From assembly GCF_014529625.1 (NCBI RefSeq), contig NZ_CP076039.1, forward strand, positions 3,596,001 through 3,660,000: a stretch of DNA of 64,000 nucleotides, in the 5' to 3' direction. Shown here piece by piece: positions 1-64,000 of the stretch. The notes beneath the pieces were generated by a model that worked only from the letters and a program-made list of their open reading frames with translations, was not told the DNA's origin and made no database searches. The stretch comes from Candidatus Pelagisphaera phototrophica. Its GTDB lineage: Bacteria; Verrucomicrobiota; Verrucomicrobiia; Opitutales; Opitutaceae. Within the stretch, counting starts at the first letter, position 1; the number at the start of each line of letters is the position of its first letter. The translations under genes and the position numbers were made by a program.

Positions 1-1153
1 CTCCAAAGCGCTCACGCTCGATGTTGTAGTTGTTGTACTCGGTATCTTCGTGGAAGAAAATCACTTCCTGGTTGGCACCCTCTTCCGCAGCGGTAAGACT
101 TGGAGCCAAATAGTCATTGACGAGATCCTGACCGGAACCGAAGTCGAGACGGTGAAACATCGGGATCCAGTCATAGTCGATATTGTCGAAACCCTCATTC
201 ACCTTATGGTAGCTGACAGCGACGTTGATCCCAAAGTTTTGTTTGTCGCCGAAGATGTCGGAATAGCCTAAGCTGAAGTTCGGGTCCATCTCGTCGCGCA
301 AAGCAGAGTAAGTGAAACCGGCTCTGTAAGTGCCATAACGACCGTTGCGCTGGAAAGCAGAGCGAGTCTCCAAGTTTACGATGCCACCGAGAGAGTCACC
401 ATCGTGCTCAGGGAGTGGGCTCTTCCAAATTTCAACATTGGTGATCGCATCACCTGGGACGTCGTCGAGAGCCATACCGTTGGCCGTGTTACCGTAAGCA
501 CCGCCACCGCCGATTCTTGTAATACCCCCGTGACCGGAAGAAGGCATGCGATTTCCATCCAATTGTACATTGACGTACTGAGTATCAACGCCACGAATGT
601 TAACGTATCTTGGGACTTCTGAGAAACCGTCCGTATCCACCGAAAGGCCAGGCATTTTCTGAAGAGCCAAGCCGATATTGCCATCGTTCATTTGACCGAA
701 CTCCTCTTCCGAAATAACCGTCACCAAGCCGGATGCAACGCGTTGCTGATTGATAGCAGCCGATTGCCCGATTAGAGACTGTTCAACACGAACGCCTTCG
801 AGTTCTACGATGTCTTCGCTTAAATCGAAATCGACCGTTTGGCTTATGGCGTCGGAGACGCTAACTTGCTGCGTCTTGCGACCCAATCCAATGTAGGATA
901 CTTCCACGGTGTATTCGCCTTCTGGAACATTCTTTATCGAGTAGCTACCCTGAATATTGGTGGACGCCCGGTAATCCGTTCCTGTGACGCGAATCACCGC
1001 ACCGTAAAGATACTCGCCGCTAGAATCATTGAGTACACGGCCAGAGATCGTGCCGGCGAGCAATCCCGTGTCGAAAATGCCGCTCGCCAATACGAGACCA
1101 GCGAAACACCTATAGAAGTGCTTCGCGATGTTGGAATTAAGAGTGAGTTTCAT
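1..1153 (-). CDS. TonB-dependent receptor, N-terminal part (runs off the left edge)
   Basis: Outer-membrane receptor for TonB-energised uptake of a scarce nutrient. Only the first 384 residues lie in the window; the beta-barrel is beyond base 1. Visible in order: a signal peptide (about residues 1-34), a carboxypeptidase-regulatory-like beta-sandwich (about 35-115, starting TISGRVLND), then the plug domain with ALQKMPGLSVDTDG and VNIRGVDTQYVNVQLDGNRMP (residues 163-203). That pattern is typical of the Xanthomonas/Caulobacter TonB receptor group. The ATG at 1153-1151 is chosen because the signal peptide begins there. The next gene upstream, on the same strand, is a tonB, and phosphonate genes follow, so a phosphorus-containing substrate is a reasonable guess. 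A direct repeat with an 11-bp period at 1219-1234 lies upstream and may be an operator. Confidence 0.9.
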   Translation of the reverse strand, partial: MKLTLNSNIAKHFYRCFAGLVLASGIFDTGLLAGTISGRVLNDSSGEYLYGAVIRVTGTDYRASTNIQGSYSIKNVPEGEYTVEVSYIGLGRKTQQVSVSDAISQTVDFDLSEDIVELEGVRVEQSLIGQSAAINQQRVASGLVTVISEEEFGQMNDGNIGLALQKMPGLSVDTDGFSEVPRYVNIRGVDTQYVNVQLDGNRMPSSGHGGITRIGGGGAYGNTANGMALDDVPGDAITNVEIWKSPLPEHDGDSLGGIVNLETRSAFQRNGRYGTYRAGFTYSALRDEMDPNFSLGYSDIFGDKQNFGINVAVSYHKVNEGFDNIDYDWIPMFHRLDFGSGQDLVNDYLAPSLTAAEEGANQEVIFFHEDTEYNNYNIERERFG

Positions 1154-1218
1154 AGTTTATGTTCTTTTTTATTCAAATTGACCAATTCTGATCGGACCTC
1201 GAACATTAGCCGCCATCT

Positions 1219-1234
1219 GTTAAGAATTTATTAA
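1219..1234 (-). promoter_or_regulatory. Putative operator, direct repeat with 11-bp period (Pho-box-like)
   Basis: On the minus strand the site reads TTAAT AAATTC TTAAC, two half-sites 11 bases apart, 66 bases upstream of the TonB-receptor start. Nearly the same string (TTAAT CCATTC TTAAT) occurs at 5204-5219 in front of phnM, and a weaker copy at 2375-2390. Period-11 direct repeats are the usual form of sites for OmpR/PhoB-type regulators. The link to phosphate control is inference from the phosphonate genes. Confidence 0.4.
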
Positions 1235-1411
1235 TAGGCAGTGAAGCTTACCCTTTGGTTGCGTGACGATTTCGAGTCGATCCGCGAGTTTTTAAAAATT
1301 TTAAGGAAAACTTGTATCTTTATTTTAGATACGTTTATAAGACTTGGACCGAGCAAGCGTTCTGGTTCAACGCCCTCAAACAACATTCCCTTTACGCGGT
1401 GAATTAATCTG

Positions 1412-2224
1412 TCAGGGTTTAGCAAACTCTAGAGGAAAAAGATACTGTGCCCTTACCGCTTTTCCATTCCGTTTCGGAGCGGTAAAGCGAACCTCCTCCA
1501 CCCATTTAGTAATATCTTCAGTCAGCATTTTGTACTGCAATCCCTGCAACCGTCGCAACTCCACACGGCCATCCGGGTTAATGAAAATCAGCGCTTTGGC
1601 TCGTACATCTTCTTTTATTTGGCCTAATGCGTATCTGGGCCAACTCCAGAATGGCGATCTAACCATCCTCGGAATCTCGTCAAGGTCGTCGATATTGAAT
1701 ATCTCCATATCCGCCATGATGTCGATACCCTGGTCGAAGTCTCCAAAACCGAAATCGCCCGTGGCATCTCCTGAACCTGGATTCAACGCCATCTCCATTT
1801 GACTCAAGGTCATTGGAGGGGGCGGTTCTTCGACTTCTGGCTTTTCGATCTTCTCTTTTTTTTCCGGCGGAGGCGGTAATTCTTCGGGAGGCGGAGGCGG
1901 GGGAGCTTCGCCCGCTTCCATTACAACAACATCTCGAGTCTTCATACTAAGCTGACCCAGTATGTGCATTGCTGGAAGTAGAAAGAAAATAGCCGCTGTG
2001 AACGCGAGTCCCAGGGCAAAATTAGTGAAGGGATTTCCCTCTTGGTTGGACGACTTGTATCCGGTTCTCATAGATACTGCGGTTCTGTTCGACGGCCTCG
2101 CATTGGCTCGGCTCTGCCTTGGCGAAAGATCCTGGCTCGCTGACCGCGCTTCGTCCAAGTTCGATTGCCGCGTTTCAGTAGCAGCCTCTTCAGATTCAAC
2201 TGCCTGTTTAGCAATATGGTTCAT
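1412..2224 (-). CDS. TonB-family energy transducer
   Basis: Inner-membrane anchored, periplasm-spanning protein that passes proton-motive force from ExbB/ExbD to outer-membrane receptors. 270 residues: a long charged cytoplasmic N-terminus (1-64), one membrane helix (about 66-92), a proline-rich spacer (108-137, PPPPPPEELPPPPEKKEK then PEVEEPPPP), and a C-terminal TonB_C-like domain (about 180-268, with FINPDGRVELRRLQG). The 65-residue cytoplasmic leader is longer than in classical TonB. It is followed on the same strand by the TonB-dependent receptor, its likely partner, after 258 bases. No exbB/exbD is adjacent; the nearest pair is at 12.8-14.0 kb with a second TonB, so the proton channel may be shared. 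Confidence 0.85.
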   Translation of the reverse strand: MNHIAKQAVESEEAATETRQSNLDEARSASQDLSPRQSRANARPSNRTAVSMRTGYKSSNQEGNPFTNFALGLAFTAAIFFLLPAMHILGQLSMKTRDVVVMEAGEAPPPPPPEELPPPPEKKEKIEKPEVEEPPPPMTLSQMEMALNPGSGDATGDFGFGDFDQGIDIMADMEIFNIDDLDEIPRMVRSPFWSWPRYALGQIKEDVRAKALIFINPDGRVELRRLQGLQYKMLTEDITKWVEEVRFTAPKRNGKAVRAQYLFPLEFAKP

Positions 2225-2568
2225 AATCTAATTCAGTTTGAAAGTATAGGTTGTATAAATGCTTTCTCGAGCCAGGAGCACTTTATGTCCATATACTCCT
2301 CATCACCGCTCTGCTTAATCTACAGGTCGATCGACACCGAATGGGCGAAATCTCGACGACTCTATCCTCCAAACATTAAGGATTGATAAATGAGAGGTGA
2401 AATCGGGGTTGCGGATCCTGGAGTGCCATATCAAAATCGGCTAATGTTTCAAAACCGGTGCACGAATTCCCAATATTTTGGAAGATTGTACACCTTCCAT
2501 CACACTCCTCTTCTCTGTGTTAAGCGGATTTTGGGAAGCCTTTATCAAAAGTTAACGAGAGAGGTTCA
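2225..2568. other. Divergent intergenic region tonB / phnI
   Basis: 344 bases between two divergent genes, expected to hold both promoters. The only structured element seen is an imperfect period-11 repeat at 2375-2390. Short open frames here have no recognisable product and were not called. Confidence 0.5.
2375..2390 (-). promoter_or_regulatory. Putative operator, third copy of the period-11 repeat
   Basis: Minus-strand reading TTTAT CAATCC TTAAT, two half-sites 11 bases apart, midway between tonB and phnI. It differs from the phnM copy at two of the positions shared by the other two sites. Weak alone; its place in the same gene block is what makes it worth listing. Confidence 0.3.
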
Positions 2569-3720
2569 TTGTTAAACCTTATGATATTCATGAGCCCTGA
2601 AGATGTTGCCGCAAAAGCGGCGGACAAATTGTGTGATTACCATCGAGCTGATGGGGCAAACGAACCGATCGATGTAGAGCAGATCTGCAGTCAAATGAAA
2701 CCTCTCGTGGATCGCGTGATGGGGGAAGCCGGTCTTTACGCTCCCTTGCATGCGGCTATCGCTGTCAAGCAATCCAACGGCGATATCGTGGAGGCTTCGG
2801 AGATTCTCAGGTCTTATCGCCAAACGATCAGTCGAAAGTTCGTCTCATTAATCATAGACACCGAGGGCATGGATGTCCGGAGGCGTATTTCTTCCGCTTT
2901 TCGGGACATTCCTGGTGGCCAGATTCTCGGTTCCACTGGTGACTACACCCAGCGGTTGCTGGAGGAACAGATCGCTAAAGAAACCCGCGAATCCACTGAT
3001 TCTCAGGCAGAGGAATTTGAGGCGAGCGTACCAGACATTGGTGACGAACCCTTCCCAAAACGGTATCCGCGAGTCGTCGCCTTGCTTAAAGATCAAGGGA
3101 TGATGGCTCCGGTCAATGAGAACGAAAGCCGCGAGGTGGTCGATATCCTGAAAACGCCACTTTCATTCCCCGCTCCGAGATCGGCCGCCCTGCAATCCCT
3201 CGCCCGGAGCGAAACTGGAGGCTTAATGGCACTAGGTTACAGTGCTATGCGCGGCCAAGGGGGCGACCATCCGACGATCGGCGAACTGAGGGTTGGCTAT
3301 GTTAACGTACAGATCGAAGAGGATCCTCGGGGCCGGCAACGATCCATCGGTCGCATACGACTCACTGAGAGTGCGAACATATCTAAAATTAAGGTACGTA
3401 AAAAGGATCCCGTTCCCTACATGTCCCTCGGGTACGGGCTCTGTTTCGGCCAAAACGAAACCAAGGCGATTTGCATGGGAATTATCGACCGGAGCAACCG
3501 CATTCCAGGAGACGGAGCTCCTGCCGTCAGTCAGGAGTTCTCCATGTATCACCTAGATGGTCCGGATGCCAAAGGGTATACCAATAGCCTCAAAATTCCC
3601 AACTACGTTGAGATGGCTACCGAACTTCATGACCTTCGAGCGGCGCTCGAGCGAAAAAATCGAGCGTTGGAGAAAAAAGGAAAGAAAGAACGAGCTCCGG
3701 TCGAGCACAATTCTACCTAG
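2569..3720 (+). CDS. phnI: PhnI, alpha-D-ribose 1-methylphosphonate 5-triphosphate synthase subunit
   Basis: Subunit of the carbon-phosphorus lyase pathway. PhnI, with PhnG, PhnH and PhnL, swaps the adenine of ATP for a phosphonate to give a ribose 1-phosphonate 5-triphosphate. The match to E. coli PhnI runs over nearly the whole length: VDRVMGEAGLY, RRISSAFRDIPGGQILG, YTQRLL, GYSAMRGQGGDHPTIGELR, LGYGLCFGQNETKA and LKIPNYVEMATELHDLRAAL. About 380 residues against about 354 in E. coli; the extra part is mainly a charged C-terminal tail. A GAGAGG ribosome-binding site lies 4 bases before a TTG at 2569; ATG codons at 2581 and 2590 agree better with family N-termini, so the start is uncertain within 21 bases. 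PhnG, PhnH, PhnJ, PhnK and PhnL are not in this window. The gene is convergent with phnN, 4 bases away. Confidence 0.92.
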   Translation: MLNLMIFMSPEDVAAKAADKLCDYHRADGANEPIDVEQICSQMKPLVDRVMGEAGLYAPLHAAIAVKQSNGDIVEASEILRSYRQTISRKFVSLIIDTEGMDVRRRISSAFRDIPGGQILGSTGDYTQRLLEEQIAKETRESTDSQAEEFEASVPDIGDEPFPKRYPRVVALLKDQGMMAPVNENESREVVDILKTPLSFPAPRSAALQSLARSETGGLMALGYSAMRGQGGDHPTIGELRVGYVNVQIEEDPRGRQRSIGRIRLTESANISKIKVRKKDPVPYMSLGYGLCFGQNETKAICMGIIDRSNRIPGDGAPAVSQEFSMYHLDGPDAKGYTNSLKIPNYVEMATELHDLRAALERKNRALEKKGKKERAPVEHNST

Positions 3721-3724
3721 AGCG

Positions 3725-4282
3725 CTACGAGCTGGATACCGAAAAGCTTCTAAGGATGGAGAGGAACTGCTCTCCACTTTCCTCTAAGGGACCGTCATTG
3801 GAGACGCGTATTGCCTGCGAATCGTCGACATCAATCTCAAGATTTCGTTGTATCCGTTTTTCAATTTCTACTTCAGATTCCCGACCTCTAGCCATCAGAC
3901 GCTCTCTTAGAACATCTGAAGAAACTGTAATCAAAACTGGAGCAATCCCAGGGAAGACTCGACGGGCTTCCGCTAAGTAGTTTCGGCTCCCGTTCATCAC
4001 TACATCTACACCTCGGTCCAACCAGGCAATGATTTCTATGCCCAGTCCATACTGACAGCCGTGACTACTCCAATTCATGCAAAATAGGCCTAAGTCCAAT
4101 CGTCGCTCAAACTCTTCATCTGACAAGGCAATGTGGTTTTCTCCGCCAGCATTCGAAGGACGCGTTATATACCTATGAGCGAAAATAACCCTATCATCAG
4201 AAGCGAGACGAGATCTCGCGTAGTGCATAATGCTATCCTTGCCTGCCCCTGATGAGCCCATCAGATAATATAAGTGCTCCAT
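3725..4282 (-). CDS. phnN: PhnN, ribose 1,5-bisphosphate phosphokinase
   Basis: Phosphorylates ribose 1,5-bisphosphate with ATP to PRPP, the last step that returns C-P lyase pathway sugar to nucleotide metabolism. 185 residues, the normal length. P-loop GSSGAGKDS at residues 9-17; then HRYITR, ENHIALSDEEF, the substrate-side stretch YGLGIEIIAWLDRGVDVVMN and the NGSR motif, and an RLMARGRESEVEIEKRI lid typical of guanylate-kinase-like folds. The frame is open 27 codons further upstream, but the ATG at 4282 gives the usual PhnN N-terminus (MEHLYYLMGSSGAGK). The gene lies 56 bases after the EEP phosphoesterase gene on the same strand and is probably co-transcribed with it. Confidence 0.93.
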   Translation of the reverse strand: MEHLYYLMGSSGAGKDSIMHYARSRLASDDRVIFAHRYITRPSNAGGENHIALSDEEFERRLDLGLFCMNWSSHGCQYGLGIEIIAWLDRGVDVVMNGSRNYLAEARRVFPGIAPVLITVSSDVLRERLMARGRESEVEIEKRIQRNLEIDVDDSQAIRVSNDGPLEESGEQFLSILRSFSVSSS

Positions 4283-4338
4283 CACGCAAGTATAGAGCGT
4301 TACTATTAAGCACAAATTAAGAGGCCAAACGCTAATCA

Positions 4339-5127
4339 CTAGGCCCCCTTCAATCGTAGCCATACGGCGGCATGATCGCTAGGATAGATACCCTCAGAGT
4401 CTGGCGTATTCATTGATACGCCAGCGCTCGCTTCAAAATTTAGTCCACTCCTTCTCACTAGATGCCAGATATGATCAATTTGTCTTCCTGAGCGATGAGA
4501 GACAGGTGGAATCGGACTTGTTGGCTCCCTGCATCCATTTGCCAATAAACGGTTTACAAGATTTAAATTTAAATCAGCGAATCCCAGGCGAAGCTCCTCC
4601 GAATCCGGAAGGCAGTTAAAATCACCCCCAACAACGAGGACATCGGATCCGTCGTCCTCCTTTAGTGCCTCTAGAGATGCTCTAATTTGATTGGCTCTAA
4701 TCTCTTCTTCGCCGCGAACGTGGGAAAAGTGTACGCACACGATCTTAAGACTGATCTCTCCGATTGTTAATCGGGAACTCAAAGCGATTCGCTCACCGCT
4801 CATGTCGCTCGACGGAAGCGGGATCGTTTCGGCTTCATCAAAAGTTCCATTCGATAGAATCGCCAATCCAGAGTAGCAATCTCTCATTTCTCCCCCATGC
4901 TGGCGTAGCTTGCCTCGGGCATTAGCAAATACGAATTTCAGGTCCAAATGATCTGCTAGGTACGCCACAGTGTTATCTTCAGTGCTTTCGCAATAGAAAC
5001 ATTCCTGCGCCAAAATAATATCCGCATTCAGCCCCTCCAGTCCACTGGCTATTAATGGCAATCGCTTACGATACGCTCCTTCATTTTTCCACGTATTCAA
5101 AGAAACGATTTTAAGTTCTTTCAGCAT
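4339..5127 (-). CDS. Endonuclease/exonuclease/phosphatase (EEP) family phosphoesterase
   Basis: Metal-dependent phosphoesterase of the EEP (DNase I-like) fold, 262 residues, no signal peptide. Fold motifs in order: KIVSLNTW at the N-terminus, a metal-binding Glu in QECFY, FANARGKL and YSGLAILS, VCVHFSH, GGDFNCLP with the catalytic Asp-x-Asn, RQIDHIW, and the terminal SDHAAVWLRL with the catalytic His. The ATG at 5127 is used; the longer frame starts with TTG and adds residues unlike the family. It lies between phnN and phnM with no link to DNA repair genes, so a small-molecule phosphodiester or phosphomonoester from phosphonate breakdown is a plausible substrate. No phnP gene is present in the block. 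Substrate unknown. Confidence 0.8.
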   Translation of the reverse strand: MLKELKIVSLNTWKNEGAYRKRLPLIASGLEGLNADIILAQECFYCESTEDNTVAYLADHLDLKFVFANARGKLRQHGGEMRDCYSGLAILSNGTFDEAETIPLPSSDMSGERIALSSRLTIGEISLKIVCVHFSHVRGEEEIRANQIRASLEALKEDDGSDVLVVGGDFNCLPDSEELRLGFADLNLNLVNRLLANGCREPTSPIPPVSHRSGRQIDHIWHLVRRSGLNFEASAGVSMNTPDSEGIYPSDHAAVWLRLKGA

Positions 5128-5203
5128 CGCGTCTCGAATATATGCATGAACGAGATAAAAGGGCAACTAGAGGGCTTCAGAGAGCAGTGAATTTCACCTG
5201 TTC

Positions 5204-5219
5204 TTAATCCATTCTTAAT
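5204..5219 (+). promoter_or_regulatory. Putative Pho-box-like operator in the EEP/phnM divergent promoter
   Basis: TTAAT CCATTC TTAAT: two identical half-sites exactly 11 bases apart (wider repeat TTCTTAATC at 5201-5209 and 5212-5220), ending 25 bases before the phnM ATG in a 117-base divergent intergenic region. A 13-of-16 match lies upstream of the TonB receptor at 1219-1234. The spacing is that of a PhoB/OmpR-family tandem site; regulator identity is inferred. Confidence 0.5.
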
Positions 5220-5244
5220 CGGCACCGACTAGCGTGAAAACGCA

Positions 5245-6474
5245 ATGTTCGAACACGCATCGAAATTCAGTATCGAGGGAGTTACCATCGTTACGCCAGA
5301 CTCGGTCATCAGGAATGGCCACCTGCAAATAGAAGACAGCCAAATTGCTGGCATTTCTTCTAGCGACTATGCGACCGAAAACAACTACGCTTATCATGAC
5401 GAAGAGATTTTCGCCCTACCCGGTATCATAGATCTACATACGGATGCCCTAGAGAAGGAGATAACGCCTCGGCCAGGAGCGGACTTTCCTATTGAGATCG
5501 CTCTTCAGGAGTTGGAAGCCCGTCTATTGTGCTGCGGCATCACCACCGTATATCACTCCGTTCATATGGGTTACAAGGACAGTGAGGACAATTCCAAGTC
5601 GAAGATTCAGAGAGAGGACATTTTCAACCGAACTCGCCAATTTGCCGAATCCGGGGCCTTAGTCCGCACCCTCTTGCACCTTCGTTTGGAAGTGACCGGA
5701 TTGTATGCTCTTCCATTGGTTGAAAAGTTTCTCAACAAGGGCATTCTCAGTCTAATTTCATTCATGGATCACACTCCCGGGCAAGGTCAGTATTCGAGAG
5801 AACGCTTTTTACAAGATTGGCAAAAAAGAGGCTTTTCTGAACAGGCGGCAACAACTATTCTCGAAGAACGACAAAGCAGACCAAAGCTGAGCGATGAACA
5901 AATTGTCACTCTAATCGAGATTGCCCAGCGCCTCGGCATTCCTACCGCTTCCCACGACGATGACACGGTCGAGAAGGTCGAGCGTATGTGGGATCTTGGT
6001 ATTGAAATCAGCGAGTTTCCGATTACTCTGGAGGCCGCCAAAGCAGCGAAGGAAATTGGCATGAGTACCTTTGGAGGTGCATCCAATTTGCTTCGAGGGG
6101 GATCCTTAACGGGCAATCTCTCCATGCATGACGCCATCGAAAATGACGTCTTAGACGGCTTTTGCTCAGACTACTACCCGCCTTCGATTCTCCACTCCGT
6201 ATTCAAAGTCTGGCGTATCGGTCTTAAGTCGCTGCCTGAAGCAGTAAATATGGCCACCTTGCTTCCCGCTAAAGCCGGCAAAATAGATCATCTGACGGGA
6301 AGTCTCGAGGTCGGCAAAATAGCGGATATCATTCTGGTTCGCCTGAAGAACGGCCAACCAAAGGTGGAGGCTGTTTACATCGAGGGAAAACCTGTTTACC
6401 GATCGACCTCACGCCAAGAAACAATCGAGAAGGCCAATCTCAATGACCCGGGACCTTCGCTCGCAACCGTTTAG
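5245..6474 (+). CDS. phnM: PhnM, alpha-D-ribose 1-methylphosphonate 5-triphosphate diphosphatase
   Basis: Amidohydrolase-fold enzyme that removes pyrophosphate from the ribose 1-phosphonate 5-triphosphate made by PhnGHI/L, giving the substrate of the PhnJ radical enzyme. 409 residues, slightly longer than E. coli PhnM. Diagnostic stretches: LPGIIDLHTDALEKEITPRPGADFP (shown in parts: metal-binding IDLHTD, then PRPGADFP), GITTVYHSVHMG, LISFMDHTPGQGQY, IPTASHDDDTVEKV, EFPITLEAAKAAKE, GASNLLRGGSLTGNL and FCSDYYPPSILHSVF. The ATG at 5245 is the natural N-terminus. Three more genes follow on the same strand with short gaps (29, 13 and 26 bases), so this is the head of a four-gene operon. Confidence 0.95.
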   Translation: MFEHASKFSIEGVTIVTPDSVIRNGHLQIEDSQIAGISSSDYATENNYAYHDEEIFALPGIIDLHTDALEKEITPRPGADFPIEIALQELEARLLCCGITTVYHSVHMGYKDSEDNSKSKIQREDIFNRTRQFAESGALVRTLLHLRLEVTGLYALPLVEKFLNKGILSLISFMDHTPGQGQYSRERFLQDWQKRGFSEQAATTILEERQSRPKLSDEQIVTLIEIAQRLGIPTASHDDDTVEKVERMWDLGIEISEFPITLEAAKAAKEIGMSTFGGASNLLRGGSLTGNLSMHDAIENDVLDGFCSDYYPPSILHSVFKVWRIGLKSLPEAVNMATLLPAKAGKIDHLTGSLEVGKIADIILVRLKNGQPKVEAVYIEGKPVYRSTSRQETIEKANLNDPGPSLATV

Positions 6475-6503
6475 CATCAACTCGCATCAACCCCATATTT
6501 CAA

Positions 6504-7304
6504 ATGCAGCTTTCAGAATCTCCTAAATCCGAACTCGATTTCGCAACGTATCAAGAACGTCAATATACGGAAGTAAGCCAACCAGCTATCCAGGTTCGGC
6601 TCGAACATCTGGGTATAGGCAATCGATCTCGCTGGAATGGAGGAAGCTGGGAACCTCAACCCTACCCCGGCTTTGCCCTTCAGGCGATGGTCGACGCTAC
6701 GCACGATAATGATGCTCTCGCGAACAAGCTGCTTTCGTTACAAGACAGAGTGGTCGCGACGATTCAAAGACCTGGAGTACTTTATCCGCTTCCAGTCTCC
6801 AGCTTTCATCAAACCGTTGCCAATACGTTTTCCGCTGATCGTTTATCGGAATCCATTGTATCAAAAGACCTCCTAGATAAATTTCCCAAACTTATTGATT
6901 CCGCTTTTCAAAGTCTGGAACCTCGTCACTACGATGATCCGCCGAGAATGCGATTGATCGGTATTTCCGTATTTCGAACAGCCTTAGGAATCCTGGGCGT
7001 GTTTCCTGACAAGAATGATTTCGACCGCGTCATCTCATTTCGAGATTCCCTATACAGCCATCCAGATCTCTCTAAAATCGGACTAAAACGAACGCGGCCT
7101 TTCATCGGTCATATAACTTTAGCTTATGTTGAAGACGGCCTCGATACATCCGATAAGGCTGCCCTTTCCGCTGAGCTTGAGTCGATAAATGCGAACCTCT
7201 CCGATCAGCCCCTCTCTTTCTCGATGCCCAAAGCGGAACTAAGACGCTATGATACGCTCTCCGCATTTGAATACGATCCCGCGTTTCCCTATTTCACGCT
7301 CTGA
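6504..7304 (+). CDS. 2H phosphoesterase superfamily protein (DUF1868-like)
   Basis: 266 residues carrying the two His-x-Thr motifs that define 2H phosphoesterases: FHQTVAN (His102) and GHITLAY (His203), each followed by a hydrophobic strand as in the 2H fold. Such enzymes cleave 2',3'-cyclic or 1,2-cyclic ribose phosphates and related esters. Directly downstream of phnM, with the next gene 13 bases away. In many C-P lyase operons a small 2H-like protein (DUF1045) or the unrelated PhnP opens 5-phosphoribosyl 1,2-cyclic phosphate. This protein is not obviously DUF1045, but could do that job; this is inference. No signal peptide, so cytoplasmic. Confidence 0.72.
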   Translation: MQLSESPKSELDFATYQERQYTEVSQPAIQVRLEHLGIGNRSRWNGGSWEPQPYPGFALQAMVDATHDNDALANKLLSLQDRVVATIQRPGVLYPLPVSSFHQTVANTFSADRLSESIVSKDLLDKFPKLIDSAFQSLEPRHYDDPPRMRLIGISVFRTALGILGVFPDKNDFDRVISFRDSLYSHPDLSKIGLKRTRPFIGHITLAYVEDGLDTSDKAALSAELESINANLSDQPLSFSMPKAELRRYDTLSAFEYDPAFPYFTL

Positions 7305-7317
7305 ATACTGAATACAC

Positions 7318-7965
7318 ATGCTGCAATACATCGAATCTTTCGGAGACTTTCCGAGCCACCCCAAAAAGCTAAGCGAGAAGCCTAGAATACATGAATCTGC
7401 TAGGATTCGAGAAAGCTACTTGGGTAGCTACACGGATGTAGGTCCCGGTTGCTCCTTGCGCGAATGCAGCATGGACGATTATAGCTATCTCGCCAGCCAC
7501 GTAGGAGCCGTTTGGACCGAGATAGGAAAATTCTGCTCAATTGCGTCCCAAACTCGAATAAATCCTGGAAACCACCCGACCTGGAGGGTTACAACTAATC
7601 ACTGTACGTACCGCCGTCGTCAATACAACCTAGATGAAGTTGATGACGACGAGTTTTTCGATTGGCGAAAATCCCATTCTTGCCGAATAGGACACGATGT
7701 TTGGATAGGCCACGGTGTCGTTGTTACTGCTGGCTGCAGCATCGGCACAGGAGCTTGTATCGGCGCCGGAGCCGTAGTCACCAAAGACATACCACCCTAC
7801 GCGATTGCAGTAGGCGTTCCAGCTAAAGTGATCAAGTTCCGGTTCGAAAAAGACGTTATCAGTCGTCTAATGGAAGCAGCCTATTGGGATTGGGACCGAG
7901 AAATGATCGAAAATAATTTCGCCGATCTAAGGGATATGGATACATTTCTCGAAAAACATGCCTAG
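7318..7965 (+). CDS. Hexapeptide-repeat acyltransferase of the phosphonate operon type
   Basis: 215 residues of left-handed beta-helix: hexad repeats over about residues 25-165 ([20 protein letters not shown], then [20 protein letters not shown] and [20 protein letters not shown]), with the usual C-terminal cap [24 protein letters not shown]. This matches the chloramphenicol/virginiamycin-acetyltransferase-like family found as an accessory protein in C-P lyase operons (the phn_thr family). A loop with [14 protein letters not shown] contains candidate catalytic histidines. The acceptor is unknown; acetylation of an aminoalkylphosphonate before uptake into the pathway would fit. In operon with phnM and the 2H gene. 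Confidence 0.83.
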
Positions 7966-7991
7966 GACCTAAACGACAGTTAGTCTTGAAA

Positions 7992-8903
7992 ATGACCTTT
8001 GCCCTTAGGACTGCTTTAAATCCGAGTGCTATCCTAACCTACGCTGTAGCGTTATTCTTCTTAACATCTTGCTCCAGAGAGACTACCCAAAATCGTACTG
8101 CCTTAAAACTTGGATATATCTCCTCGGAGATAACGGTTAGAGATCGAGAGGAGGCATTCAAGACATTAAGGGACTACCTAGAAGAGCAGCTTTCTAACCC
8201 TGTGGAGCTCGTTCAAACCGCCGCGTATGAACCGGCAATCGAAGCCATGAAATCTGGCGAGATCGATATCCTCCACTTCGGATCCTATTCTTATCTTATC
8301 GCGGAAAGCGAAGGATCGGCCGAGGCATTCGCAGTAAAAGGGCAATTGGATCATTCGTCCAGAAACTACGAAAGTATCATTGTTACTCCCGCTGGAAAGC
8401 CTTGGAGTACAATAGAGGAAGCACTTAAGAACAAGGAGAAATTGAAAGTGCTTTTCACCAATCAAGCATCGACTTCAGGCTTTTTGATCCCATCGGCATT
8501 CTATCAATCCAAAGGCATCAATCCAGAAACTTCTTTCGATTCTGTCGAATTTTCCAACAGTCATGTTTTGTCGATTCTCTACACCAGCGAAGGAGCCTGC
8601 GACTTGGCTTCCGTCAGTGCTAGCTATCTTAAGGATTTGATCGAGAGAGGGAAAATCGAGTCAGATAGCGTGCGAATTCTTTGGAGGTCCGAGCCCATTC
8701 CAACAGGGCCGGTCGCTTATCGCAGCGGATTAGGCGAAGAAATCAAAGCCTCTATTCGCAGAGCGTTTTTCGAGGTCCACAAGTCTAATCCCATCGTCTG
8801 GGAACGTATCAAAGCCCAATCTTCAGACCAAGACTTTATATACATTCCATTCGATTCTTCAAAACTCGATTGGCTGCGATCCTTGGCCCCATCGAAAAGG
8901 TAA
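7992..8903 (+). CDS. phnD: PhnD-like phosphonate/phosphite ABC transporter substrate-binding lipoprotein
   Basis: Solute-binding protein of the PhnD family, about 303 residues. The N-terminus has a hydrophobic stretch ending in the lipobox FLTSC (Cys near residue 21), so it should be membrane-anchored in the periplasm. Family features: LKLGYISSEITVRDREEAFKTL (first strand-helix, shown in part), AMKSGEIDILHFGSYSYLIA, NQASTSGFLIPSAFYQSKGI and EGACDLASVSASYL, followed by VRILWRSEPIPTGPVAYR. The frame is open from a TTG at 7986; ATG at 7992 is preferred. It closes the phnM operon. The permease (phnE) and ATPase (phnC) genes that should partner it are not in the window, so they are elsewhere or lost. 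Confidence 0.88.
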   Translation: MTFALRTALNPSAILTYAVALFFLTSCSRETTQNRTALKLGYISSEITVRDREEAFKTLRDYLEEQLSNPVELVQTAAYEPAIEAMKSGEIDILHFGSYSYLIAESEGSAEAFAVKGQLDHSSRNYESIIVTPAGKPWSTIEEALKNKEKLKVLFTNQASTSGFLIPSAFYQSKGINPETSFDSVEFSNSHVLSILYTSEGACDLASVSASYLKDLIERGKIESDSVRILWRSEPIPTGPVAYRSGLGEEIKASIRRAFFEVHKSNPIVWERIKAQSSDQDFIYIPFDSSKLDWLRSLAPSKR

Positions 8904-9050
8904 GTAAATAACTGAACGTACTCGAGTAGACTAGCATATTTGAACTAGGTTCATCTATTATTTTACACTGGGTCTTCAACTTTCAGCATGCAATAGCATC
9001 GATGTCCAAAAGGGGATTTTTCGCCTAACCGACTGATTAGAAGCTAAACA

Positions 9051-9132
9051 CCACAAGAAAAGTCACTTACGAGAATTGGCTTTGATCGGCTCCACCGGCC
9101 TCCGTTGGCATCGGCGAGGGCTTTTCTTGTGG
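9051..9132. other. 12-bp perfect inverted repeat with 58-base GC-rich loop between convergent genes
   Basis: CCACAAGAAAAG at 9051-9062 pairs perfectly with CTTTTCTTGTGG at 9121-9132. It lies between the ends of the phnD operon (8903) and the HEAT-repeat gene (9151). The loop has GC-rich direct repeats (GGCTCC/GGCCTCC, GATCGGC/CATCGGC). No T-run follows either arm, so it is not a textbook terminator; a shared transcript end or a small structured RNA are both possible. The rest of 8904-9150 shows nothing. Confidence 0.4.
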
Positions 9133-9150
9133 CTTCAATCGCTGAAAACC

Positions 9151-10617
9151 TTAAAGATTGATAACGCGTTCTTGCAAAGCCGTTGATCCGAACTCAGGAG
9201 CTAGCTTCTTAAGCAAGGAAACAATCATTCTCTTCGATTCGCCTGATTTAGAGTTTGCAATGGTATAAAGCTGATCGAGATCCGAACTATCTGCAATCAC
9301 CGACAAAGTTTTCAATGCTCCCCTTGCGAACGCAGGTTCCTTACCTTTTACTGCCTCGAGCAGGTGCATCTTCGCATCCGGGATATTTCGATACACAAGG
9401 ACTTTCTGAGCTAACAAAACCTTTTTCGAGTGAGACGACTTGAGCATTCCAGCCAGCCGTTTGTCAAACTCAGGAGTGTCAATCTGAGCTATCGCCGAAG
9501 CGGCCTTGATCTGAGACGCTCGATCCCCGTTTTCGAACGTATTTAGCAGAAGATCGATCGATCGCTTCGAACCGACGTCGCCAATCAGGTCGAGGGCGTT
9601 TAGCCGGAGACTCTCGTCACCAATTTCGATAACTTTTTGCGCTATCGATTCAGCAACCTCATCTTCGACGTTATTGAGTCCCCCTAGGACGATAAGCATA
9701 TCCTCAGACCCCATTTCAACCACTCGATCAAGAACTGCCCGTTGAAATTTCTCCACCCCACTCGAAAGAGCGGACTCAATCGCGATCGTTCTAAGATCCG
9801 CTTCTTCACTTTTTAACCCTAGTCCAATCGCATCTTCAACATCTCGATCCTGGCGCTTGATCAATATCCTCAAGGCGGCACGGCGCGATGCGGCGTCCCT
9901 TCCTTGGGAGAATATGTCGTGAAGCAGGTTTGAATCCACTGAGGGATTGGACAAAAGGGATCGCTCAATCGCTTGATTAACCGGTCCTGAGCGAGCGTCG
10001 CTGTAGGCATTACGCAGCGTTCTTAGCGAGCCACTATTACCAATTTCTCCGAGAGCCCAAGCCGCAGTTACCGAGATTGATTCGCTACTATTATCTAGCT
10101 CATTGGCAATAAAACGAACCGACGATGACTCACCACGGAGAGCAAGAGACTTTAGAATATTCAGCTTCCCTTCCGTATTCATTTTTCCATAGGCCGCTTT
10201 CAACGCATTGCTTGCTTTGCTTCCCCGGATCGATTCGATTGCCGCTCGGGCTTCCTCTGCCAGGTGCTTATCCCTTCCCATCATAATCTGAGCCAAGGGA
10301 CTGACTGCTTTGGAAGTCCCCACTCTAGCCAATTGACGCAAAATATACTTCTTCGCTTCGACTGGGATGTCATTTTGAACCAACGCATACAAAAGATCAT
10401 CCGTTATTTTCGATGCTCCGTTAGCCCTCGCCGGAGCAGTCGCATCGGAAACGAGGACCTCCAAATCACGCCTCGCAACGTACTGCACATCCGGGTCGCT
10501 GTTGCGGAATATTTTTGAGATGACAATTACTCTGTCTCTGTATTCTCCTGCGAATGACAAGGTGGAGGATACAAGGACTAGCTTCAGGGCCAACGTCCAA
10601 TTCGATGAAATTTTCAT
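9151..10617 (-). CDS. Secreted HEAT-repeat protein
   Basis: 488 residues: a signal peptide (KISSNWTLALKLVLVSST then LSFAGEYRD), then a continuous array of HEAT/PBS-lyase-like repeats, helical pairs of about 30 residues with the recurrent pattern A-x-x-A-L-G-x-I (for example VSVTAAWALGEIGNSGSL and IKAASAIAQIDTPEF). It is a helical solenoid scaffold; no catalytic motif is seen. The ATG at 10617 is used; the longer frame begins with TTG and only adds MKSLI. It follows the Gfo/Idh/MocA gene by 26 bases and is probably co-transcribed. HEAT proteins paired with oxidoreductases are frequent in Planctomycetes-Verrucomicrobia carbohydrate loci; the partner here is unknown. Confidence 0.78.
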   Translation of the reverse strand: MKISSNWTLALKLVLVSSTLSFAGEYRDRVIVISKIFRNSDPDVQYVARRDLEVLVSDATAPARANGASKITDDLLYALVQNDIPVEAKKYILRQLARVGTSKAVSPLAQIMMGRDKHLAEEARAAIESIRGSKASNALKAAYGKMNTEGKLNILKSLALRGESSSVRFIANELDNSSESISVTAAWALGEIGNSGSLRTLRNAYSDARSGPVNQAIERSLLSNPSVDSNLLHDIFSQGRDAASRRAALRILIKRQDRDVEDAIGLGLKSEEADLRTIAIESALSSGVEKFQRAVLDRVVEMGSEDMLIVLGGLNNVEDEVAESIAQKVIEIGDESLRLNALDLIGDVGSKRSIDLLLNTFENGDRASQIKAASAIAQIDTPEFDKRLAGMLKSSHSKKVLLAQKVLVYRNIPDAKMHLLEAVKGKEPAFARGALKTLSVIADSSDLDQLYTIANSKSGESKRMIVSLLKKLAPEFGSTALQERVINL

Positions 10618-10643
10618 AATCAAGCTTTTCAAAAATCTGAGGT

Positions 10644-11918
10644 CTAACCGAGTAACCCATAGTGCGCTCTTCGAGGACGGCTAATCCACTTGGCCGCTTC
10701 CGCGTCTCCCACAATGGTCTCCTTGACCGGATCCCAGCGCACAGGGCGCTTCAGTCTTTCTGAAATTCCAGACAAATGGCAAATCGTGGCAGTGCGGTGG
10801 CCAATCCCTACATGGCAAATCGGCTGCTTGCGGGAACGAATGGCGTTGAGCCAATCAGCCCGATGGTCGCTTGATTCGTAAAGTCGAGTATCGCTGGGTT
10901 TCAGCACTACATTCTTGAGAGAAACCGGGTCCGTATCGAGCTTGTCTCCGCGGCTCACTCTCACTTCGCCCTCCTCTCCCATAAACCGGATCATATGGCC
11001 ATTGCCCTCATATCCGCGTATTATTTTCGTTCCATCTCCGTATACGTAATATTGATACTCCTCGCCCTTGTATCCCTTGGGTACAAACTCCACCGGTCCC
11101 GATTCATCCCTGCCTAGTGCCCACTGGATAATATCGTAGTGGTGAGCTCCCCAATCGCCGTTCTTGCGGGAACCGTAGTCCCAGAAGCGACGCCAGCCTC
11201 CTCCGTAGTCCCCCTTAATACGCTCGAGATTGTAGGGCTCCCAAGGAGCAGGGCCGAGCCAGCGATCATAATTTAGTTCTGGTGGAATCGGCTCTGCCTT
11301 ATACTGGGTCGGTTCCGGAAAATTGCCCAATCGGGCGGCGATCGTATGGACTTCGCCAATGTATCCATTCAGAACCAGCTCTGCCGCCTTACGGAATGCT
11401 CCATTGGAACGCTGCTGCGATCCCACCTGCAATATACTTCCGTAGCGCTCCGCAGTAGCTCGCATGACTTTTCCCTCTTCGATGGTCAATGTCATCGGCT
11501 TTTCAACATAGACGTCCTTGCCGTTCTTCATCGCTTCAATCGATATCTGGGCGTGCCAATGATCAGGCGTACCCACTACCACCGCATCGATGTCCGGGCG
11601 AGTCATAACCTCTTCGTAGTATTCGTACGTTGGACACGCCTTTCCATTGACCTCTTTAACCTCCGCCTGGGCGATATCCAGCTTTCTTGAATCCACGTCG
11701 CATAAGGCGACCACTTCTACGGAGTCTCTACCCAGATGGTATTTGCGATGACCCACCATTATCTTTCCATGGCCAATGAGACCCATGTTGATACGGCTAT
11801 TCGGTCCTGTGCGCTTTCCCAGACCCAATACGGATGCGGGCAAAACCAGGGGAGCAGAGATAGCGGCAGCCGCCTTGACGGTCGTTTTTAAAGCAGTCCG
11901 ACGTGTGATTTTCTTCAT
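10644..11918 (-). CDS. Gfo/Idh/MocA family oxidoreductase with Tat signal
   Basis: NAD(P)-dependent sugar oxidoreductase, 424 residues. A twin-arginine leader (KKITRRTALKTTVKAAAA, cleaved near residue 32) points to folded export. The Rossmann part has NMGLIGHGKIMVGHRKYH, VVALCDVDSRKL and AVVVGTPDHWHAQIS; the EKP motif appears as VYVEKPMTLTIEE. The C-terminal substrate domain has WRRFWDYGSRKNGDWGAHHY, with the aromatic and His residues typical of the GH109-like or secreted dehydrogenase groups abundant in Verrucomicrobiota. It probably acts on a sugar or glycoside in the periplasm using a tightly bound cofactor. ATG at 11918 gives a complete Tat leader. Upstream of the HEAT-repeat gene. Confidence 0.88.
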   Translation of the reverse strand: MKKITRRTALKTTVKAAAAISAPLVLPASVLGLGKRTGPNSRINMGLIGHGKIMVGHRKYHLGRDSVEVVALCDVDSRKLDIAQAEVKEVNGKACPTYEYYEEVMTRPDIDAVVVGTPDHWHAQISIEAMKNGKDVYVEKPMTLTIEEGKVMRATAERYGSILQVGSQQRSNGAFRKAAELVLNGYIGEVHTIAARLGNFPEPTQYKAEPIPPELNYDRWLGPAPWEPYNLERIKGDYGGGWRRFWDYGSRKNGDWGAHHYDIIQWALGRDESGPVEFVPKGYKGEEYQYYVYGDGTKIIRGYEGNGHMIRFMGEEGEVRVSRGDKLDTDPVSLKNVVLKPSDTRLYESSDHRADWLNAIRSRKQPICHVGIGHRTATICHLSGISERLKRPVRWDPVKETIVGDAEAAKWISRPRRAHYGLLG

Positions 11919-12006
11919 AATAGATTAGGGAACAACAATACGAGTGGGCCAGCAGACGACGAACGGAGTGAACATCGTCTAAAAGTAATAAATGCGAGTA
12001 TCTGGA

Positions 12007-12768
12007 TTAACGATCGCTTTGCTTAATGGTCAACGCCAGAGTTTCAGTACTCGTAAATCCCGGTGGCGCTTTGAAACGAGCGAGCCGTTTGAATCCATCA
12101 ATTACTTTCTGATCAAATACGGCGTCCCCACTCGATGCGACCACTCGAGCCCCTGAAATACGGCCCGTAGGAGCCAGATCGAATTGAACCTTCGTTCTCA
12201 AAGGACTCCCCGCGAGTGGATGTATCTCCACCGAGCCAGAGATCGCCTGGATAAGCTGCCCAAAGTAGGACTCCAACTGACTCTGGTCCGAGGCGGTCAA
12301 CGATCCAATGGTGGACTCAGGCAGCACCACATCGATGTCTTTGAGCCCAGTCACGAGGGTCTCAACCACTTTGTCTAATTGGTTGTTACGCTTAGGGGAA
12401 GGCTTTTGCGTGGGAACTCGCTGTTTTTGGATAGGATTAGTGCTCCTGAAGTCGTCGAAATTAATGACTTTTGGGGGCTCGGGCTCGACGGGAATCACTT
12501 CCTCCGGTTTAACAACGGGTTCGGGCGGCAATTCTCTTGGCTCTGGATCCGGAATCTCGTCAAGCGTGGGTAGATCCAAGTCTTCGGGTACGTACTCAAC
12601 CGGCTTCGACTCAGGCGCCCCGGCACTGGCAGGAGGAGCATATAGTTCGAAAACGAGCTCTTCCGGCGCCTTTTCTGGCTGAACCATTGATTTAACGAGG
12701 AACACCACAATAATCCCGAAGTGCAAACTCGCGGAAAAAATGAGAGGACCTCTCTGATCGAAATACAT
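12007..12768 (-). CDS. tonB: TonB-family energy transducer of the ExbB-ExbD-TonB operon
   Basis: 253 residues: one N-terminal membrane helix (about 8-27, GPLIFSASLHFGIIVVFLVK), a proline/glutamate-rich spacer (about 55-105, with EIPDPEPRELPPEPVVKPEE), a charged linker, and a C-terminal TonB_C-like domain with VQFDLAPTGRISGARVVASS and the terminal strand ETLALTIKQ. Third gene of a compact minus-strand operon after the ExbB-like and ExbD-like genes (gap 23 bases). The order and the domain composition are also close to TolQ-TolR-TolA, but the C-terminal region reads as TonB. It differs from the TonB at 1412-2224, so the organism has at least two energisers. Confidence 0.85.
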   Translation of the reverse strand: MYFDQRGPLIFSASLHFGIIVVFLVKSMVQPEKAPEELVFELYAPPASAGAPESKPVEYVPEDLDLPTLDEIPDPEPRELPPEPVVKPEEVIPVEPEPPKVINFDDFRSTNPIQKQRVPTQKPSPKRNNQLDKVVETLVTGLKDIDVVLPESTIGSLTASDQSQLESYFGQLIQAISGSVEIHPLAGSPLRTKVQFDLAPTGRISGARVVASSGDAVFDQKVIDGFKRLARFKAPPGFTSTETLALTIKQSDR

Positions 12769-12791
12769 GGCTCTACCCCGAACTACCGAAT

Positions 12792-13214
12792 CTATGCGTC
12801 TTCTGGACGCGTGACCAGATTGATTCGTTTCAAGTTATTCTTTTTCAAAAGGTCCAGCAGCGTCACTACATACTGGTAGGGCGTATCGCCATTGGCCCGT
12901 ATCGCCAGCACCGGGGGATCGCTCATATCCCCGTAACGGGCGAGTTCGTTTTCCAGTTCCAGCATGCCCACCGGATTTCCATCCATCTGATACCCCTCCG
13001 TCGTAACCAACAGGTCAACCGAATCCGGGACAGCCGACTGGGCCTGATTCGGAGTCGCCACCGGCAGGTCGATCTCCATCAGTTGCTCATTTTCGATGAG
13101 CGGCGTGCTGATCATGAAGATAATGAGCAAAGCAAAGCCAAGGTCGATTAGAGCCGTTACATTGAGCTCCGAATTCGCCTCGAGGGATTTTTGTCTGTGA
13201 AACGATCTACCCAT
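12792..13214 (-). CDS. exbD: ExbD/TolR family biopolymer transport protein
   Basis: 140 residues: a short cytoplasmic N-terminus, one membrane helix carrying the conserved Asp (ELNVTALIDLGFALLIIFMI; Asp in ALIDLGFALL), then the periplasmic domain ending in ANGDTPYQYVVTLLDLLKKN, the standard ExbD/TolR C-terminal motif. The membrane Asp is the proton-carrying residue of the family. Second gene of the operon, 10 bases after the ExbB-like gene and 23 before tonB. Confidence 0.93.
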   Translation of the reverse strand: MGRSFHRQKSLEANSELNVTALIDLGFALLIIFMISTPLIENEQLMEIDLPVATPNQAQSAVPDSVDLLVTTEGYQMDGNPVGMLELENELARYGDMSDPPVLAIRANGDTPYQYVVTLLDLLKKNNLKRINLVTRPEDA

Positions 13215-13224
13215 CAGAAGATCC

Positions 13225-13965
13225 TTAGCGGCTCTCGAGCTCGATCATGTCCGCGAGGGCGCTGGCAAAGTTCTGCAGCTCCGTCACCAATACCTTGGTA
13301 CGGGAAAGAAGAAAGTTGTAGCCAAACACCGACGGGATCGCGACGCACAAACCCGCCACCGTCGTAAGCAATGCGCCCGATACACCCGGGGCCAAGTTCT
13401 GCAGCGTCGCCGTCGCCTGTAATCCGACTGCGCCAAAGGCGTCCATAACCCCCCAAACGGTACCGAGCAGGCCGAAAAACGGCGCCCCTGACACAATCGT
13501 AGCCAGGAAAATCATGCTCGATTCGTAACTAAGGGTCTTATTGGCCAACGCTCGCTGCAGCGCGTTTTCGACATGCTCCACTCGGGCGGCTCGGAGTTGC
13601 TCGATACTTTCCCCCGCTTTCGGGTCAATCCGATGGTAGGCTTCGATCGCATCGGAATAAAGCGCGGCGTAAGGCACTCGCTTGGGAGCCTTAAACGTCG
13701 ACGGGGCATTCAGGATGGAACTCAGCCGATGCAGCGATTGCTCAAATCCAAGATTGTAGAGGCGTAAACGTTTCAGTTCCCAGTATTTGCCAAGCATCAC
13801 TGCCCAGGCGCACACACTGAAAAACGCCAAGGCGAATATGATAGCCTTACCCGCCGGGTTACTTTGGGTGAAATAGGTGAAAACGTTCGGTCCGCCTCCA
13901 GCGGCAATTAAAGTAGTAACGTCCATGGGAATAGGCATAGTTCGCATTTCAGGCCGGACGAACAT
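13225..13965 (-). CDS. exbB: MotA/TolQ/ExbB family proton channel protein
   Basis: 246 residues with the three membrane helices of ExbB/TolQ: one near residues 35-55 (GKAIIFALAFFSVCAWAVML) and two at about 150-175 and 195-220 (MIFLATIVSGAPFFGLLGTV, then the APGVSGALLTTVAGLCVAIP signature). This forms the pentameric proton channel with ExbD. ATG at 13965 has a TAGG ribosome-binding site about 6 bases upstream; ATG codons at 13947 and later are also possible. First gene of the exbB-exbD-tonB operon; the promoter should lie in the 157 bases before the divergent sugar kinase. Confidence 0.92.
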   Translation of the reverse strand: MFVRPEMRTMPIPMDVTTLIAAGGGPNVFTYFTQSNPAGKAIIFALAFFSVCAWAVMLGKYWELKRLRLYNLGFEQSLHRLSSILNAPSTFKAPKRVPYAALYSDAIEAYHRIDPKAGESIEQLRAARVEHVENALQRALANKTLSYESSMIFLATIVSGAPFFGLLGTVWGVMDAFGAVGLQATATLQNLAPGVSGALLTTVAGLCVAIPSVFGYNFLLSRTKVLVTELQNFASALADMIELESR

Positions 13966-14122
13966 CCAGACCTAGTCCTTTGAAACCTTCCGCGCGGGAG
14001 CGTTCAATAAATTTCCATCTAAGCGGTAGAAAATTAACACTTGTTTCGCTGGATGCAGAATTACGGTTGCTCTGGCCAGATTCCTTGCTCTTATTCCGAA
14101 ACGAAAACCAAAGCACCCTTTC

Positions 14123-15235
14123 ATGGAATACATACAACGCGCCATTCAAGAACTGCAGGACAAACGAGGGAACCAATCCGGCAAACGAGCTCTAGTTGGG
14201 CTTGATGGATTTGTGGATACTATCATCCACCTCGTCGCCAAGCGCCATGGGATCGGGGACGACTTCTCCCGCATCGAGACAATCGAGGATTTCGGAAACC
14301 GGATTCTGGGAGCAGTTGGCAAGAGCGCCAATATCGAGATGTATCCCAAGATGGAGAAACTCGGCGGCAACGGACCAATTATGGCCAACGCGCTTTGCGC
14401 CACAGGATTTCCCCTAACCTATATCGGAGCGCTAGGGAAAAACGCGGTGCATCCGGTTTTCGAGGAATTCGCCAACAAAACGAGCGCTGTATGCGTGTCG
14501 GACCCCGGCTTCACCAACGCGTTGGAGTTTAACGACGGCAAGGTTATGATGGGGATTACCAAAACCCTGGACGATCTCAACTATGAGTCTATCATCGAGA
14601 CAATGGGTGAAGGAGCGTTTCTCGATACTCTGTCCAAGTCCAGCCTCGTTGCTCTCGTCAATTGGACTATGATCCCGCACATGAACGCAATTTTCGCGGC
14701 ACTCACGGATCGCGTCCTTCCCAGCCTCCCCTCCATTGACGGGGGACGAACCTTCTTTTTCGATCTTGCCGATCCTGAAAAGCGGGCACAGGGAGAGCTT
14801 ATCGAAGCGCTCCACGCGATAGCGAAGTTCCAGAACTTCGGTAACGTTACCCTGGGTCTTAATCTGAAAGAAGGGCAGCAGGTCAGCGAAGCGTTCCAGC
14901 TCGGAGAAAGCGGCGAAGACGCAGACTCCCTCAAGCGGCTCGCAGCGAAGATACGACGGGAATTGAACGTGAGCACCGTGGTCGTGCACCCCACCAGATG
15001 TGCTGCTTGCGCCACGAAAGATGGAGAATGGTGCGTTGACGGTCCCTATGTGGAAAACCCGAAGATCACGACTGGAGCGGGCGACCATTTTAACGCTGGA
15101 TTTTCCACCGGACAAATGCTCGGTCTTTCGCCCGAAGCTTGCCTGACCGTCGGCGTTTCCGTTTCCGGATTCTATGTCCGCACAGCGGTAAGTCCTTCCC
15201 TCAACGATATCGACAGCTTTCTGAGAAGCTGGTAG
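14123..15235 (+). CDS. PfkB-family carbohydrate kinase
   Basis: Ribokinase-fold sugar kinase, 370 residues. N-terminal VGLDGFVDTIIHLVAKRHG replaces the usual GE..D start; the glycine-rich MEKLGGNGPIMANALCATGF matches the PfkB first signature, and the C-terminal KITTGAGDHFNAGFSTGQML is the second signature with the catalytic Asp (GAGDHFNAG). The length and the VVHPTRCAACATKDGEW insert suggest a subgroup specific to this lineage; the sugar is not predictable. A single gene before tmk (9-base gap), probably one transcript with tmk and holB. Confidence 0.85.
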   Translation: MEYIQRAIQELQDKRGNQSGKRALVGLDGFVDTIIHLVAKRHGIGDDFSRIETIEDFGNRILGAVGKSANIEMYPKMEKLGGNGPIMANALCATGFPLTYIGALGKNAVHPVFEEFANKTSAVCVSDPGFTNALEFNDGKVMMGITKTLDDLNYESIIETMGEGAFLDTLSKSSLVALVNWTMIPHMNAIFAALTDRVLPSLPSIDGGRTFFFDLADPEKRAQGELIEALHAIAKFQNFGNVTLGLNLKEGQQVSEAFQLGESGEDADSLKRLAAKIRRELNVSTVVVHPTRCAACATKDGEWCVDGPYVENPKITTGAGDHFNAGFSTGQMLGLSPEACLTVGVSVSGFYVRTAVSPSLNDIDSFLRSW

Positions 15236-15244
15236 CCAATAACT

Positions 15245-15889
15245 ATGACTCAAGCAGACGCTCTGACAGGGAAACTCTTTACATTCGAAGGCTCCGAGGG
15301 AAGCGGTAAATCGACCCAAATCGAGTTGCTTGCGGATGAACTCGAAGGAATGGGAAACGAAGTGATCGTGACTCGTGAGCCGGGGGGAACCGAAATCGGA
15401 GAGGAAATTCGTCATTTGCTTATCCACAACTCCGCCGGAAACGACATGGCCCCTGAAGCCGAGTTGCTGCTTTTCGCGGCCGCCCGTGCCCAATTAGTCA
15501 GGCAAGTCGTCATTCCGGGGCTCCAGGAGGGAAAGATCATTCTTTGCGACCGGTTTCTCGACTCCACAACAGTCTACCAAGGCGCTGCTCGAAGCATCTC
15601 TTCGGATCCCGTCAGCTACATCAACCAGTTCGCAGCGGCCAGCATAACGCCGGACCTGACTTTCATTTTGGACGTTCCTGCGGAAGTTTCGATCGCCCGA
15701 GTCAAGCGGCGCGTAACGGATCTTCCAGACCGCATGGAACAGGAGAACGTGGACTTCTATAAAAAGGTTCGCGAAGGGTACCTGCTCCTGGCTCGCTCGC
15801 TACCCGAGCGATTTCATGTCGTCGATGGCACGAGAGAATTGAGAGAGAATCAGGAGGATATCCTCAAAACGGTGCTCGAGAATATCTGA
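15245..15889 (+). CDS. tmk: Thymidylate kinase
   Basis: Converts dTMP to dTDP with ATP, an essential step for DNA synthesis. 214 residues, standard length. P-loop FEGSEGSGKSTQ, the DRY-type loop as LCDRFLDSTTVYQGAAR, TREPGGTEIGEEIR in the dTMP-binding region, and the LID with RVKRRVTDLPDRMEQENVDF. Followed by the delta' subunit gene, a very common pairing (tmk-holB). Confidence 0.96.
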   Translation: MTQADALTGKLFTFEGSEGSGKSTQIELLADELEGMGNEVIVTREPGGTEIGEEIRHLLIHNSAGNDMAPEAELLLFAAARAQLVRQVVIPGLQEGKIILCDRFLDSTTVYQGAARSISSDPVSYINQFAAASITPDLTFILDVPAEVSIARVKRRVTDLPDRMEQENVDFYKKVREGYLLLARSLPERFHVVDGTRELRENQEDILKTVLENI

Positions 15890-15979
15890 TAGTTACAGGC
15901 TCACTATAAAGTCACAATTAGGCGGTCCATCATAACCCTATCCCGAATAAACTCAGGCGTTTGATTCTACCTCGAAGTC

Positions 15980-16909
15980 GTGACCACTCAAATTGCAGAA
16001 CAGTCCCCAAGCCAGCTAATCGATCGAGCGATACGGGACAACCGCCTTGCCCATGCCCTGCTGATTCACGGACAGAACCTGAAGCAGGTCGAATCGTTTG
16101 CCTACGAACTGACAAGCAAGCTGATCGAGGTAAGTCAAACGGATGACGGAGTAGAGTGGCACCCAGATGTATTCTCCGTCCGGCCTTCGAAAAAATCACG
16201 CATCATATCCGTTGACGACACACGGGAGTTGATCCGCAACATTCAACATTCTCCTCAAAAAGGGGATCGTAAAGTCGCGCTCATTTATGAGGTTGACCGA
16301 CTAAACGCCAGCGCTGCCAATGCCTTTCTTAAGACCCTTGAGGAACCGCCGCTCAACACAACGATCCTTCTTCTCACCACACGGCCCTACTCTCTCCTCG
16401 CAACGATCCGCAGTCGCTGTCAGCTGTTTCGACTTCCCACTTCAAATCAGAGCCTTGCCGATCCACGAGCTCTGGAATGGCTAAAACGCTACCGCGAATG
16501 GTTGTCGGATCTTTTGCATGCCAGACCCGGAGGCAAAGGAACGATTCCTCACTACATAATGGGGCTCTATGGTTTGATAGAACAGTTCCGGCATATCATC
16601 GAGGCCATCACCAAGGAAACCTGGAAAGAACAGTCTCAAAATCTCCCTGAAGAATTGGGCGATGGAGAGAGAATCGCTCTAGAATCACGGATCAGCATTT
16701 CCCTCCGTCAAGACTTCCTCGCTGCCATCGAAGTCACCACGGAAGCCTTCGCACGGGATAGCCTCACGGAGAAACCGAACGTTCCGTCTAAATTGATCGA
16801 TTGTATTCGTGCACTCGAGTCATCGCCTAGGCTGCTAAACTTGAATATGAAGCCAGAGGCAGCCCTCGAGGCGTTTATGCTGCATACCTTAAGAATCTGG
16901 GCCGCCTAG
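15980..16909 (+). CDS. holB: DNA polymerase III delta' subunit-like protein
   Basis: Clamp-loader subunit homologue, 309 residues, with the AAA+ elements of HolB: AHALLIHGQ in the P-loop position (no functional Walker A, as normal for delta'), the SRIISVDDTRELIRNIQHSP stretch, KVALIYEVDRLNASAANAFL with the Walker-B-like patch, KTLEEPPLNTTILLLTTRP, and the arginine-finger SRC motif in TIRSRCQLFRLP. The zinc-binding cysteine cluster usual in this family is not visible. GTG at 15980 is the only start that keeps the full N-terminal domain. Follows tmk by 90 bases. Confidence 0.88.
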   Translation: MTTQIAEQSPSQLIDRAIRDNRLAHALLIHGQNLKQVESFAYELTSKLIEVSQTDDGVEWHPDVFSVRPSKKSRIISVDDTRELIRNIQHSPQKGDRKVALIYEVDRLNASAANAFLKTLEEPPLNTTILLLTTRPYSLLATIRSRCQLFRLPTSNQSLADPRALEWLKRYREWLSDLLHARPGGKGTIPHYIMGLYGLIEQFRHIIEAITKETWKEQSQNLPEELGDGERIALESRISISLRQDFLAAIEVTTEAFARDSLTEKPNVPSKLIDCIRALESSPRLLNLNMKPEAALEAFMLHTLRIWAA

Positions 16910-16935
16910 TCCAATCTGTGATCCAAAAAGTCCGC

Positions 16936-17088
16936 TTATCCCATGGAAATTGTCAGGGTGACAGTAGTGCCTATTAACTTCTCGGTTAGAATATCCATAT
17001 GCCCGTTGTTGGATTCAAGCAAGCGACGAAAAGCGACCAAACTAGCATCTGATTTCGCACTCCAATCTCGAGGTGTTATATGATCTGT
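16936..17088 (-). pseudogene. Possible remnant of a sensor-kinase-like C-terminus
   Basis: Inside the 440-base gap between holB and the aminotransferase. The minus strand has a 50-codon open frame with no good start, reading AKSDASLVAFRRLLESNNGH then MDILTEKLIGTTVTLTISMG before the stop. The run R-x-L-E-x-x-x-G-x-(I/M)-x-(I/V)...G-T-T-V-T-L-T resembles the end of a GHKL ATPase domain. Suggestive only; nothing else was recognised in 16910-17349. Confidence 0.25.
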
Positions 17089-17349
17089 CTACTTAAATCC
17101 CTTAAAATCGTCAACCAACATACATCAGGGGTAAAGGGTATGGTGTCCATCACACACAAAGTACCAAAATGCTCGCCTGAATCGCGATGCAACAGAACAA
17201 GCAAATAGAGCAGGATCTGTATATGACCCTTGACGAGGAGAGCCGAGGTTGGACGGGCACTTTTACTCGAACTGAAAGGTAGAGGACGATCTCCGATTAC
17301 CCATTTTCGAGTTTGTCAGGCGAGTGCTCGGAGATCACCCGCTACCTTT

Positions 17350-18459
17350 TCACAAAACCGTCTTCAGCGCCTCAACAAGCCGATCAACCGAGCTTCGCTG
17401 TGCATTACACGCCATCAAACCGATTCGCCAGATTTTGCCTGCGAGTGGACCCAGGCCCGCACCGACTTCAATCTGATGATCGTTGAGGAGTTTGCCGCGG
17501 ATGACCGCATCGTCTAATCCGCGGGGAAGGTAGAGGGTCGTCAACGGGTTTAATCGTTCTCCTAGTGGAACGACCGGCTCAAATCCGAATACGGCCAATT
17601 CCGACCTCAAGTAAGCTGCCGCATCCTCATGCCGTTCCCATCGGGTTTGGAGGCCTTCAGCGAGGATTTTGTTCAATCCGGCTTCTAGGGCGAACACCAT
17701 ACTAATCGGCGCGGTGTGGTGATAGCTCCGGCCACCTTCCCCATCAACATAGGCCAAAATCGCGTCCAGATCGAAGTAAAAGCTGGGTGTCGGTTTCGAG
17801 CGCTGGCGATAGACCTCAAGTGCTCGCTCGGAAACCGTGACCGGAGCTAATCCCGGAGGCACCCCAATGCATTTTTGCGTTCCAGAGAAAACGAGGTCGG
17901 CCCCCCATTTATCGATGTGAACCGGCATACCGGCGAGGGATGTAACGCAGTCAACAAACAGCAGGGACCCCGCATCGCGACAAGCATCTCCAATGCCACT
18001 CATTGGCTGATAAACGCCCGTGGACGTTTCCCCATTAACCAGAGCCGCAATTTTGGGGGAGTTCTCTTTGACGACTTGGCAAAAGGTCTCGGAGTCGATG
18101 GCTCTTCCCCATTCTTGCTCCATGCGGATAACTTTCGCTCCCAATTTTTCAGACAAGGCAGCCACACGTCCGCCAAACACGCCGTTGACCCCCACGACGA
18201 TTTTATCTCCGGGTTCAAGGAAGTTCGCCAAAAGAAACTCCATACCGGCACTACCCGTCGCAGAAATCGGAAACGTAACCGTATTCTTAGTATCGAAGAC
18301 TTGGCGAAGTTGACCTTTTACAGTCTCCATAACCGCAATGAATCCTGGATCCAAGTGACCCAGCAAAGGTCGTGAAAGCGCTTCGCGAACATCCTCAGAA
18401 ATATTGCACGGCCCTGGGCCGAGGAGTAGAGTTTCTAGCGTTGGTGTTTTCACTGTCAT
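17350..18459 (-). CDS. Alanine-glyoxylate aminotransferase family PLP enzyme
   Basis: Class V fold-type I aminotransferase, 369 residues. N-terminal LLLGPGPCNISEDVREALSR and GHLDPGFIAVMETV are diagnostic for the serine-pyruvate/alanine-glyoxylate group, then FPISATGSAGMEFLLANFLE, NGETSTGVYQP, LLFVDCVTSLAGMPVHID (Asp for the pyridine nitrogen) and the PLP-lysine motif FSGTQKCIGVPPGLAP. The C-terminal RIGLMACNAQ carries the carboxylate-binding Arg. The frame extends to a GTG at 18495, but ATG at 18459 matches family starts. It makes glycine from glyoxylate with alanine or serine as donor. Monocistronic as far as can be seen. Confidence 0.93.
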   Translation of the reverse strand: MTVKTPTLETLLLGPGPCNISEDVREALSRPLLGHLDPGFIAVMETVKGQLRQVFDTKNTVTFPISATGSAGMEFLLANFLEPGDKIVVGVNGVFGGRVAALSEKLGAKVIRMEQEWGRAIDSETFCQVVKENSPKIAALVNGETSTGVYQPMSGIGDACRDAGSLLFVDCVTSLAGMPVHIDKWGADLVFSGTQKCIGVPPGLAPVTVSERALEVYRQRSKPTPSFYFDLDAILAYVDGEGGRSYHHTAPISMVFALEAGLNKILAEGLQTRWERHEDAAAYLRSELAVFGFEPVVPLGERLNPLTTLYLPRGLDDAVIRGKLLNDHQIEVGAGLGPLAGKIWRIGLMACNAQRSSVDRLVEALKTVL

Positions 18460-18561
18460 AAAGGTATTGGGATTCTTGGTGCTTCGAACGTTCACCTCTC
18501 CCGCGTACGAAATAAAGGAAAAAATCTAAGTACACTATTTGTTGAGAAATAGGGGATACCG

Positions 18562-18882
18562 CTGAACTCCCGTCTTCGCTGGCCCATCAACCTTCTCGGA
18601 ACCGATTACGGAAAATGGATCAACGCCGTAAACTCTGCCCTTGATGAACTCAGCCCTGACGAACAAGTGGCTGTCTGGGGAAGAAATACCGCACGCATCA
18701 CTGACTCCCTCGATGAAGCAATGATGATCAGTGAAGACGCACATCAAGATTTTGTACTTATTGACGGTCGCATGAACGAGACGATCATTGAACCCGGCTA
18801 TCCTAGACCGCTTCCTTCGCTATGCCCAACTTATCAAAATAAAAGGCAAAAGCTACCGGTTGAGAAATCAGTCTTGCCCTAA
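18562..18882 (+). pseudogene. Unassigned coding-like stretch without a proper start
   Basis: An open frame from just after a TAG (18553-18555) to the stop at 18880-18882, with no ATG near its 5' end; the first usable start is GTG at 18667. It reads like protein (RWPINLLGTDYGKWINAVNS, then EQVAVWGRNTARITDSLDEA, FVLIDGRMNETIIEPGYPRP) but I do not recognise the family. It lies at the edge of the AT-rich accessory region and may be the truncated end of an older gene. The stretch 18883-19160 holds another open frame (18889-19164, overlapping the next start by ATGA) rich in K, T and R with no recognisable domain. Confidence 0.22.
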
Positions 18883-19160
18883 AACCGCATGAAACTCATT
18901 AAAACCTCACGTTCACTTGGAGCCTTTCGAAACGATGACGGCAGGTGCACTTTGAAACAATTTTTGACACTCAAGGGCGTATCAACTAAGAAGCGCCTAG
19001 CAGACTCATTACGGAACATTTTTCCTAAAGAAACCTCACGCAGTACAATTACACATAATAAGCCACTGGACCGAAATACACGACCTAATCCTATAACCGT
19101 TGAAACCCAAAACACACCTAAAAAGACCAAAGGCACTTTATCTCCACGAAAAATACTGGT

Positions 19161-20312
19161 ATGAATAAAAATGGTTTTCGCATCAGCAGAGGAACAAATA
19201 TCTCCCATCTATTCGTCGACAAGCACCTTCCACGCGGCGACCGAAAAAGCTATTTCAACGAAAGAGACATTTCTCAGATTCTGAAACTCGGCTTTGACCA
19301 TATCAGAATACCTTTCGTTGAAGATCGATTATGGTTTAGTAATGGTGAAAAAAACGCCGAAGCATTCTCGCAACTTAATCATGTAGTAAACCAATCAATC
19401 AAGGCAGGCCTCAAGGTTATCCTATGTTTTCAGGAACTTAAATCACACCAATTTTCTTCAATGGGTGCTATAACACCGGCACTATTTTTAGACTCAAACG
19501 AAGTTGACCTCTTTTGTGATAAATGGTCCGAATTGTCCTCACATTTCAAAAGCACGCCAGAGAGTTCCTTAGCCTATGAATTGCTTAACGAACCCCTCGC
19601 CCCTTCGGACGAAGACTGGAACAATGTGCTAGCCCAGATCTACAATTTCATTCGAAAGAAAGAACCAAACAGAACGCTCGTAATTGGTCCAAACTTTTTT
19701 CAATGGCCAGTAAAGATGAAGCATCTAAAACTAGATGCAAGAGATCAAAACATCATCCGATCTTTCCACTTCTACCACCCCCACCTATTCACTCATAATA
19801 AAACTCCCTGGAGTGCTACGGGAAAATATGAAGGTCCTGTCACCTACCCCGGTCGCCCTGTTCCAAAGCAATTCGAAAAAGAGCTAGAATCCCTAGGACC
19901 CTACCCGAAAAGGGAAAACCTACCCGTCACCTTAACTATCATACAGAATATACTAAAAGACGTCGATAGCAACCCCAAACAGGCAATGCATCCAATCCAT
20001 TGCGGAGAATTTGGCTGTTACCATAAAGTACCCCTGGAATTACAAAAACTCTGGTTCTACGACGTAGTCAGTTCATTCGAAAAAGCGGGGATAGCTTGGA
20101 CACAATGGGACTGGAAAGGGAATTTTGGAATTCTCGACAAGGATACCTGGAGACCATCAGGAATCCATCTAGCAATGGGATTGAATACCCCGAAATGGGG
20201 TTTTCCAAAAATTCCAGGCTCAACTCTAAAAGAAAAGCTGAGGCATCGGGCTTCGAGAGTATTGGCTAAGTTCCCACCGCTATACACTCTCCTCAAAACC
20301 ATTAAGAAATAA
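19161..20312 (+). CDS. Glycoside hydrolase family 5-like protein (cellulase fold)
   Basis: 383-residue TIM-barrel hydrolase of the GH5/clan A kind. ISRGTNISHLFVDKHL at the N-terminus corresponds to the GH5 start (RGxN), FDHIRIPF is the conserved barrel strand, YELLNEP gives the acid/base Glu144, HFYHPHLF the substrate-binding His, and HCGEFG the nucleophile Glu283; WTQWDWKGNFGIL is the usual C-terminal strand. No signal peptide is present, so the protein is either cytoplasmic or exported differently; an intracellular role on glycan intermediates is possible given the glycosyltransferase operon nearby. Lower GC than the flanking core genes. Directly followed by an IS3 remnant. Confidence 0.85.
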   Translation: MNKNGFRISRGTNISHLFVDKHLPRGDRKSYFNERDISQILKLGFDHIRIPFVEDRLWFSNGEKNAEAFSQLNHVVNQSIKAGLKVILCFQELKSHQFSSMGAITPALFLDSNEVDLFCDKWSELSSHFKSTPESSLAYELLNEPLAPSDEDWNNVLAQIYNFIRKKEPNRTLVIGPNFFQWPVKMKHLKLDARDQNIIRSFHFYHPHLFTHNKTPWSATGKYEGPVTYPGRPVPKQFEKELESLGPYPKRENLPVTLTIIQNILKDVDSNPKQAMHPIHCGEFGCYHKVPLELQKLWFYDVVSSFEKAGIAWTQWDWKGNFGILDKDTWRPSGIHLAMGLNTPKWGFPKIPGSTLKEKLRHRASRVLAKFPPLYTLLKTIKK

Positions 20313-20329
20313 GCGAAAGCGAAGGACTG

Positions 20330-20782
20330 TGCTCGGCGGAGCAGACGTGCTCGATTCTGGAGGTGTCGCGCTCGGGCTACTACAACTGGAAAAGCCGCAA
20401 ACATTCGTCTATGGACCGCGAGAGCGGTCTTTCAAAAGAAGCTATATCCAAGACATACCGGCTGTCGAAGGGGCGTTTCGGGTATCGTCCAATCCAAGCT
20501 CACTTGCGGGAAAAAAGCTTTGGCTACGGGAGAGATCGCGCTTTGCGGCTGACTCGCGAAATCGGCATCCAGGACGAACAGAGCAATCGCTACAAGCCTT
20601 ATGGAACCGACATCCCACACGACCACGGCAGCCTGAACCTGCTCAAAGCCAACCGCAAGCCCAGCACGCTGGACGAGGTCTGTTTAGCTGCCACCACTTA
20701 CCCAAAGATCGATGAGCAGTTGTTGTACTCGGCGACAGTCATGGACTTGTTCAGCCGGCGGATCCGGGGCCGGAGCGTTTAG
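20330..20782 (+). pseudogene. IS3-family transposase OrfB remnant
   Basis: The frame entered at about 20336 reads SILEVSRSGYYNWKSR, then RFGYRPIQAHLREKSFGYGR and RALRLTREIGIQDEQSNRY, the HTH_21 part of an IS3/IS150-type OrfB, then jumps to TYPKIDEQLLYSATVMDLFS (the first DDE strand, normally TDEGWLYLAAVIDLFSR) and ends after RRIRGRSV. Roughly 60 residues between the two blocks are missing and everything after the first catalytic Asp is lost; no OrfA or terminal repeat is visible. A dead insertion sequence marking recombination at this edge of the accessory region. Confidence 0.8.
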
Positions 20783-21388
20783 GCAAGCAGCGCCGCCAGC
20801 AGTGATGTCCGGCTCCAAGTTCATCAACTTCACGCTTCCGCACCGTTTTCAATTCCCATTGAGATCGCAACGAAGCACCGCTTTAACGCCAAGCCAAGAA
20901 TACTATTCTCAAGATCGAGCCGAATTCCCACCTATGGATCGATAGCAAAGAAAGGATTTAAAAAGCGGTCGAAAGGAGCAGACGTTAGCTTAAAACTATA
21001 CGGTTAGTAGACTCTGGTTAGAGTAATATCTTAAAAGTTAATTCGAGCTCGATTCAGTAGTAAAATTGTGAGGTCTTCACAACATAAGTTAATTAAAAAC
21101 ATTTAGAACGTTTTAAATAACTAACATAAACGTGGAACCCTTATGATCACTTGATCCGTCTTATCGGATATCCTTTTTAGATCGACTAGTCGAGGTAGGC
21201 ATTCGCTACTAACTAATCTGCTGTAAGAGCTTGGCCTGCTTGGTTTCCAATATCCAAATGGTGTCGATTATGTATCGGTTAGAATATACCCTAAAAGTTG
21301 ATAAATATACCTTATAAATTAGTTTATATATTTGATCAGATTATATTTATAGGATAGTTACACGTCACTAATAATTCGAAAGCATCAA
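20783..21388. other. Gene-free AT-rich stretch
   Basis: About 600 bases between the IS3 remnant and the stop of the GH2-like gene. Strongly AT-rich after 21000 (for example the TATA-rich run at 21300-21355). No ORF, RNA gene or clear hairpin recognised. Confidence 0.5.
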
Positions 21389-22849
21389 TCAACTTGTCTT
21401 TGTTGGACCTAAATCACAGGGGATCAAAGTTGGTAGATCGTTTTCAAATTTTTTATCTATTTCTTTCTTTTCTTTGGGTTTAACACGGCCAACCGTAAAA
21501 ATAGTATTTGAATAGGCAACATAATCTTCGCCCTCTGCCGCAAACGCATGTATTCGATATATACCATTTTCTTTCGGTGCTCTAAAGGTTATCTTTGCGC
21601 CTTCTTCTCCCACGATAAGCCCCTCCAAAAGCACTAATTTTTTTATACTTTTTCCATATACCTTTTTTCCAAGTCCATTGCGAATCTCCCAACTGTAATC
21701 AATCTCTCGCTCAGAAGCATTTTCTACGAACACCGATGCCTCATACAGTTGTCCGCCCTCTAACCCGACAGATAGGCTTTCGTTCTCTTTTAGCGATTTT
21801 TTTTCTTTCCTACGTACGAATTGAACTTTTTTTATTTTTGCACCGTTCGGATTTTCGATGTTTGGTCTGCTTAGCTCCAGAGTAGGTTCCCTAATTAAAT
21901 CTCCGCCCCACACAACCGCAAGGGCACCAATGGAATCCGTCTTACGATCTTCATGTAGCAATCCCCAGTAAGTTGAACTTTGCTCATCTCTGTCACCCCA
22001 GAAAAAAACAATACCTCCAACACAAAGGTTTCTTGAGCTCTCCAGGACCCGGCATCTCTCACCAATAAGTCTGCTCTTTTCAAAACTCGTAGACTCCACT
22101 CTTGCTGTCCGGTGCCCTTTCCAATTTTTACTCCACCATCCATCGATCCCCCACTCTGTTATTAATATTGGCTTTTTCCACACAGAGATGGCCGTTAACA
22201 AATTTTCTTTCATTTTTTCATACGTATTTAGTCCAATATAGTCCAAGTTTTGGCTGTACTCTACGATTTCACTAAGCTTCTGCTCCACGTTAAACGGAGA
22301 TACCGCGTAGCCCACAAGATGGTCGGGGTCTTCCTTTTTAATTTTTTTCGCTATTTTATCTAATCTTTCCCAAACGTTTTTATTATACCCACCCTCCATC
22401 ACATCTGAGCCAGGGATAATTGCGTGCTCATTACCCAAGGACCACATTAATATTCCCGGATGATGCTTTAACTTATTAACAATTTCGATAATTTTCATCT
22501 CTAGCTCTTTTACTTGAGCTTCACAATCCCAATCCATCCCGTCTCGTTGATGAAGTATCGGCAAGTTCACGTGAGAATACAATCCGCTATCATAAGCTTT
22601 ACGGATCAAATCCAGATTAGCTTCTATTCTTACTACATTACCGCCAATCTTTTTAAACAACTCTGGACGACTGACTTTATGATGCATGACTGCTCCCCTG
22701 ATAAAGAAGCTGTTTCCGTTCTTTTTCAGAACCCATGCTCCCTCTTCTTTAACGAAGGCCCAAATTGGATCTTCGCTTTTGTGAAGGAAGAAAGATACAA
22801 ATGCGACGACGCCAACAACAATAGCATAGTATACAATAAATTTTTTCAT
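21389..22849 (-). CDS. Membrane-anchored glycoside hydrolase family 2-like protein (TIM barrel)
   Basis: 486 residues: an N-terminal membrane anchor (about 4-21, FIVYYAIVVGVVAFVSFF), a short beta segment, then a GH2-type catalytic barrel: FFIRGAVMHHKVSRPELFKK (cf. KLRGVNRHE of beta-galactosidases), PGILMWSLGNEH with acid/base Glu141, YIGLNTYE, and the nucleophile in KPILITEWGIDGWWS (Glu232). A C-terminal beta-sandwich (about 350-460) follows. Catalytic residues are intact. It faces the periplasm. Separated by 423 bases from the ABC-transporter gene on the same strand, so probably its own transcript. Base composition is AT-rich with many A-runs, unlike the core genes. Substrate unknown; a role in trimming the product of the neighbouring operon is speculation. 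Confidence 0.78.
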   Translation of the reverse strand: MKKFIVYYAIVVGVVAFVSFFLHKSEDPIWAFVKEEGAWVLKKNGNSFFIRGAVMHHKVSRPELFKKIGGNVVRIEANLDLIRKAYDSGLYSHVNLPILHQRDGMDWDCEAQVKELEMKIIEIVNKLKHHPGILMWSLGNEHAIIPGSDVMEGGYNKNVWERLDKIAKKIKKEDPDHLVGYAVSPFNVEQKLSEIVEYSQNLDYIGLNTYEKMKENLLTAISVWKKPILITEWGIDGWWSKNWKGHRTARVESTSFEKSRLIGERCRVLESSRNLCVGGIVFFWGDRDEQSSTYWGLLHEDRKTDSIGALAVVWGGDLIREPTLELSRPNIENPNGAKIKKVQFVRRKEKKSLKENESLSVGLEGGQLYEASVFVENASEREIDYSWEIRNGLGKKVYGKSIKKLVLLEGLIVGEEGAKITFRAPKENGIYRIHAFAAEGEDYVAYSNTIFTVGRVKPKEKKEIDKKFENDLPTLIPCDLGPTKTS

Positions 22850-23272
22850 TTCTACATTATTAATTTTTTTAAACGTGACTAACCTTGCATTAAAAACATT
22901 ATTATACGACTTGACTTTCCCGTGTTCGCGATGCCCTAAATTCTAAAGTTAGACCGAATCAGGTGTCCCTACACTTGGCGCTCTGAAATCTAAATACAAG
23001 CCAATAAGGGATCATCTTCTTTAACTATTTTTATTTAATATAAAATTTTTTTGTATATCCACAGAAGAGCATCTTTATACTATTGTATTAGTTGTATATT
23101 TCTGGATAGTAAAACCGCTTGGATTAACTATGAATCGTACACCAACATCCGGGTGCCACCGTCTCCGTGATTCTCTTTTATAACCCACCACTTTAGCGAA
23201 TAAAGGCTTCGGTTGTAAGAAGTTCGTCTCTCCGTATCTAGAAGTGGAAAATTATTTTTGGATTCACAAACT
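22850..23272. other. AT-rich intergenic stretch
   Basis: 423 bases upstream of the GH2-like gene and downstream of the ABC exporter. AT-rich with several T/A runs (around 23040 and 23250). No ORF with a recognisable product, no tRNA, no convincing terminator. Confidence 0.5.
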
Positions 23273-24925
23273 TTAGTATACTTTATTCAACCTGTGGTTC
23301 TCTATCTTAAAGATTTCATCAGCATACTTAGAAATCGTGCATTCATGAGATATAATAAAAGTAGTTCTGTTTAATTTATCGTTAGCTAGCGCGTCTAATA
23401 GTTTATTAACCGATGCATCACTCAAATGATTAGTTGGCTCATCTAATATTAATACTTTTGGTTTTCGCAATAATGCACGACTAATGGTAATTAGCTGTTT
23501 CTCCCCTCCTGAAATCAATTCCCCAACATCATCGAGATTAGTGTTATAGCCATTCGGTAAGTTTTTTATAAAATCGTGCGCATTTGTTTTAGTCGTACAT
23601 TCAATTACTTCCTCCATTGTCGACTTGTTAGAACCGTATATAAGATTCTCGTAAATGGATCCTCGAAACAGGAGCGGAATTTGCGGAACGATCGCTATCC
23701 CAGATCTTAAATCACTCATTTTGATTTCATCAAAGGGGATTCCTTCTGCCGCCAGAAAACCATCTCCAGGTCGGTAAAATCCCATGACCAAATTCGTGAT
23801 AGTGCTTTTACCTGAACCATTCGGCCCCAACAATAACGTAATCTTGCCTGGAGCTAGCTCCATGGACGCGTTTTCCAAAACAATATTACTACCATAACTG
23901 AAACAGATATTATTTAATCGTATATTTCCTTTGAAATTTATTGGGGCGGTACCCGTATACGGTAAAGACTTCTTCGTGTCCACTAATTGGAAAACCCCGT
24001 TAAGCGATTCATTACCGGACACCAATAACGGTATCGCGGCTATCAGGGGATTAAAATAAGTCTGCAAAAACTTAGCACCAATATAAAAGGACAATAATTC
24101 ACCCAAGCTTATAAGACCGATAGATATCAAATAGCTTCCCGTAAACAGAGTAATAATTCCACAAAATCCAGTTATAAAATTTTGAAAAACACCATAATCT
24201 GCTTTTTGGATATCCATATCCACATGTCGCTTCAGGTATTCATCTAGGTTATTTTGTTGTTCTCTTAATTCAGTCGCTTCTGCATTTTGCTGCCTCGTTA
24301 ATTCGGCCATCGATAAAACAAACCACAATTTTTTAGCCAAGAACTGAAAAGACTTACGGTGTAAATCGACTTTTTTCCTTATTTTTTCCGAGCAAAATCG
24401 TGTTACGATTACTTGAATAGGGGATAATAAAATTAGTAAGACAAATAGGCGCCACTCGATGTTAATTAAAACACCCGCGAGGACGCACGAAGCGAACAAA
24501 GAAGGTAAAAAGGTGGAGATCAACACATTCGCTATTGCTCCGATACGATCAACGTCAGCAAGAAATATCGTGTGCGTTTTCCCGGTATCAAGGTTTTTAA
24601 TATAATCGAGAGGAAGTCTGTAGTAACGCGAGATCAAGTCCTCTCTGATCTCTTTCAACAGCTTGGCCCCAGTATTTATTGACATGCGACTTATGACAAG
24701 CCTCAAGCTTGCTCCGGTAAATATTAAACCTAATAAGGATAAGCAAGCATATAGTAGAGTCTTTAGATTACCTTCAGGTATAACCGTATCAATTAAGTAA
24801 TTAACTACAAAAATTATAGGAAATACCGCGATCGATTGCATAATCGAAAGTATAATTATGATGGAGATTTGCTTGTATTTATTCCTGTAGAAGCTTAAGT
24901 AATAACTCCACGCACTTTTATTCAT
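23273..24925 (-). CDS. ABC transporter, fused permease and ATPase (exporter type)
   Basis: 550 residues: an exporter-type transmembrane domain with six helices (about 20-310), then a nucleotide-binding domain with Walker A LLLGPNGSGKSTI, Q-loop VPQIPLLFRGSIYENL, signature LISGGEKQLITISRAL, Walker B KVLILDEPTNHL and the switch His in IISHE. No peptidase C39 domain. ATG at 24925 has an AAGAGA ribosome-binding site; the longer frame starts with TTG. Overall shape is MsbA/LtnT-like. It is the last gene of a nine-gene minus-strand operon that also encodes a PqqD-type chaperone, an HprK-like kinase and glycosyltransferases, so export of a peptide or glycan made by that operon is the likely job. Confidence 0.9.
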   Translation of the reverse strand: MNKSAWSYYLSFYRNKYKQISIIIILSIMQSIAVFPIIFVVNYLIDTVIPEGNLKTLLYACLSLLGLIFTGASLRLVISRMSINTGAKLLKEIREDLISRYYRLPLDYIKNLDTGKTHTIFLADVDRIGAIANVLISTFLPSLFASCVLAGVLINIEWRLFVLLILLSPIQVIVTRFCSEKIRKKVDLHRKSFQFLAKKLWFVLSMAELTRQQNAEATELREQQNNLDEYLKRHVDMDIQKADYGVFQNFITGFCGIITLFTGSYLISIGLISLGELLSFYIGAKFLQTYFNPLIAAIPLLVSGNESLNGVFQLVDTKKSLPYTGTAPINFKGNIRLNNICFSYGSNIVLENASMELAPGKITLLLGPNGSGKSTITNLVMGFYRPGDGFLAAEGIPFDEIKMSDLRSGIAIVPQIPLLFRGSIYENLIYGSNKSTMEEVIECTTKTNAHDFIKNLPNGYNTNLDDVGELISGGEKQLITISRALLRKPKVLILDEPTNHLSDASVNKLLDALANDKLNRTTFIISHECTISKYADEIFKIENHRLNKVY

Positions 24926-24958
24926 AATGGAATCTCTTCGGTTTAGTTTCAAACTTCC

Positions 24959-26542
24959 TCAAACACCTTCGCCCACTGATCCAAAATCTTCCGTTTGAAC
25001 GGATGCCAGCGTTGGAATCTCGTAAGTCTGCGGAAGCTTTTTAGTTAGTTTTAAGGACACGAGTTCGCGGTATGATTGCAGCATCTTTTTTGATTTAAAA
25101 AGCTTGCAGGCTCGTTCGTACGCATTCTGCCCCATTTTCTCACCGTTCCTAATTCGTGGACCCCATGTTTCTATAACGGAAGATATCTGTTCCGACGCCA
25201 GAGTCGGATTCGCTCGCGGATCAGGGATCAAAAACCCAGTGGAGCCGAGAGCTTCAGGTATTCCGCTTACATTACTTGCGATTACCGGTAAACGCTTCGC
25301 CATTGCTTCGATTACCGAGAGCGGCATCCCTTCGTACTGAGAAGGTAAAACAAAGAGGTCCGAGGCATCCAAGACATCCTCGATATCATTCCGAGAACCA
25401 AGAAAATGTATTGAATCATCCACTCCCATTTCAGCAGCCATTGAACGAAAGCGATTCTCTAGGGTACCATTGCCGATCCAAACAAACTGGAGCTCTGGCC
25501 AGATAGTAGTATTCTTTAAAATTTCAATCGCCGATAGCAGGTACTGGTACCCTTTCATAACCTCCATGCGACCAATTGTCGTACAAACCACAGCGTTCTT
25601 CGAAATTTCTAACTCTTTACGAATACGCAATCGAGTGGATAGGTCGCGTTTCTGAAAAAATTTGTCAGGACGCCCATTATAAATGACTCGGCCTTTGTTG
25701 ACTGGGAGAGAGAAATTGGCTCGTAGATCGATAAGGTTCTTGTTGGATACAGACACAAGCTCTTCGGCATTTTCGAAAACTAGTCGCAAGTCACCCATGA
25801 GCGGGGCTCTTTCCACCCTCCACTGTTTATTTACGCAATGAGTAAGAATGACAAAGGGTATTCCCATTTCTATCGCCTTCTTTTTGGCGTGAAGGCTTGA
25901 AAACGGTGAACCGTCTGAGAAAAACACCAGATCAGGTTTAACCACTGAAAAGAGATCTTGGCAATCTTCGAGCGAGAGCCCTTTTATATCTGTAGCAGCA
26001 TAGAGATTTTCCTCCCCTAACCAATAGTGCTCAATCCCGAGTCTCATACGTTCAGCTACCAGCGAATGCTCCGCGAAGGGCTGGGCGCAAACGACTCGAT
26101 AGCCGGCTTCTTCAAGATCCAGCATTATTATGTGGCTACATTGCTCCGCCCCATCTTTGCCCGAGCAATCTGAATACACTAGAATCGCTTGCCTTTCATC
26201 GTTCTTAATGCGACGAGGTCCAATTATTCCGGATAGGGATTTTTGGCGCTTCTCTACTCCGCTCGCTTTTTTCTCTCTGATCGTTTTGATTCGGTCCAAG
26301 AGCAACCGATTGTTTGGATTCCCGTCGATTGCACGCAGGCAAAGGGAGAGAGCCTCCTCAAATTCCGAACGTTCGATCAACAACGCGGAAAGCTCCAAAC
26401 ACGCTGGCACGAAAAAAGGATCAACATCAAGCGCGTTGCGATACGCTTCGACAGCCAGGTCTGCCTTGCCACGCAACAACCACACACTAGCTAACTTATA
26501 GTATGCTTCAGGTCCTTTATTAGTCTGTAATTGCTCTGGCAT
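24959..26542 (-). CDS. TPR-glycosyltransferase fusion (GT4 type)
   Basis: 527 residues. Residues about 10-85 form two to three TPR units (AYYKLASVWLLRGKADLAVE, ALDVDPFFVPACLELSALLI). From residue 110 a GT-B glycosyltransferase follows: ILVYSDCSGKDGAEQCSHII, an acceptor domain, then VVCTTIGRMEVMKGYQYLLS and the donor-binding E-x7-E region SQYEGMPLSVIEAMAKRLPV with ASNVSGIPEAL. A retaining GT4-family enzyme by these motifs; it transfers a sugar from a nucleotide-sugar donor. The TPR module is similar to those in the next two genes upstream and could hold all three enzymes on one carrier or substrate. 6 bases after the preceding gene. Confidence 0.88.
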   Translation of the reverse strand: MPEQLQTNKGPEAYYKLASVWLLRGKADLAVEAYRNALDVDPFFVPACLELSALLIERSEFEEALSLCLRAIDGNPNNRLLLDRIKTIREKKASGVEKRQKSLSGIIGPRRIKNDERQAILVYSDCSGKDGAEQCSHIIMLDLEEAGYRVVCAQPFAEHSLVAERMRLGIEHYWLGEENLYAATDIKGLSLEDCQDLFSVVKPDLVFFSDGSPFSSLHAKKKAIEMGIPFVILTHCVNKQWRVERAPLMGDLRLVFENAEELVSVSNKNLIDLRANFSLPVNKGRVIYNGRPDKFFQKRDLSTRLRIRKELEISKNAVVCTTIGRMEVMKGYQYLLSAIEILKNTTIWPELQFVWIGNGTLENRFRSMAAEMGVDDSIHFLGSRNDIEDVLDASDLFVLPSQYEGMPLSVIEAMAKRLPVIASNVSGIPEALGSTGFLIPDPRANPTLASEQISSVIETWGPRIRNGEKMGQNAYERACKLFKSKKMLQSYRELVSLKLTKKLPQTYEIPTLASVQTEDFGSVGEGV

Positions 26543-26548
26543 CTCTTA

Positions 26549-27949
26549 TCAAACGGTCTTTCCTGGCAGAGGTAAAGAACGGTACAAATCACTAGACTTG
26601 AAACTTTCGTAAAAAAAGTCGAATGATAGCTTACCGCGAGTGGAACACTGCTTTAGGTAACCGTTTGTTTTCTTAATTAGTTCCATGTCGAGTGCTTTTT
26701 CCGCCGCCTCTTCATGGGATTCGTAGTAAAATGGATAGTCTTCTCCCAAATACTGGATCACGCTTGGGAGTTTGTTCACGAGTAGCGGAGTTGCACGGGC
26801 AATGCATTCGACTACCGTGTTGTTTGCGCCGGAATCATATAGATCCACAAATCCTATATTCTGGCTCAAAAGGCTATCGTATTCATCGTTGGGAAGGTGT
26901 TGGATCTCGTGCGTATTCGCGGAATACGCTTTGGACAGCGGGATGCTAATATTTTCCGCTTCCTTAGCCATAAGTTCCGTCAAGTAGCGATCCGCGTCGT
27001 CGAAGAACCGCGGAACAAGCCTAATTTTTTGATAACCAGCAGCGTTTCCCTCGGCCAATGGAAGAGCATAAATCGCATTGAGCCTACGAAGCCACCAGCC
27101 GACTTGTACAATCTTCTTCTCACGGCTCTGTTTAAAACGTTCAAAACTAAATTGAGCCTTTGGAATTTCAGCAGGGTGGATTAAGCTTAAGACAGGGCAA
27201 TCAACCTGGGAACGCAACCATTCCGCCTGGTAATCTGAAAGGCAAATCATGCCTTTACAGTGCTCCATGCTTCGTTTCCAGATCTCTTTCGCAAAGATCG
27301 CCTGCGGACTCTCTTGAGGATGGAACCAAGAAGGCATGCGATGAGGATTATGGATAACTCCAATCCAAGGACGTTTGTATGGAGTAATACCCTTCTCTTC
27401 AGACGTTGCTAAGGCCTCGAAACCTCCTTCGTGCATAAGCCTCTTCAGTACATTTGGCTCACGCACTCCTTCCTTCCAGTGTTTCCAGGCGAAGTTGTCC
27501 TCTATGAACGAATCGAGGTACACACCATCTTGATGATGAAGGCTCTTTAACGAATCGATTGCCAGATTCCAACCGCCTCGATGGCACGAAAACACTTTCT
27601 GCCGGTTGATACAAATTTTTCCGTCAATACAGTTTGAATACGACTTAATTTCTTGAACCGAAACATCCGCCTTCTTGCTAACCCGCGTCTTTAGATAATG
27701 ACCGCGAAAGACAAGTTTCGGATGCTTTGGATCGACCTCCAAAGCAGTATCATAATGATGAAGGGCTTCCGTTATTTCGCCTTCGTCCAGCAGCATGTCA
27801 GCGAGAGCGATTCGAGCATCGACAAAATCACTATCCAGCTCCACGGCAGCCTGAAAAGTAATTCGCGCCATTTTACGATCGCCCTTCAATTTCCAAACCT
27901 TGCCCAGGTGGAATTTTATTTCTGCAGCTGATTTCATGCGTTCATGCAT
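26549..27949 (-). CDS. TPR protein with glycosyltransferase-like C-terminal domain
   Basis: 466 residues. An N-terminal TPR module (about 5-90: IKFHLGKVWKLKGDRKMARI, ALADMLLDEGEITEALHHYD) is clearly related to those of its neighbours. The C-terminal 350 residues resemble a GT-B glycosyltransferase without strong family motifs: IGVIHNPHRMPSWFHPQESP, MICLSDYQAEWLRSQVDCPV, KIVQVGWWLRRLNAIYALPL and NTVVECIARATPLLVNKLPS, the last a typical nucleotide-sugar end. I cannot assign a GT family. The ATG overlaps the preceding stop by 8 bases (translational coupling); an ATG four codons later is an alternative. Confidence 0.7.
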   Translation of the reverse strand: MHERMKSAAEIKFHLGKVWKLKGDRKMARITFQAAVELDSDFVDARIALADMLLDEGEITEALHHYDTALEVDPKHPKLVFRGHYLKTRVSKKADVSVQEIKSYSNCIDGKICINRQKVFSCHRGGWNLAIDSLKSLHHQDGVYLDSFIEDNFAWKHWKEGVREPNVLKRLMHEGGFEALATSEEKGITPYKRPWIGVIHNPHRMPSWFHPQESPQAIFAKEIWKRSMEHCKGMICLSDYQAEWLRSQVDCPVLSLIHPAEIPKAQFSFERFKQSREKKIVQVGWWLRRLNAIYALPLAEGNAAGYQKIRLVPRFFDDADRYLTELMAKEAENISIPLSKAYSANTHEIQHLPNDEYDSLLSQNIGFVDLYDSGANNTVVECIARATPLLVNKLPSVIQYLGEDYPFYYESHEEAAEKALDMELIKKTNGYLKQCSTRGKLSFDFFYESFKSSDLYRSLPLPGKTV

Positions 27950-30900
27950 CCCATCGGACAGAAGCGAGCATACGGAGAAGTTTGGATTGGATGGCCTTCG
28001 AGCGACTTGTCTTCAATCCACTCGAAATATTTCTGAAAGCCGCTTCGTATTCCCTAAGTTCGATCTGTTGCTTGGCGAGACTCACTGCATAGTCGGCATA
28101 GTGCTCTCGTGCACTTTCCTCAATTCGAGTCTTGGAAGTTTCTGGCCAGTAGGACTTCGAAAGCTCAATTGATAGTAGACTGTCCTTAATTTGCTGCCCA
28201 TTAAGCATCAAACCATCTGTTAGCGAATCTCCCTCACGACCACAGAACAACAGCTGTTCGGGCTCATACCAAACCGGGTAATTCACAGCAACACGCTTCC
28301 ACATATCCCAATCAAACGCAGAACCAACACTCGGCGAAAATCCACCGAGCTCTTCGAAAACACTACGCTTGACGACCATGGAAGAGAAGGCGAGACGACA
28401 GTAGACGCCAATTCGATCCGTCCAGTTTTCAATTACGCCCGGATGCTCCCGCTCCAGAAACGAAGTCCACTTCCTTTCGCCTTGTTTGCCCATCAAGGCA
28501 TATCGACTAAATGCTGCCCCCAATTCAGGTACAGTTTTGATGCCTCTACAGATGGATTGATAGAAACCAGGGGCAAGCCAATCGTCATCGTGGACGATGT
28601 GGACCCAATCTCCGATAGCCCGCTCGATGCAAAGGTTGAAAATGTGTGGATGGCCCCTTTTCTCCTGAATCGGAAAAAATGCAACCCGACCTTTTCCGAT
28701 CTCGTTCACTATATCTCGAATCTCGTCGGTTTTCTCAGGCGAAACAAAATCCGCCACAACCTCAATCTGCATCTCTTCCGGAACTGCAGCCTGACACAAA
28801 ATGCTCTCGAGGCACCGTGGAAGATGAGTCACTCGGTCGTGAACGGTTACAATGACAGATAACAAGGGCCTGACCGTTTTTGTCTCAAATTTCGAGATTT
28901 TTGGAAGCTCCAAGCCTCCTCTTTGACCCTGTTCCTCGACCTCAGTCGCCCGTTTCATGACCCCATTTTCGATCAACTGCTCGCTATGAGTGAGCTCGAC
29001 AGAGTGTAGAACATCATAAAGCGTGAATCCCTTTGCATCACTATCCAAACGGCTAACGTATTGCTGGTACTGAAGTCCACTCTGGTAATGCTCTTTTCTT
29101 TTTACTTCTTCCGTAACTTTGCCTGCAAAGTCGGAGAAATACTTGAAATGCAACAGGCAACCTCGAGACTCTGCAACTACATCTCGTGGGAGGTTTGTCC
29201 AATGCTGACCGCCCGCGAGAATCGTATCCTCATCGTATTTGATCAAAGATACCTTACTTTGACAAAAAGCATCATTCTGCCCAAACACACGTTCACGAGC
29301 ACCACCAAAGAAATAGGTCAAATTCCGAAACGGCCCTGCACGTTCGAAGCGTGAATGGTAAAACTGAGAGTCAAAATAAGGGCACGTATCTAAAAATGGA
29401 TTGCCCTGCGAATACAATGCATCGGCCACAGGACCTTTAGAGTACATCTCAAGAAGGACCGTCGGCAGTATTCGTTTCCCCAGTTTATCTAACGATGAGC
29501 AATAGTCTGCCAATTTTACCGTCTCACAATCTGGATAATAGAGCAATTCATCTACATCAACCGTAGCGCACCAACGACCGAGAGCATAGGAACGCAATAC
29601 AATTTCAAACCAGACCGATCCGAAATTGGCCTTATTAAACGACAATCCTGATTGCCAAAGAAATACGTCATCTTGCTCAGCTAAGTAATCGACAGATCCA
29701 TCGTCCGAAACATTGTCGATCGCAAAAAAATGAGTAATCCCCTGCTCGCGATAGTACTGCAGAAAATAAGGTAAGCGCTGCGATTCGTTTCGACAGACAA
29801 AAGCGCAAACCAAGGCATCTTCAGGCAAGTCCAATTCCTTGTTATCCAATCGTTTTAAATCATAGAGCCTGAAGGCCTCAATCAAACCTTGTTCGCGATC
29901 GATCAAGTTAATGTAGGCCTTATGCAATTCTGCCTCGTTGGGAAACGCTTCAAGAGTCTTAGCATAGAAATCGAGTGCATCGCTTGGCTTACCGCATTCC
30001 TCAAGCACTGAACCCATTTCGATATGGGCGATCGCGTGCTTCGGCCGTTTCTCGACAAACCGACGGTAACTCTCAAGGGCCTGCTTCCACCGCCCTCGCT
30101 TTTTCCATACACGAGCTAATTTGAACTGCTGTTCAATTTGCATGTTCTCCTTGGAAACGGCATCTTCGAAATCCATTTTTTTCTCCCGATCTCTAAAACG
30201 GAATTTCACTAGATTTCCGTTCCACTTGCGCTTACTGCGATCCGGGAATCCAACAAAAAAATCTTTTAAGCCTACCTTGGGCCGAATACTCGAATTCGAA
30301 CCCGCTCGATCACGATGTTGCCTTAGGAGCGAAGGTAGGCTCTGTGCACTCGCGCTACCGCCAGCGCTTAGGCTGTCTTCACTAATAGAATAGTAAAGAC
30401 TCACATCCTCTAGAAGCAGTTTATTGGAATTTTGTTCCCACGCACGGAGAAACCAATCAGTATCCTCGTTCTGAGTACGTTTTTCATCAAATTTGCCAAT
30501 CTTCGCAAACGAGCTCTTGCGAATACTCAGACTGCCTAGGTTCACAAAATGGTAAGCGGGCGCAAGAACCCGAAGTTCCAATTCCTCACCGACTACATGA
30601 GACTCATTCGCCTCAACGTCTACGATTTTCCCTTGAACAATATCGATGGAATCATCGCTCTCCAACGCCCCGATCTCTCGTTCTAGCTTATCCAATTCCC
30701 AAAAATCGTCGACATCCAAAAAGCAGACAGTGTCGCCAACAGCGAGACGTACTCCGTGATTTCTGGCTGAGGATGGTCCGGCATTTTCTTGGCGCACATA
30801 ACGTATGCTTGGATACTTTTTTGCAACTTCGGCAGTATTATCCGTAGAACCATCATCCACAAGGATCACTTCATCCGGAGTTCTACTCTGTGAATACACG

Positions 30901-30980
30901 CAATCAAGGGCTCGCTCAAGATAGGTGGCCCCATTATACGCAACTAAGATTGCACTGACGCTTAGCTTTCGCTTATTCAT
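27942..30980 (-). CDS. Three-module glycosyltransferase: GT2, TPR, GT92-like, GT2
   Basis: 1012 residues with four parts. (1) GT2 domain about 6-230: SAILVAYNGATYLERALDCV, VDDGSTDNTAEV, and the DxD as CFLDVDDFWEL. (2) TPR module about 275-365: EQQFKLARVWKKRGRWKQAL. (3) a GT92/DUF23-like domain about 385-640: LVCAFVCRNESQRLPYFLQY, FFAIDNVSDDGSVDYL and metal-binding TVDVDELLYYPDCE. (4) a second GT2 domain about 690-1000: LLSVIVTVHDRVTHLPRCLE and HIVHDDDWLAPGFYQ. All three catalytic domains keep their acidic motifs. It starts 4 bases inside the end of the kinase gene (ATGA overlap) and overlaps the next gene by 8. Such a single-chain assembly line should add at least two or three sugars in sequence; acceptor unknown. 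Confidence 0.85.
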   Translation of the reverse strand: MNKRKLSVSAILVAYNGATYLERALDCVYSQSRTPDEVILVDDGSTDNTAEVAKKYPSIRYVRQENAGPSSARNHGVRLAVGDTVCFLDVDDFWELDKLEREIGALESDDSIDIVQGKIVDVEANESHVVGEELELRVLAPAYHFVNLGSLSIRKSSFAKIGKFDEKRTQNEDTDWFLRAWEQNSNKLLLEDVSLYYSISEDSLSAGGSASAQSLPSLLRQHRDRAGSNSSIRPKVGLKDFFVGFPDRSKRKWNGNLVKFRFRDREKKMDFEDAVSKENMQIEQQFKLARVWKKRGRWKQALESYRRFVEKRPKHAIAHIEMGSVLEECGKPSDALDFYAKTLEAFPNEAELHKAYINLIDREQGLIEAFRLYDLKRLDNKELDLPEDALVCAFVCRNESQRLPYFLQYYREQGITHFFAIDNVSDDGSVDYLAEQDDVFLWQSGLSFNKANFGSVWFEIVLRSYALGRWCATVDVDELLYYPDCETVKLADYCSSLDKLGKRILPTVLLEMYSKGPVADALYSQGNPFLDTCPYFDSQFYHSRFERAGPFRNLTYFFGGARERVFGQNDAFCQSKVSLIKYDEDTILAGGQHWTNLPRDVVAESRGCLLHFKYFSDFAGKVTEEVKRKEHYQSGLQYQQYVSRLDSDAKGFTLYDVLHSVELTHSEQLIENGVMKRATEVEEQGQRGGLELPKISKFETKTVRPLLSVIVTVHDRVTHLPRCLESILCQAAVPEEMQIEVVADFVSPEKTDEIRDIVNEIGKGRVAFFPIQEKRGHPHIFNLCIERAIGDWVHIVHDDDWLAPGFYQSICRGIKTVPELGAAFSRYALMGKQGERKWTSFLEREHPGVIENWTDRIGVYCRLAFSSMVVKRSVFEELGGFSPSVGSAFDWDMWKRVAVNYPVWYEPEQLLFCGREGDSLTDGLMLNGQQIKDSLLSIELSKSYWPETSKTRIEESAREHYADYAVSLAKQQIELREYEAAFRNISSGLKTSRSKAIQSKLLRMLASVRWDA

Positions 30981-32065
30981 TCAATGTCATTTAGAAAATC
31001 GGCAATCGCATCGGGAATACCTTCAATCGTCGTACCTAGATCAAGATGATGGCAGGCAACGGACTTAACTACCCCAGACATCTTCTTAAAGGAAGCGGGA
31101 CCATCTCCAGGCAATTGGAACATAGTGCTCGGGGCAAGCGCACGCAAAGCGGCAATCGATGAAATATCGGAAACAGTCGTATCCGGAAGTCCCGTTATTT
31201 GAGGAACAAAGATCGTTTTCAAAGGGAAGGACTCGATCAGGCATTCGGGCAGGTGTTCATTGAGAAAAAGGAGCGCCTTCTCCTCTCCCAGTCTATCCAG
31301 GTTTGAAATCAAATCCCTGAACCGGGGAAAGCGAGCTATGTCGTCTGGGCCTTTCAGCTTCGAGGTGCTATATAGACTCCAAATACGCGGTTCATAGGGG
31401 TTCGAAGTATCTAGGGCACAGTAGTCGTCTCCCAAAAACTTCAGACGTGAATTTATACAGGACAAAGCGGTCGAAGATTTTCCACTGCCTCCCTTGCCGC
31501 AGATAATCACTCCACCTTCCTCCTTGCCCACAGATGCAGCGTGCACGAGTTGAAAGCCATTTTGTTCGAGCCACCAATTCAAGATCGGCGTAAGCGGGTA
31601 TCCTTCTTCGTAATACGGAACGTCATCGACGCTTTTGATCCAATAAACCGCAGAATTCGTCTGCGTATTGTAAAGACTGAGAATATCAGGCCCCAGATGG
31701 AAGATCGTGCGCATCAAATCACTGTGGAAGCCATTTATCTCCTTGCGAATGCCCAATCGTTCGAACCAGCGGAGCTGTAGCAGGTCGACTAGACTCGAAA
31801 GCATCAAAGGCAAAGGAGTCTTTGTAGAGACGCTGTCAAAGATCTGAATCGTTAACTCAGGTTCTCCTGCCTTTTCAACTTCGAGGTGACCGATAGCGGC
31901 AGTCAGCTTACGAACCAAAGCAGGTCCCGCAAATTTCATCTCCACCGATTTACCGGCAATACGAAAACGCTTCACCGTAGCACCGCCCATCGAGTCAATC
32001 GCTCTGTTAAACCCTTCCTCCGCCATATTGAAGTAAGCGAGTCTATCTTGATCTAAATGGTTCAT
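30977..32065 (-). CDS. HprK-related kinase (HPr-rel-A type)
   Basis: 362 residues. The C-terminal half is HPr kinase/phosphorylase-like: Walker A GGVIICGKGGSGKSSTALSC (P-loop residues 190-198) followed by LKFLGDDYCALD, where the Asp pair corresponds to the HprK catalytic site. The N-terminal 150 residues (RFRIAGKSVEMKFAGPALV, LTIQIFDS) match the leading domain of the HprK-related kinases that occur beside PqqD-like proteins and nucleotidyltransferases in peptide-modification clusters, not those that act on the PTS protein HPr. Here both partners are in the same operon. Likely action: ATP-dependent phosphorylation of a peptide or its carrier. Substrate not shown. 1 base after the preceding GT2 gene. 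Confidence 0.82.
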   Translation of the reverse strand: MNHLDQDRLAYFNMAEEGFNRAIDSMGGATVKRFRIAGKSVEMKFAGPALVRKLTAAIGHLEVEKAGEPELTIQIFDSVSTKTPLPLMLSSLVDLLQLRWFERLGIRKEINGFHSDLMRTIFHLGPDILSLYNTQTNSAVYWIKSVDDVPYYEEGYPLTPILNWWLEQNGFQLVHAASVGKEEGGVIICGKGGSGKSSTALSCINSRLKFLGDDYCALDTSNPYEPRIWSLYSTSKLKGPDDIARFPRFRDLISNLDRLGEEKALLFLNEHLPECLIESFPLKTIFVPQITGLPDTTVSDISSIAALRALAPSTMFQLPGDGPASFKKMSGVVKSVACHHLDLGTTIEGIPDAIADFLNDIE

Positions 32066-32066
32066 T

Positions 32067-32777
32067 TTATTTCTTGGCTCTTTGCCGTTCTAGATTCTCT
32101 CTAATCAAGCTGATGTATTCCTTTCGGTCTTCAGCCATGGTAATTCCTTTATTTCCTTCGTGTATCCGTCTATAGGTTACGATTTTGGAAATATTTTCGC
32201 TCAAAATTCCTGATTGTTTATAACGGGCATACCAATCTGCCCATTCGCCAATTTTCCAACGCGCATTAAAAGGCCCGACCTTCTCAAGCGCCTTTCTTCG
32301 AATCAAAAGAGCAGATGGCAAATATCCTGAAACAGGTTCTTCCTGACACCGGTAACGCCTCCTGAATTCTTCTGGTAATTCCGGACTAATAAATTGCTGC
32401 ACCAGTCCCCACGCAATTTGAGTGTCAGAATCCTTCGACAGGATACTGGTTTGTTTCTCGAGCTTATCCTCAACCCAATAGTCGTCCTGATCGAGGAAAG
32501 CGAGTAAGTCGCCTTCCGACGCATCAACCCCTGCGTTTCTTGCAGCCGCAGTACCAGCGTTAGTTTGGTCAATTCGCACGATATGCTTTCCATACGTATC
32601 TAGTATATCGCTACTCCCGTCTGTGGATCCGTCGTTTACAACGATAACCTCAAACGGAGCAAAACTTTGATTGAGCACACTGTCGAGAGCTTGCCGCAAA
32701 TATCTCTCGCCGTTGTATAAGGGAATGATTACGCTAACACGCAATTCTCTTAGCTGTAAACCTACAGCGCTTATCAC
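32067..32777 (-). CDS. Glycosyltransferase family 2
   Basis: 236-residue single-domain GT2 (GT-A fold): VSVIIPLYNGERYLRQALDS, VIVVNDGSTDGSSDIL, GTAAARNAGVDASEGD and the DxD stretch LLAFLDQDDYWVEDKL; C-terminal catalytic-base region with IGEWADWYARYK, and RRIHEGNKGITM. Inverting nucleotide-sugar transferase; donor and acceptor not predictable. The ATG overlaps the preceding gene's stop (ATGA). No membrane helix. Confidence 0.9.
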   Translation of the reverse strand: MISAVGLQLRELRVSVIIPLYNGERYLRQALDSVLNQSFAPFEVIVVNDGSTDGSSDILDTYGKHIVRIDQTNAGTAAARNAGVDASEGDLLAFLDQDDYWVEDKLEKQTSILSKDSDTQIAWGLVQQFISPELPEEFRRRYRCQEEPVSGYLPSALLIRRKALEKVGPFNARWKIGEWADWYARYKQSGILSENISKIVTYRRIHEGNKGITMAEDRKEYISLIRENLERQRAKK

Positions 32778-33556
32778 CTTGCCTCACTCCATTCGGGAAT
32801 ATCCGACATCGAGAGAAGTAACTGGACAGCCCCGCCTCCACTGGTTTTCCTTTGTTTCAGTGAACGCCTCAAAACTTGGATCAAACCAAAATCACGCGGT
32901 CGATTCTCACGCCGCGTTAAACTCGCTGCATGACTCCTGTAGTGGAGACCTTCACAGGCAAGTCGCACCATCGGTGTTTCGAGCTCACGCGCCCTGAGGA
33001 ACCAATCCTGGTCCTCGCTGTACTGAAGGCCTTCATCAAACAATCCAACTGTTTCGAAAATCTCTTTTCTTACCAGTAAACAACCAAGTTGGATCGTGTA
33101 ATACGAATCACCCTCAACTTCAAAGGATCCAGCATTAGCTTCAGACGATACCAGTTTCTTTAGTTGGCTTATAACCATAACAGGTCCATGGTCGACTAGC
33201 AAAGGTAAGATTTGACTCTTCAGTTTGTCCTCCGGCCACACATCATCACTGTCGAGAAAGGCAAAAATTTCACCTGTTGCTTCACCAATACCGTAATTAC
33301 GGGCGGCGGACGGGCCCGCGTTTTCTTGGCGAAGAAAGCGTATGGAATCGCTCAATTCGGATAGGTTCTTCAAGGGACCGCCGTTTGAGCCGTCATCCAC
33401 AAGGATAAGTTCCAGATTGGGATACCTTTGCGCCAATACACTTTTCACAGCCTCTTCCACGAAATCATATTGATTATAGAAAGGTACGATTACACTTAAC
33501 TTAGGCAATCGTTCCTCATCGATATCAATACTACTACTTCCATGGGAGAAGATCAT
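32774..33556 (-). CDS. Glycosyltransferase family 2
   Basis: 260-residue GT2: LSVIVPFYNQYDFVEEAVKS, LELILVDDGSNGGPLKNL, GPSAARNYGIGEATGE and DxD in FAFLDSDDVWPEDKL; the acceptor side has YSEDQDWFLRARE, which matches EDTDWFLRAWE in the first domain of the three-module enzyme, so the two probably arose by duplication. Second GT2 of the operon, 25 bases after the PqqD-like gene. Confidence 0.9.
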   Translation of the reverse strand: MIFSHGSSSIDIDEERLPKLSVIVPFYNQYDFVEEAVKSVLAQRYPNLELILVDDGSNGGPLKNLSELSDSIRFLRQENAGPSAARNYGIGEATGEIFAFLDSDDVWPEDKLKSQILPLLVDHGPVMVISQLKKLVSSEANAGSFEVEGDSYYTIQLGCLLVRKEIFETVGLFDEGLQYSEDQDWFLRARELETPMVRLACEGLHYRSHAASLTRRENRPRDFGLIQVLRRSLKQRKTSGGGAVQLLLSMSDIPEWSEAR

Positions 33557-33581
33557 CTTGGATCAACGAATAATAACGCAG

Positions 33582-34016
33582 TTATTCAGCTGCTTTAGCC
33601 CCTTCGAGTTCTTCTCCTTCGTCGTGAATGGGATCGAGAAGCAACAATTCCTCCATATCCGTGTACTTCTTCAATTCGGGAGCAGAGAAAGTACAATCGA
33701 AGGAACTCGCAACCAAATCGTCTCCACTTGGTTTATTCTGATCGCTGGCCTCAACAAGGAGTTCTTCTTTGAGGAACTGCTCAAGAAGCTCGCAGATAAT
33801 AGCATCAATATCTACGTCGGATTTCGAGTAACTTCTTTCCACAATCCCCCTGATCTCCAGAAGATTTGCTCCGCGGCAAATTGCGTCCCAAACAAAAGCA
33901 CCTGAATCATCGATACTGTAATAGTTACCGTTGTCCATGTTGACGATTACAACTTCACCATCGATCGCTTCAGAAACGACTGATGGGGCGTTAATTTGAT
34001 ACCTAGAGTTTTTCAT
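33582..34016 (-). CDS. PqqD-family peptide chaperone with acidic C-terminal tail (HPr-rel-A system type)
   Basis: 144 residues. Residues about 5-88 form a PqqD/RRE-like winged-helix domain: APSVVSEAIDGEVVIVNMDN, GNYYSIDDSGAFVWDAICRG, IICELLEQFLKEELLV. Such domains bind leader peptides of ribosomally made, modified peptides. After a linker comes a tail with SAPELKKYTDMEELLLLDPI then HDEGEELEG, unlike anything in PqqD itself. I recall similar YTDM-ELLLLDPIH tails in PqqD proteins of HprK-related kinase clusters, but could not check. ATG at 34016 is used; the longer frame starts with TTG. It lies between the nucleotidyltransferase and GT2 genes. No separate precursor gene was found, so the tail itself is a candidate substrate. 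Confidence 0.8.
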   Translation of the reverse strand: MKNSRYQINAPSVVSEAIDGEVVIVNMDNGNYYSIDDSGAFVWDAICRGANLLEIRGIVERSYSKSDVDIDAIICELLEQFLKEELLVEASDQNKPSGDDLVASSFDCTFSAPELKKYTDMEELLLLDPIHDEGEELEGAKAAE

Positions 34017-34065
34017 AATTAGTTTATCATTAAACAAAGGCTATATCGACCCCCATGGTAAATCA

Positions 34066-35328
34066 TTAATCACCAGACTCTTCATTTGGTGCATGGTGCT
34101 GTTTCATTTTCACTAACCGAAATAATCGAATCCAAAAACTCACAAATTTCTTCGAAAACGAGCTATTAACGCCTACCAATGTGTAGTTTGGCTGTGGAAA
34201 GAAACTGCAAATCACATTTCTAAACAGTCCGAGCTCAGGTCTGTAAACGATTTCCATGGAGATCCTTCGAAGCACTTTTTCGTAGGTATTTTTTGCCCTT
34301 ATTTTAAGCAAAAAATGAGCCTTCGCTTTTTCTAAGATCTTTAAACTCATCCCACTATAGTGCAACGATAGCGCACTTTCAGGATCTTTCACGAAACCTC
34401 GAAAATCAGCGCCAAACTCTTTAGAACTTATCGAAATCGGCAAAGCGAGAAGTGGACCCAACCGAGGTTCCAGTAACATTTTTCCCCATAATTCAGGATC
34501 AAACGCCCCATTGAACCCCCTCGTAACCAAGGCTATATCCAAAAGACTTCGAATATTATCCTGTAGAAAATGTCCTATCGAAACATGGAGACATAGAAAC
34601 ATAAGCAATTGATTTGGGTTCAAAACCTTAACAGAAATCCCGTCAATTTTGCTAATTGAAGATCGTTCCCAAAATAGGTCTTCATCAATATTGAAGCACT
34701 TATGAGGTGTAAAAAAACTATGATGGAGCTCAACACTAATACCACTGACAGGGTTCACGAAGTCAGGGAACTCATTTGTATGATTTAAATACCAATCATA
34801 ATCTCGGTCACCTGTGAACAAATATCCCATTTCCGTTAGCAAATTCGCCGCTTCGATCGACCTAATTTTATCTACCACAAGATCAATATCTTGCATTTGC
34901 CGAGTTGCCATATTGGGCCAGATTGAGAACGCTAGTGTCGCGCCTTTGAACACGATGACATCAATATTAAACTTCTCAAATGCCAGAAGAACTTCTTTGA
35001 GAGATTGCTTGATTCGCAAATTCCGTTGTGTCGTCTCCAAGAAAAACTTCTTCAAGATTACCAACTGTTTCTGCGGGATCCTCCCGCTGCTAAAAACCGG
35101 GGCCAGCGTATAGCTCAACAAAGATGCAACACGGTTTTCGAACGCGACTCGAAGTACTTTAGCCCAATCAAGCTGATCAAACTCAGCCAAAAGATCTTGC
35201 TCACAAAACCGATTACCTTGGACGCCCTTTTTAATCGTCGCCAAAACAAATGTGTCTTCAGCACTCAACGACAGTAAAGAATCTGGTCTAGATACACGAT
35301 TAGCAAGGGTCTTCAAAACTTGAGTCAT
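34066..35328 (-). CDS. Nucleotidyltransferase family protein (NTP_transf_5 type)
   Basis: 420 residues. The core motif NIDVIVFKGATLAFSIWPNM followed by ATRQMQDIDLVV (residues 122-152) is that of the nucleotidyltransferase family found in lasso-peptide and related clusters: KGA...LY-like strand then R-x-x-x-DiDll metal site. C-terminal SVELHHSFFTPHKCF and LLMFLCLHVSIGHFLQDNIR continue the family pattern (H-x-H...). First gene of the operon; the promoter should be just upstream, before 35340. Together with the PqqD-like and HprK-like genes it completes the trio known from phosphorylated or nucleotidylated peptide clusters. Its likely role is transfer of a nucleotide or phosphosugar to the peptide or carrier. 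Confidence 0.82.
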   Translation of the reverse strand: MTQVLKTLANRVSRPDSLLSLSAEDTFVLATIKKGVQGNRFCEQDLLAEFDQLDWAKVLRVAFENRVASLLSYTLAPVFSSGRIPQKQLVILKKFFLETTQRNLRIKQSLKEVLLAFEKFNIDVIVFKGATLAFSIWPNMATRQMQDIDLVVDKIRSIEAANLLTEMGYLFTGDRDYDWYLNHTNEFPDFVNPVSGISVELHHSFFTPHKCFNIDEDLFWERSSISKIDGISVKVLNPNQLLMFLCLHVSIGHFLQDNIRSLLDIALVTRGFNGAFDPELWGKMLLEPRLGPLLALPISISSKEFGADFRGFVKDPESALSLHYSGMSLKILEKAKAHFLLKIRAKNTYEKVLRRISMEIVYRPELGLFRNVICSFFPQPNYTLVGVNSSFSKKFVSFWIRLFRLVKMKQHHAPNEESGD

Positions 35329-35342
35329 AAATTTTTTGGATT

Positions 35343-35588
35343 ATGAAAATCTTTCAAATATTGAGGAAATTAATAGGCCACTTCCTTCATGCTAATGGTA
35401 ATTTGGGGGGCAACAAGAAAGCCGATATATCCATACCCCAGGTTGAATCAGTAAACAGATGCTATGAGAAATCTCAATTGATTGGAAAAACCCATTCTAA
35501 CTGTTTCGCATTTTTTTCCAACCTATTAACCTATACTCTCTGCTTAACAAATCTTTTACAAATCCAACACAAAGTGGCCTGGGATTAG
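35343..35588 (+). CDS. Small hypothetical ORF divergent from the nucleotidyltransferase gene
   Basis: 81 residues, ATG start, 14 bases from the start of the divergent operon. The N-terminus MKIFQILRKLIGHFLHANGN is amphipathic; no domain, no convincing signal peptide and no ribosome-binding site. I looked at it as a candidate precursor peptide but found no recognisable leader/core boundary. May be chance. Confidence 0.2.
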   Translation: MKIFQILRKLIGHFLHANGNLGGNKKADISIPQVESVNRCYEKSQLIGKTHSNCFAFFSNLLTYTLCLTNLLQIQHKVAWD

Positions 35589-35651
35589 CTGATATTTGGT
35601 TCTCTTCGATTAGCATAAGCCGAACTGCTTCCGTCATTCGTTTATCACTTA

Positions 35652-35795
35652 TCAATACGTGCTGACCGAGATGTTACTCGAAACTCGATGGAGGCTGGAA
35701 ACTCTTTGAGAGTCATACGCCAGCACTATCGGGAGCTCGCCAGGGAGGAAGAGGGTAAAGAGTATTTCGAGATTGGATTGGAGGGAACGAAATGA
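35652..35795 (+). pseudogene. C-terminal fragment of a tyrosine recombinase (integrase)
   Basis: This frame reads VTRNSMEAGNSLRVIRQHYR then ELAREEEGKEYFEIGLEGTK before a TGA. The pattern EAGNS...(I/V)xxHYRELA...(A/G)(K/W)(E)(Y/W)F is the tail of phage-type integrases, the HYRE Tyr being the family's catalytic tyrosine position. Nothing of the remaining catalytic domain is present. It lies 250 bases from tRNA-Leu and on the edge of the accessory region, so it probably records an integrated element. Confidence 0.6.
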
Positions 35796-35926
35796 GCGGC
35801 GTAAGAAAATCGGACATTCATGAATCAGAGTACAAGTTTGCTCGAATTCTGACTGATCCAGTCGAGATTGATTTGTGCTTACACCATGAGTTGACAAGGG
35901 AGAGAATTAAACGCGGTGACGGTTGA
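35792..35926 (+). CDS. Small ORF overlapping the integrase tail
   Basis: 44 residues (SGVRKSDIHESEYKFARILT, DPVEIDLCLHHELTRERIKR), starting in an ATGA overlap with the integrase stop, which suggests it was once co-translated with it. Charged, no membrane segment, no recognised domain. Confidence 0.3.
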   Translation: MSGVRKSDIHESEYKFARILTDPVEIDLCLHHELTRERIKRGDG

Positions 35927-35932
35927 ATCTTT

Positions 35933-35950
35933 GGAGCGGTGGTCGAGTGG
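35933..35950 (+). other. tRNA-Ser-like 5' fragment
   Basis: GGAGCGGTGGTCGAGTGG matches the acceptor and D-arm start of a bacterial tRNA-Ser; the match stops after the D-stem. Just downstream of the integrase tail, where a remnant attachment site would be expected. Could be chance. Confidence 0.25.
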
Positions 35951-36047
35951 CCCAAACTGAGTTTGGATTCTGGTTCTGCGTGGATGCTGTATGAACTATT
36001 TCAGTCTATCCGCAGGGAGCTGATAAATAGCTACTTGCGATAGGAAA

Positions 36048-36132
36048 TGGTGCCCAGGGGGGGACTCGAACCCCCACACCTCTCGATACCAGATCCTAAA
36101 TCTGGCGTGTCTACCAATTCCACCACCTAGGC
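36048..36132 (-). tRNA. tRNA-Leu (anticodon UAG)
   Basis: An 85-base cloverleaf on the minus strand with encoded CCA. Acceptor GCCTAGG pairs with CCTGGGC (one G-U), D-arm GTGGAATTGGTAGACAC, anticodon arm CCAGA TTTAGGA TCTGG with anticodon TAG, a long variable arm typical of class II tRNAs (TATCGAGAGGTG), and T-arm GGGGG TTCGAGT CCCCC. Confidence 0.96.
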
Positions 36133-36229
36133 CCGCAAAAATTGAAGATGAAAAGAAGATTCGTAATCATTGTGATGGCAACCTCTTTTTTCCAGGCGAT
36201 CGCCTTTTCAGCTGAGTAGCGATATACTT

Positions 36230-37269
36230 GAGTCAGGTTTCCGTTTCACTCCAACCAAAACATCCATCCGTAATGGACTGTCCTGAAACGTGCCCCCCCT
36301 CCTGCTTGGAATCTCTGGCTTCCTTCCACCAAATTGCTTTCAAGCATGAATCCGGCAGTCTCAGGATTGCTACTAAGAAACTGATCGGCCACTTTCCGGG
36401 CGTTAGCGGCCTATTGACGGTAGTCTTTGCCCGAGTTCGAATGTGAGCAATCAAGCAAGACGGGGCGCTGTGGAATACCGCTTGAAAGAGCAGTATGCGC
36501 TTCCTGCACCGATCGACTACCCAAATTCGGTCCGCTCTTTCATCCCCTGATAAAAATGTGAGCGTACGGGTTACCTCCGACGTTTGTGATTGAGGCCTCC
36601 CTTATGCGTCATTAGCAAAAAAACTATGGGGACGGTTCGCGGCTTTGATGGCGTTTATTGAGCTCAATGCCTCGCCTGCCAGGTTATTCTTCATTCCAAT
36701 TGGCATATCCAGACCCGCAGCAAGCTCTCGATGGATTTGGCTCTCGACCGTTAGTGCCCCGATGGAACCATAGGGAAGAAAGTCTTACTGATAAGGTGCC
36801 ACCATCGGATTGAGAAATTCGGTGGCGCACGGTTGCCCAAGCTCTGCTATGCTAGCAAGAATCGAACGAGCGAAACACAATCCGCCAACCGTGGCCGAAC
36901 TTCCTTCCAGTTCGGGATCATAAAGAAGTCCTTTCCAGCTAACTATGCTAAGCGGCTTTTCAAAATAGGTCGCATTACCAACAGAATATCTTCGCGGACT
37001 TCGCTGACTAATTTGACGATATGCTGAGCATAATCAAATGCTCCGCTCGTATCGCGGATTGAGCAAGGACCACAAACGACGAGTGGACGATGTTCGTCTA
37101 GGCCTCTAAGGATGTTCTGAATCTCCGCTCTCGAAGAGGACACGAGATCCTTTATTGTGGCCCGACAAGGGATTTGGTCCCTTAGATCTTGCGGAGAGGG
37201 AATCGGTAAGGAGCTCTGTCCTGTTTCCAATTCCATGGGAGTTTGTGGTTCAATGGTATAGGTTGTCAT
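36230..37269 (-). pseudogene. aroG: Decayed class I DAHP synthase (AroF/G/H type)
   Basis: Would make 3-deoxy-D-arabino-heptulosonate 7-phosphate, the first step of aromatic amino-acid synthesis. The first 98 codons are intact (VVCGPCSIRD and ILLVMR are diagnostic). Then the frame shifts by one base: the continuation TYFEKPLSIVSWKGLLYDPE is in another frame. Further on come GQPCATEFLNPMVAPYQ, an in-frame TAA, DFLPYGSIGALTVESQIHRE, LAAGLDMPIGMKNNLAGEAL, more frame changes around 36550-36600, and a C-terminal block SGQSITDGCFGWSETET near 36240. At least three independent lesions, so a real pseudogene and not one sequencing error. Its attenuator leader upstream is still perfect. Confidence 0.88.
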
Positions 37270-37287
37270 GGCGATACTGGTAGAAAC

Positions 37288-37328
37288 GCAAAAAGCCCTG
37301 GATTCTATAAGAACCCAGGGCTTTTTGC
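37288..37328 (-). terminator. Attenuator-type terminator hairpin upstream of the DAHP synthase remnant
   Basis: GCAAAAAGCCCTGG and CCAGGGCTTTTTGC are a perfect 14-bp inverted repeat (37288-37301, 37315-37328); the loop extends the stem with TTCT-ATA-AGAA. A run of T's lies in the stem's descending arm on both strands. It sits between the leader peptide stop (37359) and the aroG start (37269), 19 bases before the latter. Position and form fit transcription attenuation; it may also act as a terminator on the plus strand. Confidence 0.85.
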
Positions 37329-37358
37329 TAAAATGGCAGTTTACTTAAATGTGCACGA

Positions 37359-37430
37359 TCAGCCAGCCTCGGGGTCTTTCCAGAAGAAATAAAACCAAAA
37401 ATAAGCTGGGTTGGCTGCTAGTGCACGCAT
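37359..37430 (-). CDS. Aromatic-rich leader peptide of the DAHP synthase attenuator
   Basis: 23 codons, ATG at 37430 to TGA at 37361-37359. The peptide contains eight consecutive aromatic residues, YFWFYFFW, flanked by MRALAANPA and KDPEAG: all three end-products of the pathway are sampled. Ribosome stalling at Tyr, Phe or Trp codons would control formation of the terminator hairpin 30 bases downstream. An upstream pairing is also visible: GTGCAC...CAGCC in the leader (37426-37413) with GGCTG...GTGCAC (37364-37351) around its stop codon, 11 of 14 positions, the usual protector stem. No ribosome-binding site is obvious. The controlled gene is now a pseudogene. Confidence 0.85.
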   Translation of the reverse strand: MRALAANPAYFWFYFFWKDPEAG

Positions 37431-37651
37431 TGGGGACGCAGAGTACGACGCCGTGTAACCCGCTGTAAATCCAATTCTCCAGAACAACGACACAGTCGTA
37501 TTTCCACCGAAGCTGCCGCATCATTTCAGCATTAGAGGGAACCCGCTAGTCGATCGCATTTCAACGATTGTATGGCTATTTCGGGGAAATGCCTATTTTC
37601 CACTCGCAATCATCGATTCCGATCATTCTCTCAATGGACAAGTCGTAACGT
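37431..37651. other. Intergenic region between the aro leader and the tolC-like gene
   Basis: Should hold the leader promoter (minus strand) and the tolC-like promoter (plus strand). No distinct promoter or repeat recognised. Confidence 0.4.
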
Positions 37652-39034
37652 ATGCTGGAGAGGATTTCATTGAAACTGATTGGATTACTCAGAGCCCTAT
37701 TCGCCGTCACCCTTTTCTCAGCGGCAACCGCGAGGACCTACGCTAGTGAGGTGAAGCTGTCTGAGCACTTGCCGGAAAACTCAATCAGTGGTCTTAGAGC
37801 ACTACTCGAAGCGGCAATGACTGAAGCTGAGAGCATCCAGCTGCGAGACCTTGTCGAGCGGGATTTCGAGGGGCGGAAGATCGTTGCTAAATCTGCCAAG
37901 AATCCACAATTACGGACAAATGTTACCTTGCGGAAGGAACAAGACTTCGAAAGGGACGATTCCGAAATCAGCGATCGGCTCCTTTATTCACTCACCCTTT
38001 CGAAATCACTCTTCCACTGGGGAGCGCTCGAAGCAAACCGGGCTAAAGGAAACCTCAATCTGGAAATCGAAGAACTGAAAACCTTCGAAGCCTATCGGAA
38101 GTTAGCACTGGATATTAGAAAAAAATACCTGGCAATTCTGGTAGCGCAAAAGGATGCTGATCTCGGACAGCGAAACCTCGAACGGGCTCAGGCGCGGGTC
38201 GAATTGGAGCGGGAACGCCTAAAGGCCGGAACGGCGTCTACGATTCAAGTCTACAATCTGGAAGTCGCCCTCAACTCAGCCGAGCTCGACCTAATGAAGA
38301 AAAAAAACACCCTTGCTGATCAAATTGATCTAATCGCAAGGCTTTCTGGAGTTCCTTCCGAAGAGATTTCATCTGGGCTACTTTCAGAAATTCCGCGGCA
38401 AGCCATTTTGAATGCCTCAGAAATCGCCTCTATCGAACAGCTCTTCGATGAACGGTTGAACCAAGGTCTTTCCGTGCAGACCCAAGCCAAATCATTAGAG
38501 TTTTCAGAGAAAGATCTGCACATTTCAAATCAGCGTCTTAAACCAAAGATCGGATTGTCGGTCGGTTTAACACAATACGAAATGGATGAAATCGGAAGAC
38601 GAAGAGCTGAAGAGATCGTATATGCCGGAATCACAATTGGCTGGAGCCTATTCGACGGCAGGGCCACTAGAGGAAACAAAATCTCAGCTATGGCCCGCAT
38701 AGAACACGTCAAACGTCAACTCGAGTCAGCAAAGTCAACCTACGAGTTCAATCTTCAGCGCACCAAAAAGCTGCTAGACTTGAACGCGCGGATTCTGGAA
38801 CGGGATGAGGAAGCGCTAAACCAGGCATCAAACTATCTACACGATACGAAGAAGGACTTCGAAACCGGTCGTGCGTCACCCGATGACCTTGAAAAAGTTG
38901 AGATCGCATTTGCAACGCAGGAAGTACGAACCAATCGGTCACGGTCCGAATACCACAATGCGCTCGCAAACATTTCCTCACTCCTAGGCTTCGATACATT
39001 CGCCCAGAAATTTATCGATCAACGGAGCCAATAA
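37652..39034 (+). CDS. TolC-family outer-membrane efflux protein
   Basis: 460 residues: a signal peptide (ISLKLIGLLRALFAVTLFSA, cleaved near TYA-S), then the two internally repeated halves of the outer-membrane efflux family with long coiled-coil helices (AYRKLALDIRKKYLAILVAQ, EHVKRQLESAKSTYEFNLQR) and the strand pairs KIGLSVGLTQYEM and AGITIGWSLFDG. It forms a trimeric channel through the outer membrane and periplasm. The HlyD-like adaptor gene follows after 22 bases. No inner-membrane pump gene is in the neighbourhood. Divergent from the aro leader. Confidence 0.9.
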   Translation: MLERISLKLIGLLRALFAVTLFSAATARTYASEVKLSEHLPENSISGLRALLEAAMTEAESIQLRDLVERDFEGRKIVAKSAKNPQLRTNVTLRKEQDFERDDSEISDRLLYSLTLSKSLFHWGALEANRAKGNLNLEIEELKTFEAYRKLALDIRKKYLAILVAQKDADLGQRNLERAQARVELERERLKAGTASTIQVYNLEVALNSAELDLMKKKNTLADQIDLIARLSGVPSEEISSGLLSEIPRQAILNASEIASIEQLFDERLNQGLSVQTQAKSLEFSEKDLHISNQRLKPKIGLSVGLTQYEMDEIGRRRAEEIVYAGITIGWSLFDGRATRGNKISAMARIEHVKRQLESAKSTYEFNLQRTKKLLDLNARILERDEEALNQASNYLHDTKKDFETGRASPDDLEKVEIAFATQEVRTNRSRSEYHNALANISSLLGFDTFAQKFIDQRSQ

Positions 39035-39056
39035 CGAAAGAATTTAGTAACTCGAA

Positions 39057-40169
39057 ATGAAAGTTAGCACTGTATTCAAGATTCTGATCCCCGTCGCAGC
39101 CCTTCTAGTAATTGGGTTTCTTCTATTCTCACGGTCTATTCCCATTGCGATCGTAACTGAAACCGAGAGAGGCATAGCCGTCAACGCAGTGCCCGGTACC
39201 ATTAATGTGCTAGCTGAAAAGGAAATGTTCATAAAGGGTGAACATGGGGGTCGCGTCATCAATTCCAACCTCGAAAAGGGAGGAACCGTCACTGCCGGTG
39301 AAGTCCTAATCGTCCTGGATACAGGGGATATTGATCTCGAGATAGAAAAAGCGGAGAACGAATTGAGCCGCGCCCAACGCAATCTTGAAATCCAATCTCC
39401 CTTGGAGCTTTCTCTCGAGACCCACAAAGATGCACTTGAAGACGTACAGTTCCGGTTTAACAATGGCGGTGTGCGGGAAATGGACCTCAGAAAATACCAA
39501 CGAGCCGTGGAAAAGGCGGAGGACGATATCGCCCGGGAAAAGTTAACGAACGAAGAAACGCTGCAAAATCTGGAGAACGCGATTAAGAGTCTCAAACGGC
39601 AAAAGGAGAAAATGACGATCATCTCGCCGATTGACGGAATTGTCACCGAAGTCCACGCCCATGACGGGGATTTAATCAGCGGTGGCTACCAGGTAGCCAA
39701 AGTCGTTTCGCAGACGCGCATAGTGGAAATGAAAGTAAGCGAGGAACATTTTGTTGGCATTGGACCGGGAATGCCTGCCCAAGTTTCTTTCCTGGGAATT
39801 GAACTCGAGCAATTCGACGCGAAAGTGGCGAAAATCATTCCGGTTGCCGATCCAAGAACACAGCGATTCACCGTTCATTTAGAAGTAAACATTGAAAGAG
39901 AACGCCTCGATCCAGGACTCACGGGAGATGCCGTAATCACTCTCAACGAACACGAAGACGCCCTCCTCATTCCTCGACAGGCAGTCGTTAGAAATGACGT
40001 GCTCGTAGTTAAAGATGGAATCGTATCACGAAAAAAAATACAGCTCGGGTACACTAGTGTGACAATGATCGAGGTGCTTGATGGCCTTTCAGATGGAGAT
40101 CAAGTGATCGTTGAAAACCTGCACCTTTTCGACGATGGAGACCGCGTTAAAGTAGTCCCTAAAAGCTAG
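39057..40169 (+). CDS. Periplasmic adaptor (HlyD/RND membrane-fusion family)
   Basis: 370 residues: an N-terminal membrane anchor (about 8-25, ILIPVAALLVIGFLLFS), a biotinyl-lipoyl domain with GEVLIVLDTGDIDLE, a coiled-coil hairpin (KAENELSRAQRNLEIQ; LQNLENAIKSLKRQKEKM), the second lipoyl half TIISPIDGIVTEVHAHDGDL, and beta-barrel and membrane-proximal domains (AKIIPVADPRTQRFTVHLEV; LIPRQAVVRND). It joins an inner-membrane transporter to the TolC-like channel encoded just upstream. Transporter gene not adjacent; the next gene downstream is convergent. Confidence 0.92.
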   Translation: MKVSTVFKILIPVAALLVIGFLLFSRSIPIAIVTETERGIAVNAVPGTINVLAEKEMFIKGEHGGRVINSNLEKGGTVTAGEVLIVLDTGDIDLEIEKAENELSRAQRNLEIQSPLELSLETHKDALEDVQFRFNNGGVREMDLRKYQRAVEKAEDDIAREKLTNEETLQNLENAIKSLKRQKEKMTIISPIDGIVTEVHAHDGDLISGGYQVAKVVSQTRIVEMKVSEEHFVGIGPGMPAQVSFLGIELEQFDAKVAKIIPVADPRTQRFTVHLEVNIERERLDPGLTGDAVITLNEHEDALLIPRQAVVRNDVLVVKDGIVSRKKIQLGYTSVTMIEVLDGLSDGDQVIVENLHLFDDGDRVKVVPKS

Positions 40170-40178
40170 GCAGCACGC

Positions 40179-41084
40179 CTACCACAAAGGAGCCACATAC
40201 TCGCCTTGGGCGAACAGTTTAGCAATCTCCTCTTTCACGTGAGGCAAGTCTTCGCGGTGAGTCACCCCCAGCCATCGACTGGAGCAATCCAGTATACGGG
40301 CCTTCACCTTTCCCGCCTGCAACAGTGAGTCCACCGCAAAAGGCAAATAGAACTCTTCTTGGGTAGCGACATCGTATCGATCTAAGAATGCCTCTAGAAG
40401 GTTCTCCAGCGAAGACGTGAACGACGCTGGAAATCCCCAGCAATTAAGCGAAACCCGATCATCACGCCTCAGCGTGATCTCTCGATTCGATCCATTTAGA
40501 GCTAAAATCGATCCTGTATTTTCATCACTACGAATCTGGGTGTGCTCTTCCACTGAATCGAGCGTCATCCCATCCGATGAATGGCAGATTCCCCTAGAAA
40601 CCGTTCCATTCTCAGACAATGTATTCTCAAGCTCGTATCCGACCAATGCGTACTCGTTCGCGGAGTCCTCCAGCTGGCCTAGGAACGAACCCAACGATTG
40701 AAAGGCGCTCCTACCATAAAAATCATCTGCATTAATCACGGCAAATGGGGCATCGAGCGCTTGGCGAGCAGAATAAACGGCATGCCCCGTCCCCCAAGGC
40801 TTTTCCCGATTCGCCGCCAGCTCTTGTCGACAAGGCAGGTCACTCGCGTTCTGGAAAGCGAACTCCACCTCTACCTGGCCCGCATATCGATCTCGCACCA
40901 CGCTAAATGCCGACGCCATTTCCTCCCGAATTACGAATACCACCTTTCCAAATCCACTTTCGAGGGCGTCGAAAACGGAAAAATCGAGGATCCACTCACC
41001 ATTGGGCCCCACTGGTTCGATTTGCTTGAGGCCTCCAAAACGACTTCCCATTCCAGCCGCCAGTACGAGCAATATTGGTTTCAT
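40179..41084 (-). CDS. Sugar nucleotidyltransferase-like protein
   Basis: 301 residues. Nucleotidyltransferase fold beginning with the signature LVLAAGMGSRFGGLKQIEPV, followed by VIREEMASAF, GTGHAVYSARQALDAPFAVI with the metal-site DxD as NADDFYG, and VEEHTQIRSDEN. Resembles the glucose-1-phosphate/hexose-1-phosphate nucleotidyltransferase group in which the C-terminal domain is reduced. The ATG at 41084 puts the glycine-rich signature at the N-terminus as usual; the longer frame starts with TTG. Convergent with the adaptor gene, 9 bases apart. The sugar is not predictable. Confidence 0.82.
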   Translation of the reverse strand: MKPILLVLAAGMGSRFGGLKQIEPVGPNGEWILDFSVFDALESGFGKVVFVIREEMASAFSVVRDRYAGQVEVEFAFQNASDLPCRQELAANREKPWGTGHAVYSARQALDAPFAVINADDFYGRSAFQSLGSFLGQLEDSANEYALVGYELENTLSENGTVSRGICHSSDGMTLDSVEEHTQIRSDENTGSILALNGSNREITLRRDDRVSLNCWGFPASFTSSLENLLEAFLDRYDVATQEEFYLPFAVDSLLQAGKVKARILDCSSRWLGVTHREDLPHVKEEIAKLFAQGEYVAPLW

Positions 41085-41219
41085 CGATCGCTTGATTGCG
41101 TCTCCCGACCTGGTTTGCAAACGATAAATCCCCGCGGCCTACTTTTCACCACTGCCTTACCAAAACCATGCTTGCCACTAGGAAGATAGCCACTTACCTG
41201 TGGTGCTTTTAAGGAGGCA

Positions 41220-41597
41220 ATGGAATCAAAGTACTTGGGAAAATCAGTCAAACAACCCATAGAGGAGCTGGACACTTTCCCAGCTCCTGAAGGGATAACA
41301 CAGGTTAGGATGACCTCTGACGAAGTCACCAGTTCGTGCCCCGTAACAGGACAACCCGATTTCTATACGGTCAGAATCGAGTACTTCCCCCAATCTCTCT
41401 GTATCGAATCCAAAAGCCTGAAGCTTTACTTGTGGTCATTCGCTTCGCGTGCCGTTTTTGCCGAGAAGCTAGCAGCGGAAATACGGGATCGAGTCGTCAA
41501 CGATATTTCCCCAAAAAGCTGCAGCGTTACGACGATTCAGAAATCCCGCGGAGGGATCAGCATAGAAACCATTGCCTCATTTCCCTTTCCCGAATAA
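41220..41597 (+). CDS. queF: NADPH-dependent 7-cyano-7-deazaguanine reductase (preQ0 reductase)
   Basis: Reduces the nitrile of preQ0 to preQ1 in queuosine synthesis. 125 residues, the short unimodular form. Signature ESKSLKLYLWSF with the substrate-binding Glu, catalytic Cys in TSSCPVTGQPDFY, and the C-terminal RGGISIETIASFP. A strong ribosome-binding site AAGGAGG lies 2 bases before ATG 41220 (41211-41217). Followed after 23 bases by a membrane protein gene. No preQ1 riboswitch was recognised upstream. Confidence 0.96.
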   Translation: MESKYLGKSVKQPIEELDTFPAPEGITQVRMTSDEVTSSCPVTGQPDFYTVRIEYFPQSLCIESKSLKLYLWSFASRAVFAEKLAAEIRDRVVNDISPKSCSVTTIQKSRGGISIETIASFPFPE

Positions 41598-41620
41598 CCG
41601 CTTTCCGGAACGAAAATTGT

Positions 41621-42430
41621 ATGACTATTCTGGATAAGCTCGAACGAAAACTAGGGGCCTACGCGATACCCAATATCGCTATGTACATCGTCATCGGTCA
41701 GGTGGCGATCTGGCTACTGGCCATGAGCACGCTAAATCCCGACAAAACGAGCCCGCTTCTCGAACTCATGGTTTTCGATTCCCGGCTGGTCCTGCAAGGT
41801 GAGATTTGGCGGGCATTCGCTTTTCCCTTTTTCCCACCCGCGGTCGGAAGCATGCTTTTCCTGTTTTTCGCTTGGTATATTTTCTACATGGTAACCAGCG
41901 CGTTAGAAGGTCAATGGGGCGCTTTTCGGCTCAACGTGTACCTAATCGTAGGGGCCTTTCTAGGAATGGCTGTCGGCTTTCTCATGCCAGGCTACCCGAT
42001 CACCAACTTCATCTGGAGCCAAACAACATTCCTCGCTTTCGCCTACCTATTCCCCGATTTTGAATTTCGCCTTTTCTTCATTCTTCCCGTAAAAGTGAGA
42101 TGGCTGGGATGGCTCAGTTGGGGGATGCTCCTGATATTCTTCTTTAGTTCTGGGTGGCAGGGCAAAGTATTCATCACCGCCAGCGTATCCAATTACTTCC
42201 TGTTTTTCGGGAAAGACATTATGCTAACGCTCAAGTCGAAAAAAAGGGTAGCGGTCATAAAGGCTGAAAAAGAGAAATTCGAAGCAGAACCCTTTCACAT
42301 TTGCGAACAATGCGGCGCCACTGACAAATCCCATCCGGATCGCGATTTTCGCTACCGGAACGAATCGTGCATTTGCGAAGCGTGCCTATCCGCTGAAAAC
42401 ACAAGTGCTGAACCGGAATCGACCAGCTAA
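41621..42430 (+). CDS. Rhomboid-like membrane protein with C-terminal Cys4 zinc ribbon
   Basis: 269 residues; the longer upstream frame overlaps queF and is a shadow. Five to six membrane helices (for example IAMYIVIGQVAIWLLAMSTL, MLFLFFAWYIFYMVTSALEG, LIVGAFLGMAVGFLMPGYPI) arranged as in the rhomboid family, including a WR(AF)FAFPF element after the first helix, but the GxSG serine motif and the catalytic His are not seen, so it is probably a non-catalytic relative. The C-terminal 40 residues hold CEQCGATDKSHPDRDFRYR and CICEACL, a likely zinc ribbon facing the cytoplasm. Function unknown. Confidence 0.7.
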   Translation: MTILDKLERKLGAYAIPNIAMYIVIGQVAIWLLAMSTLNPDKTSPLLELMVFDSRLVLQGEIWRAFAFPFFPPAVGSMLFLFFAWYIFYMVTSALEGQWGAFRLNVYLIVGAFLGMAVGFLMPGYPITNFIWSQTTFLAFAYLFPDFEFRLFFILPVKVRWLGWLSWGMLLIFFFSSGWQGKVFITASVSNYFLFFGKDIMLTLKSKKRVAVIKAEKEKFEAEPFHICEQCGATDKSHPDRDFRYRNESCICEACLSAENTSAEPESTS

Positions 42431-42434
42431 AGAG

Positions 42435-43328
42435 CTAACGCCACGTTCCCAAGCGGTCGCCCATCTTTGAATACACTTCTATTGACCTGCTCGACTGTGC
42501 AACAAGATCATCGGCTAAGTCCACCCGGCCTTTTTCAAAAAAGGTCGCCACACACGAACCTCCAAAGGCGAAATAGCCAAGCTCGCCTCCTTTCGCCACG
42601 CTCTCGCCTTTTCCTCTCGTCATATGAATACGGCCCACGCAAGTAGCCCCAATCGCGACGAAAGCGACTAACCCTCGATGTTCCGTTTCAATCAACGTCA
42701 GTACGCGCTTGTTCTCCCACAAATAGGACAGTTTCCTGCGAAGTGCGATCGGGCTCACACTGAAAAGCGAGCCCCCAATCAACTTCTGGTTTACCAGTTT
42801 TCCAGCGACCGGCGCGTGAAATCGGTGATAGTCGACAGGACAAAGTCTTGAAATCACTGCAGATCCTCGCGAAAAGGTATCCGCTAGCTCATCACTTCCT
42901 AGAAATGCGATTAGGTCAAACGCTTGCCCTTTGACATAAACGCTTTCGAGACTTGAGAGGTCTGGAATTGCAATGTGTCGCCCATCCGCAGGAAAGCAAA
43001 CCGTCTCCTCTCCCCCAGATAGTGGACGGGCCGAAGGTTTTAGCTTTCGGTAGAAGAACTCATTAAAGGTGCCGAAACTTTCCTTCGATTCGACACACTC
43101 CTCCATATCTATCCCGTAGTCTTCAATAAACGGCCCCACTTTTGATTGGCTACTGGATCGATCCATTCGCCAACCGTACCAGTTGTTGAACAAGGAACGC
43201 TTTACGAGAACATTCAACGCCAGTCGACCGAACGGGTTCTCGTAGGTCCATCTTAAATACGATTCGCCGTATACCGTCTCGGTTTCAATCGCCTGATTGT
43301 ACCGATTGAAATATCGTATAGGATCCAT
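42435..43328 (-). CDS. psd: Phosphatidylserine decarboxylase
   Basis: Makes phosphatidylethanolamine from phosphatidylserine. 297 residues, the size of the proenzyme. Motifs: TFNEFFYRKLKPSARPL, FPADGRHIAIPDL, LCPVDYHRFHAPVAGKLV with the metal/acid His, GATCVGRIHMTRGKGE, and the autocleavage site as FGGSCVATFFEKGR, where Ser becomes the pyruvoyl group (GGST in many homologues; here GGSC). ATG at 43328 is used; the longer frame starts with TTG inside the preceding gene. 19 bases after asnS, same strand. Confidence 0.93.
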   Translation of the reverse strand: MDPIRYFNRYNQAIETETVYGESYLRWTYENPFGRLALNVLVKRSLFNNWYGWRMDRSSSQSKVGPFIEDYGIDMEECVESKESFGTFNEFFYRKLKPSARPLSGGEETVCFPADGRHIAIPDLSSLESVYVKGQAFDLIAFLGSDELADTFSRGSAVISRLCPVDYHRFHAPVAGKLVNQKLIGGSLFSVSPIALRRKLSYLWENKRVLTLIETEHRGLVAFVAIGATCVGRIHMTRGKGESVAKGGELGYFAFGGSCVATFFEKGRVDLADDLVAQSSRSIEVYSKMGDRLGTWR

Positions 43329-43347
43329 AAGCGAAACTGGAAATGCT

Positions 43348-44733
43348 TCAAATACTCCCTGGCGTCCGGGCAAAGGGAATCACATCCCTGATATTGCCCA
43401 TACCTGTAATAAACATCAGCAGCCTCTCAAACCCAAGCCCAAAGCCCGCGTGAGGCACGCTACCGAAACGCCTTAAATCGACATACCAGCTATAGTCTTC
43501 TTCGCTGATACAGTGGTGCTTCATGTTTTCCAAAAGAACATCCAGTCTTTCCTCCCGCTGGCTTCCTCCCACAATCTCGCCTATGCCAGGAACCAGAACG
43601 TCCATGGCAGCCACTGTCTTTTCGTCGTCATTAGTCCGCATATAAAACGGCTTAATTTCTTTCGGGTAGTCGTAGACGGTCACTGGGCTTTTAAAATGCT
43701 CCTCCGTCAGATACCGCTCATGTTCGGACTGGAGATTAGCCCCCCACTCGGCTGGATACTCCCACTTCTTGCCGGAAGCGTGAAGGATATCAATGGCTTC
43801 CGTGTAGGAAACGCGGTGGAAGGGACGCTCAACTACAAATCGAAGGCGCTCTTCCAGCCCCTTGTCCACAAAGTTAAAGAACAACTCCAGATCCGATTGG
43901 CAGGTATCCAACACTTCCCGAGTAACCCATTTTACAAAGCTTTCCGCGCAATCCATATCTTGCTGCAAATCGCAAAACGCTATTTCAGGTTCAACCATCC
44001 AAAACTCGCTCGCATGACGCGATGTATTCGAATTCTCAGCCCGAAACGTAGGCCCAAACGTGTAGATTTTGCCCAACGATGTCGCGAAGGCCTCCCCTTC
44101 AAGTTGACCGCTCACCGTTAGATAGGTTTTCTGGGAGAAGAAATCGTGGGCAAAGTCGATGAGTCCATCCTCCGACCTCGGAGGCTCGTGCATGTCGATC
44201 GTTGTGACCTTGAACAGGTCCCCCGCTCCCTCGCAATCGCTCGCGGTTATAACGGGTGTATTCACATAGAAAAACCCGTTTTTCTGGAAATACCGATGAA
44301 TCGCAAAGGACAGTCGGCTTCGAATCCTGAAAACGGCGCCGAACATGTTCGCTCTCGGTCTGAGGTGGGATATCTCCCGCATGAACTCGAGCGAGTGACG
44401 CTTTTTCTGCAATGGGTAGTTTTCAGGCGAGTCTCCCAAAAGCGCAACCTCTTTGGCCATAGCCTCCCATTTCTGCCCCTTCCCCTGAGAAGCGACAAGA
44501 TTGCCGACTACCGACACTGAGGAACCCGTTCGAATCGTTTTTAGCGTCTCAAACTCGCTGATTTCCCGCGTGACCACGATCTGGAGATTCTTGAGACACG
44601 AGCCGTCATTGAGCTCGAGAAAAAAGAAGTCCTTGGAATCGCGCCGCGTACGCACCCAACCTTGAATAAGAACGTTTTCACGTTCGCTTTCGCTTTCGAG
44701 CAAAATCGATATTTCAGTCCTCTTATGTGACAT
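43348..44733 (-). CDS. asnS: Asparaginyl-tRNA synthetase
   Basis: Class II aminoacyl-tRNA synthetase charging tRNA-Asn, 461 residues. N-terminal OB-fold anticodon-binding domain ([34 protein letters not shown]), then motif 1 around [20 protein letters not shown], motif 2 [20 protein letters not shown], and motif 3 [16 protein letters not shown]. The AsnRS-specific [20 protein letters not shown] and [13 protein letters not shown] are present. The ATG at 44733 is used (TTG two codons earlier). Presence of asnS implies direct Asn charging in this organism. Confidence 0.96.
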
Positions 44734-44763
44734 AGACAAATCCTAGAGATTTATTGAAAAATA

Positions 44764-45879
44764 TTACCGTACCCGCCTTACCAATACATAGGTTAGAATA
44801 ATCATGAAAATGTTTGGAGTCCAAGCCGCCACCTCTGGCGACAAAACCCCTTGCTTTCCAAGCGAATTCAAAACACTCGTCATGATGTAGTATCCAAAAA
44901 ACAGGGCCAAAGACTTGGAAACGCCCACCGCAGGGTTCACGCGGACCCCAGAGACCGCGAACGGAATTGCGAGCCCGGTCACGATCAGACAACTCGCCGC
45001 TCCCGCCATAAGGGACTGAAGCCGCACCAGATACTCGAGTATCTTCGGATTCTCATCCAAAGTGAAATTCTCGGTAATCATCTTGAGCTCGAGAAAAGAC
45101 AGATCCTTTGGTCGTTCACCGAGCAGCAACATCAAACTAGGATCGTCATCCAGCTCCTCGGCTTCCAGCTTTTCGAACGGCAACGTTCTTATCAATTCCG
45201 CATCCGCCGCCGCATACCGGCTATCCCGACCATTAAGGAAAATCCAATCACTCTGGTCTTCTCTAAAGAATCCCGTTTCCGCAGAAATCCGCCGCACTTC
45301 ATGACGATCCTGGTCCATCATGGATACGGTTATCCCAAAGCCCATCTGCTTGTACTCGCTAAACCGATTGACGAACCACATGCGATTCTCTTTTCGGTTA
45401 TCGAAGGCTAGATTATAAACCAATCCAACCTTTTCCGATCCAACGGTTTCCGCCTGCTGATCCCACTCCAAGGTATCCATCAGTTTCCTCGACGCCTCGA
45501 CAGACCAGGGAATTAAACTAGCATTCAGATACCAAAGGCCCATTGACAAACCGATTCCGGCAAACCACAAGGTTCGCGTTATCCGCGACACGCTCATTCC
45601 CGAAGTGCGGAAGGCAAGGAATTCATTGTTACGATGGAGCAATCCTAGAGCATACAATATGGATACTAGAATTGCGGCCGGGAGAGAAATAGTAAGAAAG
45701 CTCGGGGCGAGAACCAGATAGTAAAAGATGATCTGCCCAAAGTCCGCATTGTAATAGAGCAGATCTGAAAAGCTGTCCTGTACCTCGACGATCAACTGCA
45801 GACCAAGCATCGCTCCGAGAACGAGCCCAAAGATTTTGAGCCATTCAAAAAGTACGTACCTGTCTACCACCGGAAACAT
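44764..45879 (-). CDS. LptF/LptG family permease
   Basis: 371 residues, membrane subunit of the lipopolysaccharide export ABC transporter LptBFG. Three N-terminal helices (LFEWLKIFGLVLGAMLGLQL; ILVSILYALG), the family hallmark SLPAAILVSILYALGLLHRN then NEFLAFRTSGMSVSRI, a periplasmic beta-jellyroll (about 130-270), and three C-terminal helices ending in PNIFMIILTYVLVRRVR. Only one of the two paralogues is in the window. Upstream of asnS on the same strand, 30 bases apart. Confidence 0.9.
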   Translation of the reverse strand: MFPVVDRYVLFEWLKIFGLVLGAMLGLQLIVEVQDSFSDLLYYNADFGQIIFYYLVLAPSFLTISLPAAILVSILYALGLLHRNNEFLAFRTSGMSVSRITRTLWFAGIGLSMGLWYLNASLIPWSVEASRKLMDTLEWDQQAETVGSEKVGLVYNLAFDNRKENRMWFVNRFSEYKQMGFGITVSMMDQDRHEVRRISAETGFFREDQSDWIFLNGRDSRYAAADAELIRTLPFEKLEAEELDDDPSLMLLLGERPKDLSFLELKMITENFTLDENPKILEYLVRLQSLMAGAASCLIVTGLAIPFAVSGVRVNPAVGVSKSLALFFGYYIMTSVLNSLGKQGVLSPEVAAWTPNIFMIILTYVLVRRVR

Positions 45880-46026
45880 GAATCTAAGGGCGATATAGAG
45901 AGTTCAAGACAGCAGTGTCCAGCGTCATGTGCCATCGACGTTTCAGAATGCCGTGGTTCTCTCCAAAAATTGCGATCGAATCTTTTTTCTGGCGTTCAAG
46001 TTGCCCCTCCCTAAAACCGTAGGCCA

Positions 46027-47754
46027 ATGAGTTCCTCCCACCCCAAAGAGTCCTGGAATTCGCGCATCGGGATTATCCTAGCCGTCTCCGGAAGCGCCGT
46101 TGGACTTGGAAATTTCCTCCGCTTTCCTGGGCTAGCAGCTAAACACGGAGGAGGCGCCTTCATGCTCGCCTATTTTGTTTCCTTTCTCATCATTGGGCTA
46201 TCCATTTGCTGGGCGGAATGGGCCATGGGCCGAGCCGGCGGACAAAAAGGCCGTAATTCCAGCCCCGGAATTCTAGCCGCCATCACCGGGCAATCGAACT
46301 ACAAGTACTTTGGCGTGATTGGAGTGCTTATTCCCGTCATGATCTACATGTACTACGTCTACATCGAAGCGTGGTGCCTGGGATACTCGGTCAACTTTCT
46401 CGCTGGCAATCTTGACTTCACTAGCGGGGAGGATGCGAGCACGTTTTTTGACGCCTTCGTTGGAGCTGGCGCTGACGGATCTGCCTTTGGCTTTGGGATT
46501 AAACAAGTGGGCTGGTTTCTCGTCGCCGTCTTTATCCTCAATTTTATTCTGATTTATCGAGGCTTGTCTCGAGGTATCGAGCTATTCTGCAAGTATGCGA
46601 TGCCTGCACTCATGATACTCGCTTTTGTCGTTCTCATTCGAGTTCTCACAATTGGAACCCCCGATCCGGCCAATCCCGATCTGAACGTCAACAACGGCCT
46701 CGGGTACATGTGGAACCCCTCGAAGACCATCGTCGAATCGCAGAGCAGCGATGGGGCTTGGACCAAGATCAACGAAGTGGTTGGAGATAACGCGATCGCC
46801 ACCGCCACTGCCCAAGCCGCCGCAGATGAATCGCTGAGAGTTCGGAAGATTTCGCTCACGCAACAACTATTGAACTTTCAGCTCTGGCTGGACGCGGCCG
46901 GTCAAATATTCTTTTCGCTCAGTATCGGTTTTGGAGTCATCATCAACTATTCCAGCTATCTCAAGCGAAAGGATGACGTCGTTTTGAGCGGTTTAGCGGC
47001 AACTTCCGCAAACGAGTTTTGCGAGGTCGGCTTAGGGGGTCTGATGACCGTGCCGGCAGCCTTCACCTTCCTTGGAATCGCCGGAGCCACGGGCTCGACT
47101 TTGGGCCTGGGATTCAATGCCTTGCCCATGGTTTTCGCTTCAATGCCCGCCGGCGCCTTTTTCGGGTTTCTTTTTTTCTTCCTCCTGTTCCTCGCAGCGG
47201 TTACAAGCTCCCTTTCTATGCTTCAGCCAGGCATTGCGTTTCTCGAGGAATCCATGGGTATCGATCGGAAAAAGTCCGTGAGCGTCCTCGGAATCATAAC
47301 CGCCTTAGGCAGCGGATTCGTCGTTTACTTCAGCAAAGACCTCAAGGCCCTCGACACCATAGATTTCTGGGTAGGCACCTTTCTAATCTTCGTTCTCGCG
47401 ACCATCCAGATCATCATATTCGGGTGGGTAATCGGGATCAAGCAAGGCCTAAAGATGGCGAACCAAGGGGCGCTCTTCAGGGTGCCCCCCATCTACGGAG
47501 TTATCATGAAGTACGTCACGCCTACTTTTCTCCTGATTATTTTCGCCCTTTGGACGATCCAAAACGTTTTCGGCTATAATATCCTAACTGGCGAGCAAGA
47601 CTACTCTTCCTACGTTAATGACTTGTTTATCCAACCGAATGGAGTCGCTCGATTCAGCGTAGTACTCATCATTCTCGTAGCCGCATTCTTCACGATACTT
47701 ACGGCCATCGCGCCGAAATTCAAACCAAACGATGAAGGAGGGAACGCGAAATGA
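46027..47754 (+). CDS. Sodium-dependent transporter, neurotransmitter:sodium symporter family
   Basis: 575 residues, eleven to twelve membrane helices with the LeuT fold. Diagnostic N-terminus SRIGIILAVSGSAVGLGNFL RFPGLAAKHGGGAF in two parts (unwound TM1 GSAVGLGNFLRFP), ISICWAEWAMGRAGG in TM2 region, FFSLSIGFGVIINYSSYLKR (TM6, Na+ site) and TSSLSMLQPGIAFLEE (TM8, second Na+ site). Longer than LeuT by a C-terminal helix. It imports an amino acid or similar solute with Na+. Its stop overlaps the ATG of a small membrane protein (ATGA), the typical MetS partner arrangement. Confidence 0.93.
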   Translation: MSSSHPKESWNSRIGIILAVSGSAVGLGNFLRFPGLAAKHGGGAFMLAYFVSFLIIGLSICWAEWAMGRAGGQKGRNSSPGILAAITGQSNYKYFGVIGVLIPVMIYMYYVYIEAWCLGYSVNFLAGNLDFTSGEDASTFFDAFVGAGADGSAFGFGIKQVGWFLVAVFILNFILIYRGLSRGIELFCKYAMPALMILAFVVLIRVLTIGTPDPANPDLNVNNGLGYMWNPSKTIVESQSSDGAWTKINEVVGDNAIATATAQAAADESLRVRKISLTQQLLNFQLWLDAAGQIFFSLSIGFGVIINYSSYLKRKDDVVLSGLAATSANEFCEVGLGGLMTVPAAFTFLGIAGATGSTLGLGFNALPMVFASMPAGAFFGFLFFFLLFLAAVTSSLSMLQPGIAFLEESMGIDRKKSVSVLGIITALGSGFVVYFSKDLKALDTIDFWVGTFLIFVLATIQIIIFGWVIGIKQGLKMANQGALFRVPPIYGVIMKYVTPTFLLIIFALWTIQNVFGYNILTGEQDYSSYVNDLFIQPNGVARFSVVLIILVAAFFTILTAIAPKFKPNDEGGNAK

Positions 47755-47903
47755 CATTAGGCGGATGGATTATAATGATTGTTTCAGTCGGTTCGGTAAC
47801 CTGCCTTTTCTCCTGGTGCATCCACAAAGTGCTCACCACTCCTGAAGAGGAAGAAGACAAGATACACGGATTCGAGATCGAGACTCCGGACACGAAAAAG
47901 TAA
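47751..47903 (+). CDS. Small membrane subunit of the NSS transporter (MetS-like)
   Basis: 50 residues starting in a 4-base ATGA overlap with the transporter stop. One membrane helix (TLGGWIIMIVSVGSVTCLFS, residues 2-21) then WCIHKVLTTPEEEEDKIHGF, the C-x-x-K-V-L-x-x-P ending typical of MetS-type methionine/alanine importer small subunits. In Corynebacterium MetS is needed for MetP transport; here the role is inferred from position and pattern. Confidence 0.82.
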   Translation: MTLGGWIIMIVSVGSVTCLFSWCIHKVLTTPEEEEDKIHGFEIETPDTKK

Positions 47904-48207
47904 GCAAGCTTGTTACCCGAAACTTCGGGATCTGGTTCTTCACTAACAGAATCAGGCCGATACCCTATTCCAAAAGACTTGATAAAGTGGCGGCTGCCCG
48001 ATCCAATCTACGGGGATAACCGCAGTGCCGGATAACTGTATTAAACGGGGCTTCCGGTGAGCATCCCCTGCGGCAACCAGTCCTAAAATCGGAACAACCG
48101 CCAATCGCAGGATCATTCGTTTTCCCAAAAGCGAAAAATGAACTTGAAGCCGATTGCTGAGTCGGTAACGCATTTAGGTTTTCACCAAGTAATAGACATA
48201 TTCAAAT
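47904..48207. other. Intergenic region before htpG
   Basis: 304 bases. Near 47916-47929 there is a small hairpin (CCCGA...TCGGG) after the MetS-like gene, without a T-run. A 73-codon frame on the minus strand (48173-47952) has a possible hydrophobic N-terminus (MILRLAVVPILGLVAAGDAH from an internal ATG) but no recognisable product; not called. Confidence 0.4.
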
Positions 48208-50055
48208 ATGAGCACACCCAACGTAGAAAAACATGAGTTTCAGGCGGAAATCAAACAGCTCCTGGATATCGTCATCCATTCGCTCTACACCGAAAAGGAG
48301 ATTTTCGTTCGCGAGTTGATATCCAATGCGTCCGACGCTTCCGAAAAGCTCCGTCACCTTAAAATCACCGAGAAGGAGATTTTCGACAAAGACCTCGAGC
48401 TTGAAATCAAGATATCCACCGACGACACCGCCAATACCATCACCATTCAGGACTTTGGAATCGGCATGACCAAGGATGAACTGGTCAAAAGCCTCGGTAC
48501 GATCGCCCATTCGGGCTCCAAGCAATTCCTTGAGGCTCTCAAAGAAGGCGGTAGCAAGAACGACAACCTGATCGGCCAGTTCGGGGTCGGGTTCTACTCT
48601 GCATTCATGGTAGCGAATGAGGTCAAAGTCTACTCGCGCTCATGGAAGGAAGGCGAATCGGGTCATGTTTGGACCAGCACGGGAGCCGGCAGCTACGAAG
48701 TAGAAGAAGTGGAGGGCCAACGCCGAGGAACCAAAATCGTCCTTTCATTAAAAGATGATGACAAGAGCTTCGCCAAAGATGAAACCATCAAAGAGATTAT
48801 AAAGCGGTACTCTAGCTTTGTCCAGTTTCCGATCAAACTGAATGATGAAAAGGTCAACACGATCGACGCCCTCTGGCTGCGCGGCAAATCGGGAATCAAG
48901 GACGAAGAGTACACTGAGTTCTACAAATTCCAGGCAAACGCATGGGATGAGCCGCGATATCGACTCCATTTTAGCGCCGACGCTCCTCTCGCGATCAAAG
49001 CCTTGCTTTTCGTTCCGAAAGAAAATCCAGAACGGGCAGGATTCGGTCGCATTGATCCCGCAGTGGCCCTTTATTGCCGCAAGGTTCTCATCGACTCGAA
49101 ACCCACCGAGCTTCTACCTGAGTGGATGCGCTTCACCAAGGGAGTCGTCGATAGCGAAGACCTTCCGTTGAATATCTCCCGCGAGACCATGCAGGATCGT
49201 TCGCTCATCCAGAAGCTGGGGCGGGTGATCACCAAGCGTTTCCTGAAATTCCTGAGCGAGGAAGCCAAGAAACGGCCCGACGAGTACCAGGAGTTCTTCG
49301 ATAAGTTCGGTTTCTTTCTGAAGGAGGGTGTGGCAATCGACATGACCTACAAGGACGAGCTGGCCAAGCTTCTCTACTTCGAATCTTCCGCTCAGGAAAA
49401 AGGGAAGAAGACATCCCTAGCCGACTATATTTCACGGATGAAGGAGGAGCAGAAAGAGATCTACTACATTACCGGCCAGAACCGCGAGTCGATCGAAAGC
49501 GGTCCCTATTTAGAGGGCTTCAAGGCGCGGGGAATAGAAGTGCTGTTTCTCTACGAACCCGTCGACGAATACGTCATGAACAACCTTCGCGAATACGAAG
49601 AGAAGACTCTCGTATCGGCCGATCAGGGTGACCTCAAACTGGACGATGTTCCTCAATCCTCCGAGGAAAGCCTAAGCGAAGATGAGGGCAATGCTCTCTG
49701 CTCCTGGCTCAAAGAGACCATTGGCGAACGCGTTAAGGAGGTGAAGATTTCGGAAAGACTCGTAGACAGCCCCGCAATGGCGCTAACCCCAGACGCCATG
49801 TCTTCGCAAATGCGTCGTATGATGCAGCAAATGGGACAGCCAGGGATGCCCACTGAGGTGCTATTCGAAATTAACCCGAGGCATGCGCTAATGAAAAACT
49901 TGAATAGGCAGCGTGAGACGAATTCTGATTTGGCGAAATTGATCGCACTGCAAGCGTTTGACAACTCCATGGTCGCCGCAGGGCTTTTGGAAGACCCGAA
50001 GGATATGGTCTCACGAATGTACGACATCCTATCTCAGGCGTCCGAGACTAAATAG
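48208..50055 (+). CDS. htpG: Chaperone HtpG (bacterial Hsp90)
   Basis: 615 residues, full length. GHKL ATPase N-domain with the Hsp90 family signature YTEKEIFVRELISNASDASE, IQDFGIGMTKDEL, GTIAHSGSKQF and the ATP lid IGQFGVGFYSAFMVA; middle domain with LPLNISRETMQ; C-terminal dimerisation domain ending ILSQASETK. An ATP-dependent dimeric chaperone of the cytoplasm. Monocistronic. Confidence 0.98.
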   Translation: MSTPNVEKHEFQAEIKQLLDIVIHSLYTEKEIFVRELISNASDASEKLRHLKITEKEIFDKDLELEIKISTDDTANTITIQDFGIGMTKDELVKSLGTIAHSGSKQFLEALKEGGSKNDNLIGQFGVGFYSAFMVANEVKVYSRSWKEGESGHVWTSTGAGSYEVEEVEGQRRGTKIVLSLKDDDKSFAKDETIKEIIKRYSSFVQFPIKLNDEKVNTIDALWLRGKSGIKDEEYTEFYKFQANAWDEPRYRLHFSADAPLAIKALLFVPKENPERAGFGRIDPAVALYCRKVLIDSKPTELLPEWMRFTKGVVDSEDLPLNISRETMQDRSLIQKLGRVITKRFLKFLSEEAKKRPDEYQEFFDKFGFFLKEGVAIDMTYKDELAKLLYFESSAQEKGKKTSLADYISRMKEEQKEIYYITGQNRESIESGPYLEGFKARGIEVLFLYEPVDEYVMNNLREYEEKTLVSADQGDLKLDDVPQSSEESLSEDEGNALCSWLKETIGERVKEVKISERLVDSPAMALTPDAMSSQMRRMMQQMGQPGMPTEVLFEINPRHALMKNLNRQRETNSDLAKLIALQAFDNSMVAAGLLEDPKDMVSRMYDILSQASETK

Positions 50056-50095
50056 TTCCTCTAGGTTTGTGGAACCTCGCTTGTTGGGCCGCGGC

Positions 50096-50611
50096 CTATT
50101 GAGCGAGAGCGCCTTTCTTGAAAAGCACGGTCGCCAAGGCGCCTCCGATCGCCCCGCCGATCCCGGATGCGAGAATCACGGTGAAAATCTGCTGAACAAA
50201 GGTACCAATGCCAAAAGACTGCTCTCTGAGGAGCTCGATTGATTCGAGCAACCGATCCCCCGAGGGAGGCGGTGCAGACTCCGCCAGCCCCGTTAAAAAG
50301 GAGACATACCATTCGAATCCAATTCGATAGTCGAAAGCTAGCCAAACCAGATCGTAAACGACCGTCGAAGCCACAAATCCCAGTAGGCAAGCCAGCATCG
50401 CAATCTTCATTCCGTACTTAAGCTCCAGCCTGACTTTGTATTTGATGACGAATGTGGTTGTCGCGACGAAACCTCCCAACGCCAGGGGCAGGCAGCAGAG
50501 GGCGTACGACATGGGAAAGACCGTTAGCACGAAAGCAACCGCTCCACCGGCTACAAGGCCTGGCTTCATCGGACAATCGTCTAAATTCACAATATCGGGT
50601 TCGTCAGACAT
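50096..50611 (-). CDS. Membrane protein of unknown function
   Basis: 171 residues, about four membrane helices: GLVAGGAVAFVLTVFPMSYA, two following (ALCCLPLALGGFVATTTFVI; IAMLACLLGFVASTVVYDLV), and a C-terminal glycine-rich one (FTVILASGIGGAIGGALATV). A linker of about 35 residues (SAPPPSGDRLLESIELLREQ) lies before the last helix. I do not recognise the family. 16 bases after the DUF2085 gene on the same strand, so probably co-transcribed with it. Confidence 0.6.
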   Translation of the reverse strand: MSDEPDIVNLDDCPMKPGLVAGGAVAFVLTVFPMSYALCCLPLALGGFVATTTFVIKYKVRLELKYGMKIAMLACLLGFVASTVVYDLVWLAFDYRIGFEWYVSFLTGLAESAPPPSGDRLLESIELLREQSFGIGTFVQQIFTVILASGIGGAIGGALATVLFKKGALAQ

Positions 50612-50627
50612 ATCGCGATCATTTCAA

Positions 50628-51140
50628 TCAACCCCTTTCGGGCAAGCGCATAGATGCCGCTTTCTCTTCTTTTCGATCCATTCGATAAGGAGATCGCAGC
50701 AAAACGAATAGGACCAGAGACATCCCTAGAAGCAGTCCCAGCAAGGCACGTGTCCAAATCGCGTTCTGGTATAACCCAAACCATTCAAACCCAAAGTCGA
50801 GAAGGTTAGCGATGGCGCTAACCCCCAAGATCATTCCCATCCAAGGGTTCAAGGTGAGTGCTTTCTTCGTTTGCAAGCAGACAATAGCGCAACCTCCCGT
50901 AATGCCAAAGTAAATACCAAAGCAACGGGAGCAAACCGCCAGATGTGACGCGCCGAAGACAAAGCACCTTTCACTTTTCTGGTGGCACAAATGAGAAAAG
51001 AGCGAATGCCCAAACTCCCATCCGTTCCACGCAATCAGAAACAAGGCGGCCAGAAGCATACTCCCAAGTATTGTCCCGTGAATCGCAAGCCTTCTCAGTG
51101 ATCTCGTCAAAACAGCATGCTCTCCCCTATCCCCACGCAT
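50628..51140 (-). CDS. DUF2085 family membrane protein
   Basis: 170 residues with four membrane helices. The family hallmark is present: HLCHQKSERCFVFGASHLAV followed by CSRCFGIYFGITGG, i.e. C-H-Q...C-x-R-C-x-G-I-Y, likely metal- or haem-binding cysteines at the membrane face. Function of the family unknown. The frame extends to a GTG at 51188, but ATG at 51140, 5 bases after the preceding stop, is preferred. Confidence 0.82.
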   Translation of the reverse strand: MRGDRGEHAVLTRSLRRLAIHGTILGSMLLAALFLIAWNGWEFGHSLFSHLCHQKSERCFVFGASHLAVCSRCFGIYFGITGGCAIVCLQTKKALTLNPWMGMILGVSAIANLLDFGFEWFGLYQNAIWTRALLGLLLGMSLVLFVLLRSPYRMDRKEEKAASMRLPERG

Positions 51141-51145
51141 AAATC

Positions 51146-52153
51146 TCAGCCTCCCACTCGCATGGGGCGGCCTTCCCGATAGGAGCACTCTGCCAGATCC
51201 GATAGCACAAAACTCATTCGAACGTCCGCGTAAGTAATCGGCAGCGGGATTCCCTCAACGACACACTTTCGAAAAGTTTCCAGTTCGCGCTGATAGGCTT
51301 CCCGGTATCGTGAGGGAAATGAAAACTCGATCGGGGGTCTCGAAACCCCGGCTTCCGATGAAAGTACGGTAGATCGAGGATAACGGTTCTCCGACTGCAA
51401 CATGCCCTTTTCTCCGAACGCTTCAATTCGTTGGTCGTAGCCATAGGAGGCAAACCGGTTAACGTCGATGCTCGCCAGCAGGCCACTGGCAAACCGCAGA
51501 CTCACAAGCACATTATCCAAATCGTCAAACGCCTGAATTTCAGGTATGAAATTGCTGCCAACCGAGTAGACTTCTATCGGATCTTCCTGGGAGATAAAAC
51601 GTATCATGTCCAAGTCATGAACAATGCAGTCGTGAAAGATCCCGTGCGACGTTTTGATGTAGTCCATACTCGGCAGCGGCGAGTCCCTAGACGTGATCCG
51701 AACCAACTGGGGAGCTCCGATCTCCCCACCGCGCACACTTTGCGCGAGATTGGAATGGGACGGATCGAATCTCCGGTTAAAACCAACAAACAAAGGGAGG
51801 CTCTTTTCTCGGGCCAGTTGGAAACACTTGTCGATTTCCTCAAGGCCATTGCCCAGGGGCTTTTCGGTGAAAACCGCTTTACCCGCATTTAGTGAGGCCA
51901 TAATCTGACCAAAATGCTCACCCGTTGGAGTCGCTATAATAGCCGCGTCAATGCCAGCATTCGAAAGCGGTTCATCCACCGAACGACCGTATTCGCATCC
52001 AAACTCATTCGCGACTGCCTTCGCCTTTTCCAAATCGGTATCCACAACATGAATCAGCGAAACGCCCGGATTGGACCGTATGCTTTCCAATTGAAATTTA
52101 CCCGCTCGTCCCAGACCGAAGAGAGCGACTCGAAGTTGATTTTTAAGTGTCAT
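51146..52153 (-). CDS. Gfo/Idh/MocA family oxidoreductase (inositol 2-dehydrogenase-like)
   Basis: 335 residues, cytoplasmic. Rossmann N-terminus LRVALFGLGRAGKFQLESIR, DAAIIATPTGEHFGQIM, EKPLG with the catalytic-site Lys (AVFTEKPLGNGLEEID), FVGFNRRFDPSH and GIFHDCIVHDLDMIRF, the H-D-x-x-x-H-D-x-D pattern of IolG-type enzymes. Probably oxidises an inositol or related polyol with NAD+. Its start overlaps the end of miaA by 4 bases. Confidence 0.88.
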   Translation of the reverse strand: MTLKNQLRVALFGLGRAGKFQLESIRSNPGVSLIHVVDTDLEKAKAVANEFGCEYGRSVDEPLSNAGIDAAIIATPTGEHFGQIMASLNAGKAVFTEKPLGNGLEEIDKCFQLAREKSLPLFVGFNRRFDPSHSNLAQSVRGGEIGAPQLVRITSRDSPLPSMDYIKTSHGIFHDCIVHDLDMIRFISQEDPIEVYSVGSNFIPEIQAFDDLDNVLVSLRFASGLLASIDVNRFASYGYDQRIEAFGEKGMLQSENRYPRSTVLSSEAGVSRPPIEFSFPSRYREAYQRELETFRKCVVEGIPLPITYADVRMSFVLSDLAECSYREGRPMRVGG

Positions 52154-53079
52154 CTAAATAACGGGATAATTTCCAAGTGTGGGCTATTGGTTAAGTTAAT
52201 GGTTTTAGAAACCGGCAATTGAGTACGAAACCAGGTTCGCTGCTTTTTCGCCAATCGTTGCGTATCAACAACAATGTTACTGGCGAGATTCTCAAATTCA
52301 ATTTCTCCATCTATGTAGGCGAGCGTTTCGCGATACCCTATAGATCCCGCTCCGCTTGGATTCGATTCAAATCCCTCTCCTCTCAGTCTTTTCACTTCTT
52401 CCACGAGACCCTCTTTGAGCATCGCCGCAACGCGTTCTTCTATCCTAACATCCAATTCTTCCCGATCGCGATCGAGCACAACCAGCTTTTTCGACATTTC
52501 CGTAAGCGGATTCTTCTGACTCAAAAGTTCCGTCTTCAATTGCCTCATCGACTTACCCGTTTCCATGCAGCGCTCCAATGCCTTCAAAACACGTCTCGGG
52601 TTTTGAATGTCCAATTCACCTTCACACTCCGGATCCAGTGATCTTAGGATCTCTACCATCTTCTCCAGGCCACCCGCTTGTTCTAGGCTTCGTACTGCTT
52701 CCTTCGTTTTAGTTGAAACCCGGACTGAGTCCAAGACCGGGAAAAAAAAAGCCTTGAGATAGAATCCGCTCCCACCTGTCACCAAGACCTTCTTCCCGCG
52801 TACCCGTATGTCCTCCACCGCGGCGATTGCGAGAGGCAGGAACGCAGCAATGTCCATCCGTTCGTGTGGTTCACAGATATCGATCAAGTGATGAGGCACA
52901 CGCGCCCGCTCAGCGGCGGTTGGTTTGGCAGTCCCGATATCCATCCCCTTGTAAAACAGTAGCGAGTCACAGGACACGATTTCCGCATCATTTGACTCAG
53001 CCCATTCGAGAGCCCATTCCGTCTTACCCACCGCAGTACAGCCTGTCAGAACGAATAGAGATTCGTTTGAATCAGTCAT
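52150..53079 (-). CDS. miaA: tRNA dimethylallyltransferase
   Basis: Adds the isopentenyl group to A37 of tRNAs reading UNN codons. 309 residues. P-loop LTGCTAVGKTEWALEWA, SCDSLLFYKGMDIGTAKPTA, the VPHHLIDICEPHERMDIAAF stretch, LVTGGSGFYLKAFF, and the tRNA-contacting GSIGYRETLAYIDGEI; C-terminal TQRLAKKQRTWFRTQLP. ATG at 53079. Usual length for the family. First gene of a four-gene minus-strand run (miaA, oxidoreductase, DUF2085, membrane protein). Confidence 0.96.
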   Translation of the reverse strand: MTDSNESLFVLTGCTAVGKTEWALEWAESNDAEIVSCDSLLFYKGMDIGTAKPTAAERARVPHHLIDICEPHERMDIAAFLPLAIAAVEDIRVRGKKVLVTGGSGFYLKAFFFPVLDSVRVSTKTKEAVRSLEQAGGLEKMVEILRSLDPECEGELDIQNPRRVLKALERCMETGKSMRQLKTELLSQKNPLTEMSKKLVVLDRDREELDVRIEERVAAMLKEGLVEEVKRLRGEGFESNPSGAGSIGYRETLAYIDGEIEFENLASNIVVDTQRLAKKQRTWFRTQLPVSKTINLTNSPHLEIIPLFR

Positions 53080-53245
53080 AACATCCTACTGGAGAAAAGG
53101 GTTGCTCATTCCCGATCACTTCCATGGAAGTAGAGCTTTCTAGGATTGTTACGATCATGCGAATACTTCCAATTTTTCTCGCCAGACCTTCTTCGCGCAA
53201 ATCAATTGTCATCGTGCTTGGGTCACCCATTCTCAAACGCAATCT

Positions 53246-54088
53246 ATGAAGAGAGCTCCCCGAATTTACAAGACCATCTTCATCTCCGACCTACACCTCG
53301 GCACGGAGAATTCCAAGGTCAAGGAAGTGATGCATTTTCTGCGGAACACACGCTGCGAGAGACTGGTGCTCAACGGCGATATCATCGACGGCTGGCAACT
53401 CAACCGGGGAAGCCTTTGGACCTCAGAACACACCAAGTTCCTCCGCTTTATCCTCAAGCGCATTGAGAAGAAGACGCTCGATGTAATATACCTTCGAGGA
53501 AATCACGACGACATCCTCGGCCGATTTCTTCCAATGCAGTTTGGGTCTCTCTCGATCGTGGAAGACTTTGTCCACGAGTCCAAATCCGGGAGATACTTAG
53601 TCCTTCACGGTGATGTCTTCGATACCATTACCAAAAATTTCGTCTTTCTCGCTCATTTGGGAGATTGGGGATACAAGTTCCTCATGTCATTGAACCGCTG
53701 GTACAACAAGTATAGAGCGTGGCGAGGAAAGGAGTACTATTCGCTCAGCAAGGCGATCAAAGCCAAAGTAAAAGCCGCAGTCAACTTCGTCTCAAGCTTC
53801 GAAGAGAAGATTACCAAACTAGCCCGAGCCAAAGAATGCACAGGCGTCATTTGCGGGCACATCCATACTCCCGACAACAAGAAGATCGGAGGACTTCACT
53901 ACTTGAATTCCGGCGACTGGGTCGAATCGTTGTCCGCTATCGTCGAGCACTCTAATGGCAGGATGCAACTCGTCTACTTTCGCGACTTTGTCTCGGATTA
54001 TCCCATGAAGCAGGATACCGCAGATCTTGAATCGAAGAATACGGATGAACTCGATTTGAGCCAGATTGGAATATTCGCCAGCCGGTAA
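53246..54088 (+). CDS. UDP-2,3-diacylglucosamine diphosphatase-like metallophosphoesterase
   Basis: 280 residues, calcineurin-like phosphoesterase of the LpxH/LpxH2 group. Metal-site motifs: TIFISDLHLGTEN (D-x-H), LVLNGDIIDGWQL (GD), IYLRGNHDD (GNHD), YLVLHGDVFD and VICGHIHTP (GHxH). The insert GDWGYKFLMSLNRWYNKYRA matches the lid of the lipid A pyrophosphatases. Cytoplasmic or membrane-peripheral, acting in the lipid A pathway (UDP-diacyl-GlcN to lipid X) or on a similar substrate. Confidence 0.85.
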   Translation: MKRAPRIYKTIFISDLHLGTENSKVKEVMHFLRNTRCERLVLNGDIIDGWQLNRGSLWTSEHTKFLRFILKRIEKKTLDVIYLRGNHDDILGRFLPMQFGSLSIVEDFVHESKSGRYLVLHGDVFDTITKNFVFLAHLGDWGYKFLMSLNRWYNKYRAWRGKEYYSLSKAIKAKVKAAVNFVSSFEEKITKLARAKECTGVICGHIHTPDNKKIGGLHYLNSGDWVESLSAIVEHSNGRMQLVYFRDFVSDYPMKQDTADLESKNTDELDLSQIGIFASR

Positions 54089-54186
54089 GCCTTAGCATAC
54101 CCCTCGCGTTGAACAACTTCGGAACTAGAGTATACTACTTAACAGTATGTTGACAAATAATCGACCCCTTTCAAGAACTCCCATAT

Positions 54187-55038
54187 ATGAACGAAGAAAA
54201 TCCACTCTCAAAGGGCGAAGAATTGATGGAAACAGCGTTGCAATGGCTGCTTCAGGATGGAATCAACATCGGAAAAGCGATCCTCATGGCGCTGATAATT
54301 TTTGTAGTCGGTCGATGGATCGCCGGAGCGATAAAAAACAAGCTGAGGAGCACAATGGAGAAATGGAACGTAGATCCAGCTCTCATCTCTTTTGGTACGA
54401 GCATCACCTACTACGTTTTGATGATTGCGGTCGTGCTGGCTGCAGTGCAGCAGGTTGGCTTCCAGACCACCTCTCTTGTCGCGGTACTTGGTGCCGCTGG
54501 CTTAGCAGTTGGCTTAGCCCTTCAAGGTTCGCTCTCAAACTTCGCTTCTGGCGTGCTCATTATCATGTTTCGCCCCTTCAAAATTGGCGACTTTATTGAT
54601 GCCGGAGGACAAGCAGGCGTAGTTCAGGAAATCGGCGTTCTCGTTACGATAATGAAAACCCCCGACAACAAGAAGATCATCCAGCCAAATTCGGCGATCA
54701 TGTCGGGTGCGATTATCAACGTCACAGCCAATGATACCCGTCGTGTCGACATGACCGTAGCTGTCAGCTATACCGATGACCTCGATAAGGTGCAGAACAT
54801 CATTACTGAAATGCTAAATGCGGATAGCCGTGTGCTGCAGGATCCGGCACCTCAAGTTGTGGTCGCGAAATTAGCCGACAGCAGCGTCAACTTTAATGTT
54901 CGCCCATGGTGCGCCACTGGGGATTACTGGGGCATTTTCTTCGATTTCCAAAAAAATATTAAGCAACGCCTCGATCAGGAAGGCGTATCAATCCCCTTCC
55001 CCCAACAAGATGTATACATGCATCAAGTTGTTAAATAA
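54187..55038 (+). CDS. mscS: Small-conductance mechanosensitive channel, MscS family
   Basis: 283 residues, the minimal MscS architecture: three N-terminal helices (GKAILMALIIFVVGRWIAG; ISFGTSITYYVLMIAVVLAA; VAVLGAAGLAVGLALQGSLS, the last being pore helix TM3 with the Ala/Gly pattern), then the cytoplasmic beta-domain with FRPFKIGDFIDAGGQAGVVQ and RVDMTVAVSYTDDLDKVQNI. Opens on membrane tension to release solutes. ATG at 54187 gives a normal N-terminus. Confidence 0.95.
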   Translation: MNEENPLSKGEELMETALQWLLQDGINIGKAILMALIIFVVGRWIAGAIKNKLRSTMEKWNVDPALISFGTSITYYVLMIAVVLAAVQQVGFQTTSLVAVLGAAGLAVGLALQGSLSNFASGVLIIMFRPFKIGDFIDAGGQAGVVQEIGVLVTIMKTPDNKKIIQPNSAIMSGAIINVTANDTRRVDMTVAVSYTDDLDKVQNIITEMLNADSRVLQDPAPQVVVAKLADSSVNFNVRPWCATGDYWGIFFDFQKNIKQRLDQEGVSIPFPQQDVYMHQVVK

Positions 55039-55067
55039 TAGACATCAACCCTTACCCCCTCCTCACA

Positions 55068-55218
55068 ATGGACAACAAAGTAGTAAAAATAGTCCTTGCT
55101 ATTCAGCTCCCTTCCAGTCGGCACGTTTCTGCAAGTGGGTACCACCAAGCACCTCTGGATCAACATCGTCCTGTTGTTTCTAACCCTTGGGGTTGGAGCA
55201 CTGACTAAGGCCCTCTAG
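55068..55218 (+). pseudogene. YqaE/Pmp3 family small membrane protein, frameshifted
   Basis: ATG at 55068 starts DNKVVKIVLAIQL; then the frame must shift by one base near 55113 to continue LPVGTFLQVGTTKHLWINIV LLFLTLGVGALTKAL up to TAG at 55216-55218. Together these give the two-helix Pmp3/YqaE pattern (ILLPP-(V/I)-x-(V/T)-F...W(I)N(I)-(L)L-T-x-x-G). One base change would restore the gene, so a sequencing error is possible as well as decay. 29 bases after mscS. Confidence 0.5.
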
Positions 55219-55274
55219 CTAGTTCTGACTGACCAAAAAGGCTGATCGCGAACAAGTATCCATCTCTTTCAAAG

Positions 55275-55299
55275 CCGCGGTTACGACCGCGGTTTTTTT
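55275..55299 (+). terminator. Rho-independent terminator
   Basis: CCGCGGT-TACG-ACCGCGG, a 7-bp GC-rich stem with a 4-base loop followed by seven T's. Ends the mscS transcript; convergent trpA ends 49 bases further on. Confidence 0.92.
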
Positions 55300-55347
55300 C
55301 GTTATGGGAGATCTCCTCGCACCCACTCAAATCCATCGAACCGTCTC

Positions 55348-56154
55348 CTAGCCGAGTTTGGTTCCCTCAACTAAGTCCGTCACCAGTTCACCCATACGGT
55401 TCAGCATGGCAGACTCGTCGCCCAAATTGTCCTTGATGGTGTTTACGATCGCACTACCAACAACTACTCCATCTGCAAGCTCAGCTACGGCTCGAACCTG
55501 ATCGCGATTGTGTATTCCAAACCCAACCACAAGCGGCTTGTCCGAGTGCCGTTTGATCATCGCAACCATCTCTCCGAGATCCGAGGCTAGATTGTCTCGC
55601 ACGCCAGTGACCCCTGTTCGGGAAACGTAGTAAATAAATCCTGTCGCACACTGGGCGATGTGCTTGACCCTTTCCTCTGGAGTCGTTGGGGCGAGCAGGA
55701 ACACGGTCTTCATGCCGCAACGCTCACAAGACGCCATGTAATCTCCCGCTTCTTCCGGGGGCAGATCAAGAACCAGCAAACCATCGACTCCCGCTTCCTT
55801 CGCTTCAGCTACGTAGGCATCCAACCCGACGCTGAACATCAAATTGTAATAGGTGTAGAAGACCACCGGAGCCGTATCGTTCTCCTTCCTCAAGAACCGC
55901 ACCAAATTGAAAACGTCTTCCCCCGTCGTCCCCGCTTCGAGAGCTCGTTCGGCAGCCAGTTGGTTGGTTAAACCATCCGCCAGCGGATCAGAAAAAGGTA
56001 CACCAATTTCCAGAACATCCACGCCCGATTTAATCAAGGTACGGCAAATCTCCAAAGAAGCCTCCACATTGGGATCTCCCGCGCAGACATAGGACACGAA
56101 AGCAGAACGATTTTCCGCTTTGGCTTTACTGAAGGCGTTCTCGATACGGTTCAT
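55348..56154 (-). CDS. trpA: Tryptophan synthase alpha chain
   Basis: Cleaves indole-3-glycerol phosphate to indole, which tunnels to TrpB. 268 residues. Catalytic Glu and Asp in VLEIGVPFSDPLADGLTNQL (Glu near residue 48, Asp near 59), TAPVVFYTYYNLMFSVGLDA, DGLLVLDLPPEEAGDY, YYVSRTGVTGVRDNLASDL, and the phosphate-binding VVGFGIHNRDQVRAVAELAD then GVVVGSAIV. ATG at 56154. No trpB in the window. Confidence 0.97.
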   Translation of the reverse strand: MNRIENAFSKAKAENRSAFVSYVCAGDPNVEASLEICRTLIKSGVDVLEIGVPFSDPLADGLTNQLAAERALEAGTTGEDVFNLVRFLRKENDTAPVVFYTYYNLMFSVGLDAYVAEAKEAGVDGLLVLDLPPEEAGDYMASCERCGMKTVFLLAPTTPEERVKHIAQCATGFIYYVSRTGVTGVRDNLASDLGEMVAMIKRHSDKPLVVGFGIHNRDQVRAVAELADGVVVGSAIVNTIKDNLGDESAMLNRMGELVTDLVEGTKLG

Positions 56155-56333
56155 CGGGATAGGAACTAAGAACCCCCTCTAGAAGGTCAAGATATAGAAC
56201 GAATCGCATCATTGAAACACGCATTGCCTCAAGGGCCATCCAATCTAATCGGATCAATACCGGCTCTCCCTCAAAAAGGCATTGACAGCCCTACCCCTCG
56301 GTGGAATTTAAGACCCTCCTTTTTCGAAGGATG

Positions 56334-56410
56334 GTGGCTATAGCTCAGTTGGTTAGAGCACCGGTTTGTGGTACCGGGGGTCGCGGGTTCGAATCCCGTT
56401 AGCCACCCCA
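56334..56410 (+). tRNA. tRNA-His (anticodon GUG)
   Basis: Acceptor GTGGCTA/TAGCCAC, D-arm with AGCTCAGTTGGTTAGAGC, anticodon arm CCGGT TTGTGGT ACCGG (anticodon GTG), T-arm GCGGG TTCGAAT CCCGT, encoded CCA at 56408-56410. A genomic G at 56333 facing C at 56407 supplies the His-specific -1 base pair. Its last 23 bases (56388-56410) are duplicated at 59790-59814. Confidence 0.97.
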
Positions 56411-56554
56411 TTTAACTCTCTGTGTAAGAGCTACTAAGGAATTTAATAGGCTATTTACTGCTATTTGTTTGCCAATGTAGTTTTAGTCGGGGCCCCGCGA
56501 GCTCGTCCACTTTTGATGAGGTGATTTTCGTCGATCAACGTAAGGACATCATCG

Positions 56555-56719
56555 ATGAAAAAGACAACACGCACGACCGAATAGATAATCCGGATGCTGA
56601 GGGAGACCGATACGGGGCATCGGACTGAGGAGATCTGTCGCAAGCCCAACATCAGCTCCCAGAGCTTCTACCGCTGGAGGAGCAAGTACGAAGGCATGGG
56701 ATCGATCACCGAACCATAA
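56555..56719 (+). pseudogene. IS3-family OrfA remnant
   Basis: Frame MKKTTRTTE-stop-IIRMLRETDTGHRTEEICRK then PNISSQSFYRWRSKYEGMG. The Q/I-I-x-x-L-R-E...E-(I/L)-C-R-K-x-x-I-S-x-x-(T/S)-F-Y-x-W-(K/R)-x-K-Y-x-G-M pattern is the helix-turn-helix OrfA of IS3/IS911-type elements. An in-frame TAG follows the ninth codon, and OrfB is absent. Confidence 0.75.
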
Positions 56720-56766
56720 AACATACTATCTTTGAATATGCCGATCATCTTGGCAAATGGACAGAG

Positions 56767-57048
56767 GTGGGGGCGAGGCTGAGCAAGCAGCTGTTCATTA
56801 ACCTGCATTCTTTGGAAGAGGACATCATTGAAAAGCTCCGAGAGCGTATGGAGAGTGGTAAGCTAAAAACTACGTTCCGCGATGTGTATTACGTCTCAAC
56901 AGCCAAGGAAAAGAGTTGGCAGCAGATTCATCGCATTGAGGAGCGTAAGAAGGATACAACGTTCACTAGGAATGTTGTCACTCAGGAAGAGTATGAGAAG
57001 ACGCTGGCTAAGGTGCGAGAACGGATGGGTCAACTGGCGGACAATTAG
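56767..57048 (+). CDS. Hypothetical protein, probably 5'-truncated
   Basis: 93 residues from a GTG; the frame is open further upstream (TIFEYADHLGKWTEVGARLS) and runs back into the IS3 remnant, so the true N-terminus was probably lost at the insertion. Mostly helical and charged (EEDIIEKLRERMESGKLKTT, EEYEKTLAKVRERMGQLADN). No domain recognised. Convergent with the next gene, 21 bases away. Confidence 0.4.
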   Translation: MGARLSKQLFINLHSLEEDIIEKLRERMESGKLKTTFRDVYYVSTAKEKSWQQIHRIEERKKDTTFTRNVVTQEEYEKTLAKVRERMGQLADN

Positions 57049-57069
57049 CTCAAAGGTTTTGAAGCCAGT

Positions 57070-57603
57070 CTAGTAAAAGGCTCTGGCCAGAGGATCCTTG
57101 TCTTTAGACCATTCCCTGAAAGCCAACGTGAAAGGATGCCAACGGAAGCTAGGTTGTTTCTTTAATTCATCCACATCTTCCCAAAAGTCGGCGTGGGGAA
57201 CGCGTAGCCCACCGAGCCACTGCCAAAGTTCTCTACGATTTGCAGCTTTTCTTAGCTCCAGCTCGTAAGGAATATAATCCATCAACCCCATATTCCACTG
57301 AAAGCGGATATCTCCAAGATTCATGATATTCGCTCTTTGATAAAGGGCAATTTGTTCCCACTCTCCCTTGCTTACTGAGTCAAAATTATGATCACGAAAC
57401 ACTCTACCGAGCAGTTCTGAGAACTCATCATCGCGAGCATTTGCAAGCGATGCCTGGTACAAATTCACGTTCCGTTGTTGCCTTGCTTGCGAGGTGGCTA
57501 CTTCTGAGTTTTGTCTTAGCTCAATAATAAGGAAAACAAGGCCGGCTAAAACGGCGACGTTACTAAGTACTGTAGTGAGAATTTGGACTGAATTGGATTT
57601 CAC
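57070..57603 (-). CDS. Membrane-anchored hypothetical protein (paralogue 1)
   Basis: 177 residues: one N-terminal helix (VLSNVAVLAGLVFLIIELRQ) then a soluble helical domain rich in Trp and Asp (SVSKGEWEQIALYQRANIMN; RWHPFTLAFREWSKDKDP). Clearly related to the next gene upstream (see the shared ALS/AT-S-Q-x-R-Q-x-R...F-S-x-L-L-x-R, and the E-W-S-x-(D/N)-K-D end). I do not know a function for this family. Confidence 0.65.
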   Translation of the reverse strand: MKSNSVQILTTVLSNVAVLAGLVFLIIELRQNSEVATSQARQQRNVNLYQASLANARDDEFSELLGRVFRDHNFDSVSKGEWEQIALYQRANIMNLGDIRFQWNMGLMDYIPYELELRKAANRRELWQWLGGLRVPHADFWEDVDELKKQPSFRWHPFTLAFREWSKDKDPLARAFY

Positions 57604-57668
57604 AATGACTCCCGCATTAATGGAGACATCTACTCAGCACAAATTCTTATTCCGATTTCTCTATGTGC

Positions 57669-58214
57669 CTAAAACACTTTTGGCGTACCTAGGCCCTTGT
57701 TAGGGCTGTCCTTATTCGCAGACCATTCGGCAAATTGAATAGCCAGTGCTGAAGGTGTAAAGTCATCGGTACTCATGTATGCATCTATAGCTGCTGCAAA
57801 TTCTGGATTAGGCTCGGAGACGTTCAACCATTTCCAAATTGGAAGACGACTAGCGGCCATAGAGATGCTGAAAAGGTAAACGCTTTCATCAAGTAGCCCC
57901 TTTTTATATTGGAAAAAGACATCTTCAAGTCGGACAGACCGAGCCAGCTCATAATGGACCAGCTGATTCCACTCTTTGTTTGTAACAGAATCAAAGTCGC
58001 CATCATTCAGTGCCCGAGCTAAGAGGTCACTGAAGATTTCATCCTGGGCGATAGCCGAGTATTCATCAATAATGCTAAGGGTTCTCTCCTGACGTATTTG
58101 AGAAAGAGCGATGGCGGAATTTTGTTTAATTTCAAAGATAAGGAATACCAGTCCTACAAGGACCCCGACGTTGGCAGTTGCTGTACTTAATGTGATGAAG
58201 GTGTTTGTTTTCAT
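57669..58214 (-). CDS. Membrane-anchored hypothetical protein (paralogue 2)
   Basis: 181 residues with the same plan as paralogue 1: helix ATANVGVLVGLVFLIFEIKQ, then QNSAIALSQIRQERTLSIID, FSDLLARALNDGDFDSVTNK and FAEWSANKDSPNKGLG. The two share N-V-x-V-L-x-G-L-V-F-L-I-x-E-(L/I)-(R/K)-Q-N-S and the D-F-D-S-V-(S/T)-(K/N)-x-E-W box, so they arose by tandem duplication. The 65-base gap suggests one operon. Role unknown; divergent from the ubiquitin-domain gene. Confidence 0.65.
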   Translation of the reverse strand: MKTNTFITLSTATANVGVLVGLVFLIFEIKQNSAIALSQIRQERTLSIIDEYSAIAQDEIFSDLLARALNDGDFDSVTNKEWNQLVHYELARSVRLEDVFFQYKKGLLDESVYLFSISMAASRLPIWKWLNVSEPNPEFAAAIDAYMSTDDFTPSALAIQFAEWSANKDSPNKGLGTPKVF

Positions 58215-58296
58215 AATGCGGCATTAATTAAGAATAAGCCGCATTCAGAGGAAGTACTAAGTGGCACGTCCGGCAGCGTTTTGATACGGAATGACC

Positions 58297-58343
58297 TTAG
58301 GTTGCCATTACTTTTTGCAAGAAATCCTGATAGGTTGATCAGG
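58297..58343 (+). repeat. Conserved upstream element, copy A (linear box plus hairpin)
   Basis: TTAGGTTGCCATTACTTTTT GCAAGAAA, then the hairpin CCTGAT-AGGTTG-ATCAGG. Copy B at 59141-59188 differs by one base in the first 28 bases and keeps the hairpin with a different loop. It starts 82 bases before the ubiquitin-domain gene. Likely a shared regulatory or 5'-UTR element. Confidence 0.7.
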
Positions 58344-58378
58344 TAGACACTAGGGCCAGGATTTGCTAAATTAGCAGT

Positions 58379-59119
58379 ATGAAAAAGCTTTTAATGGCCG
58401 TTGTGGTATCTTCCTTACTTCTCTCCACGTCGTATGGAATGCAGGTTTTTGTGAAGACACCTACTGGAAAAACAGTCACGCTGGAAGTTGAGCCTTCTGA
58501 CTCAATTGAGAACGTTAAGGCTAAAATTCAGGATAAAGAAGGAATAGCCCCTGACATGCAGTGGTTAGTCTTCGCAGGGAATTATGTAAGAGACGGGATG
58601 ACGCTGTCAGATCACAATATCCAAAAAGAGTCAACACTACACCTACTACAGCGAGTGGCTGGCTTCCACCAAGATACCATCAACATGCAAACTTTCTCTC
58701 CCAACCAGGGTGGTGTGGTAGAGTCTTATAGCACAAACGTTACGATGGATACTTCGGATAATATCAACGTTCTGCAGGGCTACTTCAACATAGATCCTCA
58801 TAATGATCTGTTTTCAGTTACCTATTCGGGGTCTACAACCAAAACTTTCAATTCAGGATCCTATTTTGAATTTTCTGATCTGGACGTATCCCTTGGCGGC
58901 CAACTTACGGGTGTTACGATATCCGATGACACTACGGGTCTATCTTTCGCGAACTCATTTACACAGGAATCCATCACTGTCAATTTTACTGGTGACATTG
59001 CCTCTGGGGGTGCTTTCACGGTTAACGCAATTATCGATGTCCCCGACACAGGGTCTACGGCAGCTCTTCTTGGAGTGAGTGTAGCGGCTCTAGCCTTTGC
59101 TAGGCGGAGATTAGGGTAG
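58379..59119 (+). CDS. Secreted ubiquitin-domain protein with VPDSG/PEP-CTERM-type sorting tail
   Basis: 246 residues in four parts. (1) Signal peptide 1-20 ([19 protein letters not shown]), predicted to be cut right before ubiquitin Met1. (2) Residues 21-96, a full ubiquitin domain: [76 protein letters not shown]; by my count 57 of 76 residues equal human ubiquitin. Lys6, 11, 27, 29, 33 and 63 are kept; Lys48 is Asn; the hydrophobic patch is L8P, I44V, V70L; the end is AGF in place of RGG, so E1-type conjugation is not expected. (3) A Ser/Thr/Asn-rich beta domain, about 97-220. (4) [20 protein letters not shown] then ARRRLG, an exosortase-type anchor. So probably exported and surface-attached. 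Intact frame, bacterial codon use, inside the tRNA-His island. Function unknown. Confidence 0.93.
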
Positions 59120-59140
59120 GCGTCACTTTTGGGATATAGC

Positions 59141-59188
59141 TTAGGTAGCCATTACTTTTTGCAAGAAACCCTGGTAGCACGATCAGGG
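59141..59188 (+). repeat. Conserved upstream element, copy B
   Basis: TTAGGTAGCCATTACTTTTT GCAAGAAA, then hairpin CCCTGGT-AGCACG-ATCAGGG (7 bp, one G-U pair). It differs from copy A in the stem at a position where the pairing is kept (A-T to G-T) and in the loop, as expected for a selected RNA structure. It begins 90 bases before the next start codon, as copy A begins 82 before its own. Confidence 0.7.
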
Positions 59189-59230
59189 TGCATTTTGTTT
59201 CACTTGGTACGAGACATGCATGAGGTAAAT

Positions 59231-59410
59231 ATGATGAAGCTTTCCGCGAATCTGCTCAAAATTAGGCTCTTCGCAGTAACGATGGGCTTGCTAATCTCAG
59301 CTTCCTTGACCGAAGCCGCACTGATAGACAACGGGGGCTTCACTACCGATACCGTAACAGGTCTCGATTGGCTTGATATGTATCACACGGATGGAAATAC
59401 CTACACCAAT
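59231..59410 (+). pseudogene. N-terminal fragment of a secreted PEP-CTERM-type protein
   Basis: ATG at 59231 (GAGG ribosome-binding site 5 bases before). Signal peptide ending SASLTEA, then ALIDNGGFTTDTVTGLDWLD MYHTDGNTYTN. ALIDxGGx-T-D-T-x-T-G-L-x-W-L-D is the standard start of one family of PEP-CTERM proteins. After about 60 codons the sequence switches, in the same frame, to a sulfatase. The rest of the protein, including any sorting tail, is missing. Confidence 0.7.
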
Positions 59411-59683
59411 TGTCCGATTTGCGTCCCGGCGAGAGCGGCTCTGCAGACGGGACGCTTTATTCATCAGACCCGCAATCGGTGAAATGGTAACCCATATTCA
59501 GGACAAAAAGCGGGTTGAGGGCATCGTTTAAAATCAGCAGGTCACGAGGTCGTATCGATCAGTAAACTACTTTTTCGGTTATGTGATGATGATAATGGTT
59601 TTTTCGATGAGATCCTACCGCTTCATGTGGCTGATGCTTGGGGGATCTTAGGGCTGCTTGAGAAAAACGTGCTCGTCGTCTAA
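59411..59683 (+). pseudogene. Sulfatase fragment with stop codons
   Basis: Reads CPICVPARAALQTGRFIHQT RNR-stop-NGNPYSGQKAG-stop-GHRLKSAGHEVVSISKLLFR, then DDDNGFFDEILPLHVADAWG ILGLLEKNVLVV and a final TAA. C-P-I-C-V-P-A-R-A-A-x-x-T-G-R is the formylglycine active-site signature of type I sulfatases, and the GHRL...AGHEV-x-SI-x-KLxFR stretch follows it in choline-sulfatase-like enzymes. Two in-frame stops and both ends missing: a dead fragment, fused in frame to the preceding one. Confidence 0.72.
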
Positions 59684-60047
59684 TTTCCTGTCATTCTTCT
59701 ATTATAATCAGTGCAGACTAATGCAGCTAAATGGTATTTCATACACTTATTTACCTAGGTAAAGTATTGTCCCCTAGGCAGTAACCGATTTCGAATCCCG
59801 CTAGCCACACCATTCATCAGTTCGGAAGCGGTTTCGCAACAGAAACGAAACCCTACCTACAAGGCATCAGCCAAGATGAGGACCGGTAAACATTCGACAA
59901 GCGGTTCTGCACAAAGAAGTGAAGAGAAGATTGCGGTATCAATGAAAGCAACGCCATGAGGCGACAGCCTAGCAACTCAGCTTTTCAAGCCCACCTACAC
60001 GACAAACTGCTTGATGGTCGGTCATATGTCAGCATCCTAGCACTTGT
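59684..60047. other. Island end and intergenic region before the DUF1080 gene
   Basis: Contains the attachment-site copy of the tRNA-His 3' end (59790-59814). From 59815 to 60047 there is nothing recognisable; only short, broken frames. Confidence 0.5.
59790..59814 (+). repeat. Duplicated 3' end of tRNA-His (attR-like)
   Basis: TTCGAATCCCGCTAGCCACA CCATT, 23 of 25 bases equal to 56388-56412 (T-arm to CCA and flank of tRNA-His). Marks the far end of the island. No full tRNA is present here. Confidence 0.75.
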
Positions 60048-61412
60048 ATGTACAAGCTTACCTGGACCCTAACAACGACTAAACTATCCCTCCTAATATC
60101 ACTCGCTTCCTTCGCCGACGACTGGGATCCGCTCCTGAGCGGCAGCTCCTTTGAGGGATGGGAGCAGCTTGGAGGTATTGCCAAGTACGAAATCAAAAAC
60201 GGAGAGGTCACGGGAACCAGTGTCGCCAATACACCTAACTCGTTTATGACGACCGAGAGGGCCTATACGGATTTCGTTCTGGAGTTCGAAGTGTGGGTCC
60301 AAGATGGCCTCAATTCAGGTGTTCAATTCCGCAGTAACACTAAGCCGAATCCGGATCTCCCCGATGGCCGAGTCTACGGCTACCAATTCGAATTGGATAC
60401 GGCTGAACGGGCATGGACCGCTGGAATTTACGATGAAGCGAATCGAGGCTGGCTGTATCCAGTCAGCTACAATGAGCCGGCTCGTTATTTATTCAAGAAC
60501 GAGCAATGGAACACCGCCCGCATCGAATGCGTCGGAAACGAGGTACAAACTTTTCTCAACGGGAAACAAGTTTCGCACCTTGTAGATGAAAAAACGATTT
60601 CTGGTTTCATTGGGCTCCAAGTTCACAGCATCAGAGGTTCAGAACACGAAGGCTATAAAGTCCGCTGGCGTAACCTTAGGATCAATACAAAATCGCCCAA
60701 ACTATCCCCACCTGAGGGAATTTACATTCGCAACATCAAACCCAATTTCCTGAGTAGCTCGGAAAAGGCACAGGGATGGACGCTTCTCTTCAATGGCCGA
60801 AAAACGAATGAATGGAAGAGTGCCGAAGGGATAGAAGCTTTTTCTAACAAAGACTGGGAAGTAAAAGATGAGGAGTTAATGATCCATGCCGGTTCTAAGG
60901 TAGGGGACCTCGTTTCAAAGAAGGCATATGGTGCCTTTGAATTTGATTTTGAGTTCAAACTCACAGAAGGGGCCAATAGCGGAGTCAAATACTTCGTATC
61001 CGACTTCGCCGAACCCGGAGAAGCAGCGAAGTATCTTGGATTAGAATATCAGGTACTTGACGACAACATGCATCCTGACGCCAAACAAGGTGTCGTCGGT
61101 AATCGCACTAGTGCTTCGCTGTACGATCTGATACCCCGATATCAAGAAGTCCAAACCCGGAAAGTCCCTCTTCACATAGGTAGCTGGAATCATGGTCGTA
61201 TCGTTGCTTTTCCCAATGGAACGGTCCAACATTGGTTAAACGGCTTTAACGTCGTCGAATACGAACGCGGATCAAATATTTATGATGCACTCGTGGCTCG
61301 TAGCAAATATGAGAAGTACGAAAATTTTGGACTGGATGCAAAAGGACTTCTGCTTCTTCAAAACCATAACGATGAGGTAAGCTATCGCAGTCTCAAAATT
61401 CGCGAACTCTAG
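60048..61412 (+). CDS. Two-domain DUF1080 protein (3-keto-disaccharide hydrolase-like)
   Basis: 454 residues. Signal peptide about 1-23 (YKLTWTLTTTKLSLLISLAS). Two tandem DUF1080 domains of the concanavalin-like fold: the first about 25-215 (SGSSFEGWEQLGGIAKYEIK; FEVWVQDGLNSGVQFRS; YQFELDTAERAWTAGIY), the second about 235-454 (WTLLFNGRKTNEWKSAEGIE; EFKLTEGANSGVKYFVSD; YQVLDDNMHPDAKQGVVGNR). The N-S-G-(V)-(Q/K)-(F/Y) and E-Y-Q-(V/F)-x-D motifs are kept in both. The family, very common in Verrucomicrobiota and Planctomycetes, includes enzymes that act on 3-keto-glycosides. It probably works in the periplasm. First gene after the island. Confidence 0.9.
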   Translation: MYKLTWTLTTTKLSLLISLASFADDWDPLLSGSSFEGWEQLGGIAKYEIKNGEVTGTSVANTPNSFMTTERAYTDFVLEFEVWVQDGLNSGVQFRSNTKPNPDLPDGRVYGYQFELDTAERAWTAGIYDEANRGWLYPVSYNEPARYLFKNEQWNTARIECVGNEVQTFLNGKQVSHLVDEKTISGFIGLQVHSIRGSEHEGYKVRWRNLRINTKSPKLSPPEGIYIRNIKPNFLSSSEKAQGWTLLFNGRKTNEWKSAEGIEAFSNKDWEVKDEELMIHAGSKVGDLVSKKAYGAFEFDFEFKLTEGANSGVKYFVSDFAEPGEAAKYLGLEYQVLDDNMHPDAKQGVVGNRTSASLYDLIPRYQEVQTRKVPLHIGSWNHGRIVAFPNGTVQHWLNGFNVVEYERGSNIYDALVARSKYEKYENFGLDAKGLLLLQNHNDEVSYRSLKIREL

Positions 61413-61423
61413 TCTTTCGAAAA

Positions 61424-62146
61424 TTATAACGACACCGCGTCAACCAGCAAGCGGACTTTCCTTTCAGACGTCTTATCGTTTTCCATCACGCCTGAATACG
61501 CGTGAACGGATAAGTCCCCTTTCCAAGACTGAAGCTCCTTCAGAACTAGCGGGACATTTTCTGGCGAGACACTACCACCGATAACGATTTCCGTTCTCCC
61601 CGCACACTGCTGTATAAGCTGGTTGAGTACGAATACCCCGTCAAGGGCTGATCCCGATTCTCCCCAAGGCACCCCACTGGTAAGAATTCGATCAATACCC
61701 AATTGGATAAGGATGCCCAGTGATTCTGGGACGTCTCTCGCCGCGTCGAAAGCGCGATGAAAAGTCGCTTTCAAACCCAAAGAATGGCTCAGCTCGATCA
61801 ACGGTCCGATTTGAGGCACGTCAATTTCTCCCCCGCTTGTCAATCCACCCAGCACCACTCCATCCGCTTTGGCTTCTGCCGCGATTTCGATCTCTCTCCG
61901 CATCTCCGCAATCTCATAACTGGAGTAGCAAAAATCTCCGCCCCTCGGTCGCACCATCACTATAAGTCCGGGACGGTGAAAAGCCAATCGAGCCGCTTCA
62001 ATACTTTCTCTGGGCGGGGTCAAACCATCGAGGTGCATCGATCCGCAAAGCTCGATGGTATCCGCTCCGCCCTGGAATGCGGCCTTCGCAAATAGAACAG
62101 TCTCTTCAACTGCGTCGCCTCGAATGCACGCTTCTACCTTTACCAT
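61424..62146 (-). CDS. cutC: CutC family protein
   Basis: 240-residue TIM barrel of the CutC family, linked to copper homeostasis in E. coli though the reaction is unclear. Motifs: VEACIRGDAVEETVLFAKAA at the N-terminus, GADTIELCGSMHLDGLTPPR, GLIVMVRPRGGDFCYSSYEI, GVVLGGLTSGGEIDVPQ, LKATFHRAFDAARD and ILTSGVPWGESGSALDG. Intact and of normal length. 35 bases after the GNAT gene on the same strand. Confidence 0.93.
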   Translation of the reverse strand: MVKVEACIRGDAVEETVLFAKAAFQGGADTIELCGSMHLDGLTPPRESIEAARLAFHRPGLIVMVRPRGGDFCYSSYEIAEMRREIEIAAEAKADGVVLGGLTSGGEIDVPQIGPLIELSHSLGLKATFHRAFDAARDVPESLGILIQLGIDRILTSGVPWGESGSALDGVFVLNQLIQQCAGRTEIVIGGSVSPENVPLVLKELQSWKGDLSVHAYSGVMENDKTSERKVRLLVDAVSL

Positions 62147-62180
62147 GCCAGAATCCCCTCTTGATTTTTCCTATTATCGA

Positions 62181-62618
62181 TCATTGAAGCCGCTTCTCCA
62201 TTTTCTGATGCGGAATCGTAACTTCTACAAATTCATCACCAACCGAATGATACCCAAGACTCTGGTAAAATCCGAGCGCGGTGACCCGTGCATTCAAACT
62301 GATTTTTACGCCGCCCTTCCCTGCCAATTCAGATTCGACCTTTCGCATTAGCTTCGAGCCAATCCCCTGCCCTTGTATTTCCTTCTTTGTCGCCATCTGC
62401 CTAATACGGTAACAATGATCGCGCTCTGGAATGGCGATCACGCAGGCAATGGCTTCATTTCCTTGAAAAACCGCGTAGTGGTGAGAGGACGCTTCCCAAG
62501 AGAGGTCTTCCAAACGGAAATCCAGCCCAAATGGCTCTCTCAAGATTTGGTTGCGAAGCAAGAACACCTTTTCGTATTCAGGAGAACCGTAAGCAATTTC
62601 ACAAAAATGGCGTTTCAT
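62181..62618 (-). CDS. GNAT family N-acetyltransferase (ElaA-like)
   Basis: 145 residues. LRNQILREPFGLDFRLEDLS is the substrate side, then IRQMATKKEIQGQGIGSKLM carries the acetyl-CoA P-loop Q-x-x-G-x-G/A, followed by ISLNARVTALGFYQSLGYHS with the family's C-terminal Tyr. The upstream frame is open for 32 more codons but ATG at 62618 (MKRHFCEIAYGS) gives a normal N-terminus. Substrate unknown. Confidence 0.85.
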   Translation of the reverse strand: MKRHFCEIAYGSPEYEKVFLLRNQILREPFGLDFRLEDLSWEASSHHYAVFQGNEAIACVIAIPERDHCYRIRQMATKKEIQGQGIGSKLMRKVESELAGKGGVKISLNARVTALGFYQSLGYHSVGDEFVEVTIPHQKMEKRLQ

Positions 62619-62691
62619 GGGCTGAAAAAAAGCCTCAACCGCAGAACGCGACTGAGGCCAAATAATTAAATCAATCAGACGTTCGCCTTCA

Positions 62692-64000
62692 TCAGCCTGC
62701 TGCCGAAACAACATTCGATCCCGTCATTCCCAATTCGGCCATGACCGTATTCCCAGGAGCGCTAATACCGAATCGGTCGATTCCTAGGACTGTTCCTTCC
62801 AAGCCGACATACTTGTACCAAAGCCCCGTGACACCTGCTTCAATCGCGATCCGTTTCGTACAGGAAGAAGGTAAAACACTCTCTTTGTATTCATCGCTTT
62901 GGCCATCAAATCTCAGCATTGAAGGCATCGACACGACACGGGCACCGGGACCTATTTCATCCGCTGCGGCAATGGCATGCTGCACTTCCGAACCGGTTCC
63001 GATTAAGATGACTTCCAAAGGTCCGGTCTCTTTTTTTATCACGTACCCTCCCTTGAGAACTCCGTGGCGGCGTTCTTCAGAAGTCACCGTATTGATATTG
63101 GGCACACCTTGCCGCGTGAGCGAAAGCACAGTTGGACCGTCTTGACGCTCCACGGCCGCCACAAACGCTCCCGCGGTCTCTTCCGTATCACAAGGGCGAA
63201 TCACGTCCAGATTGGGTATAACTCTTAGACCAGAAACCGTTTCAACCGGTTGATGTGTCGGACCGTCCTCACCCACTCCAACCGAATCGTGGGTGAAAAT
63301 GTAGATCACAGGAAGACCCGCCAAGGAAGCCAATCGGATCGAAGGTCGCAAATAATCCGCAAACACCATGAAGGTAGCTCCCGAAGCTCTCCAAATCCCA
63401 TCGTAAGCCACCCCGTTAAGCAAGGCGCCCATGGCGTGCTCGCGAATCCCAAAGAGCAAGTTTCGTCCCGATTCGTTTCCAGGCAGAAAATCGCCTCCAT
63501 CTTTAATGTAGTTCTTCGTAGATCCGTGGAGGTCCGCAGAACCGCTAATCAATTCGGGACGGGCCTGTGCGATAGGCTGCAGGACATTCGACCCTGCCGC
63601 TCGCGTTGCCAGTTTCGCGTCTACTTCCGCTACCGGAATTTTCGACAAAAGATCGTCAACGTCCACCGGAGCTGACCCTCCCGCCTCCAACGCAGCTGCT
63701 AGCTCACCATTGGCCTCGGCCCACTCATCATAGGTCGTTTTCCAAGTATTATAAACTTCAGTACGCACTTGCTTCAGTTCAGCGAAATAAGCTCGAACAT
63801 CCTCGGAAACGTGGAAACGCTCTTCTGGTAGCCCTAAAATCTGGTGGGCGTTTTCAGAATGCTTGATCGCGCCGCTCTCCCCATGGCCGGCACTCGTCCC
63901 GGCAACTTCCGGAATCCCTCGAGCAATCTCGGTCTTGGCAATAATCAACTGAGGCTTACCCTTCGCTGCCTTGGCATCGCTAAACGCTGCTGCCACAGCA
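62692..64000 (-). CDS. tkt: Transketolase, C-terminal two thirds (runs off the right edge)
   Basis: Thiamine-diphosphate enzyme of the pentose phosphate and Calvin-type pathways. About 435 of some 660 residues are in the window; the cofactor-pyrophosphate domain is beyond 64000. Seen: [20 protein letters not shown], the Pyr domain with [20 protein letters not shown] (catalytic Glu in REHAM), [40 protein letters not shown], the transketolase signature 2 region, and the C-terminal domain [20 protein letters not shown]. Strand minus, so the 5' end is missing. Confidence 0.96.

Follow-up and report, generated by a model that had tools for sequence, protein, structure and literature searches.

The window analysed here, a stretch of 64,000 nucleotides from Candidatus Pelagisphaera phototrophica (Verrucomicrobiota), encodes a protein that very probably consists of a signal peptide, a ubiquitin domain placed first in the mature protein, a linker or ectodomain, and a C-terminal tail by which an exosortase would sort it. 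We hold it to be evenly poised that this exported ubiquitin is the working part of the protein, carried on an exchangeable C-terminal anchor and used for binding or antagonism outside the cell. The gene and its surroundings are organised as follows (positions in the window):

58379–59119, + strand: whole gene, 246 amino acids, ATG start; signal peptide, ubiquitin, linker/ectodomain, and VPDSG-CTERM tail
58379–58438, + strand: predicted signal peptide, residues 1–20 (from the sequence; same junction in 75 of 86 related frames by a simple rule)
58439–58666, + strand: ubiquitin domain, residues 21–96 (profile match, alignment, and confident model)
58667–59035, + strand: region of no recognised fold, residues 97–219, 123 residues (weak likenesses; low-confidence models)
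59036–59116, + strand: VPDSG-CTERM sorting tail, with VPDTG, a hydrophobic stretch, and ARRRLG (Pfam and NCBIfam; near-identical tails elsewhere in the genome)
58315–58344, + strand: upstream element common to VPDSG genes, with the inverted repeat CCTGAT..ATCAGG, ending 34 bases 5' of the ATG
59159–59188, + strand: the element again, in front of the next VPDSG gene, which is broken

In terms of domain structure, the main reading of the initial annotation was borne out. PF00240 matched residues 23–92 with 80 bits (cut-off, 25.4; E = 1.1e-22) over model positions 1–70 of 72, and 57 of 75 aligned residues were identical to human ubiquitin without gaps (19 of the 76 positions differ). K6, K11, K27, K29, K33, and K63 are kept and K48 is replaced by N, as had been stated; the Gly-Gly end, which had been described as lost, is lost only at G76, which is F, whereas G75 is kept. 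This F is followed by 150 more residues, so that there is no processed Gly-Gly end and conjugation should not work, as had been argued. The protein contains no Cys. Signal peptides and cleavage sites were judged by simple sequence rules: here, KK and a hydrophobic stretch precede residues 18–20 (SYG), which abut Met1 of the ubiquitin in the manner of a Sec/SPase I substrate, and cleavage would be expected directly before Met1, in agreement with the earlier proposal. The VPDTG...ARRRLG tail was also confirmed, by PF18205 (VPDSG-CTERM; 38.4 bits, cut-off 25, residues 221–245) and TIGR03778 (36.2 bits, cut-off 22, residues 221–244). The "beta-rich domain" proposed for the part in between could not be shown: in the AlphaFold model of the whole protein, the ubiquitin part reached pLDDT values of 81–97 (10-residue blocks) whereas residues 93–246 remained below 50, and residues 97–246 modelled alone again remained below 50, though some strands were drawn. 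Region 97–219 resembles other VPDSG proteins of the same genome, mostly via the tail, and its match to the PEP-CTERM protein model NF038129 (18.6 bits, tail included) was far under the cut-off of 65. The best hit of residues 97–246 in a sequence search of the PDB (E = 0.19) was taken as chance, and Rfam gave no match over 57600–59800. On the minus strand, 57070–57603 and 57669–58214 encode two small proteins that resemble each other, each with a membrane stretch at its N-terminus and without a Pfam match.

The host genome, a single contig of 4,086,264 bases (4.09 Mb), contains one PF00240 match and 34 VPDSG-CTERM places, 30 of them over the cut-off. A candidate for the exosortase proposed to sort the protein was found, as the only exosortase in the genome (PF09721, 137.5 bits); its best NCBIfam match was XrtC (TIGR04151; 275.7 bits, below the cut-off of 300), the next family reaching 115.8 bits, and by sequence it is closest to XrtC, the VPDSG-specific type. 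The window protein therefore resembles the known VPDSG-CTERM/XrtC substrates (TIGR03778, PF18205, and TIGR04151) in having a tail over the cut-off, an XrtC-like exosortase, and the common upstream element, but differs from the other VPDSG-CTERM genes of its genome, none of which encodes a ubiquitin. The surface anchoring suggested initially stands as far as its export signal, sorting tail, and matching exosortase gene are concerned; the location itself is a prediction from these.

The upstream element was found at 16 places in the genome when up to 3 mismatches were allowed, and its reversed control at none. Thirteen of these places lie 520–792 bases (that is, within 1.2 kb) before a same-strand VPDSG tail, with a chance of about 0.005 each, an enrichment that is partly circular because the pattern was derived from VPDSG loci; one of the three remaining places precedes the broken gene just 3' of the ubiquitin gene. 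VPDSG genes across the genome (e.g., at 538091–546230) have in common an upstream element with the inverted repeat CCCTGAT..ATCAGGG, and this element is likely to be a regulon signal. Because the ubiquitin gene carries both the VPDSG tail and the upstream element, it belongs to the VPDSG set, consistent with the proposed fusion to a resident sorting frame, and it is probably co-expressed with the other VPDSG genes through the common element. Both element copies fall in a 48-bp direct repeat flanking the gene (58296–58343 and 59140–59187). A mobile-element reading of this repeat was abandoned: the core of the repeat is the VPDSG upstream element, and its second copy stands in front of the next VPDSG gene. 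That gene (59216–59482) is itself broken, leading into sequence that weakly resembles an arylsulfatase (E = 0.006).

A 7.6-kb contig (L002) is 96% identical to the window along 2,009 bp, flanks included, and carries the syntenic orthologue of the ubiquitin gene, together with an intact orthologue of the broken next gene (1824–2471 of the contig) ending in a VPDTG tail. The contig belongs to a metagenome-assembled genome (MAG) titled Gammaproteobacteria NP1444, a label that we doubt because of this identity and because the MAG contains a 138.5-bit exosortase. Between the ubiquitin gene of the window and its orthologue, 16 synonymous and 17 non-synonymous changes were counted (dN/dS = 0.33; binomial p = 0.002), of which 9 and 7, respectively, fell in the ubiquitin part (dN/dS = 0.21; p = 0.004), and 1 and 5 in the signal peptide, one of the latter being a change of the start codon from ATG to GTG. 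This pattern indicates purifying selection on the ubiquitin gene. Synonymous change was more frequent in the ubiquitin part (9 of about 53) than downstream (6 of about 111; p = 0.02). When 57 genomes of relatives, the host among them, were compared, the full protein was found only in the host, and any match in five: the host, two of the 10 other members of the genus (by tails only), G053 of the same order (a ubiquitin, 63% over residues 16–91), and G055 (weak).

Ubiquitins of this exported type recur in other bacteria. Scanning of contigs with exact peptides gave 190 stretches, 161 of which were relatives, and the best 80 of these loci, which were kept, contained 86 ubiquitin frames. In 75 of the 86, a signal-peptide-like stretch ended directly before Met1, the rule being a hydrophobic stretch with small residues at −3 and −1. 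When the junction was shifted, the rule fitted 8–42 frames at 1–10 residues upstream, 0–1 at +1 to +9, and 68 at +10, where Leu8 and Gly10 satisfy the small-residue rule. Seven of the 11 non-fitting frames were in actinobacterial MAGs (L060, L064, L077, and L081), and the other four were L004 (a polyubiquitin without a signal), L022 (opening only 12 residues upstream), L058 (Thr at −1), and L062. Three of the actinobacterial MAG loci (L064, L077, and L081; two labelled Bifidobacterium breve) have tandem ubiquitin genes without a signal peptide, several of which end in NFTG or GFTG. The rule was fitted by all 15 loci that are named as a species or strain and are not labelled as MAG or uncultured: Ruminococcus albus (two), Saccharibacillus (two), Dyella (two), Cohnella, Methylolobus, Methylotenera oryzisoli, Ca. 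Aquiluna, Paracidovorax valerianellae, Cocleimonas flava, Malaciobacter halophilus, Pedobacter cryoconitis, and Flavobacterium collinsii. The Clostridiales strain NK3B98 (L015), left out of those 15, fitted it too. The rule-fitting rows bear about 14 phylum labels, although MAG labels are fallible, as in the case of L002.

Exported bacterial ubiquitin is nevertheless rare and scattered. In profile searches, which avoid the bias of the exact peptides, 13 of 387 Verrucomicrobiota genomes, including the host, had matches, and 15 of 16 places were judged by eye to have a signal peptide. The phylum of R. albus gave 5 of 398 genomes (two strong matches, one of them the search centre), that of Dyella 2 of 398 (the centre and a weak match in which no signal peptide is obvious), and that of Flavobacterium 6 of 395 (including the centre and one already known). 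Tandem, diverged ubiquitin pairs occur at L134, L139, and L178, and P. cryoconitis (L071, 5634–7033) has a tandem array of four diverged ubiquitins, each standing alone and bearing a signal peptide; such copies are a habit of conflict proteins, but equally of surface proteins generally. A phage origin was rejected, as phage records gave no match and PHROG gave no family at E = 0.01. Plasmid records gave two matches, including the mobilizable 421-kb plasmid pRUMAL01 of R. albus 7 (L205), on which an annotated "ubiquitin family protein" stands in a gene row with a dockerin protein. A scan of IMG/VR gave six loci. Three of them (L202–L204), on contigs classed as viral that may be host DNA, encode a signal peptide, ubiquitin, and a VPTMSEW..RRR tail; L199 encodes a signal peptide and a stand-alone ubiquitin with its LRLRGG end kept; and L200 and L201, which lack a signal peptide, resemble ordinary viral ubiquitin.

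The partners of these ubiquitins were highly diverse. The 98 proteins scanned matched 61 Pfam families, ubiquitin models counted, and the first 25 families listed included Autotransporter (20), Ig_3 (6), GLUG (5), SLH (3), a T9SS tail (2), VPDSG (2), and IPTL (2; 3 by NCBIfam). IPTL-CTERM exceeded the NCBIfam cut-off in L032, L035, L052, and L202 (three also exceeded that of Pfam, and L202 is the one scanned of the three tailed IMG/VR loci), and a protein from a genome of the window genome's family (L144) exceeded both the Pfam and NCBIfam cut-offs for PEP-CTERM, whereas L039 and L143 ended in a hydrophobic stretch with no model match. Three kinds of exosortase tail (VPDSG-, IPTL-, and PEP-CTERM) are thus found on exported ubiquitins, and the exosortase-sorted ubiquitin of the window is not the singular case that it had been thought to be. 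PF09721 was matched in four of six other cellular genomes with a CTERM-like-tailed ubiquitin (G423, G226, G432, and G439), but not in G430 or in G1630, the tail of which reached no model, and in one of nine genomes whose ubiquitin has no such tail. In IPTL systems, the exosortase is more divergent. All of these proteins (L144; L032, L035, L052, and L202; the autotransporter types) resemble the window protein in having a signal peptide, with ubiquitin first when mature and a tail or partner following, but their tails and partners differ and most keep the canonical face better.

To our knowledge, the BfUbb protein of Bacteroides fragilis is the sole characterised exported bacterial ubiquitin. 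Its authors describe B. fragilis as one of few bacteria with a eukaryotic-like ubiquitin, and BfUbb as having a signal peptide that ends at Met1, lacking the terminal Gly, and being toxic to some strains of B. fragilis (PMC5705921). As portrayed in these accounts (PMC3352274 and PMC5705921), BfUbb shares with the window protein cleavage directly before Met1 (predicted in the latter), the lack of a usable Gly-Gly end, and a patchy distribution among relatives, but is a free 76-amino-acid mature protein with a C-terminal Cys and no anchor. The window protein, on the other hand, has a 150-residue extension with an exosortase tail, a remodelled binding face, and no Cys. Because BfUbb combines the same N-terminal design with toxicity, and because oyster ubiquitin without its two glycines is bacteriostatic according to a review (PMC10892293), we favour by analogy, somewhat short of an even chance, a displayed antagonism or binding module, followed by a purely structural role. 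An unsystematic look near the ubiquitin gene recognised no immunity gene, which counts against this reading, as does the lack of an anchor in BfUbb.

The bacterial intracellular ubiquitin-like systems Bub and Bil act in the cytoplasm by conjugation; they share the ubiquitin fold with the window protein, which differs from them in its export signal and in the absence of a Gly-Gly end.

Conservation bears on which part of the protein does the work and on whether the domain is more than a stable fold. Among 26 partner-bearing pairs (plus six among the L071 copies) picked by hand as likely relatives, ubiquitin was better kept than the partner in 23 of 26, by more than 30 points in eight (e.g., 65/72 vs 30%, 70/72 vs 51%, and 64/72 vs 23%), and the partner was kept as well or better in three (L026/L050, L134/L145, and L022/L051). 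Synonymous distances of ubiquitin and partner disagreed in some pairs (0.02 and 0.41 in L025/L051; 0.49 and 0.17 in L026/L050; 0.31 and 1.46 in L008/L019), as if the ubiquitin cassette had been exchanged on its own. The alignment of 98 rows was reduced to 88 by removing L004, L060, L062, L064, L077, L081, L136, and rows with more than eight gaps, and to 82 by removing near-copies. Using residue lists that we take to represent the core and faces of ubiquitin, conservation in these 82 non-redundant domains was 0.94 in the core, 0.85 on the other surface, and 0.75 on a 9-residue binding face (mean 0.79 for an 11-residue face), positions 1–6 and 27–34 being excluded from the core and other surface because two search peptides came from there and inflated conservation. 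The 10 profile-found Verrucomicrobiota domains, for which these positions were included, showed the same order (0.86, 0.76, and 0.62). This order, together with the extremely varied partner domains, is what would be seen if ubiquitin were only a structural cap, a small fold of great stability that resists proteases, occupies the exposed N-terminus, and aids stability, folding, or adhesion without a ubiquitin-specific partner. However, in the seven pairs with a synonymous difference of at least 0.70, ubiquitin keeps 51, 58, 63, 64, 65, 65, and 70 of 72 residues. Most such retention seems above what the fold alone demands, an argument that is not strong because independent gains from eukaryotes would look alike. 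We regard a purely structural role as rather unlikely, if a serious contender.

A more improbable explanation is that the protein mimics eukaryotic ubiquitin toward a protist or animal, engaging ubiquitin-binding proteins or blocking conjugation, as the initial annotation had suggested. The eukaryote-like sequence agrees with it, as do reports of BfUbb inhibiting ubiquitination in vitro and becoming covalently bound to human E1 (PMC3352274). In the window protein, however, the changes concentrate on the canonical I44/K48 face: 7 of its 11 residues are changed (L8P, R42W, I44V, K48N, Q49Y, V70L, and L71Q) against 9 of 61 others (Fisher p = 0.0015), so that ordinary ubiquitin-binding proteins should bind poorly. 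A strict four-residue patch gave 3 of 4 against 13 of 68 (p = 0.03). On the 9-residue face, 7 of 9 residues are changed, compared with 9 of the 63 outside it, with a p value (0.0002) to be discounted because this face was drawn up after the changes were seen. Moreover, extracellular display would not meet cytosolic enzymes, and Gly76 is kept in only 9% of 75 aligned domains (absent in 91%), though some, such as L033, retain the full LRLRGG end. That the gene is a recent eukaryotic remnant or an assembly chimera without function, as its eukaryote-like domain and sporadic occurrence might suggest, is extremely improbable given the single-contig genome, a dN/dS below 1, the common element and sorting tail, and the syntenic orthologue with matching flanks, which already contradicts it.

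In the favoured reading of a displayed binding or antagonism module, the Sec signal peptide would be removed directly before Met1 of the ubiquitin, and the VPDTG tail would keep the protein in the inner membrane until cleavage by the XrtC-like exosortase, which would pass it to the outer surface or the exopolysaccharide. The ubiquitin domain would then be displayed outside the cell with a free N-terminus, having been expressed alongside other VPDSG proteins via the common upstream element. The domain would be the working part and the C-terminal part an exchangeable anchor, and external binding or antagonism would proceed as in BfUbb, but tethered or matrix-bound rather than freely released.

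The origin of the domain can be read in two ways. The horizontal gain from a eukaryote proposed initially survives as only one option, because signal-peptide ubiquitins carry the labels of about 14 phyla and bear three kinds of exosortase tail; the lineage may equally have acquired an already secreted bacterial ubiquitin. A tree of the ubiquitin domains, limited to 76 columns and with unsettled bootstrap values, cannot tell the two apart; it placed the window protein and L002 on one long branch (0.88) and needed three changes, not one, for the profile-found Verrucomicrobiota rows.

Ubiquitin is usually presented as a modifier that works inside eukaryotic cells. A literature search over titles and the beginnings of abstracts, with few subscription papers covered, showed, among the papers listed, none on exported bacterial ubiquitins that are sorted or have several domains, and our results suggest a so far unrecognised external use of ubiquitin in bacteria. 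We put forward, as a tentative generalisation that is more doubtful than the reading of the window protein itself, that ubiquitin is widespread among bacteria as an extracellular surface module, an N-terminal cassette that can be exchanged, has repeatedly been joined to the host's own anchor (autotransporter, S-layer, T9SS, or one of three exosortase tails), and serves as a displayed toxin or a receptor-binding head in microbial conflict. If the set can be taken at face value, ubiquitin would be used outside the cell in many bacterial phyla, without conjugation and on several unrelated anchors. This raises the question of what keeps ubiquitin so constant in the absence of E1, E2, and E3, and the target of the displayed ubiquitin would become directly testable.
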